Shown here piece by piece: positions 1 to 64,000 of a stretch of DNA of 64,000 nucleotides. Positions within the stretch are counted from its first letter, which is position 1. Each line of letters opens with the position of its first letter. This DNA comes from Rhodovulum sp. MB263 (GTDB lineage Bacteria > Pseudomonadota > Alphaproteobacteria > Rhodobacterales > Rhodobacteraceae), in NCBI RefSeq assembly GCF_002073975.1, contig NZ_CP020385.1, positions 124,001 through 188,000 of the forward strand. The letters are read 5' to 3'. The translations under genes and the position numbers were made by a program. A model generated the notes under the pieces. That model worked only from the letters and a program-made list of their open reading frames with translations, did no database searches and had not been told where the DNA came from.

Positions 1-563
1 AACAGGCCATGGGGTTGATTGTCGACATAGGTGGCACGGGTGACATCGTTGTCGATCCGCCCGGTATGCAGGTAGCGGCCCTGGATCCGGCCGTCGATCA
101 CCTCGGACCGGTCGATCAGTTCGTCGCCGCGATGGCGGGTGGTCAGCCGGTAGCCCTCGGCCCGGATATCGGTTTCGGTGATCCTGCCATAGCGCTCGAC
201 GATCTTCTCGCCCGCGCCATGGCCCTCGACGGTCACCGGCATGCGCTCATGGACCAGCGTGCCGTCCTTCCAGTGGCGGTCATGCAGAACCTTGCCGTCA
301 TCCGAGAACCGGGTCTCGCGGATCAGGGCGCCCTCGCGGGACCAGCGCCGCGACAGGCCCACTTCCCGCCCGTCGACGAAATGGCGTTCGCTCCGGATCT
401 TGCCCGAGGGCCAGAGCTCGGTCCTGATATCCACCCCCTGCCCGTCCGCGGCGCCCCCCGGACCGGATGGCTGCGCGCCGGTTTTCGGCGCAGCGGTTTC
501 CGGCGCGGCGAGCGCCGGCGCGGCCAGCAAGAGGGCAAGTGCCGTGGCGGTTCCGCGGATCAT
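1..563 (-). CDS. Exported protein with YwqK/MORN-like repeats (3' end outside window)
   Basis: The frame opens at an ATG whose last base is 563 and runs off the left edge with about 187 codons and no stop. The N-terminus is a hydrophobic signal peptide (MIRGTATALALLLAAPALAA). The mature part contains tandem short beta-type units such as WPSGKIRSERHFVDGREVG, followed by WSREGALIRETRFSDDGKV and HWKDGTLVHERMPV. This is the pattern of YwqK/MORN-like repeat proteins, in which each unit pairs a 'G-K-hydrophobic' strand with a following 'Y/F-x-D/N-G' turn. The ATG overlaps the TGA of the upstream 718-residue gene by four bases (ATGA), so the two are probably co-translated. The function is not known; annotated family members include antitoxin-like and cell-envelope proteins, but nothing here decides between them. 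Confidence 0.75.
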   Translation of the reverse strand, partial: MIRGTATALALLLAAPALAAPETAAPKTGAQPSGPGGAADGQGVDIRTELWPSGKIRSERHFVDGREVGLSRRWSREGALIRETRFSDDGKVLHDRHWKDGTLVHERMPVTVEGHGAGEKIVERYGRITETDIRAEGYRLTTRHRGDELIDRSEVIDGRIQGRYLHTGRIDNDVTRATYVDNQPHGL

Positions 564-2716
564 GGCGCCGCCCTCTCCGGCACGGGCAGATCGGGGAAGC
601 TGACCCGGAAGCTGCGCGTCACCGGTTCGGGCTTTCGCACCGCGCGCAGGATCTTCGCGGGGGTTCCGGCGACCCGCAGCGTGCCATCTGGAAACAGCGC
701 CTGAGCGATGCTGTCCTGAGGCGACAGCGCGCCGTCCCCGGGCGCGCTCAGCGCCAGCGGCACGCCCTCTGCATCGACGAAGCGCAGGCCTTCCATCACC
801 TCGGCCAGGGTCATGTCCTCGGCGATGCCGAGCGCCGCCGGATCGATCTGCCAGGGCCGGTCGGGCGACAACTGCTGCCCGGCCTCGGTCCAGGCAAGGG
901 TAGCGTCGCAGGACAGCGTCACCTGGCGAGGTCCGAGGCCATAGAAATGCCGACGCTGGCCATCCCCGGTCTGCAGTTCCAGCAGGCTGGCCTCTTCTGC
1001 GGCCCGCCGGACGAAGACCAGCGCCGCGTCGCCCTCGGTCGCGGGCGGGGCGAGGCTGGCCGTGCACTCCGCGGCCTGGGCCGGGGCCAGCGGCAGGCGC
1101 AGCGCGCCGGTGTCGAGCCCCTCGGGCATGACCTCGTCGGGCGCGGGCGGCGGGGCGCCCCGGAACAGCGGGCGCCGCTCGGGCGCGGTATCGGGATCGA
1201 GGCGCCGCCCCTCCTCGGTCAGGAAGCGCATCTCGCGGCGGGCGGCGGGCGTGTCGGCATAGCGCTCGACGCGCACCACCATTTCCTCGGGCGGCGCATC
1301 CATGCGCAAAAGCACCCGGATCGCGCTGTAATCCGGCGAGGCGATGCGCCGGGCCAGACTTTCGCCCGGGGTCAGCCAGTCGGGGCCGCGATCGGCCGCA
1401 AAGATCATGCCCTGCGCCCCGGTTCCCTCGGGCAGCGCCCAGGAAAAGAGGTCGGTCTGCTGGCCCGAAAGCGTCAGCACATAGCCCTCCGGCGCCGGAG
1501 CCAGCACCGCGCGCGCCCCGTCCCGGCTGGCCTCGGCATGGCCGGTCCCGTCGGGAACCAGCCTCATCACGAAGGGCGCGACCGGGTACCAGTCGAGATC
1601 GGCCCGAAGTTCGGTCGCTGCCTCCAGATCCTGGCTGACATCCTGCAGGGTCGTTGCATCAAGCAGGCTGCGGGAGACCTGCGACAAGCCCTCGGGGGCG
1701 CGCCAGTTCGGCAGCGTCAGCGGCGGTTCCGCCGTCAGGGGCACGTCCAGCGCCCGGTCTCCGGCAAAGAGCCGCAGACCGGAAAGCTCGAACCGCCCGA
1801 TATTGCGCCACTGGGCCGCGCGGTGATCGAATTCCAGCATCAGCCCGCCGGGCCCCTCGACCAGACGCCCCGGCCCCCCGGGAAACACCTCGGCCTCGCT
1901 GGCCAGCGGCGCGGGCGGCGCGATACGCTCGGGCATGTCGCGCCATTCAGCCGGGCGCAGGCTGGTATCGGCCTGCACCGTAACCGGATAACCCTGCGGC
2001 GCGATCGCCACGGTCTCGCGCAGCGAGCCGTCCTCATCCGTGCCCGGCACCAGACGGCGGTCGGTGGTGATCGCCGCCCGCTCGACCCAGCCCTCGTCGC
2101 GGTCGACCACCACCAGCCCGGCCAGCCGCGCGATGTAATCCTCGCCCTCGTAGCGCAGGAAGACGCGGTCTGCGGTCACGTGATCGACGGTAATCGTCAC
2201 ATCCTGCACCCCGCCATAGCGGGGCACCGTGGTGCTCCAGCCCTCGGCAAGCTCGATCGGGACAGGCGGAAAGGCGGCGGCGAACTGCTCGCGCAGACCG
2301 CCAAGCGTCGGGCCGCCCGCCTCGATGTCGCCCAGCGGCACGACCTCGCCGAGCGCGCCGGTGGCAAGATCCAGCCTTGCGCCGAACCCGGCCTCGAAGC
2401 CTGCCCGCACGCGGTCGGGGATCGGACCCGCGGTGGTCATGGTCTCGTCGCCCAGCTGCGTCTTCAGCCAGAGCGGCTTCAATGTCAGGCCGACACTGTC
2501 GCCATCGCGCTCGGCCGCGCGGATCCGGGCCAGGAAGGACACCCTCTGGTCGTCCAGCGGAACGGTCCGGCTGTCCGGCTCGACCGACCGGACCGAGAGC
2601 TCGACACGATAGCTGCGCGCGCTGCCGGCGGCGGGCGAGAAGGTCAGGGTCTCGGCCCCGGCAGAAGTCGCCGCCAGCGCAAGGATCAGGCCGTAACCGG
2701 CTGTCTTACAGGTCAT
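560..2716 (-). CDS. Large exported protein of unknown function (718 aa)
   Basis: The protein begins with a clear Sec signal peptide (hydrophobic core about residues 5-20, cleavage near AGA-ET). The rest is soluble, rich in beta-type sequence, Asp, Arg and Pro, and has no further membrane segment. I do not recognise the family. Two parts can be seen. The first 230 residues read like a DUF-type periplasmic domain built on GGP-TLGGLREQ and repeated short strands. The second half resembles large secreted proteins of marine Rhodobacterales. The start is well supported: GGAGG lies five bases before the ATG at 2716. It leads a two-gene operon with the YwqK-like gene, which it overlaps by four bases. 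The coding strand has a strong third-position GC bias, so it is a real gene despite long shadow frames on the opposite strand. Confidence 0.75.
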   Translation of the reverse strand: MTCKTAGYGLILALAATSAGAETLTFSPAAGSARSYRVELSVRSVEPDSRTVPLDDQRVSFLARIRAAERDGDSVGLTLKPLWLKTQLGDETMTTAGPIPDRVRAGFEAGFGARLDLATGALGEVVPLGDIEAGGPTLGGLREQFAAAFPPVPIELAEGWSTTVPRYGGVQDVTITVDHVTADRVFLRYEGEDYIARLAGLVVVDRDEGWVERAAITTDRRLVPGTDEDGSLRETVAIAPQGYPVTVQADTSLRPAEWRDMPERIAPPAPLASEAEVFPGGPGRLVEGPGGLMLEFDHRAAQWRNIGRFELSGLRLFAGDRALDVPLTAEPPLTLPNWRAPEGLSQVSRSLLDATTLQDVSQDLEAATELRADLDWYPVAPFVMRLVPDGTGHAEASRDGARAVLAPAPEGYVLTLSGQQTDLFSWALPEGTGAQGMIFAADRGPDWLTPGESLARRIASPDYSAIRVLLRMDAPPEEMVVRVERYADTPAARREMRFLTEEGRRLDPDTAPERRPLFRGAPPPAPDEVMPEGLDTGALRLPLAPAQAAECTASLAPPATEGDAALVFVRRAAEEASLLELQTGDGQRRHFYGLGPRQVTLSCDATLAWTEAGQQLSPDRPWQIDPAALGIAEDMTLAEVMEGLRFVDAEGVPLALSAPGDGALSPQDSIAQALFPDGTLRVAGTPAKILRAVRKPEPVTRSFRVSFPDLPVPERAAP

Positions 2717-3443
2717 TCATCCTCCGTTCCGGGGGCGAAGCTAGCGTCCCCGGCACGGAATTTAACCCGTCTCCCCCAGCGGATTTAGAACGGGCATAAT
2801 CTTGCTCATTCCACGGCGGGAAGGCGCTTGGAGGCTGGAAGACAGACCATGGGAAAAGGCCCCCGGGCCGGAACGGACGGCCCCGGGAGGCAGGCCCTGC
2901 GCCCGAGGAGGGACGGTCGCAGCCAGTGCGCCGGCCGCCGGGAAGACCGCATCGCAGGCGGGTGTTCCGCCTGCCTGATCGGCCGTCATGGACCCTGTCC
3001 CTTTCCCCGGATCAAGCGTGCGACCCCCTGGAACCGCCCGGGTCGCGGGGCCCGATGCCAGACAATCGGCCGTCGCAGGACGCGCGCCGATGATACCCCC
3101 ATGGCGTGCTGCGGGGCGTCCTGCGGGAGGCCGGAGGTTTGAAGGACTGCAAAACCCTGCTGGGGAAGATCTTCCCGACAAACGGACACCGCGCCCTCTG
3201 CGCCGGGAGCCGCCGGACAGGCCCGCTGATACCCCCGGAATCGGGCGTCTGACTGGCGCGACGGGCTTGCACCCCAGCGAATTTGCGAGGCCGGACCCCG
3301 GGGTTTTTATCCCGAGGCTTTGACGGCGGGGTTCAGTCGCCGCAACGGAAAGAGGGCCTGTGGGACAGACCCGCCACCGCTACGTATGCTATCGGAGCGG
3401 GGACATTCATCCCCGACCCGATCCAGCAGATGCCGCGAAGGGC
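2717..3443. other. Non-coding stretch of about 730 bp with small palindromes
   Basis: I see no convincing gene here; the short open frames lack Rhodobacterales codon bias and recognisable protein. The end near 2720-2830 should hold the promoter of the 718-residue exported protein. A perfect 14-bp palindrome (GGGAAGATCTTCCC) lies at 3163-3176. A CGGGGA-N6-TCCCCG hairpin at 3398-3415 sits just downstream of the DUF2478 gene on the minus strand and may help end its transcript, although no T-run follows. No tRNA fold or riboswitch was recognised. Confidence 0.5.
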
Positions 3444-3980
3444 TCAGGCCGAAGCGCGGGCCGAAACCGCAGCCGCCGCGAGGACGGGCGGGTAGCCGAG
3501 CCAAGCCAGCACCGCGCCGCTCTCGGCGGCGACCGGCTCGGCCAGACCTTCGGCGAAACTCTCGAAGGCGCGCAGGTTCAGCCCGTTCACGCCGACCAGC
3601 ACCGGCAGGCCGCGCCCCAGCGCCTCGGCGATCAGCGGCACGAAGCCATGCCCCGCCGCCTCGAGCTTGCCGAATTTGTTGACGATCAGAAGCGCCGCCC
3701 CGTCGAGATGGCGCGCGGCCTCGGCCGCCGCGGTCTCGACCGCGCCCGCATCCATCCGGCACCCGCGCGAGCCCCGCCCCAGCGGCTGCGACAGCCGCAA
3801 GACCGGACCGTCGGGCAGTACCTTCAGGTCGCCGTCGCAGGGATGGGGCCCGGGCGCGGAAGCGGTGTGCTGCACCGCCCCCGCCAGCCGGAGCCCTCGC
3901 GCCGAAAGCTGCGTCGCGGCCTCGGCCAGAACCATGCTGGCCGCACCGCGTTCCTCGGAAACGATATAACCAAAACGCAT
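3444..3980 (-). CDS. DUF2478 family protein, probable molybdenum-linked NTPase-like protein
   Basis: This 178-residue cytoplasmic protein opens with MRFGYIVSEERGAAS, a degenerate P-loop-like start in which the family reads 'nucleotide, ... G'. It carries the conserved segments LRLAGAVQH, CDGDLKVLPDG, SRGCRMDAGAVE and the Walker B-like LLIVNKFGKLEAAGHGF, and ends with VGVNGLNLRAFESFAEG. This order is typical of DUF2478 proteins, which are often encoded beside molybdenum transport or molybdoenzyme genes. Here it follows the molybdoenzyme operon dorCDA on the same strand, separated by a strong hairpin. A role in molybdenum or molybdopterin handling for DorA is therefore an inference from context. 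The family has no proven biochemical function that I can cite. Confidence 0.8.
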   Translation of the reverse strand: MRFGYIVSEERGAASMVLAEAATQLSARGLRLAGAVQHTASAPGPHPCDGDLKVLPDGPVLRLSQPLGRGSRGCRMDAGAVETAAAEAARHLDGAALLIVNKFGKLEAAGHGFVPLIAEALGRGLPVLVGVNGLNLRAFESFAEGLAEPVAAESGAVLAWLGYPPVLAAAAVSARASA

Positions 3981-4003
3981 CGCCGAAGCCTTCTCATGAG
4001 GAA

Positions 4004-4043
4004 GGACAGGCCCGTCGGGGGAGTGGGAGTGACGGGCCTGTCC
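4004..4043 (-). terminator. Strong hairpin downstream of dorA
   Basis: The 13-base arms GGACAGGCCCGTC (4004-4016) and GACGGGCCTGTCC (4031-4043) are perfect inverted repeats around a 14-base loop, placed 30 bases after the dorA stop on the minus strand. There is no T-run, so it may end transcription, or only stabilise the dorCDA 3' end with partial read-through into the DUF2478 gene. Confidence 0.6.
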
Positions 4044-4073
4044 GGTCCGCCCGGATCCGGATCAGGGTCCGGG

Positions 4074-6533
4074 TCAGGCGGGTTGGCTGAAGACCGTCAC
4101 CGGCGGCAACGGGCCTTCAAAGCGTTCGACCTCGGCCATCGCGGTCTGGCCGCAATTGCCCTGGGCCAGTCTCGAGGTGGCGACACCCGTGGTCAGGTTG
4201 TTGATGTCGCCATAGGCGCAGAGGCTGCCGATCTTGCGCGGCTCGACAGGATCGAACCAGCCGCCCTCGCTGACCCGGATCACGCCGGGACGGATCACGT
4301 CGGTGATGACGAGCCCGGCGAGGATCTGGCCGCGCTGGTTGAAGACCCGCACCACCTCGCCATCGCTCAGCCCGCGCGCCTCGGCATCGGCCGGGTTCAT
4401 CCAGCACGGCTCGCGCCCCTGAACCGCATAGGTCTCGCGGATCGCGGTGCCGCAAAGCTGCGAATGCAGCCGCAGGTCGGGGTGGTTCGAGGCCACTGCC
4501 AGCGGGAAGACCGTGGTCGGTCCGCCAAGCCGCTCGATCGGTTCCATCCAGGTGGCATGCGGCGGACAGTCGTCATAGCCGTATTTCTCGATGGCGGTCG
4601 AATAGAGCTCGAACTTGCCCGAAGCCGTGCCAAGCGCGTTCAGAAGCGGATCGGCCCGGAAATCGGCATGGCGTACCCAGTCCTTTTGGGCGTCCTCCAG
4701 CGGGAAGGCCAGCGGCTTGTTGCTGTCCCAGAACGCGTCGAAGACGGGCATTTCCATGCCCTTGGCGCGGGCCTCGATCTTGGCGGCCTCGTAGAAGCCC
4801 CGGATCCAGTCCATCTCGCTGAGCCCCTGGGTGAACTCGTAGCCCCGGCCCAGCTTGTCGGCGATATCGGCGAAGATGTCATAATCGCTCCGCGCCTCGA
4901 AGACCGGTTCGACGATCTTCTTCATCGGAACGATATGGCTCAGCGCATAGTCGCCGACCTGCTCGATGTCGTTGCGTTCATAGGAGGTGGTCGCCGGCAG
5001 CACGATATCGGCATGGCGCGCCGAGGCGGTCCACTGGATGTCATGCACGATGAAGGTGTCGAGCCGGCGCCAGGCGCGCAGCATCTCGTTGCGGTCCTGG
5101 TGGTGCGAGAACGGGTTGCCGCCCGCCCAATAGGCCAGCTTGATCTCGGGCAGCTCGATCTCGTGGCCGTTGAACTGCATCACCTTGCCCGGGTTCAGCA
5201 GGGTCTCGACCAGCCGCGAGACCGGGATCGAGACCGCGCCGCTGGCCGCCAGCCAGGCCGCACCATCGACCTTGATCCCCGAGGCATCGTCGATGGCCTT
5301 CAGGATCGGCGTGGTATGGGTCGGCGCGCCGCCCGAGGCGTAGTGATAGCTCAGCCCGTAACCGCCGCCCGGCAGCCCGATCTGACCCAGCATCGAGGCC
5401 AGCGTGATCAGTGCCCAGTGGACCTGTTCGCCATGGTGCTGGCGCTGGGTCGAATAGCCGAGCGCCAGCATCGTGCGCTTGGCGGCGAAGCGGCGGGCCA
5501 GTTCGCGCAGCTTCTCGGCCGGAACGCCGCAGATCTCCGACGCCCATTCGGCCGATTTCGGCGTGCCGTCGGTCTCGCCCAGCAGATAGGGCAGGAACTT
5601 GTCGAAGCCGACGGTATAGCGGTCGAGGAAGGCCTGGTCATGCAGCCCCTCGGCATGCAGCGTATGCATGATGCCCAGCATCATCGCCACATCGGTCTGC
5701 GGCCGCGGCGCGATCCATTCGCTGTCCAGATGCTGCGCGGTCTCGGTGCGGACCGGGTCGATGCAGATCGACTCGACGCCCGCCTCCTTGATCTGGTCGA
5801 CGCCCCGGAACGAGCCGTGATCGGCGACCTGCCAGCAGATTTCCGAGTTGTTCAGCGGGTTGGCGCCCCAGAACACCATCAGCTCGCAGTTCTTGGCGAG
5901 GTTGTCCCAGGTCGTGCATTGCTCGTAGACCTCGATCGAGCCCGAGACATAGGGCAGGATCACCTGCGCCGCCCCGGTCGAATAGTCGCCGACCGAGTTG
6001 GTGTAGCTGCCGGTCAGGTTCAGCATCCGGCGCAGCAGGGTCTGACAGTTATGCAGCTTGCCCGGGCTCTTCCAGCCATAGGAACCGGCAAAGACCGCCG
6101 GATGGCCGTAGGTCTCGCGCACGCGGGTGATCTCGCCCGCGACCAGCTCGATGGCCTTTTCCCAGCTGACGCGGACGAAATCGCCCGAGCCGCGGCCGTC
6201 GGGATCGGCGCCGGGGCCCTGTTCGAGCCAGGCGCGGCGCACCATCGGATAGCGGATGCGCGATTCGGAATAGAGCGAATCGAGCACGCCCGGCAGCTGC
6301 GGCGAGGGCGCGGGGTCCCCCTCCCAGGGCTTGAACTCGACGGCGCGGCCGTCCTCGACCATGCCGTAGAAGACGCCCCAGTGACAGCCCGAGACGATGC
6401 CCTGGCTGGCGGTCTGGGCGGCGGCGCCGCGCGCGAAGAGCGGAAGCCCGGCAAAGCCGAGTCCGGTGGCAAGAGATCCTTTCAGGAAGCTGCGCTTCGA
6501 AAGGGGCAGGGAAGAATTGGAAATCGAAGTCAT
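4074..6533 (-). CDS. dorA: Periplasmic dimethyl sulfoxide/TMAO reductase, molybdopterin catalytic subunit
   Basis: This 819-residue protein is the terminal reductase of anaerobic DMSO/TMAO respiration, a bis-molybdopterin guanine dinucleotide enzyme. Key residues are visible: the GDYSTGAAQ segment carries the molybdenum-ligand Ser185, and GSYGWKSPG carries Tyr152 and Trp154. These match Ser147, Tyr114 and Trp116 of mature Rhodobacter DMSO reductase with a constant offset of 38. The Tyr is absent from E. coli TorA, so DorA is the better name. HSQLCGT and WMNPADAEARG lie in the C-terminal cofactor domain. There is no iron-sulfur Cys cluster, as expected for this family. The start at 6533 is chosen because AAAGGACAG precedes it. 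The leader is Tat-like but reads SKRSFLKG, with Lys13-Arg14 instead of two arginines. The gene follows dorD by an 11-base gap. Confidence 0.96.
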   Translation of the reverse strand: MTSISNSSLPLSKRSFLKGSLATGLGFAGLPLFARGAAAQTASQGIVSGCHWGVFYGMVEDGRAVEFKPWEGDPAPSPQLPGVLDSLYSESRIRYPMVRRAWLEQGPGADPDGRGSGDFVRVSWEKAIELVAGEITRVRETYGHPAVFAGSYGWKSPGKLHNCQTLLRRMLNLTGSYTNSVGDYSTGAAQVILPYVSGSIEVYEQCTTWDNLAKNCELMVFWGANPLNNSEICWQVADHGSFRGVDQIKEAGVESICIDPVRTETAQHLDSEWIAPRPQTDVAMMLGIMHTLHAEGLHDQAFLDRYTVGFDKFLPYLLGETDGTPKSAEWASEICGVPAEKLRELARRFAAKRTMLALGYSTQRQHHGEQVHWALITLASMLGQIGLPGGGYGLSYHYASGGAPTHTTPILKAIDDASGIKVDGAAWLAASGAVSIPVSRLVETLLNPGKVMQFNGHEIELPEIKLAYWAGGNPFSHHQDRNEMLRAWRRLDTFIVHDIQWTASARHADIVLPATTSYERNDIEQVGDYALSHIVPMKKIVEPVFEARSDYDIFADIADKLGRGYEFTQGLSEMDWIRGFYEAAKIEARAKGMEMPVFDAFWDSNKPLAFPLEDAQKDWVRHADFRADPLLNALGTASGKFELYSTAIEKYGYDDCPPHATWMEPIERLGGPTTVFPLAVASNHPDLRLHSQLCGTAIRETYAVQGREPCWMNPADAEARGLSDGEVVRVFNQRGQILAGLVITDVIRPGVIRVSEGGWFDPVEPRKIGSLCAYGDINNLTTGVATSRLAQGNCGQTAMAEVERFEGPLPPVTVFSQPA

Positions 6534-6544
6534 GGCCTGTCCTT

Positions 6545-7198
6545 TCAGATCCGCGCCGTGGCGGCGGGGTCGTGCAGGGGTTGGGCGGCGGCCTCCTCGG
6601 CCGTCATCAGGGTCTTGAATGCCAGCACCAGCCGGGCCAGCGCGCCGTAGAAACCGGCATCGTCGGCCTTGATCAGCGCGGCGGCGAAGCGCTCGCACCA
6701 GTCAAGCTCGTCCAGCAGGCGCGCCGCGATATCGGGGCGGCCGCGCCGCAGCGCCTCGGCCAGGGCCGCCAGCTCGACGCCGAGATGGTCGGCCATCTCC
6801 GAGCTGCCTTCGAGATGCACGTCGAGATCGCGCAGGATCTGCTGCATCCGCCCCACGGCGGGGCCGCAAAGCCGTCCGGTCCCGTCCCAGGGGCTGGCAT
6901 AGGGCGGCAGGCTGCGCTGCCGGAAGATGCCCTCGAACAGCGCCGTGTGGCGGCGTTCGAGCGAGACCGCGACCTCTTCGACAGGTCCGGCGGTGAGGAT
7001 CTGGCGGATCGCGTCGACCGCCGTCTCCTCTCCGAGATAGCCGCCGATGCGGCCCAGCGAGACCTGCCCCTGCATCGAGCGCAGCGACTGCAGGCTGTCG
7101 CGGTCGGGCGGGGTCAGCAGAAGCGAGGCGAGGAACTCGGCGATGAAGGCCAGGTCGGCGGCCTCCTCCTCGCCCATGTCGACAAGGGCCGCGGTCAT
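6545..7198 (-). CDS. dorD: TorD-family chaperone for DorA
   Basis: This 217-residue all-helical cytoplasmic protein has the TorD/DmsD family signatures RRHTALFEGIFRQRSLPPYAS (split around the PPY motif) and the later DHLGVELAALAEAL and DELDWCERFAAAL helices. Family members bind the Tat leader and the apo-form of the reductase, keeping it ready for molybdenum cofactor insertion before export. Its length is normal for the family. The ATG overlaps the TGA of dorC by four bases, and its stop is followed 11 bases later by the dorA start, so the order is dorC-dorD-dorA in one transcript. The gene called dorB in R. sphaeroides nomenclature is the same thing. The DorA leader it must recognise here is the Lys-Arg variant. 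Confidence 0.93.
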   Translation of the reverse strand: MTAALVDMGEEEAADLAFIAEFLASLLLTPPDRDSLQSLRSMQGQVSLGRIGGYLGEETAVDAIRQILTAGPVEEVAVSLERRHTALFEGIFRQRSLPPYASPWDGTGRLCGPAVGRMQQILRDLDVHLEGSSEMADHLGVELAALAEALRRGRPDIAARLLDELDWCERFAAALIKADDAGFYGALARLVLAFKTLMTAEEAAAQPLHDPAATARI

Positions 7199-8820
7199 TG
7201 CACCGACCCCTTGCTGACGTCGAGATCCTTCGAATGGTTCTGCAGATAGGCCAGGATCAGCCGGTACTGGTCATCGCTGAACGAGGTGAAGCGGCGCATC
7301 GCCTTCAGCGTCCCGATCCACTGGTTGGCCGTGAAATGGGTCTTCTGCGGCAGCACGTGGCAGGCGGCACAGGCCGTCTGGAAGGTATCCTGCCCATAGG
7401 CCCAGACCGCGGCGCGGTCGGTATTCATGCCCGCGGCATCGCTCCAGAGCGTGACCTCGGCCGGCACCCAGCTCTGGCCGGTATCGGCCGCGACCTCGGC
7501 CTCGCCGCGCGTCACGGTGGCGGCGGCGGCATCGTCGAAGATCGCCATCATCACCCGCTGGCCCTTCTCCTGGTAGAGCACCGTCGGCGCGTCTTCCATC
7601 TGCCAGCCGCGCAGCGTCAGCTGCACCTTGTCGCCGTCGCGTGCCGTGATCTCGGCGACAGCCCCGCCCAGGATCTTGCCGTCGGGCTGGTTCTCGGTGG
7701 CCACCATGTCGGCGCCGATCCAGACATTCTTGGTCTCGACCACGGTGGCGCTGTCGCCTTCCGCGATGGCCGAGGCGGGCGAGACCGGCAGTTGCGGCGC
7801 CTTGCCGACGGCCTGATCCAGCATCACCACGTGATCGGCATAGTTCGGCGCGGGCTGGCCCGGCGCCCGGTTCTCGACCGGAGGCACCGATTTCAGATAG
7901 ACCGCCATGGCCTGCACGTCCGAGAACGGCAGTTGCGAGGTATTGGCCACGACCTCGGCCATGTCGCCATCGGCCATCCGGCCGATCGGGTTCTTGCCGG
8001 TATGCAGGTAATTGGCGATCCGTGCCACCGACCAGTAGCCGATCCCGGTCTCGTCGGGCGAGATGTTCGGGAACCAGCCCGTGCCCTCGGGGTTCGGGCC
8101 GCCGCCAAAGCGCTTGTCGGTGATCACCTCGCCCATCGGGCCGCGCGGCGAGTGGCATTCGGCGCAGTGGCCCGCGCCCTCGACCAGGTATTCGCCCCGG
8201 TGATATACATCGGGGTCGACGCCGTCCGGCACCTCGCCGGGGGTCAGGGCCTCGCCGTCGAGGAAGGCCAGGCGCCAGACCCCGACGCCGCGACGCAGGT
8301 TGTAGGGGAAGTTCAGCTCGTGATCGGGGACCTCGGAGCGGACCGCCGGCAGCGACATGATATAGGCGTAAAGGTCGCGCGAATCCTCGCCGGTCAGCCG
8401 CTGATACGAGGTATAGGGGAAGGCCGGGTACAGGTTCTGGCCATCGGGCATCAGCCCGTCGGGACCGACGCCCTCGCGCAGCGCGCGGTCGAACTGGGCC
8501 AGGGTCCAGCTGCCGATGCCGGTTTCGGGATCGGGCGAGATATTGGGCATGTGGAAGATGCCGAAGGCGGTGTCGAGCGACCGGCCCCCGCCCAGATGGG
8601 TCTCATCTTCCGAGCCCGGGGTGGCGTGGCAGGTGGCGCAATCCGACGCCAGGAAGACCGTGCGGCCATTCTCGAGATCGGCGCCTTCCAGCGCGGGCAG
8701 CTCGCGGCTGCCGTTCAGTGCCGACCAGGTCCAGGGCGAGGTCACGACCAGAAATCCCGCCCCTCCCAAAACCAACAGGCTACCCGCCAGCTTCACCAGC
8801 GTACTTGCTTTGACTGTCAT
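7195..8820 (-). CDS. dorC: Trihaem c-type cytochrome, chimeric DorC/TorC electron donor to DorA
   Basis: The 541-residue protein has one N-terminal membrane anchor (about residues 9-27) and three CxxCH haem sites: CATCH at 61-65, CAECH at 219-223 and CAACH at 484-488. Residues 45-315 resemble the cytochrome subunit of membrane alcohol/gluconate dehydrogenases (GRSLDTAFGIFHMPNISPD, YPAFPYTSYQRLT, NYLHTGKNPIG). Residues 380-541 match the TorC/DorC C-terminal monohaem domain (CHVLPQKTHFTANQWIG, then MRRFTSF and AYLQNHSKD). Ordinary DorC/TorC has a NapC/NirT tetrahaem quinol dehydrogenase in front of that domain; it is missing here. The start at 8820 follows GGAGG. The role is presumably to pass electrons to DorA, but whether the donor is quinol, the bc1 complex or another cytochrome is open. 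Confidence 0.88.
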   Translation of the reverse strand: MTVKASTLVKLAGSLLVLGGAGFLVVTSPWTWSALNGSRELPALEGADLENGRTVFLASDCATCHATPGSEDETHLGGGRSLDTAFGIFHMPNISPDPETGIGSWTLAQFDRALREGVGPDGLMPDGQNLYPAFPYTSYQRLTGEDSRDLYAYIMSLPAVRSEVPDHELNFPYNLRRGVGVWRLAFLDGEALTPGEVPDGVDPDVYHRGEYLVEGAGHCAECHSPRGPMGEVITDKRFGGGPNPEGTGWFPNISPDETGIGYWSVARIANYLHTGKNPIGRMADGDMAEVVANTSQLPFSDVQAMAVYLKSVPPVENRAPGQPAPNYADHVVMLDQAVGKAPQLPVSPASAIAEGDSATVVETKNVWIGADMVATENQPDGKILGGAVAEITARDGDKVQLTLRGWQMEDAPTVLYQEKGQRVMMAIFDDAAAATVTRGEAEVAADTGQSWVPAEVTLWSDAAGMNTDRAAVWAYGQDTFQTACAACHVLPQKTHFTANQWIGTLKAMRRFTSFSDDQYRLILAYLQNHSKDLDVSKGSVQ

Positions 8821-8901
8821 GATACGTGCCTCCGATCCTCTCGGACGTGGGGAATTGTCGAACGGAGCATAGCCGTTCGAAGGGGCACAGAGGCTTCGGT
8901 T

Positions 8902-8930
8902 TTGTAAGGAATTGTAAACGCGTCGTAAAC
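8902..8930. promoter_or_regulatory. Direct repeats in the dorC/dorS divergent promoter (candidate DorR box)
   Basis: The 193-bp gap between the divergent dorC and dorS genes holds three copies of T-T/C-G-T-A-A at 8902, 8912 and 8923, the last two extended to GTAAACG. Spacing of 10 and 11 bp puts them on one face of the helix, as is usual for OmpR-family response regulators such as TorR/DorR. The copies lie about 80-120 bases upstream of the dorC start. Binding by DorR is inferred from position and spacing only. Confidence 0.55.
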
Positions 8931-9013
8931 GGAACCGGCGCAAAGCGTCGCGTTCCCGACCCGGCCGCGCGAGAGCGATTGCCAAATTGTCGCAGTTGTG
9001 ATCGAGTGCGGCC

Positions 9014-11419
9014 ATGCCCCCGACTGCCCCTCCCTCGGCAGGCCCGTCATCCTGGCCTGCCGACCGCCTCAGTGATGTTCTGTCCGGTGCCAGCGACGAG
9101 CTGGTCGACGAGATTCTGCGGCTTGGTGCGGCCAACGGCTTCACGGATCAGACAAGTTCGATGCGGGCGGCCTGGGTCGAATCGGTCGAGATCATCAATG
9201 CCTGCCTCGTCGCCAGCCTTTCCGTGCCCACGCAGGATGGCGGCGCCAACGGGCATAACGACTATGGCAGCGATCCCCGTTTCGCCGGGCTGCGCGAGGT
9301 CGCCTGGCGGCACCGCCGCTCGGGGGTGCCGCTCTGGCTGAACCATGGGCTGCTGAAATATTACCGTCGCGCCTATCTCGGGTTTTTCCGCGAATTGTCC
9401 GCCCATCGGGACGACGCCCCTGCCCTGCCCGCGCCCGAGGCACTGCTTGCCCGGCTCGATCTCTTCTTCGACGAGGTCGAACTGGCGATGCTGGCGCCCT
9501 GGTCCGAGACCGGCACCGAAGAGGCCGCGATGGCCGACCGGCTGCGGCGCCTCACGCGCGAGCGCGACCAGCTTTTCGGCGTGCTCGAAAGCCTGCGCGG
9601 CCCGGTCTTCATCGCCGATGAGGACGGCCGGCTGATCAGCGCCAACCGCGCCGCCATGCAGACCTTCCTCGGGCTCGACGAGGCCGGGGCGCTGGTCTAC
9701 CGGCTGGCGCTGCAATCGCGCCGCGACGAGCTGCAGCCCATCGTCGACGAGATCCTCGCCACCGAAGGCAGCCGGTGGAGCGCGATCTGGCTGCAGACCC
9801 AGTCGGGCAGCCGCTGCTTCGACATCCGGCTCGAGACCGTCGAGGACACCGTCTACAAGCTCGACCGCTGGCGCATCGTGCTGATGAACGACGTCACCGA
9901 CCATCAGCGCGCGATCGAGCTGGCGCGCGAGGCCGAGCGCACCATGTCGCTGTTTCTGGCCGCCATGAGCCACGAGATCCGCACCCCCCTTCACAGCGTG
10001 CTGGGCGCGGCCGAGCTGTTGCGGGACGTGCCGCCGCAGGATGTCGAGGAACGCACCCGGCTGACCGAGCTGCTCGACATCTCGGCCCGCGGGCTCAGCG
10101 CCACGCTCGAGAACGTGCTCAGCTTCTCGCGCTTCGAACAGCAGGCGCCGAAGCCGCGCCCGGCGCCGGTGGCGCTGGCCGAGATGCTGGAAAACCTCGT
10201 GCGCAGCCGCGATATCCTCGCCCGCCAGCAGGGCGTGCCGCTGATGCTGTCGCTGTCGGCCGATCTGCCCGACGAGGTCGCGCTCGACTGGTCGATGGTG
10301 CAGCAGATCCTCGGCAACCTGATCCAGAACGCGATCCGCCACGATGACGGGCGCGGCGTCGCGCTGGAGCTGAGCCGCGAAGAGGGGCCCTCGGGCGACG
10401 AGCTGGTCTTCGCCGTCACCGATCACGGCCCCGGCCTGCCCGCCCCGATCCGCGAGATGCTGATCGCCGCACCCACCGCGCTCCGGCCGCGCCCGACCGG
10501 ACAGTCGGGCTCGGGGCTGGGGCTGGCCATCGCCCAGCGGATGACGCTGGCCCATGGCGGCACCATCTCGGGCGGCTCGGCCGCGGGGCCCGGCGGCGGC
10601 GCCAGGATCGAGGTGCGGCTGCCGCTGGTCGCGGCAGAGGCCCCTGCCCCGGCCAAGCTGCCCGCCCGCCCCGCCGGCACGCTGTCCAGCAAGAGCTGCC
10701 TTCTGATCGACGACGACCCGGTCGGCGTCCTCGTCACCCTGGCCATGCTCGAACGCATGGGGCTGTCCGTCGACCATGCCCGCTCGCTGCGGCAGGCGGG
10801 CGCGCTCTGCCAGGCGCATCCCGAGGATTACGACCTCTTCATCGTCGATTACCGCCTGCCCGACGGCAATGGCGTCGATTTCGCCCGCTCGCTGCGGCAG
10901 AGCGGCACGCTGGGCGAGCGTCCGGTCTTCCTGCTCAGCGCCAATGTCGATCTGGTGCGCCAGGCCGACGGTCAGGCCGCGCTGTTCACCGCGCTTCTGG
11001 AAAAGCCGCTCGATGCCGGGGCGCTGGGGCGCGCGATCCGCAGCGGCACCCGCCCGACCCGCGCAAGCGCCCTGCTCGACGGGCTCTCGCCCGAGGCGCA
11101 GCGACGCATGGCCGAGGTCTTCTCGACGGGCTGGCAGACGTTCCGGACCCAGCTCGCGACCAGCGATGACAGCCAGCCCGACACCGCGCTGGCCGCTCTG
11201 GCTCACAAGCTGGCCAATGGCGCCGCGATCTTCGGCCGGACCGAACTGAACGCCGCGCTCCGCGCAGTCGAGCTGGCCTTCGATTCACCCGCCGCCAGCA
11301 CCCGGATGCGCGCCCTCTCCCGCGCCCGGGTGCTGGCCGCCGCCCCGGACGATCTGAACGCCCCGGAACCGAGCCGTCCGGATCTGGGCGGCCCTTCCGA
11401 TGAGACCCCAAAAGCATGA
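9014..11419 (+). CDS. dorS: Cytosolic hybrid sensor histidine kinase for DMSO/TMAO respiration
   Basis: The 801-residue protein has, in order: an all-helical N-terminal sensor region (about 20-165; the segment WRHRRSGVPLWLNHGLLKYY resembles RsbRD-type N-terminal domains); a PAS-like domain (185-295); a HisKA domain with phosphoacceptor His320 in AAMSHEIRTPL; an HATPase with DHGPGLP and GSGLGLAIA; a receiver with IDDDP and Asp612 in IVDYRLPDG; and an Hpt domain with His731 in LAHKLANGA. This His-Asp-His arrangement is that of TorS/DorS phosphorelays. Unlike TorS it has no membrane segment or periplasmic sensor, so the signal is probably sensed in the cytoplasm. It diverges from dorCDA and overlaps dorR by four bases. 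No good ribosome binding site precedes the start; the next Met is residue 50. Confidence 0.88.
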   Translation: MPPTAPPSAGPSSWPADRLSDVLSGASDELVDEILRLGAANGFTDQTSSMRAAWVESVEIINACLVASLSVPTQDGGANGHNDYGSDPRFAGLREVAWRHRRSGVPLWLNHGLLKYYRRAYLGFFRELSAHRDDAPALPAPEALLARLDLFFDEVELAMLAPWSETGTEEAAMADRLRRLTRERDQLFGVLESLRGPVFIADEDGRLISANRAAMQTFLGLDEAGALVYRLALQSRRDELQPIVDEILATEGSRWSAIWLQTQSGSRCFDIRLETVEDTVYKLDRWRIVLMNDVTDHQRAIELAREAERTMSLFLAAMSHEIRTPLHSVLGAAELLRDVPPQDVEERTRLTELLDISARGLSATLENVLSFSRFEQQAPKPRPAPVALAEMLENLVRSRDILARQQGVPLMLSLSADLPDEVALDWSMVQQILGNLIQNAIRHDDGRGVALELSREEGPSGDELVFAVTDHGPGLPAPIREMLIAAPTALRPRPTGQSGSGLGLAIAQRMTLAHGGTISGGSAAGPGGGARIEVRLPLVAAEAPAPAKLPARPAGTLSSKSCLLIDDDPVGVLVTLAMLERMGLSVDHARSLRQAGALCQAHPEDYDLFIVDYRLPDGNGVDFARSLRQSGTLGERPVFLLSANVDLVRQADGQAALFTALLEKPLDAGALGRAIRSGTRPTRASALLDGLSPEAQRRMAEVFSTGWQTFRTQLATSDDSQPDTALAALAHKLANGAAIFGRTELNAALRAVELAFDSPAASTRMRALSRARVLAAAPDDLNAPEPSRPDLGGPSDETPKA

Positions 11420-12099
11420 GCGCGACCGCCGACATCCTTCTCGTCGATGACGATGTGCTGGTACAGGTGATGGTCGAGGACATCGTCACCCAGCTCGGGC
11501 ACCGCTTCCACAACGCGGGCGACGGCGAGACCGCGCGCGATGCCATCGCCCGGAACGGCTTCGACCTGGTGATCCTCGACCGCCGCCTGCCCGATACCGA
11601 CGGGCTTTTGCTGGCGCCTCTCCTGCAGCAGGACCGCAAGATCCCCTTCATCGTCTTCTCCAGCCTCGATGCGCCCACAGATCAGGTGCTGGGGCTTGGC
11701 ATGGGCGCCAGCGACTATGTCTGCAAACCGGTCGAGCCCGCGGTGCTGCGCGCCCGCATCCAGGCCCGGCTCAGCGCCCGCCGCACCCCCGAGGACCAGA
11801 CCACCTTCCGGCTGGGCGACGCGCTCCGGCTCGATGCGGTGTCGCGCCGGCTCTGGGTCGCCGACCGGATCGAGGTGCTCTCGCCCGCCGAGTCGCGGCT
11901 GCTGATCTGCCTGATCCGCAATATCGGCAAGCCGCGCGACCGGATGCAGATCAGCATGGCGACCTGCGGCCGCGAATGGGTCTATGGCGACCGCACCATC
12001 GACGTGCTGATCTCGCGGCTGCGGCGCCGGCTCAAGGGCAGCGAGGTGCGCATCACCACCGTGCACGGGCTGGGCTATGTGCTGACCCTCGACAGCTAG
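11416..12099 (+). CDS. dorR: OmpR-family response regulator for the dor operon
   Basis: This 227-residue protein has an N-terminal receiver (acidic pocket Asp11-Asp13, phosphoacceptor Asp55 in VILDRRLPDTDG, conserved Lys in DYVCKPVEP) and a C-terminal winged-helix domain (SPAESRLLICLIRN, GDRTIDVLISRLRRRL, ITTVHGLGYVL). It is translationally coupled to dorS (ATGA overlap) and would receive phosphate from the Hpt His731. By analogy with TorR/DorR it should activate dorCDA through the 10-11 bp repeats between the two transcripts. Confidence 0.9.
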   Translation: MSATADILLVDDDVLVQVMVEDIVTQLGHRFHNAGDGETARDAIARNGFDLVILDRRLPDTDGLLLAPLLQQDRKIPFIVFSSLDAPTDQVLGLGMGASDYVCKPVEPAVLRARIQARLSARRTPEDQTTFRLGDALRLDAVSRRLWVADRIEVLSPAESRLLICLIRNIGKPRDRMQISMATCGREWVYGDRTIDVLISRLRRRLKGSEVRITTVHGLGYVLTLDS

Positions 12100-12218
12100 G
12101 CCCGCTGCAGAGACGCACGGCCCCTGTTCGGCGATGGGGACTGCCCCCGGCCGCCACCCGACCCTAGATCGGCGGCAAGAGAGGCGTTCCGACGCCATCG
12201 CAGCACAGGAGTATCGCC

Positions 12219-13241
12219 ATGAAGAAGATCGGCTTTTTGTCCTTCGGCCACTGGTCGCCCGCGCCAAGCTCGGGCACCCGTTCGGCTGCCGACGCGCTGA
12301 TCCAGTCGATCGAGCTGGCCGAGGCCGCCGAGGATCTCGGCGCCGACGGGGCCTATTTCCGCGTCCACCATTTCGCCCGCCAGCTCGCCTCGCCCTTCCC
12401 GCTGCTGGCCGCCGTCGCGGCCCGGACCCGAAGCATCGAGATCGGCACCGGCGTGATCGACATGCGCTATGAAAATCCGTTCTACATGGTCGAGGATGCC
12501 GGCGCCGCCGACCTGATCTCGGGCGGGCGACTCCAGCTCGGCATCAGCCGCGGCTCGCCCGAACAGGTGATCGAGGGCTGGCGCCATTTCGGCTATGCGC
12601 CCGCCGAGGGCGGGACCGATGCCGATATGGGCCGCGAACACGGGCGGATCTTCTTCGATCTGTTGAAGGGCGAGGGCTTCGCCCAGCCCAATCCGCATCC
12701 GATGTTCCCGAACCCGCCCGGTCTGCTGCGCATCGAGCCCCATTCCGAGGGGCTGCGCGACCGGATCTGGTGGGGCTCGGGCTCGAACGCGACCGCGATC
12801 TGGGCGGCCGAGATGGGCATGAACCTGCAAAGCTCGACCCTGAAGGATGACGAGACCGGCGAACCCTTCCATGTGCAGCAGGCCAGGCAGATCCGCGCCT
12901 ATCGCGAGGCCTGGGCCAGGGCCGGGCACAGCCGCAAGCCCAGGGTCTCGGTCAGCCGCTCGATCTTCGCCCTCGTCGATGACCGCGACCGGGCCTATTT
13001 CGGCCGGGGCGTGCAAAGTCGCGACTCGGTCGGCCAGCTCGACGAGACGACGCGGGCGATCTTCGGGCGCAGCTATGCCGGCGAGCCCGACCGGCTGGCG
13101 GCCGAGCTGGAGAAGGACGAGGCCATCGCCGAGGCCGACACGCTTCTGCTGACCGTGCCGAACCAGCTTGGCGTCGATTACAATGCCCATGTGATCGAGG
13201 CGATCCTGACCCATGTCGCGCCCCAGCTCGGCTGGCGCTGA
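12219..13241 (+). CDS. LLM-class flavin-dependent oxidoreductase (luciferase-like)
   Basis: This 340-residue TIM-barrel protein belongs to the bacterial luciferase-like monooxygenase family. Visible hallmarks are the N-terminal strand KKIGFLSFGHW, the SIELAEAAEDLGADGAYFRVHHF segment, TRSIEIGTGVIDMRYENP, the phosphate-binding stretch SGGRLQLGISRGSPEQ, and SVSRSIFALVD. Such enzymes use reduced FMN and oxygen on varied substrates; the substrate cannot be read from sequence. AGGAG sits nine bases before the ATG. It is a single gene between the dor locus and the toxin-antitoxin pair, followed by a perfect hairpin. Confidence 0.88.
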   Translation: MKKIGFLSFGHWSPAPSSGTRSAADALIQSIELAEAAEDLGADGAYFRVHHFARQLASPFPLLAAVAARTRSIEIGTGVIDMRYENPFYMVEDAGAADLISGGRLQLGISRGSPEQVIEGWRHFGYAPAEGGTDADMGREHGRIFFDLLKGEGFAQPNPHPMFPNPPGLLRIEPHSEGLRDRIWWGSGSNATAIWAAEMGMNLQSSTLKDDETGEPFHVQQARQIRAYREAWARAGHSRKPRVSVSRSIFALVDDRDRAYFGRGVQSRDSVGQLDETTRAIFGRSYAGEPDRLAAELEKDEAIAEADTLLLTVPNQLGVDYNAHVIEAILTHVAPQLGWR

Positions 13242-13262
13242 TCGCCCCCATCGTCCCGCCCC

Positions 13263-13288
13263 GGAGGGCCCGTCATGTCGGGCCCTCC
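13263..13288 (+). terminator. Hairpin after the flavin oxidoreductase gene
   Basis: The arms GGAGGGCCCG (13263-13272) and CGGGCCCTCC (13279-13288) form a perfect 10-bp stem with a six-base loop, 20 bases after the stop codon. Only a short CCCCTT follows, so termination strength is uncertain. Confidence 0.65.
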
Positions 13289-13290
13289 CC

Positions 13291-13331
13291 TTGACAGACC
13301 GCCCCCGTCTAGCCATCTATCTAGCCAGATA
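13291..13331 (+). promoter_or_regulatory. Promoter and operator of the toxin-antitoxin operon
   Basis: A consensus -35 TTGACA lies at 13291-13296. Downstream are the repeated CTAGCCA motif and a near-perfect palindrome TATCTAGCCAGATA at 13318-13331, overlapping the likely -10 region and 18 bases before the antitoxin start. Autorepression by antitoxin/toxin complexes at such palindromes is the rule for these systems. Confidence 0.6.
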
Positions 13332-13348
13332 ATGCGGAGGCCCGTCCG

Positions 13349-13606
13349 ATGTGGACATTGCAGGATGCCAAGAACCGGTTCAGCGCGGTGGTCGAGGCAG
13401 CGCTGGCCGGGGTCCCCCAGGAGGTCACCCGCCGCGGCAAGCCCGCGGTCGTGGTGCTGTCGGCCGATGATTACCGGCGCCTGCTGAAAGGCGCCGCCGC
13501 CGCCCGCGAAAGCTTTGCCGAGCATCTGCTGGCCTTCCCTGCCCCCGGGATCGAGGCCCGCGAGATCGAGCGCGCCGAGGTCCGCCCGCGCGACGTCCGC
13601 TTCTGA
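13349..13606 (+). CDS. Type II antitoxin, Phd/YefM family
   Basis: This 85-residue protein starts with MWTLQDAKNRFSAVVEAAL and continues with GVPQEVTRRGKPAVVVLSADDYRRL, split here around the fold's beta hairpin; this is the standard Phd/YefM N-terminal DNA-binding fold. The C-terminal tail (residues 55-85) is charged and disordered-looking, as expected for the toxin-neutralising region. GGAGG lies eight bases before the ATG. The stop overlaps the toxin start (TGATG), which couples their translation. Confidence 0.92.
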   Translation: MWTLQDAKNRFSAVVEAALAGVPQEVTRRGKPAVVVLSADDYRRLLKGAAAARESFAEHLLAFPAPGIEAREIERAEVRPRDVRF

Positions 13607-14007
13607 TGTATCTGATCGACACCAACGTGATTTCCGCGGTGCGCCGTCCCGAGCGCGCGCCGCAGGTCCGCGCCTGGCTGGCCGCGCGGCCCGAGCCCGA
13701 GCTTTATCTCAGCGTCATCACCCTGGGCGAGATCGAACGCGGCATCCGCCAGCAAGAGACCCGCGATCCCGGTTTCGCCCGCGACCTGCGGGTCTGGCTC
13801 GACCGTACCATGCTGGTCTTCGCCGACCGGCTCTTGCCCTTCGGCGCGGCCGAGGCGCGGATCTGGGGCCGGCTTTCGGCCGAGATCGGCCATCCCGGCG
13901 CCGACCTGATGATCGCGGCGACTGCGCTTCACCACGGCGCGACGGTGGTCACCGGCAATGTCCCGGATTTCGAACCGACCGGCGTTCCGATCGAGAACCC
14001 GTTCTGA
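13606..14007 (+). CDS. PIN-domain ribonuclease toxin (VapC/FitB type)
   Basis: The 133-residue protein is a complete PIN domain. The acidic metal-binding residues are Asp5 in MYLIDTNVIS, Glu42 in ITLGEIERGI, Asp100 in GADLMIAATA and Asp121 in TGNVPDF. The last motif usually reads T-R-N-x-x-D-F, so the Gly at the Arg position is a small deviation. Family members cleave tRNA or rRNA when freed from antitoxin. The pair is next to the replication genes, which fits a role in stabilising the replicon, though this is inference. Confidence 0.92.
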   Translation: MYLIDTNVISAVRRPERAPQVRAWLAARPEPELYLSVITLGEIERGIRQQETRDPGFARDLRVWLDRTMLVFADRLLPFGAAEARIWGRLSAEIGHPGADLMIAATALHHGATVVTGNVPDFEPTGVPIENPF

Positions 14008-14029
14008 GCCCTGGGCGCAGTCGATCTCG

Positions 14030-15223
14030 TCAGTCGAGCCCGTCGAAGGCGCCCGGATGCAGCTCTTCCCAGAAGGCGGCGATGGCCTCGGCATTCAGCG
14101 CCGACATCCAGCCGTGACGCTCGAAATCATCGCGCGCAGCAGCATCGAGCCGGGCCATGAACAGCCGCTTGTCGGCATCGCGCTGGGTCGGCTTGCGCGC
14201 CGCCGCCAGATCGCGGATCCGCTCGAGCCGCCGGGCCCGGAAGGATCGCGGCGGCCCGGGGTTTCGCGGCGAAACCTCCGGCTCGGGCGCGCGCTCGTCG
14301 TAATCCTCGCGCAGCGCCACCGTGAGATAGCCCACCGCGTTCTTCACCCCCCCCTGCCCCGCCACGTAGTCGAGCTTGCGCCGCACATAATCCTGCCCGT
14401 GCTCGGCGATCCATTGCCGCGCCAGCCGGTCGCTGACCCCCAGCGCCCGCAGCCGGGCATAGACCTCGGAATTCCGCAGCCCCTCGCCATCGTCGAGATC
14501 GAGAATGGCCAGCTGCGGGTTCTCGGCGATGCGGAAGCGGATATCGGTCACGCTCCGGCCCATCTTGCGCAGCTCGGGCGTGACGACGATGTTCGAGGTC
14601 TTGTTCACCTCGGCCACGGCCGGCTTGATGACCTTGGCATTGAGATGCTTGAACACCTCGTAATAGGGGCTGTCGGCCACCCCCATCAGGCGGCGGAACA
14701 GGTCGAGCGACCACCAGCCGGTGCTGCCGGTACGGATGAAGCGGTAGCAATTCTCGTAAAGCGCCAGGGCATGGCCCGAGGTGAAGCGCCGCTGGATGTT
14801 CAGGTTGATCAGCGCGAAGACCTTGGGGTCGTGCAGTTTTTCGGCCAGCGCCGGCGAATAGGCATATTCGCAGATCCCGCCCTTGAGCTTGGCATAGGAC
14901 AGAAGCGCCGAGACCCCCCATTCCTGCCGCCCCTCGGCATCAAGCATGTCCCATTCGGCCACGGTCTCGGCCAGGCCCCGCAGAGACTGCTTGAGCGTCT
15001 CCATGTCGTTCGAATTGTAGCCGATCATCAGGCACAGCGTGCGCGCGTCGATCTGGTGGCGACTTTGCGAGATCAGCGTGTCATAGGCATTCAGAAGCAG
15101 CACATTCGACAGCTTGCGCTGCAACAGCGTCAGCTTGCCCGAGACATGGATCGCGGCCACATGCTTCTTGACCGCCCCCCGCCGCAGCGGACCGGTCAGC
15201 CGGTCGCGTGGAATGTCGTCCAT
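14030..15223 (-). CDS. Plasmid replication initiator protein, Rep_3/RepB-like
   Basis: The chosen ATG at 15223 gives 397 residues (MDDIPRDRLTGPLRRG...); an in-frame ATG at 15400 would add a low-quality extension that crosses the iterons. The body has the paired winged-helix pattern of Rep_3-type initiators: LTLLQRKLSNVLLLNAYD, RTLCLMIGYNSNDMETLKQSL, FALINLNIQRRFTSGHALALY, WWSLDLFRRLMGV and VFKHLNAKVIKPAVAEVNK. Such proteins bind iterons and open the origin. It is transcribed away from parAB with the repeat-bearing origin between them, the usual layout of rep-parAB modules on Rhodobacterales plasmids. The C-terminal 100 residues are charged and specific to this subgroup. Confidence 0.88.
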   Translation of the reverse strand: MDDIPRDRLTGPLRRGAVKKHVAAIHVSGKLTLLQRKLSNVLLLNAYDTLISQSRHQIDARTLCLMIGYNSNDMETLKQSLRGLAETVAEWDMLDAEGRQEWGVSALLSYAKLKGGICEYAYSPALAEKLHDPKVFALINLNIQRRFTSGHALALYENCYRFIRTGSTGWWSLDLFRRLMGVADSPYYEVFKHLNAKVIKPAVAEVNKTSNIVVTPELRKMGRSVTDIRFRIAENPQLAILDLDDGEGLRNSEVYARLRALGVSDRLARQWIAEHGQDYVRRKLDYVAGQGGVKNAVGYLTVALREDYDERAPEPEVSPRNPGPPRSFRARRLERIRDLAAARKPTQRDADKRLFMARLDAAARDDFERHGWMSALNAEAIAAFWEELHPGAFDGLD

Positions 15224-15774
15224 CCCGCCCTCGCTCGCGGGGCGCGCCTGCCCCGTCGGATGCCTCGTCACTGTCTCCGGGATCGCGCGACTCGCGTCGA
15301 CCTGTCCCGGTTGCGGCCATGATCGGTCAAAAGGTGTCCGCAGGCAAGCCCACCTCTGGCACCTGTACCCCTTTCCTGCAAACGGGTACCTTGGGCTCAT
15401 CGCCGAGGTCGGAAGGTACCCGTTTGCGGGAAAGCCGCGCCGGGCTCCGTCGCCCGGACGGGGCCCGACAGTGGAAAACAGAGCCTAACATGGCCAAACA
15501 AGGGGCCCCCGAGTCATGCGGCGGGCCCTTCCCCGCGAATCGGCGCCCGATATCCCGCAAACAGGTGCCTGTCGCCCTGCATCCGGCCTCCCATCCGCCT
15601 GCATCCGGGCACCTATCTACCACTTAGGTATTGGATTTCATGGAAATTATCCGAGACAAAGATTCAGAAAACCTGAAAAGACTCGTAAAACGATCCTGCT
15701 GATGTTGCGGTTTTCCCTCTTTTTCAGAAGAGGAATGGCCCAACCGATTCCCAACGGGGCAAGGATGTGCCATA
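15224..15774. other. Probable replication origin region between rep and parA
   Basis: This non-coding stretch separates the divergent rep and parA genes. It contains the iteron-like repeats described separately. Right of them, about 15615-15770, is an AT-richer segment (for example TATTGGATTTCATGGAAATT and nearby A-rich runs) unusual for this genome and suited to strand opening and to the parA promoter. No coding sequence was accepted here. Confidence 0.65.
15375..15614. repeat. Iteron-like 17-bp repeats
   Basis: Copies read CCTGCAAACGGGTACCT (15375-15391), its inverted form AGGTACCCGTTTGCGGG (15414-15430), CCCGCAAACAGGTGCCT (15554-15570), a degenerate CCTGCATCCGGCCTCCC (15576-15592) and CCTGCATCCGGGCACCT (15598-15614). 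The last three begin exactly 22 bp apart, two helical turns, on the same face. The inverted pair sits next to the rep gene, where it could act as the autoregulatory operator, as in other Rep_3 replicons. Confidence 0.75.
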
Positions 15775-15797
15775 GTTTGCCGCGTATCGCGAAAAAC
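15775..15797. promoter_or_regulatory. Palindrome just upstream of parA
   Basis: A 23-bp imperfect palindrome, GTTTGCCGCG-TAT-CGCGAAAAAC in halves, lies 20 bases before the parA ATG. The position fits an operator bound by ParA (type Ia ParA proteins repress their own operon) or a parS site for ParB. Confidence 0.5.
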
Positions 15798-15817
15798 AGC
15801 GAACATGCAGAGGCACC

Positions 15818-17221
15818 ATGGCAAAGAAAACCGGCGCTCCCAGCAAGCCAGACCTTCCCCCCTATTTCAACATCGACCCGGCTGCGGCTGCGGCCAAGCT
15901 TTCGGCGCCGATCGACACGCCGCGCTTTGCCAAGGCGGCCGCCTTCGCTGCCCGCGGTCGCGACGACCTTGCCCGGCGCGGCTATGCGCCGGACGGCAAG
16001 AAGCGGCTGAGGAAATTCTCGACCTGGGAGGTCTGCCGTTACCTGATCCCGGTCAACCCGGCCCATCTGCGCCGGGTACTGCGCCAGAATCCCGACCTGC
16101 CCCAGGGCGAAGGCGAAGGCGGCGCCAAATGGTACACGCTGGACGAGGTGCTCAGGCTGCGGGCGCATTTCGCCGAGGAAGGCGCCAAGGACCGCGAATA
16201 CCAGGCCTGGCGGCCCGAGGGCCTGCCCGCCAAGGTCGTGGCGGTCGCGAATTTCAAGGGCGGCGTCGGCAAGACCTCGACCTGTGCCCATCTGGCGATG
16301 TCGGCCGCGCTCGACGGCTACCGGGTGCTGGTGATCGATCTCGACAGCCAGGGCTCGATGACCTCGATCATGGGCGGGCAGGTCGAGGATGAATGGCAGA
16401 CCGTCTTCCCGATGCTCGCCCGCGACTATGCCAAGCATCTGCAGGCGGAAAACCGGGTCCGCGAGGCGGCCGGAGAGGCGCCCTTCGGCTTTGACGAAAC
16501 CCTGACCGCGGCGCTGGAGGTTTCGCCGCGAAACCTGGTCCAGCCGACCCACTGGCCCAATATCGACCTGATCGGGGCGCAGCTGAACCTGTACTGGGCC
16601 GAGTTCCAGGTGCCGGTCTGGCGGATGCAGATGCGGTCCTGGCCGCTCTGGGATTCGCTTCTGAACGCGCTGCAGGAGGGCGGCATGCTGGACGAGTATG
16701 ACATCGTCCTGCTCGACACCCCGCCCGCGCTTGGCTACCTGACCATCAACGCGCTGTCGGCGGCCGATATCCTGCTGGTGCCGCTTGGCGCCTCCTTCCT
16801 CGAATTCGATTCGACGGGGCGGTTCTTCGACATGATCTATTCGACCTTCGCCTCGATCGAGGAAGGCGAAAACCGGGCGCGGCGGGCCGACGGGCTGCCC
16901 GAGATCCGCTTCGAATGGGACGCGGTCCGGGCGCTGGTGACCCGCTTCGATGCCGCTCAGCAGACCGATCTGGCCAATGTCATCCAGGCCTATTTCGGCG
17001 ACTTCATGACCACCTACCGCCAGGAGTTGACGGCGATGGTGGGTCAGGCGGGCGAGCAGGTCTCGGGGATCTACGAGACCGATTACCGCGACTTCAACCG
17101 CGACACCTATGTCCGGGGGCGCGAGACCTTCGACCGCACCTGGGCCGAGGTCAAGGAAGTGATCCTGGGCACCTGGTGGCGCGATGCCCGGATGGCGGAT
17201 GCCGCGACGGAGGAGAAGTGA
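15818..17221 (+). CDS. parA: Plasmid partition ATPase ParA (type Ia)
   Basis: This 467-residue protein has an N-terminal region of about 140 residues with a helix-turn-helix-like part (FSTWEVCRYLIPVNPAHLRR), then the deviant Walker A box FKGGVGKTST (about residue 146-155), the D-S-Q switch motif VIDLDSQGSMTS, and the Walker B-type LLDTPPALGYLTINALSAAD. The N-terminal DNA-binding extension makes it a type Ia ParA, which both moves plasmid copies over the nucleoid and represses its own promoter. GAGG precedes the start. ParB follows one base after the stop. The C-terminal 90 residues are longer than in chromosomal ParA. Confidence 0.94.
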   Translation: MAKKTGAPSKPDLPPYFNIDPAAAAAKLSAPIDTPRFAKAAAFAARGRDDLARRGYAPDGKKRLRKFSTWEVCRYLIPVNPAHLRRVLRQNPDLPQGEGEGGAKWYTLDEVLRLRAHFAEEGAKDREYQAWRPEGLPAKVVAVANFKGGVGKTSTCAHLAMSAALDGYRVLVIDLDSQGSMTSIMGGQVEDEWQTVFPMLARDYAKHLQAENRVREAAGEAPFGFDETLTAALEVSPRNLVQPTHWPNIDLIGAQLNLYWAEFQVPVWRMQMRSWPLWDSLLNALQEGGMLDEYDIVLLDTPPALGYLTINALSAADILLVPLGASFLEFDSTGRFFDMIYSTFASIEEGENRARRADGLPEIRFEWDAVRALVTRFDAAQQTDLANVIQAYFGDFMTTYRQELTAMVGQAGEQVSGIYETDYRDFNRDTYVRGRETFDRTWAEVKEVILGTWWRDARMADAATEEK

Positions 17222-17222
17222 C

Positions 17223-18317
17223 ATGGCCAAACGCCGCAAGCTGCAAGCGCCCTCGGCCGAGGAACTGAGCCGGATCGAGGAGGAGTTTCGCCGCGAAACC
17301 GGGGCAGGGGGCTCGGCCCGGTCGATGGCCCCCATCGCCCAGGTCGCGGCCGAGAGCGCGGGCGCCCATGAGCCCCGTCCGGCCGAGGAACGCGCCGATA
17401 CCGCGCGCGACCGGACAGATGCCCGGCGGCTGCGCGAGGCCGAGGGCCGGGGGCTGGTCATGCTCGAGCTGCCGCTGGACGAGATCGATGCCGATGCCCT
17501 GGTCCGCGACCGGGTCGTGCTGGATGCCGAAGAGCTGGAAGAGCTGAAATCCTCGATTGCAAAGAACGGGTTACGGCTTCCGGTCGAGGTGTTCGAGATG
17601 GCGCCAGATGGCCGCGGCTTCCGCTATGGGCTGCTGTCGGGCTATCGCCGCCTCAAGGCCTTCCGCGATCTCAAGGCGCTGACCAATGACAGCCGCTATG
17701 ACCGCATCAAGGCGGTTCTGCGCGATCCCGAGGAGATGGGCGGCACCTTCGCCGCGATGATCGAGGAAAACGAGATCCGCGCCACGCTGAGCCATTTCGA
17801 GCGCGGCCGGATTGCGGTGATCGCGGTGCAGCAGGGCGCCTTCGTCAATACCGAGGCCGCGGTCAACGCGCTTTATCCGATGGCCTCGAAGGCCAAGCGC
17901 TCGAAGATCCGCTCCTTCGCGCTGATCTTCGAGGAGCTGGGCGACATGCTGAGCTTTCCCGATCTTCTGCGCGAGAAGGACGGGCTGAAGCTGGCGGCGG
18001 CCCTGCGCGACGGGGCCGAGGCGCGGCTGCGCGAGGCGCTGGCCGAGCGGGTGCCCTCCGATCCGGCCGAGGAGGCCGAGATCATCGCCGAGGCGCTGGC
18101 CCGGGTCGAGACCGCGACCGATCCGCGCCGGGGCGGGCGGCCGCCGAAGCGGGCACGCCAGGGGGCGGTGCGGCGGATTTCGGGCGGGCTCAGGATGCAG
18201 GCCGGGGAGGATGCGCGCGGCTGGTATATCCGGCTGGCCGGAACCGGCGTCGACCGCGAGCTGGTCGAGCGGGCGATGGAGGAACTGGAGCGGCTGCTGG
18301 AACGGCCCGAGGGCTGA
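17223..18317 (+). CDS. parB: Plasmid partition protein ParB
   Basis: The 364-residue protein carries a ParB/Srx nuclease-fold domain (LPLDEIDADALVRDR, then LKSSIAKNGLRLPVEVFE and YGLLSGYRRLKAFRDL), the arginine-rich CTP-binding neighbourhood IEENEIRATLSHFERGRIA, and a helix-turn-helix (VNTEAAVNALYPMASKAKRSK split around position 220). The C-terminus is a short dimerisation-type helix (DRELVERAMEELERLLE). The start at 17223 follows GGAGGAG and lies one base after the parA stop. It should bind the centromere; four direct repeats immediately downstream are a candidate. Confidence 0.92.
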   Translation: MAKRRKLQAPSAEELSRIEEEFRRETGAGGSARSMAPIAQVAAESAGAHEPRPAEERADTARDRTDARRLREAEGRGLVMLELPLDEIDADALVRDRVVLDAEELEELKSSIAKNGLRLPVEVFEMAPDGRGFRYGLLSGYRRLKAFRDLKALTNDSRYDRIKAVLRDPEEMGGTFAAMIEENEIRATLSHFERGRIAVIAVQQGAFVNTEAAVNALYPMASKAKRSKIRSFALIFEELGDMLSFPDLLREKDGLKLAAALRDGAEARLREALAERVPSDPAEEAEIIAEALARVETATDPRRGGRPPKRARQGAVRRISGGLRMQAGEDARGWYIRLAGTGVDRELVERAMEELERLLERPEG

Positions 18318-18328
18318 GGACCGGGGCA

Positions 18329-18381
18329 GGCCGGTGGGACGCGGGCCAGTGGGACGGGCCAGTGGGACGGGCCGGTGGGAC
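18329..18381. repeat. Four GGCC(G/A)GTGGGAC repeats, candidate parS centromere
   Basis: The 12-bp unit occurs at 18329-18340, 18344-18355, 18357-18368 and 18370-18381, with the outer copies reading GGCCGGTGGGAC and the inner ones GGCCAGTGGGAC. The last three are 13 bp apart. The array starts 11 bases after the parB stop and is not coding. Tandem sites beside parB are typical of plasmid centromeres; assignment is by position. Confidence 0.6.
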
Positions 18382-18494
18382 AGGCGGGAAGGGGATGAGG
18401 CCGCATCGGCGGCTTTCTGCCTCCGGCCCTTGCGCCCGGACGTGGGGACGATAGCTTTCTGCACGCGGACAGGTTGAGACGAGTGGGAGCGGGA

Positions 18495-20438
18495 ATGGCT
18501 GCGTTTTTCGATCAGAAGGCCCGGATGGGGCGGCTCGAGACCGCCCTGGGCGAGAACGAGCTGGTGCTTCAGCGCGTCGAGGGCAGCGAGCGGGTCAACG
18601 GGTTGTTCGATTTCGAGGTCGGTTGCCTTGCTGCCCGCGCCGATCTCGATTTCGACAGCTTGCTGGGCACCCATGCCACGGTGTCGCTTGTCACCCATGA
18701 CGGCGAGGACCGCGCCTTCGACGGGCTGGTGACCGAGGCGCGCTGGCTCGGGGCGGGCGAGAACGGGCATCGCTACCGGCTGCGGCTCAGGCCCTGGCTC
18801 TGGCTGGCCGGCCTCAGGCGCAACCAGCGGATCTTCCATAACAGGACCGTGGTCGAGATCCTCGAGGAGCTGCTCGAGGCCTATGCCTCGGCGGGCCGGC
18901 TCTCGGTCGAGCTGTCGGGCGACTATCCCGAGCTGGAATATACCGTGCAATATGGCGAAACCGATCTGGCTTTCGCCTGCCGCATGATGGAGCGGCACGG
19001 GATCTCCTATCATTTCCGCCATGCGCCGGGCAGCCACGAGATGGTGCTGACCGACATGGCCGAGGCCCATGGCTCGATCGGCGCGCGGCCGTTCCGGCCG
19101 GTCGACGGGCATCATCAGGAGGAGGTCGAGCATTTCTGGGAGTGGCGCCCGGCGCGGCGGATCACGACCGGCGCGATCCGGCTGACCGATTACAACTTCA
19201 AGACCCCGGTCGCGGCGATGGAGACCGACCGCACGGGCGATGCGGGTTTCGAGCATGGCCAGATCGAGAGCTTCGACTGGCCGGGCGATTACCTTGATCA
19301 GGGCCGTGGCCAGCAGGTGGCCGAGCTGCGGCTGGGGGCCGAGCGCGGCCAGGACCGCCGCTTTGCGGCGGTGGGCGACATTCCGGCGCTGGCGGCGGGG
19401 ATGCGGGTCACGCTGGAGGGCGATGACGTGCCCGGCACCGGCGAGGAGTATCTCTGTCTGGTGGCGACCCACAGCTATACCTCGGACAATTACGGCTCGG
19501 GCGGCGAGGGCAGCGATGGCTATGCCTATACCGGGCAATATGTGCTGATGCCCGCCGACGCGCCCCTGATGCCCGAGCGCAAGACCCCGCGGGCCGATGT
19601 GCGCGGCCCCCAGACCGCGACCGTGGCGGGCGAAGGCGAGGTCGATTGCGACGAATATGGCCGGATCCTGGTGCGCTTTCACTGGGATCTCGACGAGGAT
19701 CTGTCGATGCGTTGCCGGGTCAGCCAGAGCTGGGCCGGGCCGGGCTGGGGCGGCATGGTGATCCCGCGGATCGGCATGGAGGTCGTGGTCGAGTTCCTCG
19801 ATGGCGATCCCGACAAGCCGCTGGTCACGGGCTGCGTCTATAACGGGCGCAATGCCCCGCCCGCCGCGCTTCCCCAGAACAAGTCGCGCTCGGTCTTCAA
19901 GACCAAGAGCCATGAGGGCGAGGGCTTCAACGAGCTGACCTTCGAGGATCAGGCCGGCGAAGAGTTCATCTACATGCATGCGCAGAAGGATCTGGATGTG
20001 CATGTCGAGAATTCGGCGCAGCGGCGGGTCGAGTTCGACGATACCGTCTCGGTCGGGAATGATTCGATGCTGGCGGTGGCGGCGAACCGGACCGAGACCG
20101 TCGAGGGCCGGATGGACGTCACCGTGACCGGCGCGGTCAGCGAGAAGACCGAGGCGGCGCGCGGCATGGATGTGGCGGCCGATCTGGCGGTCCGGGCCGG
20201 CGGCGACCTGACGCTGAAGGCCGGCGGCGAGATTGTCATCGACGCTTCCAAGATCACGCTGGTCGCGGGCGGCGCGGCGCTGACGCTCGAGGGCGGCGCG
20301 GTCAATGCGGTGCCGGTCCTGAATGTGGGCGCGGCCTCGCCGGGGGCGGCGGCGGTTCCGGCGATCCCCGAGGTGCTGAAGGCGGCGGCGGGCGAGGGCA
20401 CGCCCTTTGTCAGCCATTGTCCGCTGGCGGATGCCTGA
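18495..20438 (+). CDS. vgrG: T6SS spike protein VgrG
   Basis: The 647-residue protein has the gp27-like part with VQYGETDLAFACRMMERHGISYHF (shown here as two shorter pieces VQYGETDLAFACRMMER and HGISYHF), the gp5 OB-fold (CDEYGRILVRFHWD, then SQSWAGPGWGGMVIPRIGMEV and VTGCVYNGRNAPP), and a C-terminal beta-helix with repeated V-x-G-x-x units. After residue 600 there is only a short Ala/Pro tail, so no fused effector domain. A start at 18495 fits GGGAGCGGGA; an ATG at 18474 is possible. It begins the T6SS island, directly after the partition locus, and is followed by its PAAR tip. Confidence 0.96.
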   Translation: MAAFFDQKARMGRLETALGENELVLQRVEGSERVNGLFDFEVGCLAARADLDFDSLLGTHATVSLVTHDGEDRAFDGLVTEARWLGAGENGHRYRLRLRPWLWLAGLRRNQRIFHNRTVVEILEELLEAYASAGRLSVELSGDYPELEYTVQYGETDLAFACRMMERHGISYHFRHAPGSHEMVLTDMAEAHGSIGARPFRPVDGHHQEEVEHFWEWRPARRITTGAIRLTDYNFKTPVAAMETDRTGDAGFEHGQIESFDWPGDYLDQGRGQQVAELRLGAERGQDRRFAAVGDIPALAAGMRVTLEGDDVPGTGEEYLCLVATHSYTSDNYGSGGEGSDGYAYTGQYVLMPADAPLMPERKTPRADVRGPQTATVAGEGEVDCDEYGRILVRFHWDLDEDLSMRCRVSQSWAGPGWGGMVIPRIGMEVVVEFLDGDPDKPLVTGCVYNGRNAPPAALPQNKSRSVFKTKSHEGEGFNELTFEDQAGEEFIYMHAQKDLDVHVENSAQRRVEFDDTVSVGNDSMLAVAANRTETVEGRMDVTVTGAVSEKTEAARGMDVAADLAVRAGGDLTLKAGGEIVIDASKITLVAGGAALTLEGGAVNAVPVLNVGAASPGAAAVPAIPEVLKAAAGEGTPFVSHCPLADA

Positions 20439-20484
20439 GAGGGCCGAGGGATGAAGAGGACAGGGCGATGAAAAGGGCCGGACG

Positions 20485-20739
20485 ATGAAACCCGTGGCAC
20501 GGCTGGGCGATCTGCATGAATGTCCGAAGCATGGCAGGGGCCAGATCGTGACCGCCTCGGGCAAGACCTTCTGCGATGGTCGCCCGGTGGCGCTGGTCGG
20601 CGACAAGATCAGCTGCGGCGCGGTCATCGTCGACGGTTCGGACGTGGCCTTCTGCGACGGGCGCGCGGTGGCGCGGATCGGCTCGCGCACCGATCACGGC
20701 GGCCAGATCACCACCGGGTCGGAGCTGAAGACCTGCTGA
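20485..20739 (+). CDS. PAAR-domain spike tip protein
   Basis: This 84-residue protein is a stand-alone PAAR domain: the start MKPVARLGDLHECPKHG, the internal GKTFCDGRPVALVGDKISCG repeat and FCDGRAVARIGS fit the triangular pyramid that sharpens VgrG. His12, Cys14, His17 and Cys44 are possible zinc ligands. It has no extension, so any cargo must bind separately. It lies 46 bases after vgrG. Confidence 0.93.
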   Translation: MKPVARLGDLHECPKHGRGQIVTASGKTFCDGRPVALVGDKISCGAVIVDGSDVAFCDGRAVARIGSRTDHGGQITTGSELKTC

Positions 20740-20814
20740 ACGGCGGGCGCGGGGCCGCGACCGAATGGAGGGGGCTCTGGAAACAGCGGCGGGGGCGGGT
20801 TATCTGGAGATCCG

Positions 20815-22074
20815 ATGATGCTGATCTTGCGGATAGAGAATGCCGACCGGCTGAGCGATGGCGGCCCGGCCTGGATCGGGCTTGACGGGCGCGATCTCAG
20901 TGTGGGGCGGCGGCGCGGCATGGACTGGGTGCTGCCCGATCCGGCGCGCCATGTCTCGGGCCATCATTTCGACCTGAAATTCAGCGAGGGGCGCTATTGG
21001 CTGGTCGATCTCTCGACCAATGGCACCTTTCTCGACGGCCATGCCCACCGGTTGCAGGGACCGCATCCGCTGGTGCCGGGCGACCGGTTCCGGGTCGGGC
21101 CCTATGTGATCGCGGTCGCGGCCGGGGCCGAGGGCGTGGCGGCGAACGAAGGCGCCGGGGCGGCGCTGCCGGCCGAGGACGACCCCTGGGATTTCGGCGC
21201 GCTGGCTGCGGCTCCGGTTTCGTCTGCGCTGCCGGTGCAGGGGCGCGGGCGCGGGGCAGGGATGTCCGGGCGCGATGACGGCCTGCAGGGCTTCGTGTCG
21301 CTGGCGCCCGCCGCGCCGGTCGCACCGGCGCCTGTTGCCCCCGTGCCTGCCGGGGCAGGGGGGGTATCAGGCGCCGGAGGGCAGGCCCCGAGGCGTCCGC
21401 CCTCGGGCACGCCGCCGGTCGCGCCCGAGCCGCAGCCCTTCCACCCGCCGGGCCGCGATCCCGAGCCGCCCCATGCCAGTCCCGGGCCCGGTGCCGAAGA
21501 GGCCTTCCTGCGGGCCTTCTGCGAGGGCGCGGGGCTTGACCCGGATCTGGCCAGGGGCGCCGATGCCGAGGCACTGGCCCGCGATCTGGGCCGGGTCGCG
21601 CGGGTCGCGACCGGCGGCGTGATGCGGATGCTGCGCGACCGGGCCAGCGTCAAGCAGTTCACCCGGTCGGGCGAGCGCACCATGCGCAGCGCCAGCGGCA
21701 ACAATCCGATGAAATTCCTGCCCGATACCGACGCGGCGCTGGAGGCGCTGTTCCTGGTGCCGCGCGACGGCTTTCTGGCCGGGCCCGAGGGGTTCGAGAC
21801 CGCGCTGTCGGATCTTGCCCGCCATCAGCAGGGGATTTTCGCGGCGCTTCAGCCGGCGCTGGCCGCGGTTCTGGACGGCCTGGCACCCGAGGCGGTCGAG
21901 GCCGAGGCGACCGGCGGAAACCTGCTGGCCGGATCGCGCAAGGCGCGAGCCTGGGACAGCTATGTTGCGCGCTGGGATGCCCTTGCCGGGAAAGGCGAAA
22001 ATGGCATGCTCGACGCGTTCCTCGATGCCTTTGCCGAGGCCTATGCCCGGGCGCAGGGGGCAATGCCGGATTAG
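20815..22074 (+). CDS. tagH: T6SS forkhead-associated protein TagH
   Basis: The 419-residue protein has an N-terminal FHA domain (about 5-110) with LSVGRRRGMDWVLPD, the conserved ARHVSGHHFDL and LVDLSTNGTFLDG. Then comes a Pro/Ala-rich linker (120-220) and a C-terminal T6SS-specific helical domain (EEAFLRAFCEGAGLDPDL, SASGNNPMKFLPDTDAAL). FHA domains bind phosphothreonine; in T6SS this links the kinase PpkA to assembly. TssL and PpkA encoded in this window both carry candidate phosphothreonine sites. A second in-frame ATG follows the first directly. Confidence 0.93.
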   Translation: MMLILRIENADRLSDGGPAWIGLDGRDLSVGRRRGMDWVLPDPARHVSGHHFDLKFSEGRYWLVDLSTNGTFLDGHAHRLQGPHPLVPGDRFRVGPYVIAVAAGAEGVAANEGAGAALPAEDDPWDFGALAAAPVSSALPVQGRGRGAGMSGRDDGLQGFVSLAPAAPVAPAPVAPVPAGAGGVSGAGGQAPRRPPSGTPPVAPEPQPFHPPGRDPEPPHASPGPGAEEAFLRAFCEGAGLDPDLARGADAEALARDLGRVARVATGGVMRMLRDRASVKQFTRSGERTMRSASGNNPMKFLPDTDAALEALFLVPRDGFLAGPEGFETALSDLARHQQGIFAALQPALAAVLDGLAPEAVEAEATGGNLLAGSRKARAWDSYVARWDALAGKGENGMLDAFLDAFAEAYARAQGAMPD

Positions 22075-22178
22075 CGTAGGTTGATCTGGCGCAAGGCCGT
22101 CTACATATCTGTGCTGACGGTCTTGCCAATGGATTTGGGCCGCAAAGCGCGGTCGACGGAAATTTTAAGGGGTGCCTC

Positions 22179-23525
22179 ATGGGTCTTGATTCCCTCGCGG
22201 AACCGATGGTCGACGACGGCCCCTGCGGGCCCGATCTCAATGCGCGGATGGATCCGGATTTCGACGCCTATTATTTCGCGGCGCTCGGCCGTCTTCCCGA
22301 TGCCTATGCCCGTCCGGGGGTGACCCGGCCCGATGGCTCGGTCTCGCCCGACAGGGTCTTCGATCCCGGCACGCTGGATCTGGCCGCGGAGCTGCGCCAG
22401 ATCGATGCGCTGCTCGGGCGCAGTCGCGATCTGCGGCTGCTGGCGCTGCGGGTGCAATGGCTGGCGCTGGCGGGGCGGGTTCCCGACGTGGCCGAGACGC
22501 TCGAGACGGTGGCGCTGCTGCTGGAACGCTATCCGCGCGAGGTGCATCCCGGGGCCGAGGGCGATCCGGCCGAGCGGCGCGAGGCGCTGGCCGAGCTGGC
22601 CGCTCCGGCGACGGTGATCCAGCCGCTGACCTGGGCCGGGCTGGCCGGAACCGCCGAGGTGACGCTGCGCAAGCTGCGGGTGGCGGCCGGGCAGGCGACG
22701 CCGCTGCAGGGCGAAAGCGGGCTGTCGACCGATTCGCTGACCGCGGTGCTGGCCGATCCGGGCAACGGGGCGCGGCTGACGCGGACCCTCACCGCGCTCG
22801 ACCGGGCGATGGAGGCGGTGACGCGGATCGTTGCCGCCTGCGCGACCGATCCCGAGGCGCCCTTCACCCCGCATCTGGACCCGCTGAAGGGCGTTCTGGC
22901 CGAGATGCGCGAGGCGATCGTCTCGGTCCGCCCCGATCTGGCCGCCCCGGTGCCGATGCCCGAGGCGCCTGCGCCCGAGCCGGTGGCGCACAGCGCGCCC
23001 GTACAGGTGCCGCCGCGCGCCCGGGAGCTTCCGGCCGGGGCACCCGAGGTGCGCGATCAGGACCATGCAAGGCGGCTGCTGGAGGCCTGCGAGGCCTATT
23101 ACCGCCGCGCCGAACCCTCGTCGCCCGCGCTGCTGCTGGTGACGCAGGCGCGGCTTCTGATCGGGCGGCCGCTGATCGAGGCGCTGGAGGTGCTGATGCC
23201 CGGCCGCGCGGCCGAGGCGCAGATCGGCTTCGGCCCCGAGACCGGTTTCGTGCTGGACAGCGCGCGGCTGCGCAGCCTGACCGAGGAGGCCGGTCCCGCC
23301 GATCCGGCGCCGGCCCGGGCCGAATCGACCCTGCGCCCGCCACCGCCGTCCATCGACAGCGCCGAAGCCGCCCAGGGCACGCTGCGCGCGGTCGAGGACC
23401 ATTTCCGACGCACCGAACGATCGAGCCCTGTACCCATGTTGCTGGAGCGGGCGCAAGCCTATCTGGGTAAGGATTTCCCGGCCATCCTTCGGGATTTGCT
23501 GCCATCGGCGGAGGGAGGACGATAG
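22179..23525 (+). CDS. tssA: T6SS cap/baseplate protein TssA
   Basis: The 448-residue protein starts with the ImpA_N domain typical of TssA (MVDDGPCGPDLN, LAAELRQIDALLGRSRDLRL, LALAGRVPDVAETLETVALL). The C-terminal half holds two related segments, about 295-342 and 395-443, each built on a 'LLEAxxxYYRR...E-S-S-P...L..A..' pattern ending near LMP and LLP. One such segment is usual; here it is doubled. A 104-bp gap precedes the gene and ends in AAGGGG, so it may start a new transcript. Confidence 0.9.
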   Translation: MGLDSLAEPMVDDGPCGPDLNARMDPDFDAYYFAALGRLPDAYARPGVTRPDGSVSPDRVFDPGTLDLAAELRQIDALLGRSRDLRLLALRVQWLALAGRVPDVAETLETVALLLERYPREVHPGAEGDPAERREALAELAAPATVIQPLTWAGLAGTAEVTLRKLRVAAGQATPLQGESGLSTDSLTAVLADPGNGARLTRTLTALDRAMEAVTRIVAACATDPEAPFTPHLDPLKGVLAEMREAIVSVRPDLAAPVPMPEAPAPEPVAHSAPVQVPPRARELPAGAPEVRDQDHARRLLEACEAYYRRAEPSSPALLLVTQARLLIGRPLIEALEVLMPGRAAEAQIGFGPETGFVLDSARLRSLTEEAGPADPAPARAESTLRPPPPSIDSAEAAQGTLRAVEDHFRRTERSSPVPMLLERAQAYLGKDFPAILRDLLPSAEGGR

Positions 23526-23668
23526 AGTATGTCCAAATGGTCGAATTTCCGCCGATCTTCTGCCAGACTACATCTCTGCGTTGACAACTTCGACTCGGAA
23601 CGGGTCCAAACGACAGGCGACGCGCTTCGGTCGAATGACGGCAAGAGACTGATAAAGGAAGGAAAATA

Positions 23669-24193
23669 ATGTCATCGAACTCCGGTTCCGGTTTCATCAA
23701 GCGCAATCGCCCGCCGCGGGTCCAGATCCAGTATCAGGACCCCTACGATAGCGAGAAGATGGTCGAGCTGCCCTTCGTGATGGGCGTCATGTCGGACCTG
23801 TCGGGCAACAATCCGGGGGTCGAGAAACCGGAGGTCGAGGATCGCAGCTTCACCGATGTCACCAAGGACACGCTGGACGATTACATGGCCTCGGTCGCGC
23901 CGGGCGTCACCTTCACCGTCGACAACCGGCTGGAGCCCGAGTCGGGCCAGAAGCTGGCGGTGAACCTCCAGTTCGGGAAGATGGAGGATCTGGAACCGGC
24001 GGCGGTGGCGCGGCAGGTGCCGGCCCTGCGCCAGCTTCTGGAGGCGCGCGAGCAGCTTGCCAACCTGCAGCGCTACATGGGCACCAAGCCCCGCGCCCAG
24101 GAACATATCAAACGACTGCTGGCCGATCCCGAGCTGATGGCGGCTCTGGCGGACAGTGCGGCGCGCGACGACGCGTCGTCGGATGACGCGTAA
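23669..24193 (+). CDS. tssB: T6SS contractile sheath small subunit TssB
   Basis: This 174-residue protein shows TssB/VipA features: the N-terminal KRNRPPRVQIQYQ, VELPFVMGVMSDLSG, DDYMASVAPGVTFTVDN and LAVNLQFGKMEDLEPAAVAR, ending in AREQLANLQRYMGTKPRAQE and a variable acidic tail. With TssC it forms the contractile sheath. The 143-bp gap upstream contains a TTGACA at 23581-23586 and AAGGAAGG before the ATG, so the sheath genes may have their own promoter. Confidence 0.96.
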   Translation: MSSNSGSGFIKRNRPPRVQIQYQDPYDSEKMVELPFVMGVMSDLSGNNPGVEKPEVEDRSFTDVTKDTLDDYMASVAPGVTFTVDNRLEPESGQKLAVNLQFGKMEDLEPAAVARQVPALRQLLEAREQLANLQRYMGTKPRAQEHIKRLLADPELMAALADSAARDDASSDDA

Positions 24194-24215
24194 GCTGCCG
24201 GGGGGAATGGGGTAG

Positions 24216-25709
24216 ATGACTCAGAATGCAGAACGGCAGACGGGCGCAGCCGCTGGCGCGCTCGACGAGCTTTCGGAATTTCAGGACATCCTGAAACAGA
24301 CCATCAAGCCGCGCAGCGACATCGCCGCGCGCGAGGTCGACAATGCGGTGACCGCGCTGGCGCGCGAGGCGCTGGGGTCGAGCGAGCTGATCGCCGAGGA
24401 CGTGATCGACACGCTCGACGCGATGATCGCGCGGCTCGACGAGAAGCTCAGCGCCCAGGTCAACGAGATCCTGCATGCGGCCGAGTTCCAGCAGATCGAA
24501 TCGTCCTGGCGCGGGCTGGCCTACACGCTGAACAATGCCGAGACCGACGCCTCGCTGCGGGTCAAGGTGCTGAACATCTCGAAATCCGAGCTGCAGGCGA
24601 TGATGCGGCGCTATCCCGGCGCCAAATGGGACAAGTCGCCCCTGCACACGATGATCTACGAGCAGAACCTGGGCACGCTGGGCGGCAAGCCCTTCGGCGC
24701 GCTGGTGGGCGATTACTATTTCGACCATTCCTCGCCCGACGTGAACCTGCTGCAATCGGTGGCCCGGATTTCCGAGGCCTCACTGGCGCCCTTCATCTCG
24801 GGCACCGCGCCCGAGCTTCTGGGGCTGGACAGCTGGAACGAGATCTCGGTGCCGCCGGATCTGTCCGAGATCTTCGAGACGCCGGAATATGCGCAGTGGA
24901 ACAGCCTGCGCGACAGCGAGAATTCGCGCTTCGTGGCGCTGGTCGCGCCGCGCGTGCTGGCCCGCGAGCCCTATGGGCCGAACTCGAATTCGGTGGTCGA
25001 GGAGTTCAACTTCGTCGAGGAAACCGACGGCCATGACGGCAGGAACTATGCCTGGATGAACGCGGCCCATGCGATGGCGGCGAACATCAACCGGGCGTTC
25101 AAGGAATATGGCTGGACGGTGCGGATCCGCGGCGTGACCTCGGGTGGCGAGGTGGCGAACCTGCCGACCCATCTGTTCGATACCGGCGACGGCGCCAAGG
25201 ACATGAAATGTCCGACCGAGGTGTCGATCACCGACCGGCGCGAGGGCGAGCTGTCCAAGGCCGGGCTGATCGGGCTGATCCACCGCCAGCATACCGACAA
25301 GGCCGCATTCATTGGAGCACAGTCCCTTTACCGTCCCAAGAAATATGTCGACGACCTGGCGACCGCCTCGGACAACATGTCGTCGCGCATCCCCTATATT
25401 TTCGCAGTGTCGCGATTTGCCCATTACCTGAAGGTCATGGTGCGAGACAAGATCGGCCAGAGCCCCGACCGCCTGCAGCTTGAAAAGGACCTGCAGGCCT
25501 GGATCAACAAGTATGTCTCGGGCAATCCCGAGAGCGCCAGCGAGATGGAGAAGGCTCGCAAACCGCTGGCGGGGGCAAAGGTCGAAGTGATCGAGGACGA
25601 ACTCAACCCCGGATATTACCAGGGCAAGTTCTATCTCAGGCCGCATTTCCAGCTGGAAGGCATGGATATCGGCATGAGCCTCGTGTCGAGGCTGCCTATC
25701 GGCAAATAA
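24216..25709 (+). CDS. tssC: T6SS contractile sheath large subunit TssC
   Basis: This 497-residue protein is full length for TssC/VipB. Landmarks are FQQIESSWRGLAYTLNNAE, LHTMIYEQNLGTLGGKPFGA, APFISGTAPELLGLDSW, SRFVALVAPRVLAREPYG, NINRAFKEYGWTVRIRG and the conserved C-terminal PESASEMEKARKPLAGAKVE and YLRPHFQLEGMDI. It lies 22 bases after tssB in the standard tssB-tssC-hcp order. With TssB it makes the sheath that contracts and is recycled by TssH. Confidence 0.97.
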   Translation: MTQNAERQTGAAAGALDELSEFQDILKQTIKPRSDIAAREVDNAVTALAREALGSSELIAEDVIDTLDAMIARLDEKLSAQVNEILHAAEFQQIESSWRGLAYTLNNAETDASLRVKVLNISKSELQAMMRRYPGAKWDKSPLHTMIYEQNLGTLGGKPFGALVGDYYFDHSSPDVNLLQSVARISEASLAPFISGTAPELLGLDSWNEISVPPDLSEIFETPEYAQWNSLRDSENSRFVALVAPRVLAREPYGPNSNSVVEEFNFVEETDGHDGRNYAWMNAAHAMAANINRAFKEYGWTVRIRGVTSGGEVANLPTHLFDTGDGAKDMKCPTEVSITDRREGELSKAGLIGLIHRQHTDKAAFIGAQSLYRPKKYVDDLATASDNMSSRIPYIFAVSRFAHYLKVMVRDKIGQSPDRLQLEKDLQAWINKYVSGNPESASEMEKARKPLAGAKVEVIEDELNPGYYQGKFYLRPHFQLEGMDIGMSLVSRLPIGK

Positions 25710-25766
25710 AAGGCCTCGACCCCGACCGCCATCCCTGAACGCGCAATTAGAGTGAGGTACCGCGCA

Positions 25767-26264
25767 ATGGCCATCGATTGCTTCCTGAAACTGGAAAACA
25801 ACATCAAGGGCGAATCCCTGGATGACAAACACAAGGACTGGATCGACGTGCTGTCCTGGAACTGGGGTCTGAGCCAGTCCGGCACGACCCATATCGGTCA
25901 CGGCGGCGGCGGCGGCAAGGTCGACGTGCAGGACATCACCGTCACCAAATATGTCGATGCCGCGACCCATGACCTGATCAAGCGCTGCTGCTCGGGCGAG
26001 CATATCACCGGCGGTCAGCTGGTGGTGCGCAAGTCGGGCGGCTCGGCCCCGGTCGACTATCTCAAGATCGACCTCAAGGACGTGATGATCACCTCCTATG
26101 TCACCGGCGGCTCGAAGGACGGTCTGGACCGCGTGCAGGAAACCCTGACGCTGAACTTCCGTGCCTTCCAGGTGACCTACACCATGCAGGAGGAAACCGG
26201 CGGCGCCGGTCCCGAAAGCACCGCCGGCTGGGAGATCGCCGAGAACAAGGAATGGGCGGCCTGA
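25767..26264 (+). CDS. hcp: T6SS inner tube protein Hcp
   Basis: The 165-residue protein has the Hcp pattern: MAIDCFLKLENNIKGESLDD, VLSWNWGLSQSG, then KVDVQDITVTKYVDAATHDL, CSGEHI, and the C-terminal ITSYVTGGSKDG and VTYTMQE motifs. It forms the hexameric inner tube. The ATG at 25767 is preferred over a GTG at 25752 because GTGAGG lies ten bases upstream. A hairpin with a T-run follows. Confidence 0.96.
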   Translation: MAIDCFLKLENNIKGESLDDKHKDWIDVLSWNWGLSQSGTTHIGHGGGGGKVDVQDITVTKYVDAATHDLIKRCCSGEHITGGQLVVRKSGGSAPVDYLKIDLKDVMITSYVTGGSKDGLDRVQETLTLNFRAFQVTYTMQEETGGAGPESTAGWEIAENKEWAA

Positions 26265-26296
26265 GGCGAAGACGCGTCGGACGCAGAATGGGCAGG

Positions 26297-26324
26297 GGCC
26301 GGATTTCCGGCCTCCGCCTTTTTC
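26297..26324 (+). terminator. Rho-independent-type terminator after hcp
   Basis: GGCCGG-ATTT-CCGGCC (26297-26312) is followed after six bases by a five-base T-run. It lies between hcp and tssE inside the cluster, and would let hcp and the sheath genes be made in excess over the baseplate genes, with some read-through. Confidence 0.7.
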
Positions 26325-26371
26325 CCTGACCGGCCGCGGGCCGGGTCTTGCAACCAGCATCAGGAGAGGCA

Positions 26372-26965
26372 ATGGCCGGACCTCCGCAGGAGACCGGGCC
26401 CGGGGCCCGTGAGGCCTGGCGCGACCGGGACCGCGCCAAGATCTCGATCTTCCAGATCTTCCGTTCGGCCCATGAGGAACATGACGCGCGGCGCGCGAAC
26501 CGGCCCGCCGAGAATGGCGAGACCGAGGTCTCGGCCCGCTCGAAGCCGCGCCGCGAGGGGGTTTCGGCCAGCATCCTGCGCGCCCATCTGCAGGCCGATC
26601 TGGATGCGCTGCTGAACACCATCCGGCTCGATGCCGCGACCGATCTGAGCGACGCGCCGCATGTGGCGAATTCGATCCTGAATTACGGTTTCCGCGACCT
26701 GTCCTCGGTCTCGCCGGCCGAGTTTCACAGCCCCGCCATCGTCGAATCGATCCGCGAGTCGCTGTTGCGCCACGAGCCGCGCTTTCTGCCCGGTACGCTC
26801 GAGGTCCGGGTGGTCGATGCCAATGGCGACAGCGGCCAGCGCCTGTCGGTCACTGTCGAGGGCGAGCTGACCGGCGACCCGGTCGATCTGTCGGTGGGCT
26901 TCGATGCCGAGGTCGATCTGGGCGCGGGCAAGATGGACATGTCGGACCTGAGGATGCGGTCGTGA
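26372..26965 (+). CDS. tssE: T6SS baseplate protein TssE (gp25-like)
   Basis: The 197-residue protein has the gp25-like lysozyme-fold baseplate domain in its second half: ILRAHLQADLDALLNTIRL, HVANSILNYGFRDLSS, IVESIRESLLRHEPRFLPGTL. The N-terminal 60 residues are charged and variable. AGGAGAGG precedes the ATG at 26372. The tssF start overlaps its stop. Confidence 0.93.
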   Translation: MAGPPQETGPGAREAWRDRDRAKISIFQIFRSAHEEHDARRANRPAENGETEVSARSKPRREGVSASILRAHLQADLDALLNTIRLDAATDLSDAPHVANSILNYGFRDLSSVSPAEFHSPAIVESIRESLLRHEPRFLPGTLEVRVVDANGDSGQRLSVTVEGELTGDPVDLSVGFDAEVDLGAGKMDMSDLRMRS

Positions 26966-28890
26966 ACCCGGCGCTGCGCGACACCTATAACCGCGAACTG
27001 GCGCTGCTGAAGGAACGCACCGCCGAATTCGCCCGCGACTATCCGGGCCTTGCCGACCGGCTGGGCGGGCTGATGGCCGACAATCTCGACCCCACCGTCG
27101 CGGGGCTGCTGGAGGGCTCGGCCTTCCTCGCTGCGCGGGTGCAGCTCAAGCTGCAGGACGAGTTCCGCGGCTTCACCGAGGCGCTGCTGGATCAGGTCTT
27201 TCCCGATGCGCTGGCGCCCACGCCCTCGGCGATGCTGGTCGAGGCCTCGGTTCCGGCCGGGAATTCCGACATCGTCAAGGGGCTGCGCTTCGCGCCCGGC
27301 GCCTATATGGATGCGCGCTTTCGCGATGCCGACAAGCGCATCGCCTGCCGGTTCTCGCTGGCGGCGCCGCTGACGATCTGGCCGCTGAAGCTGTCGGGGC
27401 TGCGCTATCTCTCGGGCGCGGGGCCGGTGGGCGCGCTGGGGCAGGAGATTGCCGAGGGCACCAGGGCCGGGCTGGTGCTCGATCTGGCGCGGATCGCGCC
27501 GTCGGGGCAGGCCGACGGCACGGCGCCGCTTGCCGAGCTGGCGCTCGACCGGCTCGATCTGCACCTGACCGGGCCGATGGCCGAGGCGGTGGCGCTGTAT
27601 GAACAGATCTTCGCGCGCAGCCTCAGGGTCTCGCTGCGCTGGCTCGATGCGCAGGGCGATCCGGTCTTCGCGCGGCTGCCGCCCGATTGTCTGGAACAGG
27701 TGGGCTTCGATCCCGACGAGCGGCTTTTCCCGCATCACACGCGGCTGTTCGACGGCTTCGCCCTGCTGCGCGAATATTTCGTCTTCCCGCGCAAGTTCCT
27801 CGGCTTCCGCATCAACGGGCTGGCCGCGCATCTGCCCCGGCTGCGCGGGTCCGAGGTTCAGGTGATCGTCGAATTCGACCGCGCCGATCCGCGCCTGGCC
27901 GAGCGGCTGTCCGAGGGCGATATCGCGCTGAACTGCGCGCCTGCCGTGAACCTGTTCGAAGAGATGTCCTCGACCGTGCGGATCGACCGCAAGCAGCATG
28001 AATATGTGGTCACGCCAAATGCGACGCCCGTGACCCATTACGAGCTGCTCGATATTCTCGATGTGCAGGCCCATTACGCCACCCATCGCAGCAAGGAGCG
28101 GGTGCAGCCGCTTTACGCGCTGCCCGAGGGCGGGCAGGATCCGCGCCGGACGCTTTACTACACCGCGCGGCGCAAGCCCCGGCGCCTGACCGCGCGCGAG
28201 CTTCGCTTCGGCCCGGCGCGCAATCGCTATCGCGGCACCGAGACCTTCATCTCGATCTACGAGCCCGATGGCGGCGACGATATCCAGCGGCTGCAGGTCC
28301 GCGCGCTCTGTTCCAACCGGCATCTTCCCGCCGAACTGCCGATCGCGGGCAGCGAGGGCGATTTCCACATGACCGACGATGTCACCGTGTCGCTGGCCTG
28401 CCGGGCCGGGCCGACGCCGCCGCGCAACCCGCTGGGCCGGGCCGATCCGGGCGCGGGTCCGCGCGCGGGGGCGGGCGATGTCTACTGGCGGCTGATCTCG
28501 TATCTGTCGCTGAACCAGTTCGGGTTGGGCGGGCGACAGGACGGCGACAGCGCGGCGGCGCTGCGCGAGATGCTGGCGCTGTTCGCCGATTTCTCGGACA
28601 GCGCGGCCGAGGCCGGGGTGCGCGGGCTGCGCTCGGTCGAGACCCGGCCGGTGACGCGCTCGGTCGCCATGGCCGACGGCTATCACCTGGCGCGCGGCAC
28701 CGAGATTTCGCTGAGCTTCGATGAAAGCGATTACGAGAGCACGGGCGTGATGCTGATCGGCGCGGTGCTCGACCGCTTCCTGTCGGAATATGCCGCGGTG
28801 AACAGCTTCACCCAGGTCCGCGTCGCCTCGGTGCAGCGCGGCGCGATCCGGACCTGGCCGCCGCGCTCGGGCAGCGGGCCGATCCTGTGA
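26962..28890 (+). CDS. tssF: T6SS baseplate protein TssF
   Basis: This 642-residue protein is of normal TssF/VasA length. Diagnostic parts are the N-terminal YNRELALLKERTAEFARDYP, ARVQLKLQDEFRGFTEALL, LFPHHTRLFDGFALLREYF, FPRKFLGFRI and the C-terminal GTEISLSFDESDY and LSEYAAVNSFTQV. It uses a GTG start overlapping the tssE stop by four bases. TssF forms the wedge with TssE, TssG and TssK. Confidence 0.95.
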   Translation: MNPALRDTYNRELALLKERTAEFARDYPGLADRLGGLMADNLDPTVAGLLEGSAFLAARVQLKLQDEFRGFTEALLDQVFPDALAPTPSAMLVEASVPAGNSDIVKGLRFAPGAYMDARFRDADKRIACRFSLAAPLTIWPLKLSGLRYLSGAGPVGALGQEIAEGTRAGLVLDLARIAPSGQADGTAPLAELALDRLDLHLTGPMAEAVALYEQIFARSLRVSLRWLDAQGDPVFARLPPDCLEQVGFDPDERLFPHHTRLFDGFALLREYFVFPRKFLGFRINGLAAHLPRLRGSEVQVIVEFDRADPRLAERLSEGDIALNCAPAVNLFEEMSSTVRIDRKQHEYVVTPNATPVTHYELLDILDVQAHYATHRSKERVQPLYALPEGGQDPRRTLYYTARRKPRRLTARELRFGPARNRYRGTETFISIYEPDGGDDIQRLQVRALCSNRHLPAELPIAGSEGDFHMTDDVTVSLACRAGPTPPRNPLGRADPGAGPRAGAGDVYWRLISYLSLNQFGLGGRQDGDSAAALREMLALFADFSDSAAEAGVRGLRSVETRPVTRSVAMADGYHLARGTEISLSFDESDYESTGVMLIGAVLDRFLSEYAAVNSFTQVRVASVQRGAIRTWPPRSGSGPIL

Positions 28891-29945
28891 CGGCGGGCGA
28901 GAGCTTTTCCGACCGACGCGCGGCCGAGGCGACAGCGGCCGAGGGGGTGGGGCTGTTCGCGGCGCTCCGGGCACTTGAACGCGCCGCCCCCGACGCGCCC
29001 CGGATCGGGCGCAATGCCCGCGCCGCCGAGGCGGTGGTCCGGCTGGGGCAGGATCCGTTCCTGGCCTTCCCGGCCTCGGATCTGTCGCGGGCGGGGCGGG
29101 ACGGGCGCGCCCGGCCGTCCTACAGGGCGCAGTTCCTGGGTTTTTACGGCGCCTTCGGTGCGCTGCCCCTGGCCTGGACCGAAGAGGTCCAGCGCTGGTT
29201 CGAGGCGGGCGACGAGAGCTTCACCGCCTTCACCGACATCTTCACCGAACGGTTTCAGGAGCTGTTCTTCCGGGCCTGGTCCGATGCCCGCCCGATCACC
29301 CAGTTCGACCATCCCGACGACCGTTTCCAGGGCTATCTGCTGGCCTTTGCCGGGACCGCGACGCCGGCCTTCCGCGACCGGGGCAGGCTGCCCGATACCG
29401 CGCTGGCCCGGCTGGTGCCGCTGGCCGCGGGGCGGGTCAAAAGCCCGGTCCGCCTGCGCCAGATGCTGGGGCTGCATTTCGAGGGCCGGGCGCGGGTCGG
29501 GATCGAGGAGATGGTGCCGGGCTGGCTCGACTTCGAGCCCGGGACCGAGACCCGGCTGGGGCTGGGGGCGGCGCGCATCGGGCGCGACGCCCATCTGGGT
29601 GCGCGGGCGCGCACGATCAGCGACCGGATCCGGGTGCATCTGCATGTGCCCGACATGGCCGCCTTCGACCGCTTCCTGCCCGGCGGCCCCGACAATCGCG
29701 AGCTGGCCGAGATCTGCCGCTGGTATCTGGGCGACAGCCTCGAGATCGAGGCCGCGCTCTGGCTGCCGCAGCCCAGGGTGGTGCCGGCCGTGCTGGGCCG
29801 CTCGGCCCGGCTGGGCTGGATGGCCTGCCTCGCGCCCGATCCCGAGAACCCCGAACAGATGGTCCATATCGCGCGGTTCGACCTGAACCGCGAGGAAGAC
29901 GCCGCCCGGCCTGCCGCCGCGGCCCCCGCCGCCGTCGCGGCCTGA
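28887..29945 (+). CDS. tssG: T6SS baseplate protein TssG
   Basis: The 352-residue protein shows TssG/VasB traits: LFAALRALERAAPDAPRIG, the motif YRAQFLGFYGAFGALPLAWTE split over residues 72-92, FTDIFTERFQELFFRAW and the C-terminal RLGWMACLAP. It begins with GTG overlapping the tssF stop. It ends with an Ala/Pro-rich tail of about 15 residues. It partners TssF in the baseplate wedge. Confidence 0.93.
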   Translation: MTAGESFSDRRAAEATAAEGVGLFAALRALERAAPDAPRIGRNARAAEAVVRLGQDPFLAFPASDLSRAGRDGRARPSYRAQFLGFYGAFGALPLAWTEEVQRWFEAGDESFTAFTDIFTERFQELFFRAWSDARPITQFDHPDDRFQGYLLAFAGTATPAFRDRGRLPDTALARLVPLAAGRVKSPVRLRQMLGLHFEGRARVGIEEMVPGWLDFEPGTETRLGLGAARIGRDAHLGARARTISDRIRVHLHVPDMAAFDRFLPGGPDNRELAEICRWYLGDSLEIEAALWLPQPRVVPAVLGRSARLGWMACLAPDPENPEQMVHIARFDLNREEDAARPAAAAPAAVAA

Positions 29946-29974
29946 CACGAAGACCCGAAAGAGCCTGACGAGAC

Positions 29975-32668
29975 ATGACCGAGATCACCATCGAGACCTA
30001 TGCCGGCAAGATGAACCGTGCCGGATACGACGCCTTCCTGCAGGGCATGCGCCATGCCCGGGGCGAGAAGAACCGCCATGTCGATCTTTGCCACTGGCTG
30101 TTCCATTCGGTCTCGAACCAGAATGCCGACATCTCGGTCACGCTGAACGAGCTGGGGCTCGACCGCGGCCGGGTGCTGCGCGATCTCGACGGGGCGATGG
30201 CCGCCTTGCAGAAGAACGTGACCGAGACCCCCGGCATTTCCGAGGTGCTGTCGGATGCGCTGAACCATGCCTGGACCTATGCCACGCTGTTCTTCGGCGA
30301 GGCCCAGATCCGGACCGGCCATGTGCTGACCGCGCTTCTGAACGATCCGGGGCTCAAGCGCCATCTGCTGCAGCTGTCGAAGGTTTTCGCCGAGATCCCG
30401 GTCGAGCGGCTGGGGCAGGAGTCGCGCAGCCTCTGGGCCGCCTCCGAGGAAGAGGGCATGCGCCCGATGGATGGCTCGGGGCTGACCGCGCGCGGCGAGG
30501 GCGCCGAGGGGGCGGCCGGGCGTGGCGGTGGGCAGTCGGCTCTGGGCCGCTTCGCGCAGGACATGACCGCCGAGGCCGAGGCCGGGCGGCTCGACCGCGT
30601 CGTCGGCCGCGACGACGAGATCCGTCAGGTGATTGACGCGCTTCTGCGGCGCCGCCAGAACAACCCGATCCTGACCGGCGAGGCTGGGGTCGGCAAGACG
30701 GCCGTGGTCGAGGGCTTTGCCCAGAAGCTCGCCGCGGGCGAGGTGCCGCCCAGGCTGAAGGGCACGCGGCTTTACATGCTCGACATCCAGTCGATGCAGG
30801 CCGGGGCCTCGATGCGGGGCGAGTTCGAGCAGCGGCTGAAATCGGTGATCGACGAGGTGCAGGCCTCGGATGTGCCGATCATCCTGTTCATCGACGAGGC
30901 CCATACCCTGATCGGCGCGGGCGGGCAGGCGGGCACGGGCGATGCCGCCAACCTGCTGAAACCGGCGCTGGCGCGCGGTACGCTGCGCACCATCGCCGCG
31001 ACCACCTGGTCGGAATACCGCCAGCATATCGAGAAGGACCCGGCCCTGACCCGGCGCTTCCAGCCGGTCACGGTCGACGAGCCCGATGTCGGGACCTGCT
31101 GCGCGATGCTGCGCGGCATTCTCGGCCCGATGGAGGCCCATCACGGCGTGCGGATCTCGGATGAGGCGGTGGTGGCCGCGGTGCAGCTGTCGCAGCGCTA
31201 CATCCCGGCCCGGCAACTGCCCGACAAGGCGGTCTCGCTGCTGGACACGGCGGCGGCGCGGGTCGCGGTCAGCCAGGCCTCGGTGCCCGCGCGGATCGAG
31301 GATCTGAAGGCCCGGATCGACGCGCTCGACAGCGAGATCGCCGCCAAGCGCGCGGCGCTGGATCTGGGCGAGGAGGCGGGCGAGCGGATCGCCGAGCTGG
31401 AGGCCGAACGCGCCGAAGCCGCCGCGGATCTGGTCCGGCTGGAAGAGCTTCATGACGAGCAGAAGGTGTTGGTCGAGCAGATCCTCGGGCTGCGGGCCCG
31501 GATCGCGGGCGCGGGTGAGGGCGCGGCCGGTGAGGACGAGGTGGGCGAGGACGACGCGCCGCTCGATCTCGACGCCTTGCGGGCCGAGATGCATGAGCGG
31601 CTGGCCACGCTTCAGGCGGGCGATCCCGAGACCCGGATGGTCGAGCCCCATGTCGGTGCCCAGACCGTGGCCCAGGTTATCTCGGACTGGACCGGCATCC
31701 CGACCGGCCGGATGGTGCGCGACGAACTGCAGGCGGTCCTGACCCTGAAGGATCATCTGCGCGAGCGGGTGGTGGGGCAGGATCATGCCCTGGCCGCCAT
31801 CGCCCGGCGGATCGAGACCTCGCGCGCGGGGCTGGCCAATCCCGAGAAACCGATCGGGGTGTTCATGCTGTGCGGGCCTTCGGGCGTTGGCAAGACCGAG
31901 ACCGCCATCGCGCTGGCCGAGGCGCTGTATGGCGGCGCGCAGAACATGATCACCATCAACATGTCCGAATTCCAGGAGGCCCATACCGTCAGCCTTCTGA
32001 AGGGCGCGCCGCCCGGCTATGTCGGCTATGGCGAGGGCGGGCGGCTGACCGAGGCGGTGCGCCGCAAGCCCTATTCGGTGGTGCTGCTCGACGAGGTCGA
32101 GAAGGCGCATCCCGATGTGCACGAGATCTTCTTCCAGGTCTTCGACAAGGGCTGGATGGAGGATGGCAACGGCCGCCGCATCGATTTCCGCAACACCCTG
32201 ATCCTGCTGACCTCGAATGTCGGCACCGACACCATCATGGCGATGGCCGAAGAGGGCCGGACTCGGCCCGATCTCGACGAGGTCACGGCGGCGCTGAAGC
32301 CGCGCCAGCTCGAGATCTTCCCGCCTGCGCTGCTGGGCCGGGTGGTCTCGATCCCCTATCTGCCGCTCTCGGCCGAGGGGCTGGCGGCCATCGTCCGGCT
32401 GAAGCTTGCGGCGGTCGAGGCCCGGATGCGGGGCGCCCATGGCGCCGAGCTTGTCTATGGCGACGCCGTCATGGACCATATCGTCGATCAGTGCCGCGAC
32501 CCCGACAGCGGCGGTCGGATGATCGACAACATCATCACCAATACCATCCTGCCCGACCTCTCGCGCGAGGTGCTGGGGCGGATGGTGTCAGGCGAGGGCA
32601 TCGCGCGGGTCGAGATCCTGCTGCAAGACGGCGCACTGGCCTACAGTTTCGAAGGAGGAAACGCGTGA
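29975..32668 (+). CDS. tssH: T6SS sheath-recycling AAA+ ATPase TssH (ClpV)
   Basis: The 897-residue protein has an N-terminal Clp-N domain, a first AAA+ module (Walker A GEAGVGKT near residue 235, Walker [14 protein letters not shown]), a coiled-coil middle region with acidic linker, and a second AAA+ module (GPSGVGKTE near residue 634, [14 protein letters not shown]). The Walker motifs are intact. ClpV disassembles the contracted TssB/TssC sheath. A GTG start for the next gene overlaps its stop. Confidence 0.96.
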
Positions 32669-33714
32669 CCCAATGTTTTGTCGACGATGCGGGCGTCAGC
32701 TGGAGCTATGACCAGCAGGCCGCCCTGCGCCTGATCGCCCATTATGCCCGACTCAAGGCGATGAACGAGACGACCCGTGTCGTGACCTCGCGCGACAGCC
32801 TGATCCAGAAGCTCTATCTTGCGCGCGAGCTGGCCAATGTCGAAACCGACGTCAACCGGATGCTGGCGCGCAAGACCGAGATCGAGGAGATCGAGGGCCG
32901 CCGCTTCGCCACCCTGATGCTGGGCGCGGTCGATGATGCGCAGTCCTATCTGATCGGGATCCGCCGCGAGACCGACCGGCTGATGAGCGCCAATCAGTCG
33001 GTCTACCGCTCGGCCCAGGACATCAACCAGGTTGCCATCGACCATGCCGAAACCGCGATCAAGGTGGCCAAGGGGGTGCGCGATACCTCGGTGCTGACGC
33101 TAGGCGTGATCGCCACCGTCGCGACCGGCGGCACCACCATCGCCGTGGCCTCGGGTGCGGGGGCGGGGCTGTCGGCAACCGCGACCTATCAGGATACCGG
33201 CTCGGCCTCGAAGGCGGCGATCAAGGGCGGGCTGTTCCTGCTGCCGCTGGGGACCCGCCAGATCACCGGGGTGGCGACGGCCGCGGGGGCGACGCCGACC
33301 ATGACCGCGGCGATGAGCCTCGGGATCGACACCGGCGCCGAGACCTTCGAGGGCATCTATGTCAACGACGCCACGCTGGAACAGGCGCTGCGGGCGGCCC
33401 TGATCAACCAGGTCAGCGGTCAGGCCCTTGGGGCGCTGGCGCGAGAGAACAGCCGCTGGATGGGCCAGCGCCTGCGCGGCGCGGTCCGGCTGGTGGACAG
33501 CCATGGCGGGCAGATGTCGAACCGCGCCTATCCGTTCCTGTCCGAGATGGGCGGCAAGCTTGCCCAAGAGGCGCTGAAGGTCAGCCCGGGCGGCACGTTC
33601 GCCGCCGACGCGGCCGCGCAGACCGGACGGGTGGCGGCGGCGCGTGCGGCGCAGTCGCAGGCGCGCGACACGGCCAGCCTCTGGGTGATGCGCGAGGTGA
33701 TGCGGCGGCTCTGA
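32665..33714 (+). CDS. Unknown T6SS-linked protein with glycine-rich hydrophobic region (349 aa)
   Basis: The gene starts with GTG at 32665, overlapping the tssH stop, with AGGAGG eight bases before. The N-terminal 140 residues are helical and charged (LARELANVETDVNRML, KTEIEEIEGRR). Residues 142-172 and 184-225 form a glycine/alanine-rich hydrophobic hairpin (VLTLGVIATVATGGTTIAVA, GGLFLLPLG) like those of pore-forming or membrane-inserting proteins. The C-terminal third is helical and Arg/Ala/Gln rich. I do not recognise a family. Coupling to tssH suggests it belongs to the T6SS, either as an effector or as an accessory part. No immunity gene follows on the same strand, which argues mildly against a toxin. 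Confidence 0.8.
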   Translation: MTQCFVDDAGVSWSYDQQAALRLIAHYARLKAMNETTRVVTSRDSLIQKLYLARELANVETDVNRMLARKTEIEEIEGRRFATLMLGAVDDAQSYLIGIRRETDRLMSANQSVYRSAQDINQVAIDHAETAIKVAKGVRDTSVLTLGVIATVATGGTTIAVASGAGAGLSATATYQDTGSASKAAIKGGLFLLPLGTRQITGVATAAGATPTMTAAMSLGIDTGAETFEGIYVNDATLEQALRAALINQVSGQALGALARENSRWMGQRLRGAVRLVDSHGGQMSNRAYPFLSEMGGKLAQEALKVSPGGTFAADAAAQTGRVAAARAAQSQARDTASLWVMREVMRRL

Positions 33715-33771
33715 GCCCCGCATCTCGGACTGCGCCTCGGGTCGCGTTTCGGGCAGCGTCTCGGCCGGGTG

Positions 33772-35544
33772 TCAGCCGGTGGCGAGGATCGCGTCGACGG
33801 TCTCGCGGTAGCGGCGGATCTCGGGCGAGACCACGGCGGGGGCGGTGCCGGTCATCTTGCGGTCGGCCCAGGCCAGCAGCTCGCCGATGCTCTTGCCGGT
33901 CAGGAACGGGTTGGCGGCGACGACGGCCGTGCCCATGACCTCGGCCACCCCGGCCCCGGGATCGGCGGAAAGCGCGCGGTCGGCGCCCTCGGCGCCGAGG
34001 AAATGCGCCAGATACAGCCGGCCCGGGGTCAGTCCATGGCCCCGGGCGGCCAGATAGGCGGCATTCTCGCGGGCCAGCGCATAGACCATCTCGACGCTCA
34101 GGACCGGATCGGTCCGAAGCGCCAGAAGCGCGGCACGATCCATCCGCGCGGTCAGCTCGGGATGGTGCTCGCGCATCATCCGAAGCCAGGTCGAGGAGAT
34201 GAACTGGCCAAGCCCGAGCGCGCTGGATCTGGGGTTCTTTGCATCCGACCGCCCGCCGCTTTCGACATGGACGATGCGGGCGACGAGGGTTTCGACCGCG
34301 GCATCGCCGTCGATCGCGGCCGTGGCTCCGGTAAGCGTTCCGGCCCCGGCGCAGGCATGGCCGCCTTCTGGCATCGGCAATACATAGCAGCTGCTGCGCC
34401 CTTCAAGCCCGACATAGAACAGCCGCGCCGCGCCGCCCGGCCCCGGCCGGGTCGCGTAAAGCACCCGCAGCCGGTCCTCGGGCGCGGCCGGGCGGCCCAG
34501 ATCCATCCGCTGCGCCAGCAGCACGATCATCTCGCCGGTCAGGTCGGGGCCGAGCCCGGCGCCGAGTGCCGCGCTGTAGACCGCATCGAGCAGCCGGGGC
34601 GGGGCCGTGGGCGCGGCCCGGCTTTCGGCGGCCAGATCGCGCTCGGCCCAGGGATCGGCGGCGCGGGCATAGCGCCCGGCACCAAGCCGGGCCAGCGTCG
34701 TCAGATAGCCCTCGGCGCCGTAAAGCGACAGTTGCAGCAGCTCGGCCCCGGTTTCGGCTCCGGTTTCGGGCCCGGCCTGGGTTCGGGGGCCGCCGGGACG
34801 GAGCCGCAGCGCGGCCAGGAGCGGCTGCCCGGACAGCGCCGGCAGCGCCCCGGCTGCGGCGCGGCCAGCCTCGGGCCCGAGCCCGGCCCGGCTCAGCGCC
34901 GCGGCCAGATCGATGCCGGGGCCGAGCCGGAGCAGGCTGTCGGCGAAGAAGGGCTGCCGGGCGGCTTCGGGCAAAAGGCCGAGGGCAAGATCGCCGGGTG
35001 CAGTGCCGGGCGTTGTGCCGGGCGGGATGCTGAGGCCTCCGGCCCGGGCCAGGGCGCGGCTGCGGCGAGCCTGGTAAAGCGCCAGATCCTCGCGGCTCGA
35101 GGGCGGATCGAGCGCGCGCGGTCCGTTGCCCGCGCCAAGCCCGGCCTCGATCAGGGTCAGCCGGTCGGGGGCGGGCGGGCCCGCGCGCCCCGGCGCAAAG
35201 CCCGGTGGCCCGGGCAGGGTCCGGGCCGGGGCCGAAGGCCCGGCCGAGAGCCGCAGCACCATCGGATCGCGCGGCAGCCCGCGCAGCGCCAGCGACGGGT
35301 CGGGGGGCGCAGGCGTTTGTGGATCCGGCTCGGCCTCGGGCACCATGGCGAGATCGTCGCCGGTCGCGATGGCCGGGGGCGGCGTTGCGGGACCGTCGCG
35401 GCTCAGCCGCCATCCGGCCGCGCTCAGCCCCAGCGCAAGCAGGCCCAGAAGAACCGGCCGCACCAGCCGCCGCCGCCGCCGGGCCCGGGCGCGGGCGGCG
35501 GCGGCCCGGAAGGCGGGATCGACGCCGAAACCGGGCGGGTTCAC
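33772..35544 (-). CDS. Membrane-anchored lytic transglycosylase
   Basis: Translation from the GTG at 35544 (overlapping the upstream stop) gives 590 residues. A polybasic stretch (ARARARRRRR) precedes one membrane segment at about 28-45, so the protein is a type II inner-membrane protein with a periplasmic body. A Pro/Ala/Gly-rich middle leads to an SLT domain near the C-terminus: ARIVHVESGGRSDAKN with the likely catalytic Glu428, SSALGLGQFISSTW, VYALARENAAYL and LYLAHFLGAEGA. It should cleave peptidoglycan glycan strands. It is encoded within the T6SS cluster but on the opposite strand, and could open the cell wall for the apparatus. Confidence 0.85.
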   Translation of the reverse strand: MNPPGFGVDPAFRAAAARARARRRRRLVRPVLLGLLALGLSAAGWRLSRDGPATPPPAIATGDDLAMVPEAEPDPQTPAPPDPSLALRGLPRDPMVLRLSAGPSAPARTLPGPPGFAPGRAGPPAPDRLTLIEAGLGAGNGPRALDPPSSREDLALYQARRSRALARAGGLSIPPGTTPGTAPGDLALGLLPEAARQPFFADSLLRLGPGIDLAAALSRAGLGPEAGRAAAGALPALSGQPLLAALRLRPGGPRTQAGPETGAETGAELLQLSLYGAEGYLTTLARLGAGRYARAADPWAERDLAAESRAAPTAPPRLLDAVYSAALGAGLGPDLTGEMIVLLAQRMDLGRPAAPEDRLRVLYATRPGPGGAARLFYVGLEGRSSCYVLPMPEGGHACAGAGTLTGATAAIDGDAAVETLVARIVHVESGGRSDAKNPRSSALGLGQFISSTWLRMMREHHPELTARMDRAALLALRTDPVLSVEMVYALARENAAYLAARGHGLTPGRLYLAHFLGAEGADRALSADPGAGVAEVMGTAVVAANPFLTGKSIGELLAWADRKMTGTAPAVVSPEIRRYRETVDAILATG

Positions 35545-36284
35545 CGGAACACCCCCAGCGCGGGCGCCAGCCGGATCTGCGGCGGCGGGCCGTCGGATGG
35601 CTCGGGCGCGCTCTGACGCCGCGGCGTCGCCGTGCGCGCGGCCGCGGGCGCGGGCGGGGCGGGACAGGCCACGTCTTCGGCCGCGACGATCCGGCGGAAC
35701 AGCCCGGGCGAGGGCGCGCCCGGCGCCGGGCCCAGCCCGCGTTCGGCGAAATAGCGCGCGACGGCCGCGCGCGAGCCCTCGCCCCAGAGCCCGTCGATGC
35801 CGCCGCGATAGCAGTTCATCCGCGCCAGCTCGGTCTGGATCGCGCGGGGCAGGGCGTCCTCGGGCGGATCGAGCGCGCCTGCCGCGACCAGGCGGGCAAA
35901 GGCTTCGGGGTCGTCCTGCCTCAGCCGGGTACGGGTGGCGAGGTCCGACCAGACCGGCAGATCGTCGGCCTCGGGCGCGATCAGCCCGACGATGACCGAG
36001 GGTTCGGGCAGGCCCTCGGCGCGGGGCAGGGCGGCGAGGCTTTCGCGCGGCGGCGGGGTGAAGATCTCGACCGCCGGGGTCTCGGGGCGCGCGCTCAGAA
36101 CCGGAGCGGCGGGCGCGGCGGGGGCCAGCCGGACGGGGGCGACGCGGCGCGGAACGGGCGCGCTGTCTGCCGGGGCGGCGGCCGCGCCCGGGGTTTCGCT
36201 GGCCAGCGCGATCGCGGGCAACAGCCACAGGGCCAGCCCCGCCGCAGCGGGCCAGCCTGTCCTGGCATGTTCTCCGATCCTCAT
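35541..36284 (-). CDS. Exported peptidoglycan-binding-like protein
   Basis: The 247-residue protein has a signal peptide (hydrophobic core about residues 12-25, MRIGEHARTG start at 36284). A Pro/Ala-rich linker follows. The C-terminal part contains ALPRAIQTELARMNCYRGG-IDGLWGEGSRAAVARYFAE, which matches the peptidoglycan-binding PGB_1 helical fold ('IQ..L...G.Y.G.IDG..G..T..A...F'). It overlaps the lytic transglycosylase gene by four bases, and the pair is probably one operon acting on the cell wall. Confidence 0.78.
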   Translation of the reverse strand: MRIGEHARTGWPAAAGLALWLLPAIALASETPGAAAAPADSAPVPRRVAPVRLAPAAPAAPVLSARPETPAVEIFTPPPRESLAALPRAEGLPEPSVIVGLIAPEADDLPVWSDLATRTRLRQDDPEAFARLVAAGALDPPEDALPRAIQTELARMNCYRGGIDGLWGEGSRAAVARYFAERGLGPAPGAPSPGLFRRIVAAEDVACPAPPAPAAARTATPRRQSAPEPSDGPPPQIRLAPALGVFR

Positions 36285-36416
36285 CCCGGCTCTCGTCCTG
36301 CCTTCGTTGCTGTGGCGTCCATAGCGCGATTCCGCCCGGGATGCAGCCGGGGCGTGTGCCGCCTTCGCGCGGCCGATCACTCAGGGCCGATCGCCCGGCG
36401 GCTCACCGGGGGCCGC

Positions 36417-36842
36417 TCAGTCGGGGGCAGGATGCAGCGTCAGCGTGAAATCGTCGGCATTGCGGGTATCGATCTCGCGGAAGCGGGCCTCGAGATAGCC
36501 GCGGGTCAGGCAATCTGTCGCGCCGCGGATCTCGAACCGGCCCGGGCCGACGCACATCGGAGTGGCGCCCTCCAGCAGCACCCGGCCGAAGGCGTCCAGC
36601 GCGAAGACATAGAGAAAGCGCGCGCCGAGCGGCCGGTCGAGCGGGCTTGCGCATTCGCCGGGCCCGATCAGCCACCAGCCCGAGGTCCCGAAGCCGTCAT
36701 CGCCGGGCTGGCCGAGGGCGAGATTGACCTCGTCGAGGCTGCGGTTGCAGACCGAAAACCCGGCCATGGCCGGGGCGGCCGCCAGCAGGGTCGAGAGCAG
36801 GGCACAAAGCGGGACCAGACAGGCGTGCGGGGCGCGGGGCAT
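36417..36842 (-). CDS. DUF1036 family exported protein
   Basis: This 141-residue protein starts with a signal peptide (LVPLCALLSTLLAAAPAMA). The mature part has the DUF1036 pattern: FSVCNRSLDEVNLALG, the WWLIGPGECASPL segment, and further Cys residues that could form disulfides (TPMCVGPGRF, ATDCLTRGY). The ATG at 36842 is chosen over one six bases upstream because GAGGA is then at proper distance. DUF1036 proteins are common exported alphaproteobacterial proteins with no known role. It is the first gene of the minus-strand group leading to the peptidoglycan genes. Confidence 0.8.
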   Translation of the reverse strand: MPRAPHACLVPLCALLSTLLAAAPAMAGFSVCNRSLDEVNLALGQPGDDGFGTSGWWLIGPGECASPLDRPLGARFLYVFALDAFGRVLLEGATPMCVGPGRFEIRGATDCLTRGYLEARFREIDTRNADDFTLTLHPAPD

Positions 36843-37000
36843 CGGCATTCCTCGGGGCGCGGGCGTCTTCGGGCAAAGCACGGGGGCAGGGGCCAAGGCA
36901 AGCCCCCGCCGCGGCGGCGATTGGCAAAGACCGGCCGACCGGCCCTGGGTCCGGCGCTTGGCGGCTGTGCGCGGCGGAGGAATCTGCTAGCCATTGCTGC

Positions 37001-37531
37001 ATGATACGCATGACTGCACTCGCTTCGCTGCTGGTCGGCCTGACGGTCGCGGGCGGCCTCGCTCTGGCTCTCGGCCATGGTCTGGTTTCGGAGCGCCGGA
37101 CGGCGGCTCCGGCGCCCGCTGCGGTTGTGCCTGCGGCCGTCCTGCCTGCCGGAACACCGGTCGAGGGCGCCCGCCTTGCCCGCGCCGAGCCGGGCGACCC
37201 GGCGCTGCCGGTGTTCCTGCGGCGCACGGTCCCGGCGGTTCCCGCAGGGGCAGGGCCGAGGGGCGGGGCCACCGAACCGGCGCGGCCCGAGGCGGTCCTG
37301 CCCGAGAGGGCTGCGCCGATGAGGCCGGCGTTTCCGGGATCCGCCCTGCAGCCACGCGGCGACGGCCCCGAGCTTGTCTCGATCGATCTTCCCCGGCTGG
37401 CGGCCCGCCCGGATGCGGCGGCCGATATGGCGCCACCGCCGCGCCCGCCGTTCCGCCACGAGGCCGCGGCCGGGTACCCCCTGCCGGAAGAGGTCGACAG
37501 CGCGCATTATCTGATCGGTGTCTACCGCTGA
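37001..37531 (+). CDS. Small membrane-anchored or exported protein of unknown function
   Basis: The 176-residue protein has an N-terminal hydrophobic helix (about 5-26, ALASLLVGLTVAGGLALALG) and then a Pro/Ala/Arg-rich low-complexity body ending in AHYLIGVYR. No domain is recognised. It starts the plus-strand block after the divergent minus-strand group, 158 bp from it. Its strong codon bias supports it as real. Confidence 0.65.
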   Translation: MIRMTALASLLVGLTVAGGLALALGHGLVSERRTAAPAPAAVVPAAVLPAGTPVEGARLARAEPGDPALPVFLRRTVPAVPAGAGPRGGATEPARPEAVLPERAAPMRPAFPGSALQPRGDGPELVSIDLPRLAARPDAAADMAPPPRPPFRHEAAAGYPLPEEVDSAHYLIGVYR

Positions 37532-37621
37532 TCCCGGCCCCTCTGCGGCGCGGTTGCGGTTGACTCGGGCGCCGGTTTCTTTTGCAAAGGTTGCGCGACC
37601 CGCCCGATCCGAGAGGCTTTC

Positions 37622-38083
37622 ATGATCCGTATTCCGCGTTTCGTTCCGCTGCCGAGCACGCTGGTCCTGGCCCTGCTCCTGGCAGCGCCCGGGCCCGTCC
37701 TTGCCCAGGGAGCCTCCGGGGCTGCCTCGGGGATGTTGCTTGAGTTGAACGCCGCCGCCGATACCCCCGCCGGCGCCTGCCGCCTGACCTATGTCGCCAC
37801 CAATCGCAGCGAGACCGGCCTGTCCGAGATCGCCTATGAGGTCGCGATCTTCGATGCCGAAGGGATCGTCAGCCAGCTTCTGGTGCTCGATTTCGGGGCG
37901 ATGGCTCCGGGCAAGACCCGCGTCGTGCAGTTCGACATGCCCGACCAGCCCTGCGACGCGATTTCGCGGATCGTGGTCAATGCCGCGCCGGGCTGCGTCC
38001 GGTCGGAAGACGGCGCCCAAAGCGCGGTCTGCCTCGAGGGGCTCGAGACCCGCGCCCGCGGCGCGATCCAGTTCGGTCTCTGA
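37622..38083 (+). CDS. Small exported protein, immunoglobulin-like beta fold possible
   Basis: This 153-residue protein has a signal peptide (LPSTLVLALLLAAPGPVLAQ). The mature part is a beta-rich domain (LLELNAAADTPAGACRLTYV, ATNRSETGLSEIAYEVAIFD, LVLDFGAMAPGKTRVVQFDM) with four Cys residues (CRL, PCD, GCV, VCL). The fold looks immunoglobulin-like, but I do not recognise a family. It lies 52 bp before the exbB-like gene and may be the first member of that operon. Confidence 0.72.
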   Translation: MIRIPRFVPLPSTLVLALLLAAPGPVLAQGASGAASGMLLELNAAADTPAGACRLTYVATNRSETGLSEIAYEVAIFDAEGIVSQLLVLDFGAMAPGKTRVVQFDMPDQPCDAISRIVVNAAPGCVRSEDGAQSAVCLEGLETRARGAIQFGL

Positions 38084-38135
38084 CATTCCCGGCCCTCCGC
38101 CCCTTCCCCCCGCCGCGCCCTGAGGAGAATCTCCC

Positions 38136-38780
38136 ATGCCCAACCTGTCCGAGTCCGGTCTGCTGACGCCTGCCACGCTTGCGGTCTTCGCCGCGCTCGG
38201 GGTGCTGTCGGTGATGGCGCTGACGATCTCGATCTGGAAGGCCTGGCAGTTCCGCCGCATGGGCGTCGGCCGCCGGGCGCTGGCCGAGACGGTGCTGGAC
38301 TGCTGGTTGTCGGGCCGGGTCGAGGAGGCGATGGAGCGGGCCGTGGCCGGGCGGGCCGTGCTGGGCCGGGTGCTGCGCGCGGTGATGTCGGCGGCGCAGG
38401 CGCGGCCGGGCGAGACCGGCTATGCCGAGGAGCTGGGCCGCCAGACCGCGCTGATCGAGCTGGCGCGGATGGGCGAGCGGATGCGCGCGCTGGAACTGAT
38501 CGTGAGCTCGGCGCCGATGCTGGGGCTGCTGGGCACCGTGGTCGGCATGATCGACGCCTTCTCGGCGCTGTCGCTGGCCGCCGATGCGGCCGATCCGGCC
38601 AGTCTTGCGGGCGGGATCTGGACGGCGCTGACCACGACTGCGGCGGGGCTTGCCCTGGCGCTGATCGCCAATGCGCTGGCGACCTGGTTCGAGGGCCGGA
38701 TCGAGGCCGAGCGCACGCTGCTCGAGGCGGCGATCTCGGCCGCGATCTATGGCCGGGTCGATTCTGACGGCGGGGTCTGA
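38136..38780 (+). CDS. MotA/TolQ/ExbB-family proton channel subunit
   Basis: The 214-residue protein has the three membrane helices of ExbB/TolQ: about 10-32 (LAVFAALGVLSVMALTISIW), about 124-142 (PMLGLLGTVVGMIDAFSAL) and about 166-187 (TTTAAGLALALIANALA). The central SAPMLGLLGTVVGMI and the TTTAAGLALA stretch are the family signatures. It would form the pentameric channel around ExbD helices, using proton motive force. AGGAGA precedes the ATG. It heads the run exbB-exbD-exbD-tonB-like inside the T6SS cluster, where such genes are not part of the core system. Confidence 0.92.
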   Translation: MPNLSESGLLTPATLAVFAALGVLSVMALTISIWKAWQFRRMGVGRRALAETVLDCWLSGRVEEAMERAVAGRAVLGRVLRAVMSAAQARPGETGYAEELGRQTALIELARMGERMRALELIVSSAPMLGLLGTVVGMIDAFSALSLAADAADPASLAGGIWTALTTTAAGLALALIANALATWFEGRIEAERTLLEAAISAAIYGRVDSDGGV

Positions 38781-38786
38781 ACCGCG

Positions 38787-39245
38787 ATGGCGCGGCCACC
38801 GCTGCTTGGGGGGCCCCGCAGGGCGCGGCGCCCGCGCTTTGCGCTGACGGCGCTGGCCGACACCATGTTCCAGCTTCTGATCTTCTTCATGCTGTCCTCG
38901 GGGCTGACACCCTATGCGCTCTTGCCGCTGGCGCAGGCGGCGGGCAACCGGCTGGCCGAGACCCGGGTGCCGGGGGGAGAGGGCGCCGAGGCGGCGGGGG
39001 CGGTGCTGCCCGCGGGCACCCGGCTCTGGCAGATCGGGCCGGGCAGCCTGACCGCGGGTGGCCAGCGCTTCGGTTTCGACGAGATCGGTACGCTGGCGCG
39101 GGCGCTGGCGACGCGCGATCCGGTGCCGCCGGTGGTGCTGCTGGCGGGGCCGGGCGCGCGGGTGCAGGATCTGACCACCGCGCTCGACCGGCTGCGGGCG
39201 GCGGGGCTGACCGAGGTCCGGCTCGGCCTTGGCGGGGAGGGCTGA
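38787..39245 (+). CDS. ExbD/TolR-family protein with intact proton-carrying Asp
   Basis: This 152-residue protein has a short cytoplasmic head, one membrane helix (about 22-42) with Asp25 in LADTMFQLLIFFML, matching the essential Asp25 of E. coli ExbD, and a periplasmic domain ending in DRLRAAGLTEVRLGLGG. It lies six bases after the exbB-like gene and is followed by a second, different ExbD. Confidence 0.9.
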   Translation: MARPPLLGGPRRARRPRFALTALADTMFQLLIFFMLSSGLTPYALLPLAQAAGNRLAETRVPGGEGAEAAGAVLPAGTRLWQIGPGSLTAGGQRFGFDEIGTLARALATRDPVPPVVLLAGPGARVQDLTTALDRLRAAGLTEVRLGLGGEG

Positions 39246-39249
39246 GCCT

Positions 39250-39657
39250 ATGCGGGGACGGACGATCCTGCCGGTGCGGCGACGCCGGAGCGGGCCCGAT
39301 ACGGCGATTGCCATCGTCAATCTGGTGCTGCTGCTGATCCTGTTCTTTCTGGTCAGCGGCGGGCTCTGGAACCGCGACGCGCCGACCGGGGTGCGGCTGG
39401 CCGAGACCCGCGCCTTCGACCCGGCGCGGCTGCCCCGGCCGCTGCTGGAACTGACGCCCGATGGCCGGCTAGCGCTGGACGGGCAGGCGGTGACGCTGGC
39501 CGGGCTGCCCGGGGCGCTGGCGGGTGCCTCGCGGGTGCATCTGCTGATCGATCGCAGCGCCCCGGCGCGGCAATTGCTGCATCTGCTGGGTTCGGCCGGG
39601 CTTGAGGGGCGCGACGTGGTGCTGGTGACGGTGCGCGCGGGTAGGGCGGGGCAATGA
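39250..39657 (+). CDS. Second ExbD/TolR-family protein lacking the membrane Asp
   Basis: Reading from ATG 39250 (GGAGGG upstream) gives 135 residues. It has the same plan: basic head (RRRRSG), one membrane helix (about 21-39) and a periplasmic domain (RVHLLIDRSAPARQLLHLLG, VVLVTVRAG). Aligned on the shared 'LLxLFF' stretch, the position of Asp25 is Asn24 (AIVNLVLLLILFF). Asp17 lies just outside the helix. It is likely a paralogue that pairs with the Asp-bearing ExbD but cannot itself carry protons. The TonB-like gene overlaps its stop by four bases. Confidence 0.87.
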   Translation: MRGRTILPVRRRRSGPDTAIAIVNLVLLLILFFLVSGGLWNRDAPTGVRLAETRAFDPARLPRPLLELTPDGRLALDGQAVTLAGLPGALAGASRVHLLIDRSAPARQLLHLLGSAGLEGRDVVLVTVRAGRAGQ

Positions 39658-40862
39658 GCTATCTGCCCTATGGACCCGAGCCCCGGCGGGGCTGGGCTCT
39701 GGCCGGGCTTGCTGCGCTGGCCGCGCATGGCGTCCTGGGGGCGGCGCTTGCGGTCTGGTTGGGGCGCGAGCCGGTGGCGCCGGCCCGGCCCGCGCCGCGG
39801 TTTCAGGTGACGCTGGAGCGGCTGGACAGCGACACGCTGGCCGGGTTGCGGCTGAGCGAGGGCCGCGCCAATGCCGCCGATCCGGCGCTGGGGCCGGGCG
39901 AGGAGAACCCTGAAAGCGGGGAAGGCCCGAGCCCCGCGACCGGACCCGACAACCGTCCCGAGCCCCGCGCCGCGCGCAGGCCGCCCGCTTCCTCGCAGGC
40001 AGGCCCGCCGCCTGCCGCATCCTCAGCGGAGGCCCCGCTTGCGGGCCGCCTGCCGCAACCCGTGCCCTCGCACCGGCTCTCGCCGGTGATGGCGCGCGCG
40101 GGAGCGGCGGCGGTCGCGGTCGCGCCCGAGCGACTCACCCCGGTCGGGACCGGCGATGGCGCCGGTGGCGGTGTCGAGACGGGCGCCGGATCCGGGACGG
40201 GGATCGCGCAGCGTCCGGCCGCCGGTCCGTCCGAGCCGCGCGCCCGCGATCTGGCGGCGGCGGCGCTGATTCGCCGTATCCGTGAGACCCCGGCCCCGGA
40301 CTGCCTGCTGGCCTTGCCCCGGCGCGATGCCGAGGGCGGGGCCGGGGTCGATCTGATCGCGGCCTCCGAGGCGGGCATGGCCGACTATGCCGGGCGGCTT
40401 CTGACGGGCGATCTGGCCGGAACCGCCGAGCGGCGGCGCCTGATCGATCCGCGGCAATGCCCGGTTCTGGAGCTGCTGCGCGACAGTCCCGATTATCCCG
40501 CGACGCGGCTGGGGCTGGGGCTCGACCGAGCCGAGATCGTGTCGGGCGGGCGGCTGACCGGCAGCCTGCGCGGGGTCGGCGGGCGCTATGTCTTGTTGCT
40601 TCTGATCGACAATAACGGCGTTGTGCAGGACCTGCAGCGCTTCCTGTCCTTTGCCGGGAACCGGGCGAAATTCGAGGTGCCGGTGACGCTGGCCGGGCCC
40701 GCGCGCGACACCTCGCAATTGCTGCTGGCGGTGGCGAGCGACGGGCCGGTGCCGGGGCTGCGCGCCCAGATCGGGCGGCGCGCCGATCAGGTCTTTCCGC
40801 CGGGGCGCCGGGCCGCGCTGGGGGCTGCGGCGCTGGCGCTGGTGGGATTCGACCTGCGCTGA
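39654..40862 (+). CDS. TonB-like protein with a periplasmic domain shared with PpkA
   Basis: The 402-residue protein has one N-terminal membrane helix (about 13-36), a long Pro/Ala/Glu-rich stretch (about 75-205) as in TonB or TolA, and a periplasmic C-terminal domain (about 205-370). That domain has two Cys (C217, C269), the SGGRLTGSLRGVGGRYVLLL segment, LLIDNNGVVQDL and QLLLAVASDG. The same order of motifs, including two Cys, occurs in the C-terminal part of the kinase at 57403-59415. It does not resemble the classical TonB C-terminal fold. It ends the exb-type operon and is translationally coupled to it. Confidence 0.8.
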   Translation: MSYLPYGPEPRRGWALAGLAALAAHGVLGAALAVWLGREPVAPARPAPRFQVTLERLDSDTLAGLRLSEGRANAADPALGPGEENPESGEGPSPATGPDNRPEPRAARRPPASSQAGPPPAASSAEAPLAGRLPQPVPSHRLSPVMARAGAAAVAVAPERLTPVGTGDGAGGGVETGAGSGTGIAQRPAAGPSEPRARDLAAAALIRRIRETPAPDCLLALPRRDAEGGAGVDLIAASEAGMADYAGRLLTGDLAGTAERRRLIDPRQCPVLELLRDSPDYPATRLGLGLDRAEIVSGGRLTGSLRGVGGRYVLLLLIDNNGVVQDLQRFLSFAGNRAKFEVPVTLAGPARDTSQLLLAVASDGPVPGLRAQIGRRADQVFPPGRRAALGAAALALVGFDLR

Positions 40863-40896
40863 AAGCCCGGGCCGAGGGGCCGGGAGAGGGGGGGTT

Positions 40897-40940
40897 AACT
40901 GCGTTGAGTTTGACGCAGTTGGCTCGCGCAAAAGTATATT
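40897..40940 (+). promoter_or_regulatory. Promoter with palindromic operator upstream of the autotransporter
   Basis: An inverted repeat AACTGCG (40897-40903) / CGCAGTT (40914-40920) encloses a ten-base spacer and overlaps a TTGACG -35-like box (40910-40915). A TATATT -10-like box is at 40935-40940, 19 bases further. The region is clearly AT-richer than its surroundings. A repressor or activator site is likely; the protein is unknown. Confidence 0.55.
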
Positions 40941-41088
40941 GTAGGCAAATAAGGTCATAAAAAAGATGAAATTCGGGCGATGGGTTGTCCCCGCCGCCTT
41001 AACGATTAAGACCAGACCGGAGCAAAATGTCGCGGTGGTCCACAGGGTCCAGGGATTTGTAATTCGGTCGGTTCACCAAGGGGTTGTT

Positions 41089-44000
41089 ATGGTATTTGTA
41101 AAGAAGGCCGGCTTGAGCCGGGTCGAGGGCGATAGTCAGCCGTTTCAGCCGCAATTTCGGCGTTTTCTGAGGCAGGCCCTGCGCAGCACCACCGCATTGG
41201 CGGCCGTGCTGTCGCTGGGGGCGGCGGCGGCCGGGGCCGGCACGCTTTACTGGAGCGGCCAGGGCGACGAGGGGATCTGGGCCGATCCCGAGAACTGGGC
41301 CGATGGGGAGGACAACCCGATCGAGGGCGATGCGCCGGGCCTTGACGGCGTGCCGGTCGGGGTCGTCCTGAAGGAGGCCGCGACGGGGCCGCTCGATCTC
41401 GAGACCGGGCGCGCCACGCTGAGCGCGCTTGAGCTGACCGGGAATTCCGATGCGGTTCTGACCAATGGCACGCTGACCTTTGCCCTGCCCGACGATGCGT
41501 CCGAGACGGCGGCGCGCCTGACCGTCGCGGGCAGCGGCGGTTTCATGGACGAGACGCTGGCCTTCGTTCTGGAGGACGATCTGCTGGTCGAGGCCTCGGT
41601 CGATACCGGGCTGGCGGGCGATATCTCGGGCGCCGGGGCGCTGCGGCTGCGGGCGGCCGGGGACAGCGAGATCACGCTGTCGGGTACCAACAGCCAGACC
41701 GGCGGCACCGTGATCGAGGCGGGAACGGTGGTCGCGACCGGCGGTGCGGCGCTGTCGGATGGCGGCAGCGTGACCCTTGCGGGCGGGATCGACGGCCGCG
41801 CGGCCTCGGTGCTGCGCATCGAGCAGGACGAGACCGTGGGCGGGCTGGCTTCGGCCGAGGGTGCGCGCGGCGGGCTCGAGCTTGCGGGCGGCAGCCTGAC
41901 GGTGGCGGGCGGCCCGGCCTTGAGCTTCGGGCTTGCGATCTCGGGCTCGGGCGGGCTGACGGTCGGGGACGGCACCGATCTGACGCTGGGCGCGGCGAAC
42001 AGCTATGCGGGCGGCACGCGCGTCTCGGGCGGAGCGTTGACGGTCGCGGCGGGCGGCAACCTCGGTTCGGGCGATGTCTCGGTTGACCGGGGCAGCCTCA
42101 TGACCAATGGCGCGGCGCTGAGCGCGGGACAGAACGTGACCCTGGGCAGTGGCGGGCTCTGGACGCTGGCGGGCGACGAGACCGTGGGCGGGCTTGACGG
42201 CACGGGCACGGCCGATCTGGGCGGAAACAGGCTCGATATCGCCCTGTCCGAGGCCGAGACCCTGGCTTTCGGGGGCAGCCTTAAGGGAAGCTCCGACAGC
42301 CTGTTGGCACTGACCGGCGGCGGCGACTTCACGCTGTCGGGGCCGCTTTCGGATTATCGGGGCGGGTTCCGCATCGAGGCCGGACGGCTGGGCCTGTCCG
42401 ATGCCGGGGGCGCGCTGAACGACAATGCGCTCACGCTGGCGGGCGGCACGCTGGTCGCCGATCTGTCCGATGGCTTCGGCGGCAGTGTCACGACCGAGGC
42501 GGGCAGCGAAAGCGCGATCAGTGCGGCTGCGGGCTCGACCCTCAGCCTGACCGGCGCGATGGCGCTGTCGGGCGATCTGAGTTTCTCGGCCGAGGGCGAG
42601 GATGCCGTGATCGGGCTCGACATGGCCTCGGTGACGCTGGAAGAGGGCGTCTCGCTCGGCTTCGATCTGGCCCGGTTCGAGATCGGCTCGGAGGCCGCGG
42701 CGGGGATGTTCGCCGCAGCGCAGGGCACCCGGCTCGGCGCCGGGGCGGCGCTGGATCTCGCCGGTTACGATGTCGGGATCCGGGCGCTGACCGGGTCGGG
42801 CAGGATCCTGACCGATAGCGGCGATGCGCTCCTCTCGCTGGGCGAGGGCACCGATTTCGGCGGCGTTCTGGCCGATGGCGCGGCGGGGCGGCTGTCGCTC
42901 GAGACCGATGGCACGGTGCGGCTGACCGGCGACAATAGCCTGACCGGCGGCACCTCGGTCACCGGCGGCAGCCTGACCCTGGCCGGAGGCGGGAGGCTGG
43001 GCGATATCGAGATCGCCTCGGCCGGGCGCTTCGTGCTGGAGGAAGGCTCTGCCGGGGCGGTGGTCAATTCGGGGACCGGCAGCTCGAATGCGGGCACCAT
43101 CGCCTCGCTGACCCAGAAAGAAGGCAGCTTCGGCAATAGCGGGACCATTGGCGGTGCTGTTTCCGTCGAGGGCGGGTCGCTTTCGAATGAGGGGCGGCTT
43201 TCGGGGGATGTCTCGGTCGGGGGCGGTCGGCTCGACAATACGGGCAGCATCGGCGGCTCGCTCGATGTCACCGGGGGCACGGCGAGCAACAGCGGTTCGG
43301 TCGAGGGCAAGAGCACCGTCGGCAGCGGCGGGGTCCTGGTCTCGGAGGGCGGGCAGTTCGGCGACGATCTGACCATCGAGGGCGATACGGGCAGCGGCGA
43401 GGGGACCTTGCGGCTGTCGGGCACGACCACGGTTGCGGGGGATGTGACCAATGATGGCCGCATCGAGACCCGGGGCGGGTCGGAGACCGCGCTGACCCTG
43501 ACCGATGGCGGCGGCTTCACCAATAATGGCCGGATCGCGGCCGAGGACGGGGCGCTGACGGTGACGGCCGGGACCATCACGATCAGCGACGGGGCCTCGA
43601 TGTCGGGCGATATCGACTTCGTCGGGACGGTGGTGAACAAGGGCGAGCTCGACCTTCAGAACGATCTGAACGACACGCTCCGGACCGACACTGGCGGGCG
43701 GACGCGGATCGTGGCCTCGCTCGACGGGGCGGGCCATGATGTCGAGAATGCCGGCAGCCTGGAGCTTGGCGCGGGCCTGTCCTTCACCGGGATCGGTGAG
43801 GTGTCGAACAGCGGCACGGTCGAGATCGGTGCGGGCGGCCGGCTCGAGGCCGGGCGGATCGGGAATGCCGGCACGCTGAGGCTGGGCGCGGGGGCGGCGC
43901 TGGAAGGCACCGGCAACACGCTCGACAATAGCGGGACGATCACCGTGGGCGATGGCGCCAGCGTGACCGATGCCGGCGCGATCGAGAACCGCGAGGGCGG

Positions 44001-47000
44001 GCTGATCGAGTTCACCGGCAGCGGCTCGATTGCCGCGGACAGCGATCAGAGCGGCGACGAGCCGATCCGGAATGCCGGTCGGATCGTCACCGATGATGGC
44101 GGCGATGATGTGATCACGCTGGGCGGCGCGACCCCGAACGTGCTGGAGAATACCGCGACCGGCAGCCTCGGGATCGGCGCGAGCGACAGCATGATCGGCG
44201 CCGCGACCACGCTCGAGAATGCCGGAACGGTGACGATCGGTGTGGGTTCGACGCTGAAGCTGGCTGCGCTCGACAATTCGGCCAGCGGCAGCGTGACCAA
44301 TGACGGCCGGCTCGAGGCCGATACCGTGACCTCGGCGGGCCGCCTGACCAACAATGCGGGCGCCGAGATCGCGGCCGATGTCAGCAGCTCGGGTACGCTC
44401 GAGAATGCCGGGACGATCTCGGGCGATCTGAGCGTGACCGGCGGGACGGCGCGCAGCAGCGGCAGCCTGCAGGATGTGACGGTGTCGGACGGGACGCTGA
44501 CGGTGACGGCGGGCAGCCTGACCGGCCTGACGGTCTCGGGCGGCAGTGCCAGCCTGGAAGGCGGGGCGCTTTCGGGCGATCTCGCGGTCTCTGGCGGCGC
44601 GGCGGATGTCGATGTCGCGGTCGGCGGCAGCGCGGATGTGACCGGCGGCCGGCTCGGGATCGGGGCGGATGGCTCGGTCGCGGGGCAGACCACGGTCGGC
44701 AGCGCGGGGCGGCTCGAGACGGCGGGGCGGCTGGCCTCGCTGAGCAGCGCGGGCCAGGCCGACAACAGCGGCACGATCACCGGCGATGTGACGGTGACGG
44801 GCGGCCGGACCGACAACAGCGGCACGATCGGCGGCTCGGTGGCGGCCTCGGGCGGGAGCTTCCTGTCCTCGGGCACGGTCTCCGGCGATGTGGCGGCGAC
44901 GGGCGGGGCGCTGGCCTCGGTTTCGGGCCGGATCGACGGGGCGCTGACCGCGGGCAGCGGCTCGGAGGCGCGGGTGACGGGCGATCTGGCGCTCGGCGGC
45001 GGTCTCGGGATCGCGGATGGCGGCAGGTTCGACCTGCAATCGGGCCGGCTGACGCTGGCCGATGGCACCGCGGCGGTGAATGACGGCAGCGCCACCATCG
45101 GCGCCGGCACGCTTCAGGGCGGAACCTTCCGGAACCGCGACGGCGGCCAGCTGAACGTGAGCGCGGAGGGCCGTCTGGAAGCGGATCTGGTCAATGCCGA
45201 AGGCGCGCAGGCCGATATCGACGGCACCGTCACCGGAGCGGTGGACGTCACGGGCGGGCGGCTCGAGGCGGGAGAGGGCAGCACGCTTTCGGGCGGGCTT
45301 GCGGTCTCCGGCGGCAGCGCCGGGACGGCCGGGACGGTCTCGGGCGGGGTCTCGGTCACCGGCGGGCGCTATGACAACAGCGGCAGCGTCAGCGGCGGGT
45401 TGCAGCTTGCCGATGGCGCGGTCGGCAATAGCGGGACCATTGGCGGCGCTGTTTCTGTCGAGGGCGGGTCGCTCTCGAATGAGGGGCGGCTTTCGGGGAA
45501 TATCTCGGTCGGGGGCGGTCGGCTCGACAATACGGGCAGCATCGGCGGTTCGCTCGACGTCACCGGGGGCACGGCGAGCAACAGCGGCTCGGTCGAGGGC
45601 AAGAGCACCGTCGGCAGCGGCGGGGTCCTGGTCTCGGAGGGCGGGCAGTTCGGCGACGATCTGACCATCGAGGGCGATACGGGCAGCGGCGAGGGGACCT
45701 TGCGGCTGTCGGGCACGACCACGGTTGCGGGGGATGTGACCAATGATGGCCGCATCGAGACCCGGGGCGGGTCGGAGACCGCACTGACCCTGACCGATGG
45801 CGGCGGCTTCACCAATAATGGCCGGATCGCGGCCGAGGACGGGGCGCTGACGGTGACGGCCGGGACCATCACGATCAGCGACGGGGCCTCGATGTCGGGC
45901 GATATCGACTTCGTCGGGACGGTGGTGAACAAGGGCGAGCTCGACCTTCAGAACGATCTGAACGACACGCTCCGGACCGACACTGGCGGGCGGACGCGGA
46001 TCGTGGCCTCGCTCGACGGGGCGGGCCATGATGTCGAGAATGCCGGCAGCCTGGAGCTTGGCGCGGGCCTGTCCTTCACCGGGATCGGTGAGGTGTCGAA
46101 CAGCGGCACGGTCGAGATCGGTGCGGGCGGCCGGCTCGAGGCCGGGCGGATCGGGAATGCCGGCACGCTGAGGCTGGGCGCGGGGGCGGCGCTGGAAGGC
46201 ACCGGCAACACGCTCGACAATAGCGGGACGATCACCGTGGGCGATGGCGCCAGCGTGACCGATGCCGGCGCGATCGAGAACCGCGAGGGCGGGCTGATCG
46301 AGTTCACCGGCAGCGGCTCGATTGCCGCGGACAGCGATCAGAGCGGCGACGAGCCGATCCGGAATGCCGGTCGGATCGTTACCGATGATGGCGGCGATGA
46401 TGTGATCACGCTGGGCGGCGCGACCCCGAACGTGCTGGAGAATACCGCGACCGGCAGCCTCGGGATCGGCGCGAGCGACAGCATGATCGGCGCCGCGACC
46501 ACGCTCGAGAATGCCGGAACGGTGACGATCGGTGTGGGCTCGACGCTGAAGCTGGCCGCGCTCGACAATTCGGCCAGCGGCAGCGTGACCAATGACGGCC
46601 GGCTGGAGGCCGATACCGTGACCTCGGCGGGCCGCCTGACCAACAATGCGGGCGCCGAGATCGCGGCCGATGTCAGCAGCTCGGGTACGCTCGAGAATGC
46701 CGGGACGATCTCGGGCGATCTGAGCGTGACCGGCGGGACGGCGCGCAGCAGCGGCAGCCTGCAGGATGTGACGGTGTCGGACGGGACGCTGACGGTGACG
46801 GCGGGCAGCCTGACCGGCCTGACGGTCTCGGGCGGCAGTGCCAGCCTGGAAGGCGGGGCGCTTTCGGGCGATCTCGCGGTCTCTGGCGGCGCGGCGGATG
46901 TCGATGTCGCGGTCGGCGGCAGCGCGGATGTGACCGGCGGCCGGCTCGGGATCGGGGCGGATGGCTCGGTCGCGGGGCAGACCACGGTCGGCAGCGCGGG

Positions 47001-49350
47001 GCGGCTCGAGACGGCGGGGCGGCTGGCCTCGCTGAGCAGCGCGGGCCAGGCCGACAACAGCGGCACGATCACCGGCGATGTGACGGTGACGGGCGGCCGG
47101 ACCGACAACAGCGGCACGATCGGCGGCTCGGTGGCGGCCTCGGGCGGGAGCTTCCTGTCCTCGGGCACGGTCTCCGGCGATGTGGCGGCGACGGGCGGGG
47201 CGCTGGCCTCGGTTTCGGGCCGGATCGACGGGGCGCTGACCGCGGGCAGCGGCTCGGAGGCGCGGGTGACGGGCGATCTGGCGCTCGGCGGCGGTCTCGG
47301 GATCGCGGATGGCGGCAGGTTCGACCTGCAATCGGGCCGGCTGACGCTGGCCGATGGCACCGCGGCGGTGAATGACGGCAGCGCCACCATCGGCGCCGGC
47401 ACGCTTCAGGGCGGAACCTTCCGGAACCGCGACGGCGGCCAGCTGAACGTGAGCGCGGAGGGCCGTCTGGAAGCGGATCTGGTCAATGCCGAAGGCGCGC
47501 AGGCCGATATCGACGGCACGGTTGCCGGAGCGGTGGACAATGACGGCGAGATCGCGCTTGGCGGCACCATCGACGGCACGCTCGCAAATGACGGCACCCT
47601 CACGGTGGCGGCAGACGATACCGCCGCGATCACCGGCGCCATCTCGGGGCTCGGGTCCTATCTGGTGGCGGGCAGTCTCGATTTCGGCGGCAGCTTCGAT
47701 CTGGGCAGCCCGGGCCGCGCGAGCGCGACCGGCGCCCAGCTGAGCCTTGGCGAGAATGCCACCGTCACCGGAGATCTGCTGACGAGCTATGGCAGCGTCA
47801 CGCTGGCCGATGGCAGCCGGCTGGCAAGCGATCTGGTCTCGTATGGCCAGCTGCGGGCCTCGGGCAGCGCGACCATCGACGGCGATCTGACCCTGTCGGA
47901 TGGCGCGGTGCTGAGCCTTGCCGACGGCACGACCGGCGACCGTCTCGACGTGACGGGCGACGCCGAGCTGAACGGCACCATCGCGATGGATATCGACCTG
48001 ACCGATGGCGCCCAGAGCGCCGATGCGATCTATATCGACGGGGTCGCAAGCGGCAGCGTGGTGCTGGCCTTCAACGACCTGACCGCGGGCGATTACGGCC
48101 AGATCCGGGACCGGCTCGACCTGCTGTCCTACGGCTCGGATGGCGGGCTGTCGGTCCGCTCCACCGGGTTGCCCGGCAGCGGCAGCATCCTCTACCGGCT
48201 CGACCGCAATGACGCGGGCGACGGCTGGGGGCTGATCTCGGGGGCGAACCCGGCCTTCGGCGGGCTGGCCAGCGGGCTGGCCCTGACCCAGTCGCTGATC
48301 GGCTCGGTGGTGAACCGGCCGACCAGCCCCTATGTCTCGGGGCTGGCCTCGACCGAAGGCTCGCCCTGCGGCTGGGGCAGCTGGGGCCGGGCGATGGGCG
48401 GGAAGGCCACCGCCAGCGGCAATTCGCATACCGCTCTGGGCAGTTTCTCGACCGAGATCGATGCCAGCTATGGCGGGGTGCAGGCCGGGCTCGACTACAG
48501 CTGTTTCGACGGCGGCGAGGATGGCTGGAACCTCAGCTTCGGCACCATTTTCGGGCTCAATGACGGGTCGATCAAGCAGCCGGTCTATCTGTTCGATCCC
48601 GATACCGGCACCGTCAACCAGGGCATCCAGACCAGCCGCAACCATACCGACTTCCAGCAGCTCTATGGCGGGGCCTATGTCGGGGCCTCGAAGGGCCGGT
48701 TCTTCGCCGATCTGCAGGTCACCGTGAACCAGACCGATTTCGATCTGGAGAACCGGGTGGCCTCGGGCGCCTATGGCGAGCGGCTGGGGGTCGACGACCA
48801 GAGCTATGAAAGCACCGGGCACACGGTTTCGGGCACGATGGGCTATGCCTTCCCGCTGGGCGAGGACAGCGGCTTCAGCCTGATCCCGTCGCTTGGCTTC
48901 TCGATCAGCCGCACCCGGTCGGACGATCTCTATTTCAGCAACGACCCGGCCGATGACAGCGATGACGGGGTGCTGAAATTCGACCCGATCACCAACGAGA
49001 TCGGCTTCGCCTCGCTGACGCTGTCGCGCAGCCGGGTTCTGCCCTCGGGGGTGGCGGTGCTGAACGGGTTCGCCACCGCCACCGCCTATCACGACTTTTC
49101 CGACCGCTCGGTTGCGAAGTATTACGAGCTCGATGCAAGCGGCGCGCCGCTCGGGGCTCCGCTCTTGTCTGAGAATGACGGGCTCGGTAACTATGGCGAG
49201 CTCAGCGCGGGCTTCAACTATACCCGCGTCTTCGGCAAGGGTCAGGCCGGGGCGGCCCGGCAGATGGACGCCTCGGTGCGGGTCGACAGCCGGTTCGGCG
49301 ACGATCTGGAAGGCTGGGGCGTGACCGCGCAGATGCGGTTCCAGTTCTAG
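41089..49350 (+). CDS. Giant type V autotransporter adhesin-like protein
   Basis: Reading from ATG 41089 (AAGGGG upstream) gives 2,753 residues; an ATG at 40966 is possible. The N-terminus is an extended signal peptide (MVFVKKAGLSRVEGD... then LRSTTALAAVLSLGAAAAGA). The passenger, about 60-2400, is a long beta-helix made of hundreds of 'SGG..x..GT..G.V' and 'NSGTI.G' strands. The C-terminal 340 residues form the beta-barrel (GWGSWGRAMGGKATASG, YGGVQAGLDYSCF, SYESTGHTVSGTMGYAFPLG) ending in MRFQF, with the terminal Phe required for Bam insertion. It lies between the exb-type operon and tssK. Two copies of a 2.1 kb segment make its middle almost repeat itself. Confidence 0.93.
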   Translation: MVFVKKAGLSRVEGDSQPFQPQFRRFLRQALRSTTALAAVLSLGAAAAGAGTLYWSGQGDEGIWADPENWADGEDNPIEGDAPGLDGVPVGVVLKEAATGPLDLETGRATLSALELTGNSDAVLTNGTLTFALPDDASETAARLTVAGSGGFMDETLAFVLEDDLLVEASVDTGLAGDISGAGALRLRAAGDSEITLSGTNSQTGGTVIEAGTVVATGGAALSDGGSVTLAGGIDGRAASVLRIEQDETVGGLASAEGARGGLELAGGSLTVAGGPALSFGLAISGSGGLTVGDGTDLTLGAANSYAGGTRVSGGALTVAAGGNLGSGDVSVDRGSLMTNGAALSAGQNVTLGSGGLWTLAGDETVGGLDGTGTADLGGNRLDIALSEAETLAFGGSLKGSSDSLLALTGGGDFTLSGPLSDYRGGFRIEAGRLGLSDAGGALNDNALTLAGGTLVADLSDGFGGSVTTEAGSESAISAAAGSTLSLTGAMALSGDLSFSAEGEDAVIGLDMASVTLEEGVSLGFDLARFEIGSEAAAGMFAAAQGTRLGAGAALDLAGYDVGIRALTGSGRILTDSGDALLSLGEGTDFGGVLADGAAGRLSLETDGTVRLTGDNSLTGGTSVTGGSLTLAGGGRLGDIEIASAGRFVLEEGSAGAVVNSGTGSSNAGTIASLTQKEGSFGNSGTIGGAVSVEGGSLSNEGRLSGDVSVGGGRLDNTGSIGGSLDVTGGTASNSGSVEGKSTVGSGGVLVSEGGQFGDDLTIEGDTGSGEGTLRLSGTTTVAGDVTNDGRIETRGGSETALTLTDGGGFTNNGRIAAEDGALTVTAGTITISDGASMSGDIDFVGTVVNKGELDLQNDLNDTLRTDTGGRTRIVASLDGAGHDVENAGSLELGAGLSFTGIGEVSNSGTVEIGAGGRLEAGRIGNAGTLRLGAGAALEGTGNTLDNSGTITVGDGASVTDAGAIENREGGLIEFTGSGSIAADSDQSGDEPIRNAGRIVTDDGGDDVITLGGATPNVLENTATGSLGIGASDSMIGAATTLENAGTVTIGVGSTLKLAALDNSASGSVTNDGRLEADTVTSAGRLTNNAGAEIAADVSSSGTLENAGTISGDLSVTGGTARSSGSLQDVTVSDGTLTVTAGSLTGLTVSGGSASLEGGALSGDLAVSGGAADVDVAVGGSADVTGGRLGIGADGSVAGQTTVGSAGRLETAGRLASLSSAGQADNSGTITGDVTVTGGRTDNSGTIGGSVAASGGSFLSSGTVSGDVAATGGALASVSGRIDGALTAGSGSEARVTGDLALGGGLGIADGGRFDLQSGRLTLADGTAAVNDGSATIGAGTLQGGTFRNRDGGQLNVSAEGRLEADLVNAEGAQADIDGTVTGAVDVTGGRLEAGEGSTLSGGLAVSGGSAGTAGTVSGGVSVTGGRYDNSGSVSGGLQLADGAVGNSGTIGGAVSVEGGSLSNEGRLSGNISVGGGRLDNTGSIGGSLDVTGGTASNSGSVEGKSTVGSGGVLVSEGGQFGDDLTIEGDTGSGEGTLRLSGTTTVAGDVTNDGRIETRGGSETALTLTDGGGFTNNGRIAAEDGALTVTAGTITISDGASMSGDIDFVGTVVNKGELDLQNDLNDTLRTDTGGRTRIVASLDGAGHDVENAGSLELGAGLSFTGIGEVSNSGTVEIGAGGRLEAGRIGNAGTLRLGAGAALEGTGNTLDNSGTITVGDGASVTDAGAIENREGGLIEFTGSGSIAADSDQSGDEPIRNAGRIVTDDGGDDVITLGGATPNVLENTATGSLGIGASDSMIGAATTLENAGTVTIGVGSTLKLAALDNSASGSVTNDGRLEADTVTSAGRLTNNAGAEIAADVSSSGTLENAGTISGDLSVTGGTARSSGSLQDVTVSDGTLTVTAGSLTGLTVSGGSASLEGGALSGDLAVSGGAADVDVAVGGSADVTGGRLGIGADGSVAGQTTVGSAGRLETAGRLASLSSAGQADNSGTITGDVTVTGGRTDNSGTIGGSVAASGGSFLSSGTVSGDVAATGGALASVSGRIDGALTAGSGSEARVTGDLALGGGLGIADGGRFDLQSGRLTLADGTAAVNDGSATIGAGTLQGGTFRNRDGGQLNVSAEGRLEADLVNAEGAQADIDGTVAGAVDNDGEIALGGTIDGTLANDGTLTVAADDTAAITGAISGLGSYLVAGSLDFGGSFDLGSPGRASATGAQLSLGENATVTGDLLTSYGSVTLADGSRLASDLVSYGQLRASGSATIDGDLTLSDGAVLSLADGTTGDRLDVTGDAELNGTIAMDIDLTDGAQSADAIYIDGVASGSVVLAFNDLTAGDYGQIRDRLDLLSYGSDGGLSVRSTGLPGSGSILYRLDRNDAGDGWGLISGANPAFGGLASGLALTQSLIGSVVNRPTSPYVSGLASTEGSPCGWGSWGRAMGGKATASGNSHTALGSFSTEIDASYGGVQAGLDYSCFDGGEDGWNLSFGTIFGLNDGSIKQPVYLFDPDTGTVNQGIQTSRNHTDFQQLYGGAYVGASKGRFFADLQVTVNQTDFDLENRVASGAYGERLGVDDQSYESTGHTVSGTMGYAFPLGEDSGFSLIPSLGFSISRTRSDDLYFSNDPADDSDDGVLKFDPITNEIGFASLTLSRSRVLPSGVAVLNGFATATAYHDFSDRSVAKYYELDASGAPLGAPLLSENDGLGNYGELSAGFNYTRVFGKGQAGAARQMDASVRVDSRFGDDLEGWGVTAQMRFQF
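43131..45246 (+). repeat. First copy of a 2.1 kb in-frame repeat within the autotransporter
   Basis: This 2,116-bp block recurs 2,292 bp downstream (45423-47538). Comparing line by line I count about 16 mismatches, nearly all synonymous; the only amino-acid changes seen are Asp-Val to Asn-Ile near the start and Thr to Ala at the end. The period, 764 codons, keeps the frame. A separate 176-bp spacer (45247-45422) lies between the copies. Confidence 0.95.
45423..47538 (+). repeat. Second copy of the 2.1 kb autotransporter repeat
   Basis: This copy matches 43131-45246 at roughly 99% by eye. Differences cluster in the first 170 bases and in the last 30, suggesting the edges have diverged more or that conversion tracts homogenised the middle. 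Recombination between copies would remove or add 2,292 bp without a frameshift. Confidence 0.95.
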
Positions 49351-49357
49351 CACGCGC

Positions 49358-49384
49358 GCCCGCGCCCCGGGCCGGGGCGCGGGC
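49358..49384 (+). terminator. Strong GC hairpin after the autotransporter
   Basis: GCCCGCGCCCC (49358-49368) pairs perfectly with GGGGCGCGGGC (49374-49384) around a five-base loop, eight bases after the stop. There is no T-run. It may stop or weaken read-through into tssK, which starts 55 bases later. Confidence 0.6.
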
Positions 49385-49439
49385 CTTCGCGGGCGCCTGC
49401 CCGAGACACACGACAAAGAGATAGGAAGCTTTTCGAGCC

Positions 49440-50771
49440 ATGTCCCGTTTCAGCAAGGTCGCCTGGAAAGAGGGTCTGTTCCTGCAGCCGCATCACCTGC
49501 AGCAGGCCGACCGTCATCTCGAACATCTGATCCGCGCGCAGGTGGCCGCGCTGTCGCCCTATCCCTGGGGCCTGGCCGAGCTGCGCTTCGACCGCGACAT
49601 GCTGCAGCAGGGCCGGATCGGGCTGTTGGCGGCGGTGGGGACGATGCCCGACGGCACCGCCTTCGAGGCGCCCGGGGCCTCGCCCCTGCCGGTCGCGGTC
49701 GATGTGCCCGAGGACGGGGCCGGGCTCGATCTCTGGCTGACCCTGCCCGATGCGCCGGTCGACGGCCAGGAGGTCGCGCCCGCGGCCGCCGATGCCGCCA
49801 CGCGCTATGTGCTGGGCCGCGAGACGGTGGCCGACAATGCCGCTGCCGCGCGCTCGGAACAGGTGCTGGAAGTGGCCCATCCGCGGCTCGAGCTGGCGCT
49901 GCGCAAGACCCCCCGCCCGGGCTATCAGTGCCTCAGGCTCGGCCGGGTGCTCGATCTGCGCGACGGCATCGTCACGCTCGACGACCGGGTGCCGCCGACC
50001 GCGCTGCGGCTTGCGGTGCATCCGGCCTATGACGGCTATCTGGGCCGGGTGATCGGCTGGATCGAATCGAAGCTCGACACGCTGGCGCGCTATGCGGCCG
50101 ATCCGTCCTCGGGTGGCGGCATGCAGGCGGGCGACTATCTGATGCTGATGCTTCTGAACCGCGAGCTGCCGGTGCTCCGGCACCTGAAATCCATGGCCAG
50201 CGTCCATCCCGAACGGCTGTATGAAAAGCTGGTCTCGCTGGCGGGCGAGCTTGCGACCTTTGATCAGGGCGAGCGCCGCGCCCCGGCCTACGAGGCCTAT
50301 CGCCACGACGATCCCAAGGCGAGCTTTCCGCCGGTGGTGGCCGATATCCAGCGGCTGCTGGCGCGCGACGTGGGCCGGGCCGTCAGGCTGCCCCTGCAGG
50401 AGGTGCGCGCCAATTCCTATGCCGCGCTGATCAACGACCGGAACCTCTTCGCCCAGGCGACCTTCGTGCTGGAGGTCAGCTCGGGCCTGCCTCTGGCCGA
50501 GGTCCAGCAGCAGTTCCCGCAGCTCTGCAAGGTCGGGCCCTCGACCCAGATGAAGACCATCATCAACAACAACCTTCCCGGCATCGGGCTGGTGCATCTG
50601 CCCAACCCGCCGCGGCAGATCCGGGTGGTCTCGACCAATGTCTATTTCCTGCTCGACCGCTCGACGCCACTCTGGAGCGAGTTTTCCAGCGCGCCCGCGA
50701 TCGGGATGCATTTCGCGGGCAACTGGCCCGATCTCAAGCTTGAACTCTGGGCGGTGCCTGAGGGGGCGTGA
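49440..50771 (+). CDS. tssK: T6SS baseplate-membrane connector TssK
   Basis: The 443-residue protein has the TssK/ImpJ hallmarks VAWKEGLFLQPHHLQQADRH, LLPYPWG-like LSPYPWGLAELRFD, GYLMLMLL-like GDYLMLMLLNRELPVL, HPERLYEKLVSLAGELATF, NDRNLFAQATFVLEV and the C-terminal YFLLDRSTPLW and MHFAGNWPDLKLELWAVPE. Length is normal. TssK links the TssEFG wedge to TssL and TssM. The tssL ATG overlaps its stop (TGATG). Confidence 0.96.
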   Translation: MSRFSKVAWKEGLFLQPHHLQQADRHLEHLIRAQVAALSPYPWGLAELRFDRDMLQQGRIGLLAAVGTMPDGTAFEAPGASPLPVAVDVPEDGAGLDLWLTLPDAPVDGQEVAPAAADAATRYVLGRETVADNAAAARSEQVLEVAHPRLELALRKTPRPGYQCLRLGRVLDLRDGIVTLDDRVPPTALRLAVHPAYDGYLGRVIGWIESKLDTLARYAADPSSGGGMQAGDYLMLMLLNRELPVLRHLKSMASVHPERLYEKLVSLAGELATFDQGERRAPAYEAYRHDDPKASFPPVVADIQRLLARDVGRAVRLPLQEVRANSYAALINDRNLFAQATFVLEVSSGLPLAEVQQQFPQLCKVGPSTQMKTIINNNLPGIGLVHLPNPPRQIRVVSTNVYFLLDRSTPLWSEFSSAPAIGMHFAGNWPDLKLELWAVPEGA

Positions 50772-52300
50772 TGGCAGACAGCGACGACGATGACGACAAG
50801 ACCGTGTTCGGGCAGCCGCTGCCGCCGCCGCCGCTGCCGTCCCATCCGCTGACCTATCCGCCGGGCTCGGGCTGGAATGTCTATCCGCAGACCCCGCCCG
50901 GGGCCGAGCGCACCGCCTTCGGCTCGCCGCCCGGGACCGGTGTGCCGCCCGTCTCGGGGGGGCCGGGGCCGCATCCCTTCTACCAGCCGGGCACCGGCCA
51001 GCGCAGCGCGGCGGCCGGGATCTTCCCCGAGATCCGCCGCCCCGAGGCCGCGCCGCGCCCGGTCCAGGCGCGGATCGCGCTCGACGATGCGCTGCGGGCG
51101 GCCGATGCCGGCCGCGGGGCCGCCTCGAACCCGCTTCTGGCCGAGGCGACCCAGCTTCTGATCCTGCTGGGACGGCTCCGGACCGGGCTGGTCGAGATGC
51201 AGGCCGAACCACTGATCGACCATGTCACCCGCGAGATCGACGATATCGAGCGGCGCTGCCTGGCCGCGGGGCTGGCCGCCTCGGAGGTGCGGGACGCCAA
51301 ATATGCGCTCTCGGCCACCGCCGACGACATCGTGCAGAACCTGCCCGGTGCCGACCGGGCGATGTGGCTGCAATATTCGATGGTGGCGCGGTTCTTCGGC
51401 GAGCGCTCGTCGGGGATCGGCTTCTTCCGCAAGATGGACGAGGCGATGAAGGCGCCCGGGCAGCGCTATCACCTGCTCGAGCTGATGCTGGTCTGCCTGT
51501 CGCTGGGCTTCGAGGGCCAGTACCGGGCGATGCCCTCGGGCGCGGCCGAGCTGGCGCGCATCCGCAGCGCCATCTACGAGACCCTGCGCCGGATCTCGCC
51601 GCGGCCCGATGACGATGTCTCGCCGCACTGGACGCCGGTGCCGCTGGATGCGCGCAGGCGCGGCGGGCAGACCCCGCTCTGGGTGATCGCGGCCATTGCC
51701 GCCGCGATGCTGGTGGCGCTGTTCGCGACGCTGTCGACGCTTCTGACCCGGCAGGGGGCGACGGTGCGCGACGACATCTTGGCGCTGCATGCCGGACAGC
51801 CCGAGATCGCGATCGAGCGGACCGAGCCGGTGATCGCGCCCTATCGGGCGCCCGAGACGACGCAGATGGACCGGATCCGCACCGCGCTGGCCGAACCGCT
51901 CGAGGCGGGCCGGGTCGAGGTCGATCAGGTCAATGACTGGGTGCTGGTGCGGCTGCGCGAGGCGCTGCGCTTCGCCACCGGCTCGGCCGAGCTCGAGGAC
52001 GGGTCCGGGCCGCTGCTGGCCGAGATCGCGGCGATGCTCGATGGCGAGGACGGCCCGGTGCGGGTGGTCGGCCATACCGACAGCGTGCCGATGTCGGGCC
52101 GCGGCCGGTTCCGCAGCAACCAGGATCTGTCGCTGGCCCGGGCCGAGACGGTGGCCGAACGGCTGGGCGGTCTGGTCGCCGATCCGGCGCGGCTGAGTGC
52201 CGAGGGCAAGGGCGCGACCGATCCGGTTGCCGGAAACGACACGCCTGGCGGCCGGGCGATGAACCGGCGCGTCGAGATCATGATACCGCGGGAGGACTGA
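50771..52300 (+). CDS. tssL: T6SS membrane protein TssL with OmpA-like domain
   Basis: The 509-residue protein has an acidic N-terminus (MADSDDDDDKTVFG), a Pro-rich linker, the DotU cytoplasmic domain (about 100-290, IDDIERRCLAAGLAASEV, DAKYALSATADDIV, RYHLLELMLVCLSLGFEG), one membrane helix (about 303-325) and an OmpA-like peptidoglycan-binding domain (RFATGSAELEDGSGPLLAEI, VVGHTDSVPM, MNRRVEIMI). Thr11 (DKTVFG) and Thr48 (ERTAFG) resemble the PpkA-phosphorylated Thr of Agrobacterium TssL, which is read by the FHA protein. A GTG at 50768 is an alternative start. Confidence 0.95.
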   Translation: MADSDDDDDKTVFGQPLPPPPLPSHPLTYPPGSGWNVYPQTPPGAERTAFGSPPGTGVPPVSGGPGPHPFYQPGTGQRSAAAGIFPEIRRPEAAPRPVQARIALDDALRAADAGRGAASNPLLAEATQLLILLGRLRTGLVEMQAEPLIDHVTREIDDIERRCLAAGLAASEVRDAKYALSATADDIVQNLPGADRAMWLQYSMVARFFGERSSGIGFFRKMDEAMKAPGQRYHLLELMLVCLSLGFEGQYRAMPSGAAELARIRSAIYETLRRISPRPDDDVSPHWTPVPLDARRRGGQTPLWVIAAIAAAMLVALFATLSTLLTRQGATVRDDILALHAGQPEIAIERTEPVIAPYRAPETTQMDRIRTALAEPLEAGRVEVDQVNDWVLVRLREALRFATGSAELEDGSGPLLAEIAAMLDGEDGPVRVVGHTDSVPMSGRGRFRSNQDLSLARAETVAERLGGLVADPARLSAEGKGATDPVAGNDTPGGRAMNRRVEIMIPRED

Positions 52301-52305
52301 GCGGG

Positions 52306-55300
52306 ATGCGAAGAGCTCTTCGGGCGGTGGGCGCCGCCTTCGCCGCCATGTGGCGGGCGCGCTGGATGCGCGTCCTTCTGATCGTTCTGGGGCTGATGGC
52401 GCTTGGCGCCGCGATCTGGTTCGGGCTGCCGATGACCGGATCGGCGCTCCTGGCCTCGGTCTGGTTCCGCGCCGGGCTGATCGCGCTGATCGCGGGCACG
52501 CTGGGGCTGGTCTATGGCCTCGGCTGGCTGCGCCGCCGCCGACGCGCCGAGGCGCTGGAGGACAGCCTGATGGCCGAGCCCGCGGGCGATGGCCGGGTGC
52601 TGGCCGAGCGGATGCAGGAGGCGCTGGCCAAGCTGCGCCGCTCGGGCGGCAAGAGCGCGCTCTACGATCTGCCCTGGTATGTGATCATCGGCCCGCCGGG
52701 CGCGGGCAAGACCACCGCGCTTGCGAATTCGGGCATCGGCTTTCCGGGCCGGGACGGGCCCGGTTCGGGCGTCGAGGGCTTCGGCGGCACCCGCAACTGC
52801 GACTGGTGGTTCGCCGAGGAGGCGGTGCTGATCGACACCGCCGGGCGCTATACCACCCAGGACAGCGATGCCGAGGCCGACCGCGCGAGCTGGACCTCGT
52901 TCCTGCAGCTTCTCAAGAAGGGCCGTCCCGACCAGCCCGTGAATGGCGTGATCCTGGCCTTCTCGGTGGCCGACATGATGGCCGCCTCCGAGGCCGATCT
53001 GGCGCGCCATGCCGAGACCGTGCGCAGCCGGCTGGCCGAGCTGCACGAGACGCTCAAGATCGACGTGCCGGTCTATGTGCTGTTCACCAAGGCCGACCTG
53101 ATCTCGGGCTTCAGGGAATATTTCGGCTCTTTCAGCCAGTCGCGGCGGCGGCTGGTCTGGGGCACCACCTTCCAGACCCGCGATCGCGTCGCGCGCACCT
53201 GCGAGCTGGTGCCGGCCGAATTCGACGCGCTGGTGGCGCGGCTTTCGGACGAGGTCAGCGACCGCATGACCGAAGAGCCCGACGGCGCGGCCCGGATCGC
53301 GATCTTCGGGCTGCCCGGGCAGATGGCGATGCTGCGCGACACCGTCTCGGACTTCCTGCGCCGGGTCTTCGCGCCGACGCGCTACCAGTCGAACGCGATC
53401 CTGAGGGGCTTTTATTTCACCTCGGGCACCCAGGAGGGCACGCCCATCGACCAGGTGCTGGGGGCGATGGCAAAGGGCGGCGACGAGGCCGCCTTCCAGC
53501 CCGCCTTCCTGTCGGGCAAGGGGCGCAGCTATTTCCTGCATGACCTGCTCAAGAAGGTGATCTTCGAGGAGCGCGACTGGGTCGGCTTCGACCGCCGCGC
53601 GGTGCGCCGCCGCCAGATCCTGCGCAGTGCCGCGATGGGCCTGATCGCGGCGGTCACGCTGGGCGGCATGGCGGGCTTCGGCTACAGCTTCTGGCAGAAT
53701 GCCAGCCTTCTGGCCGCCGCCGATGCCGATGCCGCTGCCTATCGCGACGCGGCGCGCAACGAGCTGGCGCGCACCGTCATCGACGATCCCGATGCCTCGG
53801 TGGTGCTGCCCGAGCTGCAACGGCTTCGGCAGATGACCGCGGGCTATGTCGATCCGCGCCGTCCGGGCCTGTTCGAGGGGCTGGGCCTGTCGCGCCATGA
53901 CGAGCTTCACGCCGCCGCCGACCGCGCCTATTCCGACGGGCTCGAGCGGATGCTGCGGCCGCGGCTGATCCTGGCGCTGGAAAACAGCCTGCCGCAGCTG
54001 ATTGCAAAGGACGATACCGCCGCGATCTACCGGGCGCTCAAGGTCTATCTGCTTCTGGGCGGGCAGGGCGGAGCGCGCGGCGCCGAGGACGATGCCGTCG
54101 TCGCGGCCTATTTCGACGAGATCTGGCGGGCGCGCTTCTCGGCCCCGGGCGAGTATCGGCTGCGCGAGGAGCTGAGCCAGCATCTCGAGGCCATGCTCGA
54201 TCTGGACGGCGACCGCCGGATCACCATCGGCATCGACCCCGAGATCGTACGCAAGGCCCGCGACGCCATCGTCACCCTGCCGTTGGCCGATCAGGCCTAT
54301 GCCTCGATCAGCGACCGGGCGCTGACCTCGGGCCTGCCGGCCTTTGCCCCGGCCGAGGCCATCGGCGGGCAGGTCGGGCGGGTGCTGGCAACCACCGACG
54401 GAACGCCGCTCGAGGACCTGTCGCTGCCCGGGCTCTATACCTTCGAGGGCTATTGGGGCTTCTTCCTCGACGAGCTTGCCAATGCCCGGTCGCGGCTGAA
54501 GGATGACCGCTGGGTGCTGGGCGAGGCCGCCGACCGGGTCGATTACGACCGCCAGTTGGGCAGCCTCGAACGCGACCTGCACCGCCGTTACCGGCAGGAA
54601 TTCGATGCCGCCTGGACCGGACTGCTGTCGCGGCTGACGATGGCGCCGATGTCGGCCGATCCGCCGCGCTATGACGCGCTCGCCGCCGCCGCCTCGCCGG
54701 TCGATTCGCCGCTGGCCCGGCTGGTCGAGGAAGTCGGCCGCCAGACCCGGCTGAGCCGCCTTTACGACCAGATCGACGCGATGTCGCCCGAGGATGCGGC
54801 CAAGGCCGCGGCGGGCGGCGATCTGGCGGGGAACATGGGCGACGCGGTCTTCTCGCGGATCTATTCGCGCTCGGGCGTGTTCCAGCGCGTGGTTCTGGAT
54901 GCGGTTCAGGTCCGGGGCAAGAGCCAGGCCCGGGCGGGTGCGGTGTCCGAGGACTCGCAGCGGGCCCAGGTGCAGCGGATCTCGGATGATTTCGCCGACT
55001 GGCACCGGCTTCTGACCGGCAAGCGCGGCGCCCGGCCCATCGATGCGGTGCTGGCCAATCTCGCCGCGCTGCGCGAGAACCGGCGCAATGCCGCGCTGGC
55101 CCCCAGCCCTGCCGACGAGACCCTGCTGCGCCAGACGCTGTCGGCGCTGACCATGAACAACAGCGCCCTGCCGCCCGATCTCGGCCGGATGCTGAACGCG
55201 GTCGAGGCCGAATTCCGCTCGGAGGCGCAGGATGCCAGCCTCGGCCAGATCGAGCGGGCGATGAATGACGAGGTGGGCGCCTTCTGCCGCGAGTTCATCG

Positions 55301-55944
55301 AGCCCTATTTCCCCTTCACCGAGGGCGGACGCCATGTCTCTCCCGCCATTTTCGGACAGTTCTTCGCGCCGGGGGGACGGGCCGACCGCTTCTTCACGAC
55401 CTATCTGCAGCCGCATGTGACGCGCGGCCCCGACGGGCTGGAACCGATCCCGGGCAGCGCCATCGGCGAACGCCTCTCGCCCGATCTGCTGAAGGCCTTC
55501 GACCGGATCGAGGCGATCCGGATGGCCTTCTTCGCCTCGGGCGCCTCCGAGCCGCGGGTCGACATGGCGGTGACCCATATCTCGTCCTCGCCCTCGGTCA
55601 ACTTGGCGGTGCTGGGGATCAATGGCTCCGAGCTGCGGACCCAGCCCGGCTCGACCCCGGGCGAACTCAGCTGGCCGGGCCCCGGATCGGGGGTGTCGCT
55701 GGCGCTGTTCCCGCAGCAATCGGGGCGGCCCAACGGCATCCGCTTCGATGCCGGCCGCTGGGACATCGTGACCTTCCTGCGCACGGGCCGGAGCCGGGTG
55801 AACGGCACCTCGGTCGAGGTCACCCAGGATGTCGGCGGGCGCTCGATCACCTATCGCTTCTCCTTCGATTCGACGACGGTGCCCTTCCTGATGCCCGAGC
55901 TGTCGCAATTCAGCTGTCCGGTCTCGGTCGAGGCGCGGCAATGA
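52306..55944 (+). CDS. tssM: T6SS inner-membrane protein TssM (IcmF)
   Basis: The 1,212-residue protein has two N-terminal membrane helices (about 20-40 and 44-64), a cytoplasmic NTPase-like domain with intact Walker A GPPGAGKTT (129-137) and LIDTAGRYTTQD, a third membrane helix near 443-465, and a large periplasmic part with the ImcF-related pattern (FRGFYFTSG-type LRGFYFTSGTQEGTPIDQVL, SRRVFAPTRY-like RRVFAPTRYQSNA) ending in a DUF1215-like C-terminal domain (LSWPGPGSGVSLALF). It is the main scaffold of the membrane complex with TssL. Confidence 0.95.
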   Translation: MRRALRAVGAAFAAMWRARWMRVLLIVLGLMALGAAIWFGLPMTGSALLASVWFRAGLIALIAGTLGLVYGLGWLRRRRRAEALEDSLMAEPAGDGRVLAERMQEALAKLRRSGGKSALYDLPWYVIIGPPGAGKTTALANSGIGFPGRDGPGSGVEGFGGTRNCDWWFAEEAVLIDTAGRYTTQDSDAEADRASWTSFLQLLKKGRPDQPVNGVILAFSVADMMAASEADLARHAETVRSRLAELHETLKIDVPVYVLFTKADLISGFREYFGSFSQSRRRLVWGTTFQTRDRVARTCELVPAEFDALVARLSDEVSDRMTEEPDGAARIAIFGLPGQMAMLRDTVSDFLRRVFAPTRYQSNAILRGFYFTSGTQEGTPIDQVLGAMAKGGDEAAFQPAFLSGKGRSYFLHDLLKKVIFEERDWVGFDRRAVRRRQILRSAAMGLIAAVTLGGMAGFGYSFWQNASLLAAADADAAAYRDAARNELARTVIDDPDASVVLPELQRLRQMTAGYVDPRRPGLFEGLGLSRHDELHAAADRAYSDGLERMLRPRLILALENSLPQLIAKDDTAAIYRALKVYLLLGGQGGARGAEDDAVVAAYFDEIWRARFSAPGEYRLREELSQHLEAMLDLDGDRRITIGIDPEIVRKARDAIVTLPLADQAYASISDRALTSGLPAFAPAEAIGGQVGRVLATTDGTPLEDLSLPGLYTFEGYWGFFLDELANARSRLKDDRWVLGEAADRVDYDRQLGSLERDLHRRYRQEFDAAWTGLLSRLTMAPMSADPPRYDALAAAASPVDSPLARLVEEVGRQTRLSRLYDQIDAMSPEDAAKAAAGGDLAGNMGDAVFSRIYSRSGVFQRVVLDAVQVRGKSQARAGAVSEDSQRAQVQRISDDFADWHRLLTGKRGARPIDAVLANLAALRENRRNAALAPSPADETLLRQTLSALTMNNSALPPDLGRMLNAVEAEFRSEAQDASLGQIERAMNDEVGAFCREFIEPYFPFTEGGRHVSPAIFGQFFAPGGRADRFFTTYLQPHVTRGPDGLEPIPGSAIGERLSPDLLKAFDRIEAIRMAFFASGASEPRVDMAVTHISSSPSVNLAVLGINGSELRTQPGSTPGELSWPGPGSGVSLALFPQQSGRPNGIRFDAGRWDIVTFLRTGRSRVNGTSVEVTQDVGGRSITYRFSFDSTTVPFLMPELSQFSCPVSVEARQ

Positions 55945-56630
55945 CCGGGGCGGGACGGGCAAGCATCGGGCTTCTGGGCAAGCATCCGGGCTATGGCGAT
56001 TTCCTGCGCGCGGGGCTGTCGGACCGCGTGGCCGACGGGTTGACCGGCTGGATCGATGCCACGCTGGCCGAGCTGCGCGACGAGCTTGGCCGGGACTGGG
56101 AGCCGTTCTGGGACGCGGCGCAGGAGCTGCGCTTCCGGGTCGGGCGTGCGGTTCTGGGCCGGACGCTGGCGGGGGTGCTGCGGCCCTCGCGCGACCGGGT
56201 CGGGCGGCGCTATCCGCTGCTTCTGCTGACCGAGGGTGCCGAGGTGGCGCCGCCGACCGCCGGCGAGGGCGGGCAGGATCTCTGGGAGGCGCTGTCGGAG
56301 CATCTGGACCGGGCAGAGCCGGGGCACGGGGCGCGCGCGCTTCTGCGCGGGCTCGAGCTTGCCATCGAGGCCGAGCCGGCCGAGCGCGCATCCGAAGGCC
56401 CCGTGGTCTGGGCGCATCGGCCCGATGGCGATCTCGGCGCGCTGTTGCGCGCGGCGCGCCCGGTCGAGGCCGAGCGGGCCGCCCTTGTGCGGGCGCAGTT
56501 CTGGACCCCGGGCAATGAGCGCTCTGCCGCGCAATGGCTGGCCGGAACCGGGCTGCCCGAGGCCCGGGCGCTGGCCTGGATGCTGGCGGGGGTGGCCGCC
56601 GATGGCTGCGACACGGGAGAACGGCAATGA
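55941..56630 (+). CDS. tagF: T6SS post-translational repressor TagF
   Basis: The 229-residue protein starts with IGLLGKHPGYGDFLRAGLSD, the defining TagF/ImpM motif, followed by WEPFWDAAQELRFRVGRAVL and RPSRDRVGRRYPLLLL. In systems studied so far TagF blocks T6SS assembly and is linked to the Fha/PpkA control path. It overlaps tssM and the phosphatase gene by four bases each, so tssM-tagF-pppA-ppkA form one coupled set. Confidence 0.94.
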   Translation: MTGAGRASIGLLGKHPGYGDFLRAGLSDRVADGLTGWIDATLAELRDELGRDWEPFWDAAQELRFRVGRAVLGRTLAGVLRPSRDRVGRRYPLLLLTEGAEVAPPTAGEGGQDLWEALSEHLDRAEPGHGARALLRGLELAIEAEPAERASEGPVVWAHRPDGDLGALLRAARPVEAERAALVRAQFWTPGNERSAAQWLAGTGLPEARALAWMLAGVAADGCDTGERQ

Positions 56631-57406
56631 GGCCCGAGGCGCATTGGAACGGCTGGTTCCTGCTCGAGACCGGGATGGCGACCGATGTCGGCTGCCGCCG
56701 CGAGATCAACGAGGACGACATGATCGCCCGGCCCGATCTGGGGCTCTGGGCGGTGGCGGACGGCATGGGCGGGCATGCGGCGGGCGAGTTTGCCAGCCAG
56801 GCCATCGTCGCCGAACTGTCCGGGGCCGGGCTGCCCGTCTCGGCGGTCGATCTGCAGGCCCGCTTCATGGAGCGGCTGATCCGCGCCAATGAGCGCATCC
56901 GCGCCTATTCGGCCGAGCTGGCGGCGGGGCCGATCGGCTCGACCGTGGCGGCGCTGCTGGTCCATGAGGACGGCTATGCCGTGGTCTGGTGCGGTGACAG
57001 CCGGGGCTATCTGCTGCGCGATGGCCATCTGGTGCAGCAAAGCCGCGACCATACCGAGCTGCGCGCGGCGCTGGAGGCGGGGCGGATCACGCCGGAAGAG
57101 GCGAAGACCTGGCCCCGGCGCAATGTCATCACCCGGGCGATCGGGGTCGGGGCGGAACCCGAATGCGACATCGTCTCGGGCAAGATCGCCCCGGGCGATC
57201 AGTTCCTGCTTTGCTCGGACGGGTTGACCGAGCATCTGGACGATGCCGAGATCGCCGATATCCTGCTGGATCTGCCGCCGCAGGCCGCCTGCGACGCGCT
57301 GATCGCCGAGACCGTGGCGCGCGGCGCGCGCGACAATGTCACCGCCGTGGTGCTGGCCTGCCGCAGCGGCGATGACGATGACGAGAAGACGGCACCGCCG
57401 CTATGA
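56627..57406 (+). CDS. pppA: PP2C-family Ser/Thr phosphatase (PppA)
   Basis: This 259-residue protein has all PP2C metal motifs: CRREINEDDMIARPD, LWAVADGMGGHAAGEFAS, VVWCGDSRGYLL, FLLCSDGLTEHL and GARDNVTAVVLA. The start ATG 56627 overlaps the tagF stop. In T6SS regulation PppA reverses the threonine phosphorylation made by PpkA. The C-terminal tail is acidic (GDDDDEKTAPPL) and also contains a short E-K-T-A stretch like the phosphothreonine-type sites nearby. Confidence 0.94.
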   Translation: MRPEAHWNGWFLLETGMATDVGCRREINEDDMIARPDLGLWAVADGMGGHAAGEFASQAIVAELSGAGLPVSAVDLQARFMERLIRANERIRAYSAELAAGPIGSTVAALLVHEDGYAVVWCGDSRGYLLRDGHLVQQSRDHTELRAALEAGRITPEEAKTWPRRNVITRAIGVGAEPECDIVSGKIAPGDQFLLCSDGLTEHLDDAEIADILLDLPPQAACDALIAETVARGARDNVTAVVLACRSGDDDDEKTAPPL

Positions 57407-59415
57407 GCGACCCCGAGGCGCCGCGGAAGGAGGGGCAGGACGATGCCGGCCCCGGGCCAGACCTCACGCGGGTCTCTTGCCCGCCTGCGGCGGCCGGGGA
57501 GGATGCGCCCGGAGACGCAGGCGCGGACGACGAGCGCACCGCCTTCGTGGCGCCGGGCGGGGGCGGCGCGCATGGCGGGGAGGATGTGACCCGCATCTCG
57601 GCCTCCCCTGCGCCGTCCGAAGCAGGTGCAGGCGCCGCGCAAGCCGCGCCCCGCGTGCCGATGCTCTCGGCCGGAACCGTCATCAACAACAATTACCGGA
57701 TCGTGGGGGTGCTCAGCTCGGGCGGCATGGGCTCGGTCTATCGCGGGGTCGAGATCGGCACCGGCGATCCGGTCGCGATCAAGGCGATCCTGCCGGATCT
57801 GGCCGCCGATCCGCGCGCGGGCGCGCTGTTCCGCAGCGAGGCGCGGATGCTGCGCCAGCTCGCCGACGATGCCATCGTGCGCTATTACAACTACGTCCAC
57901 GACCATGCGCTCGACCGCTATTTCCTGGTGATGGAATTCATCGAGGGCATCACGCTTTCGGACCATATGGCGCGCTCGGGGCCGTTGCCGCCGGCCGCAG
58001 CCGAGGCGCTGATCCGCCGGCTTGCCGGGGCGCTGGCCCGGGCCCATGCCTATGGCGTGATCCATCGCGACCTGTCGCCAGACAACGTGATGCTGCCCGG
58101 CGGCGCGGTGGCCGAGGCCCGGCTGATCGATTTCGGCATCGCCCGCTCGGCACGGCTGTCCGAGGACGAGGCGCCCGGCACCTTCGCGGGCAAGCTGAAA
58201 TATGTCGCGCCCGAGCAGCTTGGCCATTTCGGCGGCCATGTCGGCCCCGAGACCGATATCTACGGGCTGGCGCTGTTGCTGGGGGCGGCGCTGTCCGGTC
58301 GTGCGCTGCCGATGGGCAACAGCATCGAGGAGGCGGCCGAGCGCCGCCAGAGGGTGCCCGACCTGTCCGGCGTCTCGCCCGCGCTCCGGCCGCTCTTGAC
58401 CCACATGCTCGAGCCCGACCCGGCCGCGCGCCCGGCCTCGATGGACGAGGTGCTGCGGCTGATCGAGCATCCGCATCTGCTGCCGCCGCGCTATGGCGGC
58501 CCCAGCGCGGCGGTGCCCGGCGGGCTGACCCTGCCGCCGGGGCTGGGCCGGCCGGGAGCCGCGCGCGCGACCCGGGCGGAGCCGCAACCGGAGCCGGCGC
58601 CCGAGCCGCCCCGCGACCGGGCCGCGCTGCGGCTGATCGGCGGGCTCGGGGCGGTGTTCCTGGCGCTTCTGGGCGCGGCTGGCTGGTATGGCTGGAGCGC
58701 CGGGCTGATCGGACCTAGCCAGGGCCCCCAGGCCGGGATCGAGGCCCGGCTGCCGCCGCGCCAGGAGGCCGGCCGGACCGGGTTCCTGGCCGCCTGGGAC
58801 GGCGGGCCCTGCAGCTATCTGACCCGGGTCGAAACCGGGCCGCGTGCCGGTGTGGTCGAGCGCTACGGGCGCGGCGGGGCGGCCGAAGGCAAGGGAAAAG
58901 ACAATGCAGCGCTGGCCGCGGCCTATGAGGCCCGTTTCGGCAGCCGCCCGGCGGTGCTCGAGCGGCCGGTGAGCGAGGCGCAATGCGCCGTGCTCGATTT
59001 CGCCCGCAGCCTTCAGGCCCGGCCCGGCCCGCTGCCGGTCCTGTCGGCCACGCCCGAGCAGGTGGCGAGCGGCGCGGAGGTGCGTGCCGCGGTCGCGGCG
59101 CCGGGTCCGGCGCGGGTCTGGGTGGCGCTGGTCGCGCCCGACGGGGCGGTCTACGACCTGACCGACCGGATCGGGCCGGATGGCAGCCTGCGCTTCGGCC
59201 TGAGCCTGCCCGAGGGCGCCCCCGCCGCGCCGCAGCTCTTGCTGGCGGTGGCCGCGACCCGGCCGCTGGCGGCGGCCGCGACCGCCGCCGACGGCACCCC
59301 CGCCGCGCAGCTTCTGCCGGCCCTGCTGGAGGAAATCGCCGGGCGGGGCGGCGGCGCCGGGGCCGCGCTGGCGCATCTGCAACTGCTGCCGCCGGGTTCG
59401 GCGGAAGACGGGTAG
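57403..59415 (+). CDS. ppkA: T6SS transmembrane Ser/Thr kinase PpkA
   Basis: The 670-residue protein has an acidic N-terminal tail (1-90) with candidate sites Thr46 (DERTAFVAP) and Thr63. The Hanks-type kinase domain is about 98-355: glycine loop SSGGMGSVY, Lys127 in VAIK, HRDLSPDN with Asp223, and IDFG with Asp243, all intact. One membrane helix is near 409-431. The periplasmic C-terminal domain (about 440-650) carries Cys470 and Cys528 and ends in QLLLAVAATRP; it matches the C-terminal domain of the TonB-like protein at 39654-40862. The domain could sense a signal in the periplasm and switch the kinase on. Confidence 0.93.
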   Translation: MSDPEAPRKEGQDDAGPGPDLTRVSCPPAAAGEDAPGDAGADDERTAFVAPGGGGAHGGEDVTRISASPAPSEAGAGAAQAAPRVPMLSAGTVINNNYRIVGVLSSGGMGSVYRGVEIGTGDPVAIKAILPDLAADPRAGALFRSEARMLRQLADDAIVRYYNYVHDHALDRYFLVMEFIEGITLSDHMARSGPLPPAAAEALIRRLAGALARAHAYGVIHRDLSPDNVMLPGGAVAEARLIDFGIARSARLSEDEAPGTFAGKLKYVAPEQLGHFGGHVGPETDIYGLALLLGAALSGRALPMGNSIEEAAERRQRVPDLSGVSPALRPLLTHMLEPDPAARPASMDEVLRLIEHPHLLPPRYGGPSAAVPGGLTLPPGLGRPGAARATRAEPQPEPAPEPPRDRAALRLIGGLGAVFLALLGAAGWYGWSAGLIGPSQGPQAGIEARLPPRQEAGRTGFLAAWDGGPCSYLTRVETGPRAGVVERYGRGGAAEGKGKDNAALAAAYEARFGSRPAVLERPVSEAQCAVLDFARSLQARPGPLPVLSATPEQVASGAEVRAAVAAPGPARVWVALVAPDGAVYDLTDRIGPDGSLRFGLSLPEGAPAAPQLLLAVAATRPLAAAATAADGTPAAQLLPALLEEIAGRGGGAGAALAHLQLLPPGSAEDG

Positions 59416-59539
59416 TTTCCGGATCGCACCGGCAGGATCTCGCCGAGAATCCGGGCCGTGGCGATTGCTGCTGCTTGGAATGCCTCTATGTTGCCGTTGC
59501 GCCGTACTGGCCCGACTGTAACGAGTGAGAACCATGCTG

Positions 59540-59554
59540 TTCGTTTCAAACGAA
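59540..59554. promoter_or_regulatory. Perfect 15-bp palindrome upstream of the effector module
   Basis: TTCGTTT-C-AAACGAA is a perfect inverted repeat 45 bases before the DUF4123 start, in the only sizeable gap (183 bp) between ppkA and the effector module. It is a likely operator, suggesting the module is transcribed and regulated separately. Confidence 0.5.
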
Positions 59555-59598
59555 AACCGGCGGTCCGATGCTGCGGTCTGCCGGTCGGGGGCGGAGCT

Positions 59599-60852
59599 GT
59601 GACACGTCTGTACGCCCCGCTTCTGCTGGCCCGCTATACCGCCCGCGACCGGCTTGCCGCCGAGGTCGGCGGACAGGTCGCGATGCGCGCGCCGGACCAT
59701 CCCGAATTCAGGGCGCATGTCGCCGAGGCGCTGCTCGGGCAGGGCTACCGGATGACAAGTTTCGAGCCGCTCGATCCGCAGAGCCTTCCGCTCGATCCGG
59801 CCCTGAGCCTCCGGCTCGGGCGCGGGCGTCCGGTCTTTCTCGACAGCCCGGCCCCGAGCCGCGAGCGGCCGCAGGCGGCCGGGCTGAGGGCGCTCGATCT
59901 CGCGGAATGCGGCTGGCCTGCGCTGTTCGAGGGGCCGAGCCCGGCCTGGGCGCTGATCGACCCGGTCTGCTGGCCCGATGCGCTGGAACTTGTGCGCGAC
60001 AGCTCGCAGGGCGCGCTTTGCCTTTATGCCACGCCCGATGCCGAGCGGCAGGCCGCCGCGCCCTGGCTGGTGCCGCTGTCGGGCCGCGATCAGGTCAGCC
60101 GCGCGCTGATGGCGCTGGCGCCCGACAGCCATGCCGGGATCTGCTTCCAGAGCCAGGCCGGGGCGATGGCGCTGCGGGCGCATTTCCGGCGTTACACCAT
60201 GGCCTGGCTGCCCGGGCGCGAGGCGGCGCCGCTGTATTTCCGCTTTCACGACCCGCGGGTGCTGTCGGACATGGCCCAGGCGCTGGAGCCCGCGCGTTTC
60301 GCGGGCTTCGCGGCGCCTGTGCAGCGCTTCTTCCTGCCGCTCTCGGCCGAGCTGTCGCTGGCCGCGCATCTGCCGGGCGCCACGGTCGGGCCGCTCGACG
60401 ACCCGGCGACGCTGCAGGGACGGCTGTTGCGGCTGGCGCCGCGCGGGCGGGCGGTGGCGCCGGGCAATCTGCATGTGACCGAGGCCGAATTCGCCCGCTT
60501 CGACCGGCTCAAGCGGCAGCGCACCGCGCAGTCGGTGGCGCGCGGGCTTTACCGCTCGCTCGGGCAGGACAAGGGCCCAGAGGCCTGCCTCGAAGCCGCC
60601 ACCCAGGCAATGCGGCTGGGCGAACTCCACGACATGCCGTCGCGGGCGCAGGTCGGCGCGCTGGCCCGTGCGGTGCTGTTCTTCGGCGTCGATTTCGCGG
60701 AGAGGGACCGCCGGGCCGCAGAGATCCTCGAAGATCGCCGCGCGCTGCCGTTCCAGCGCAAGGACCGGCTGCTGCGCTGGCTGGCGCTGGCGCTTGGCGA
60801 ACGCGGGGGCGCGGGCCTGGCCGCGCCGGCACTCAGGACAGGACAGGGATGA
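59599..60852 (+). CDS. DUF4123 domain T6SS effector adaptor
   Basis: From the GTG at 59599 (GGGCGGAG upstream) the protein has 417 residues. The N-terminal half resembles DUF4123 (Tap/TEC) adaptors: the opening LYAPLLLARYTARDRL, WALIDPVCWPDALEL, and ALYFRFHDPRVLSDMAQALE with a 'F-x-H-D-P-R' core (PLYFRFHDPR). These proteins hand a specific effector to VgrG. The C-terminal third is helical (RTAQSVARGLYRSL, AVLFFGVDFAERDRRAAEIL) and may hold the effector. An upstream in-frame ATG at 59458 lacks a good ribosome site. The effector gene overlaps its stop by four bases. Confidence 0.84.
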   Translation: MTRLYAPLLLARYTARDRLAAEVGGQVAMRAPDHPEFRAHVAEALLGQGYRMTSFEPLDPQSLPLDPALSLRLGRGRPVFLDSPAPSRERPQAAGLRALDLAECGWPALFEGPSPAWALIDPVCWPDALELVRDSSQGALCLYATPDAERQAAAPWLVPLSGRDQVSRALMALAPDSHAGICFQSQAGAMALRAHFRRYTMAWLPGREAAPLYFRFHDPRVLSDMAQALEPARFAGFAAPVQRFFLPLSAELSLAAHLPGATVGPLDDPATLQGRLLRLAPRGRAVAPGNLHVTEAEFARFDRLKRQRTAQSVARGLYRSLGQDKGPEACLEAATQAMRLGELHDMPSRAQVGALARAVLFFGVDFAERDRRAAEILEDRRALPFQRKDRLLRWLALALGERGGAGLAAPALRTGQG

Positions 60853-62600
60853 TGGCGGGAACGACGATGAATGCCGAAGAGGCGCTGCTTTGGGCTTTGG
60901 GCTCCGACATGCCGCAGCCGCCCTTTATGCTGAACACGCTGACCATGAACCCGCCGATGATCGCGGCCGAGACCTCGCCCGGCCATCGCCGGATGCTGCA
61001 GGAGCAGCTCGACCAGGCGGTGGAACAGGCCAACGCGCTGCGCGCGCAGGAAGAGGCCGAGGCCTTCGATCTGGCCAATGGCGGCGCGGCCTGCGACTGC
61101 GCCCCGGGCGAGCCCTGCTGTCTCAGGGAATTCGTGATCGAGGATGCCGCGGATGCCAGCCGCAAGGTGACCTGGCCCGTGCCCGAGAAGGGACCGCGCA
61201 CGCTGTTTCTGACCTGCAAGGACCCTTATGGCGGCCAACCCTCGGCCAAGGCCAGGCTGAAGATCACCAGCAAGGAGGACTGCAAGCAGGGCAAGGCGGG
61301 CGTGCCCTCGCTGCGGCCCTCGAACTTCGCCGACGACAATTCCGTCATTCCCGACAGCGACGAGCGGATCGTCACCACGCCGTTCCAGATGCCCGCGCTG
61401 TCGGGCAAGATCCTGCCGCCAGAGGTGATCACGGCGGTCTATATCATGGGGCTCGCGATCCAGAGCTCGACCTACCGGTCGCAGCGCAACCCGGTGGCCG
61501 CGGCCAATCAATGCGTCGGGGCGGGCTTCGGCGGGCTGACGGTCTGCCCGCTGCCCCATGCCAAGCTCGAGGCCGAGATCGAGGGCAGCGTCGGCATCAA
61601 GATCTTCACGAGCCGCCTGCCGACGCTGTCGGCCAAGCTGACCGGGAAGATCACCGGCGAGGTCGGCAACCAGACCCTGGAATTCGAGAAGACCGGTCAG
61701 GCCGAGGAGAAGCAGGCGCCCCCGACCCGGGCGCAGGAGCGGCAGCAGCAGGGCGAAAGCACTCCGCTGATCTCCTTCATCGAGGATATTCAGGACGCGA
61801 TGAACGGTCTGGCCGGCGAATCGGGTTCGCCGGATGCGCTGCGGGCGCCGCAATCGGATGCCTTCGGCTCGTCGATCGGGATCGAGCTCAGGCTGGGGCT
61901 GAAGATCGGCAATCTCGAACTGAAGGGCAAGGAGGCCTCGCCCGATCTGGCGCTGGCGCTGTCGGGCTGCGAGGTGACCTACGGGCTGTCGGTGACCGGC
62001 AAGATGGACCTGTTGGATCTGTTCCTGTCGCGCTTCCCCAGGGGCCCCGAGATCCGGCGGCGTCTGGCCAATCCGGGCAATGCGGTTTCGGCCAGCGCCG
62101 AGTGCTTCATAAAGGTCGCCGGCGAAGGCGATTTGATCTATGGCATGGGCGATATCGCCAGCCTCACCATCGGCAATGCCGATGACTGGGAGGCCCGCCT
62201 GGAAGAGATCGAGCATACCTTCACCGCGAAGGCCAAGATCACCGGCAAGATCAAGGCTGCCGCCCGTCTCGACGCGGATCTGTGGTTTTTCAAGGCCGAG
62301 GCATCGGCCGGGGCAGAAGTCAGCACCGGCTGGCATTTCGGCGGCCGCGTCATTCGCAGCGCCGATGGCGGCCGCAAGACCGAGCGGCTCTACTATTTCG
62401 AGGGGGTCATACTCAGGGCCTATGCCAAGTTCGAAATGTCGGTGACGGAAGAATCCGAGGACAGCCTTGATCATTTCGGGCAAAGCACCGTCTCTTCGAC
62501 ATCGACCAAGGACAGTGTGACGGCGACGACGAATGCTGCCGAACCAGATGTCGTCGTGGAGCTTATGGAGCCGGAGGGAGAGGAAGATGGATGGAGATGA
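60849..62600 (+). CDS. Candidate T6SS effector of unknown type (583 aa)
   Basis: This protein is encoded directly after the DUF4123 adaptor (ATGA overlap) and just before two exported paralogues, the usual place for a T6SS effector. I do not recognise a catalytic domain. It has a hydrophilic N-terminus with a Cys cluster (CDCAPGEPCC, about 80-89), a long central part rich in alternating hydrophobic residues (LEAEIEGSVGIKIFTSRLP, LSAKLTGKITGEVGNQTLEF, IGIELRLGLKIGNLEL), and a C-terminal region of the same kind (FTAKAKITGKIKAAARLDAD, ASAGAEVSTGWHFGGRV). The many amphipathic beta strands could form a lipid-binding or membrane-acting structure. It has no signal peptide, which fits T6SS export. 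Confidence 0.8.
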   Translation: MMAGTTMNAEEALLWALGSDMPQPPFMLNTLTMNPPMIAAETSPGHRRMLQEQLDQAVEQANALRAQEEAEAFDLANGGAACDCAPGEPCCLREFVIEDAADASRKVTWPVPEKGPRTLFLTCKDPYGGQPSAKARLKITSKEDCKQGKAGVPSLRPSNFADDNSVIPDSDERIVTTPFQMPALSGKILPPEVITAVYIMGLAIQSSTYRSQRNPVAAANQCVGAGFGGLTVCPLPHAKLEAEIEGSVGIKIFTSRLPTLSAKLTGKITGEVGNQTLEFEKTGQAEEKQAPPTRAQERQQQGESTPLISFIEDIQDAMNGLAGESGSPDALRAPQSDAFGSSIGIELRLGLKIGNLELKGKEASPDLALALSGCEVTYGLSVTGKMDLLDLFLSRFPRGPEIRRRLANPGNAVSASAECFIKVAGEGDLIYGMGDIASLTIGNADDWEARLEEIEHTFTAKAKITGKIKAAARLDADLWFFKAEASAGAEVSTGWHFGGRVIRSADGGRKTERLYYFEGVILRAYAKFEMSVTEESEDSLDHFGQSTVSSTSTKDSVTATTNAAEPDVVVELMEPEGEEDGWR

Positions 62601-63618
62601 CACCGGGCCGAACCGGCGACGCTTTCTGGCATCCGCTCTGGGTGCCGCCGCAACGTCCGGCACTCCCGTAATCCTGATGGCGAAGGACAACATGACTTCT
62701 GCACCGCAAAACAATTACACGCTTTCCTGTTTCGCCCGGAACGCGACGGTCGAGCTTTACGTAAACGGCGCTCCGACGGCGCTTCACACCTCGCTCAAGG
62801 ACATGGCCTGGACGTTCTTCGTGCCGGATTTCCTGCGCGATGGCGCGAACCGGATCGACATCGCCTATGAGCCGCTCAATCCCGAGGAGCGCAACTACAC
62901 CCCCAACCCGGATGTCGCGATCCAGGCCGAACTGGCGCAGGGACGGCAGGAGCCTGCCATCCTGTTCAATGCCAGTTACGATATGGACGAGGGCCGGCTC
63001 GCGCCGCGCGAGACGGAGATCTTCAGCGGGATTCCGGTGCGCCGCGATGCGGGCACCATTTCTCGGATCCGTGCCGGGGCCGAAGAGCCCTTCGTGATCC
63101 GGTCCGGCAAGGGCAACGCCACGCGTCCCGAATACACGCGGATCCTCGCCATCGAGTTTCAGGTCGACGATCCGTCGCTGGGCGATGTCGCCTGGGCCGG
63201 AACCGAGCCGCTGACCGATACGCCCGGGATGCGCGATGCGCTCTGGCAGGCTATGGCGCGGCTGCATCGGGCAGTGGAACGAAAGGATCGCGTGGCCTTG
63301 GTAGAGATCGCCCGGCCGTATCTTTCGCGGTTGGCCTACATGCTTGGTAAGCCCGATGCGGACGCGGCGGCGGCAATGATCCTCGACTCCGCGCCATGGG
63401 CGTCGGACAAGGTTGCCAGCCTGCGTCCGCTCCTGTCGCGAGAAGAGGCCAGGGGCGCGGCGCTGCTTTTCGGATCGGACCGGCGGCTTGCCTGTTTTGC
63501 CGATCACCGGGTCACGGCGCTGGATGCCGAGGGCGATTTCCTTGCGGCGCTTCCGCTTTATTTCGCCCGTCAACCAGGCGGCCCGTTCCTCGTCAGTTTC
63601 TCGCGGCACATGAAGTGA
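62587..63618 (+). CDS. Tat-exported protein, candidate immunity protein (paralogue 1)
   Basis: The start at 62587 lies 14 bases inside the effector gene and follows a GGAGGGAGAGG stretch. The 343-residue protein begins with a canonical Tat leader (NRRRFLASALGAAATSG). The mature part has an N-terminal beta-rich domain (NNYTLSCFARNATVELYVNG, LKDMAWTFFVPDFLRDGANR, IAYEPLNPEERNYTPNPDV) and a C-terminal part (RLHRAVERKDRVALVEIARP, LGSDRRLACFADHRV-like FGSDRRLACFADHRV). No family is recognised. Position right after the candidate effector, plus a second copy, suggests a periplasmic immunity protein. Confidence 0.78.
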   Translation: MDGDDTGPNRRRFLASALGAAATSGTPVILMAKDNMTSAPQNNYTLSCFARNATVELYVNGAPTALHTSLKDMAWTFFVPDFLRDGANRIDIAYEPLNPEERNYTPNPDVAIQAELAQGRQEPAILFNASYDMDEGRLAPRETEIFSGIPVRRDAGTISRIRAGAEEPFVIRSGKGNATRPEYTRILAIEFQVDDPSLGDVAWAGTEPLTDTPGMRDALWQAMARLHRAVERKDRVALVEIARPYLSRLAYMLGKPDADAAAAMILDSAPWASDKVASLRPLLSREEARGAALLFGSDRRLACFADHRVTALDAEGDFLAALPLYFARQPGGPFLVSFSRHMK

Positions 63619-64000
63619 AGCCTGCCGCTCCGGCCTTTGCCGCCCCGCCTGGGCCGACCGCACCGGGACGCGGCCCGTCAGAGGCCGGACGTCGCCATTT
63701 CCTCGCCACTGCGATTGGCCTCGCGGCGTTACCGGGGAGCGCGTCGCGGCTTCTTGCGGGCCCCGCGCCCGCGGAGAATGCCTATTCCCTGATCTGCATG
63801 GGGCATCATGCGGTTCTGGAGGTCTATCTGAACGGCGCGCCGACGATCCTGCATGCCAGCCCCGGGGATCTGGTCTTTTCCTTCCCGGCGACCGAGCTGC
63901 TGCGCGACGGGGCGAACCGGCTGGATGTGGTCTATGAACCCCTCGATGTCGAGAAGCGCAGCTATACGCCCACGCCCGAGGTCTCGGTGCAGATCCAGCT
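63615..64000 (+). CDS. Second Tat-exported paralogue, candidate immunity protein (cut at window edge)
   Basis: A GTG at 63615 overlaps the previous stop by four bases; 128 codons are visible. The Tat leader is EAGRRHFLATAIGLAALPGS, preceded by an unusual Pro/Ala-rich stretch. The mature part follows paralogue 1 closely: VLEVYLNGAPTILHASPGDL, FSFPATELLRDGANRLDVVY, EPLDVEKRSYTPTPEVSVQI. The remainder lies outside the window. Confidence 0.75.
   Translation, partial: MKPAAPAFAAPPGPTAPGRGPSEAGRRHFLATAIGLAALPGSASRLLAGPAPAENAYSLICMGHHAVLEVYLNGAPTILHASPGDLVFSFPATELLRDGANRLDVVYEPLDVEKRSYTPTPEVSVQIQ

Follow-up and report, generated by a model that had tools for sequence, protein, structure and literature searches.

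In the textbook form of TorA-type S- and N-oxide respiration, electrons from quinol reach the reductase via a NapC/NirT multihaem protein. In E. coli, both full TorC and its NapC-type half bind TorA strongly, and the C-terminal domain of TorC has been proposed as the direct electron donor to TorA (described in an excerpt of PMC11727998). In Campylobacter jejuni, TMAO respiration is Qcr-dependent and starts from menaquinol, with a free protein corresponding to the TorC tail as the proposed link; the same passage gives potentials of +90 mV for ubiquinone (UQ) and +130 mV for TMAO, and judges it unfavourable for ubiquinol to drive the reduction of TMAO against the proton-motive force (excerpt of PMC6195509). 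In dehydrogenase cytochromes, contact with the catalytic subunit is made by haem domain three (excerpt of PMC9727119), and one hypothetical scheme draws an AdhB-type subunit as interacting with UQ10 (a part of PMC4307304).

In the operon described here, the NapC/NirT half of TorC is, on sequence evidence, exchanged for a dehydrogenase-type dihaem front, giving a chimeric cytochrome. The operon lies in a window of 64,000 nucleotides (the whole stretch of DNA analysed; positions 124,001 to 188,000 of NZ_CP020385.1, Rhodovulum sp. MB263), taken from a 238,713-base contig; the whole genome comprises three contigs and 4,162,560 bases. Its features are, in window coordinates:

4074..6533, minus strand: TorA/DorA-type bis-MGD molybdoenzyme (S/N-oxide reductase), from TIGR00509 and NF011682
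6545..7198, minus strand: TorD/DmsD-type chaperone, from PF02613 (2.5e-13, over cut-off)
7195..8820, minus strand: chimeric trihaem cytochrome gene, 541 aa, an open frame with three CxxCH
7219..7776, minus strand: monohaem domain of the TorC C-terminus, on the reductase side, residues 349-534, from TIGR02162 and NF011606
7357..7371, minus strand: haem-binding motif 3, CAACH, residues 484-488
7840..8679, minus strand: dehydrogenase-type (AdhB/FdhC-like) dihaem module, residues 48-327, from phmmer against the PDB and Foldseek
8152..8166, minus strand: haem-binding motif 2, CAECH, residues 219-223
8626..8640, minus strand: haem-binding motif 1, CATCH, residues 61-65
8743..8808, minus strand: N-terminal helix, residues 5-26, putative membrane anchor, from hydropathy and an AlphaFold model
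8914..8929, minus strand: TTTAC-N6-TTTAC direct repeat upstream of the chimera gene, candidate response-regulator site
9014..11419, plus strand: TorS-related hybrid histidine kinase, divergent, HisKA-HATPase-REC with weak PAS and Hpt
11416..12099, plus strand: OmpR/PhoB-family response regulator, PhoB model best

The initial annotation had read this frame as three CxxCH sites at residues 61, 219 and 484, distributed over a dehydrogenase-type front and a TorC-type tail. The three sites were confirmed in the minus-strand frame, where each probably binds a haem, and both halves were recovered by database searches. With phmmer, the best PDB match of the front was 7w2j_C (E 1.3e-48, residues 48-327), followed by 8hdd_B (9.8e-45), 8gy2_B (9.3e-44) and 8gy3_A (5.7e-41), all cytochrome subunits of fructose, glucose, alcohol and aldehyde dehydrogenases. 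The tail matched TIGR02162 torC (E 1.8e-38), in which positions 205-383 out of 387 align with residues 354-534, and NF011606 (E 2.3e-31), in which positions 197-378 out of 390 align with residues 349-533. The C-terminal part of both TorC models is thus matched by the tail half and nothing else of them is, with a TIGR02162 score of 132.8 bits, under the cut-off of 478.2. Both models match 37/37 members of alignment A2, which holds the window protein and 36 of the 48 loci with a three-haem frame (alignment A3 holds the window protein and 28); L083 and L084 entered the alignments as the matched stretch.

The claim that the NapC/NirT module had been replaced also stood, since the Pfam search of the window protein returned no PF03264 match at E<=10, while Cytochrom_C and Cytochrome_CBB3 were over their cut-offs. 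Across A2, PF03264 matched weakly in five of the 37 members (best E 0.014). In 56 chimera rows, the window included, four CxxCH are never found together inside 200 aa, and none of these rows (0/56, from frames picked for at least three) has more than three CxxCH. The third, dehydrogenase-facing haem domain of AdhB is missing as well: five PDB matches cover both of haem domains 1 and 2, and they end at residues 316-327. Met91 is present in 56/56 chimeras, versus Met in 8/39 stand-alone dihaem rows, a possible change of a haem-1 ligand; Phe134 is common to all 56 chimeras and all 39 stand-alone rows.

Hydropathy of the chimera peaks at residue 8 (value 2.09), and the AlphaFold model places a helix at residues 5-26. 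A TSPxTWS motif, invariant in 12 aligned rows and varied in others, follows directly, and because it sits just after the helix, the anchor is likely to be uncleaved. The full-length model, built from the 37-member alignment, reached a mean pLDDT of 79.3 and a pTM of 0.57, so that its domain packing is unsure; this model and a tail-only model were both built without haem. Foldseek with the full-length model gave five matches at E<=0.001, led by 8jej_C (1.6e-17), 8gy3_A (3.3e-17) and 8gy2_B (4.9e-17), with 7w2j_C also among the first (E<1e-15). Identity to the front was 36-38% over about 280 columns for 8gy2_B, 7w2j_C and 8jej_C, and 31% over 308 columns for 8gy3_A. The tail-only model scored higher (mean pLDDT 88.5, pTM 0.84); Foldseek found no solved structure resembling it at E<=0.001, and the tail profile returned nothing convincing from PDB sequences, its best match (E 0.055) being an NAD(P)-dependent oxidoreductase.

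The operon runs in the order chimera, torD, torA, with the kinase/regulator pair divergent. The start codon of the chaperone gene overlaps the stop codon of the chimera, and the chaperone matches the TorD model NF003442 at 2.8e-12, under the curated cut-off. The reductase scores 1110 bits with TIGR00509 (cut-off 1017.55) and 949 with the TorA model NF011682 (cut-off 909), but only 912 with TIGR02164 torA, whose cut-off is 1465. Since the reductase passes the first two models and fails the third, 'TorC-type' is a safer name for the cytochrome than DorC, under which it was initially annotated.

The kinase matches TIGR02956 torS at 5.4e-62, under its cut-off, and contains no hydrophobic segment over 1.6; the regulator is matched first by the PhoB model and third by the TorR model, all under cut-offs. 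The TTTAC-N6-TTTAC repeat is present in a single copy in the window and was absent from 100 shuffles. Among 17 other loci with a kinase/regulator pair, 12 carry it upstream of the chimera gene, as do none of the 26 examined out of the 35 loci without a pair; the pattern totals 12 copies in the 712,175 bases of those 43 loci on one strand. Several of the loci belong to close relatives (Azospirillum, Rhodopseudomonas) and are non-independent; within that limit, the repeat is a good candidate operator of the response regulator.

A contig scan gave 254 relatives in all, of which 80 loci were retained and sorted, and more chimeras may exist. Among those 80 loci, 50 match both halves and 30 the front only. 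Of the two-half loci, 36 belong to alpha-, 7 to beta- and 7 to gammaproteobacterial records; they represent seven orders and 22 named genera, with no genus name for three of them. Among plasmid records, 7 of 721 matching ones cover at least 80% of the chimera query. A frameshift or assembly fusion is ruled out by this spread over named genera and plasmid records. A single open frame with three CxxCH is found in 48/50 loci (frames were picked for at least three), the gene being interrupted in L051 and L066; the frame of L071 starts past the anchor and that of L081 at the contig end. The initial annotation had suggested looking for co-occurrence with dorA in other Rhodobacterales: a DorA homologue lies downstream on the same strand in all 50 loci, 61-89% identical to that of the window (the contig end truncates it in L052). 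In 46 of the 50, TorD was found, and a Cereibacter record lists no torD near the chimera. In the flanks available for the 30 front-only loci, no match to DorA, TorD or the tail was found. The domain composition of the chimera, its operon and, together with the trees below, its co-inheritance with the reductase are what the analysis shows directly.

The trait is patchy. A full-length match was found in 7 of 16 genomes searched within the genus of the window; the chimera of Rhodovulum sulfidophilum DSM 1374 is 93% identical to the one described here. In a class-level sample, the tail matched in 4/289 genomes, namely the chimera's own and three with TorC-sized frames, and in a family-level sample in 13/394 genomes, five of them with a chimera; for some genomes, scoring covered 8 first-look candidates out of as many as 15. 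Both tail types, chimera and TorC, are rare in the two samples.

Phylogenetic analysis set apart the two halves of the chimeras and their reductases. In the tree of the front, a branch (bootstrap 100, SH-aLRT 96) divides 56 chimeras from comparison rows of 39 stand-alone dihaem and 2 three-haem AdhB-type proteins, and the next branch holds two stand-alone proteins from Xanthobacteraceae. The same 56 stand apart in the tail tree (100/97) from 21 five-haem TorC proteins and one single-haem tail. In the reductase tree, obtained by a quick method, one branch splits 53 chimera-linked from 15 TorC-linked reductases (SH-aLRT 96). All three trees are unrooted, with long branches flagged and a small TorC sample. 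L051 and L066 were left out of all of them, and the reductase tree also lacks L003, L013 and L146 (partial) and retains the partial reductases L024 and L025; the canonical loci L130, L132 and L143-L145 yield no reductase row, and near-identical rows (Bartonella, Azospirillum and Rhodovulum pairs) were kept. In every tree, the chimera side is set off by one branch from the comparison rows sampled, a topology that fits one fusion event that would have been inherited together with its reductase.

A separate NapC/NirT gene, which the initial annotation had raised as a possible counter-case, was looked for in the chimera's own genome, and none of the four scored candidates matched PF03264 (E. coli was positive among 14 control genomes). 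Among the 50 chimera genomes, 31 gave no match and 19 hold a NapC/NirT gene. The frames of eight of these 19, picked for length (386-486 aa), were read, and all eight were five-haem TorC types with a tail match. Canonical TorC adjoins a full-length TorA homologue in L140, L141, L142 and L147 and a partial one in L146; beside L143-L145, none was found in the flanking stretch available. Some cells thus own both wirings, chimera and canonical TorC. The idea that the chimera is a mere stand-in for a missing NapC is rejected as a general rule by the 19 genomes with NapC/NirT, at least four of them with TorC beside a full-length second TorA homologue; the fusion does not simply make up for an absent NapC.

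As for the quinone, menD was over its cut-off in one of 51 genomes (Afifella), several of the 51 being MAGs. Sub-cut-off menD matches, present in all 51, are read as related thiamine-diphosphate enzymes. The futalosine-pathway family PF02621 was over its cut-off in none of the 51, with two sub-cut-off matches. The chimera's own genome is thus among those with neither menaquinone-pathway gene over cut-off. The lack of menD over cut-off in 50 genomes and of a futalosine-pathway gene over cut-off in all 51 indicates that nearly all carriers likely depend on ubiquinol. Cytochrome c1 was over its cut-off in 49/51 genomes, the two misses (G708 and G732) both being MAGs.

On this basis, we consider it somewhat probable that the chimera is a membrane-anchored, periplasmic conduit from ubiquinol to TorA, in which a reversed dihaem module replaces NapC/NirT. 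Electrons would pass from ubiquinol to the front haems, the tail haem, the molybdenum site and finally TMAO or DMSO. The front would be the quinone-side, two-haem part of a dehydrogenase cytochrome run backwards as a ubiquinol dehydrogenase, and the tail TorC haem domain, swapped in for the dehydrogenase-facing third domain, would hand electrons to the molybdenum site of the reductase. As the third haem domain faces the dehydrogenase and the TorC C-domain is the proposed donor to TorA in the excerpts cited above, the fusion would keep the quinone-side part of the one and the reductase-side part of the other; the anchoring, the haem occupancy, the ubiquinol site, the direction of flow and the substrate are what we infer in this scheme. 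The initial annotation had expected a different electron input. This is supported in part: the module has indeed been exchanged, but the donor itself need not differ, because related dehydrogenase cytochromes are drawn as ubiquinone-reactive in the scheme in PMC4307304, and ubiquinol may still serve via a different site. A point against the ubiquinol conduit is that, judging from the E. coli binding results excerpted above, loss of the NapC-type half should impair docking of TorA. More tentatively, the chimeras may form a NapC-independent class of ubiquinol dehydrogenase whose dihaem module was turned round once in evolution and which, accompanied by a TorA clade of its own, spread through alpha-, beta- and gammaproteobacteria to become a second standard way of wiring S/N-oxide respiration, a proposal that we hold a little more doubtful than not.

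The bc1 complex could instead feed the dihaem front, directly or via cytochrome c, much as Qcr feeds TorB in C. jejuni, with the tail serving TorA. Near-universal cytochrome c1 makes such a route possible in nearly all of the genomes, the excerpted C. jejuni precedent employs a monohaem protein like the TorC tail without TorC (PMC6195509), and the QcrC model NF050122 weakly matches 22 of the 37 A2 members (best 8.1e-8), which can be read as kinship. The bc1 complex is, however, common in these orders, so the presence of cytochrome c1 says little about bc1 input. The precedent, moreover, uses menaquinol, and the proton-motive route is unfavourable by the argument of PMC6195509, with ubiquinol likely the only quinol in 50/51 genomes. 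The excerpted potentials of ubiquinone and TMAO, together with the unfavourable chain against the proton-motive force, favour a direct, non-bc1 route, although direct transfer from ubiquinol to TMAO itself yields only about 40 mV. We regard bc1 input as unlikely.

An auxiliary or repair-type carrier, with a reductase whose substrate is not TMAO or DMSO and might be methionine sulfoxide, seems very unlikely. It would accommodate the four Halomonadaceae genomes that also own canonical TorC beside a second TorA homologue, and TMAO or DMSO as substrate is itself a supposition; yet the reductase passes the NF011682 TorA cut-off, and a TorS/TorR-related kinase/regulator pair faces the operon in the window and in 15/50 loci. 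Least probable of all is reduction of the front by a periplasmic dehydrogenase, which would couple alcohol, sugar or aldehyde oxidation to TMAO/DMSO reduction. The front's family resemblance to dehydrogenase cytochromes suggests it, but the dehydrogenase-facing third haem domain is exactly the missing part, and, as a weaker point, the features listed around the chimera in five annotated records, with incomplete gene tables, include other oxidoreductases but none of the PQQ- or GMC-type membrane dehydrogenases.

Taken together, the fused protein, found beside this kind of reductase in many proteobacteria, seems to be a second input route for TorA-type respiration, so far undescribed; no title found among the open-access PMC papers searched describes the fusion. 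With the reductase-facing domain retained and the input module exchanged, so widespread an operon amounts to a clean natural experiment. If the proposal is true, the dihaem module of dehydrogenases can run either way. It would also explain how bacteria lacking both NapC and menaquinone could respire TMAO or DMSO, and correct the five annotated records, which now read 'c-type cytochrome', 'cytochrome c' or 'diheme cytochrome c', the chimera of R. sulfidophilum DSM 2351 being annotated as cycG.

The nearest relatives of the front are stand-alone anchored dihaem cytochromes (CycG-like, some annotated 'diheme cytochrome c'), at most 49% identical, which have two haems in frames of about 300-360 aa and lack the TorC tail. 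Campylobacter jejuni TorB (Cj0265), as described in the excerpt of PMC6195509, resembles the chimera in having the TorC C-terminal haem domain without the NapC half, but is a separate, soluble monohaem protein, unfused and without a dihaem front, with Qcr as the proposed source of its electrons, drawn from menaquinol. The pentahaem TorC/DorC proteins are likewise anchored cytochromes in an operon with torA and torD and share the C-terminal monohaem domain; they carry five haems and a NapC/NirT tetrahaem half, whereas the chimera has three haems and lacks that half. With the AdhB/FdhC/GdhB-type subunits (8gy2_B, 7w2j_C, 8hdd_B, 8gy3_A), the chimera has the first two haem domains in common, and where their third haem domain faces the dehydrogenase, it carries the TorC domain.

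Upstream of the chimera, the gene for a trihaem cytochrome (7195-8820, minus strand) with a dehydrogenase-type dihaem front and a TorC C-terminal haem tail, lies a TTTAC-N6-TTTAC direct repeat (8914-8929), which also occurs upstream in the loci of relatives. This upstream repeat is confined to loci that carry the kinase/regulator pair, here a TorS-related hybrid histidine kinase (9014-11419, plus strand) and an OmpR/PhoB-family response regulator (11416-12099, plus strand). It was found in the window and in 12 of the 17 other loci with the pair, and in none of the 26 pair-less loci examined. The direct repeat is a candidate binding site for the regulator.

TorS is a membrane kinase, whereas its relative in the window is, judging from sequence, probably cytosolic. 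No hydrophobic segment above 1.6 was detected in this kinase, and its initial ~185 residues gave no Pfam match at E<=10.

For the TorC tail of the chimera (7219-7776), the predicted structure is confident (pLDDT 88.5), yet a Foldseek search of a PDB copy with this model gave nothing at E<=0.001. The tail is also matched, at 5.8e-31, by phrog_15761, a family of viral proteins whose function is unknown. The chimera gene is interrupted in the assemblies of Rhodoferax antarcticus (L051) and Commensalibacter intestini (L066), reflecting either gene decay or sequence errors.

By eye, the export signal of the TorA/DorA-type reductase (6470-6533) reads KRSFLKG, with lysine-arginine in place of the twin arginine. 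Elsewhere in the window, one tandem-repeat pattern recurs 2292 bases apart (44477-44855 and 46769-47147), suggesting duplication of a gene region.

In Azospirillum brasilense BR 11650 (L143, 5555-7936), a five-haem TorC-type gene adjoins not TorA but an ORF that, by eye and from the ORF listing alone, resembles a dihaem cytochrome c peroxidase. Genome G022, from the same family as the window organism, encodes three five-haem TorC-type proteins together with a free-standing single-haem TorC tail of ~244 aa (L036), which is comparable to TorB of C. jejuni.
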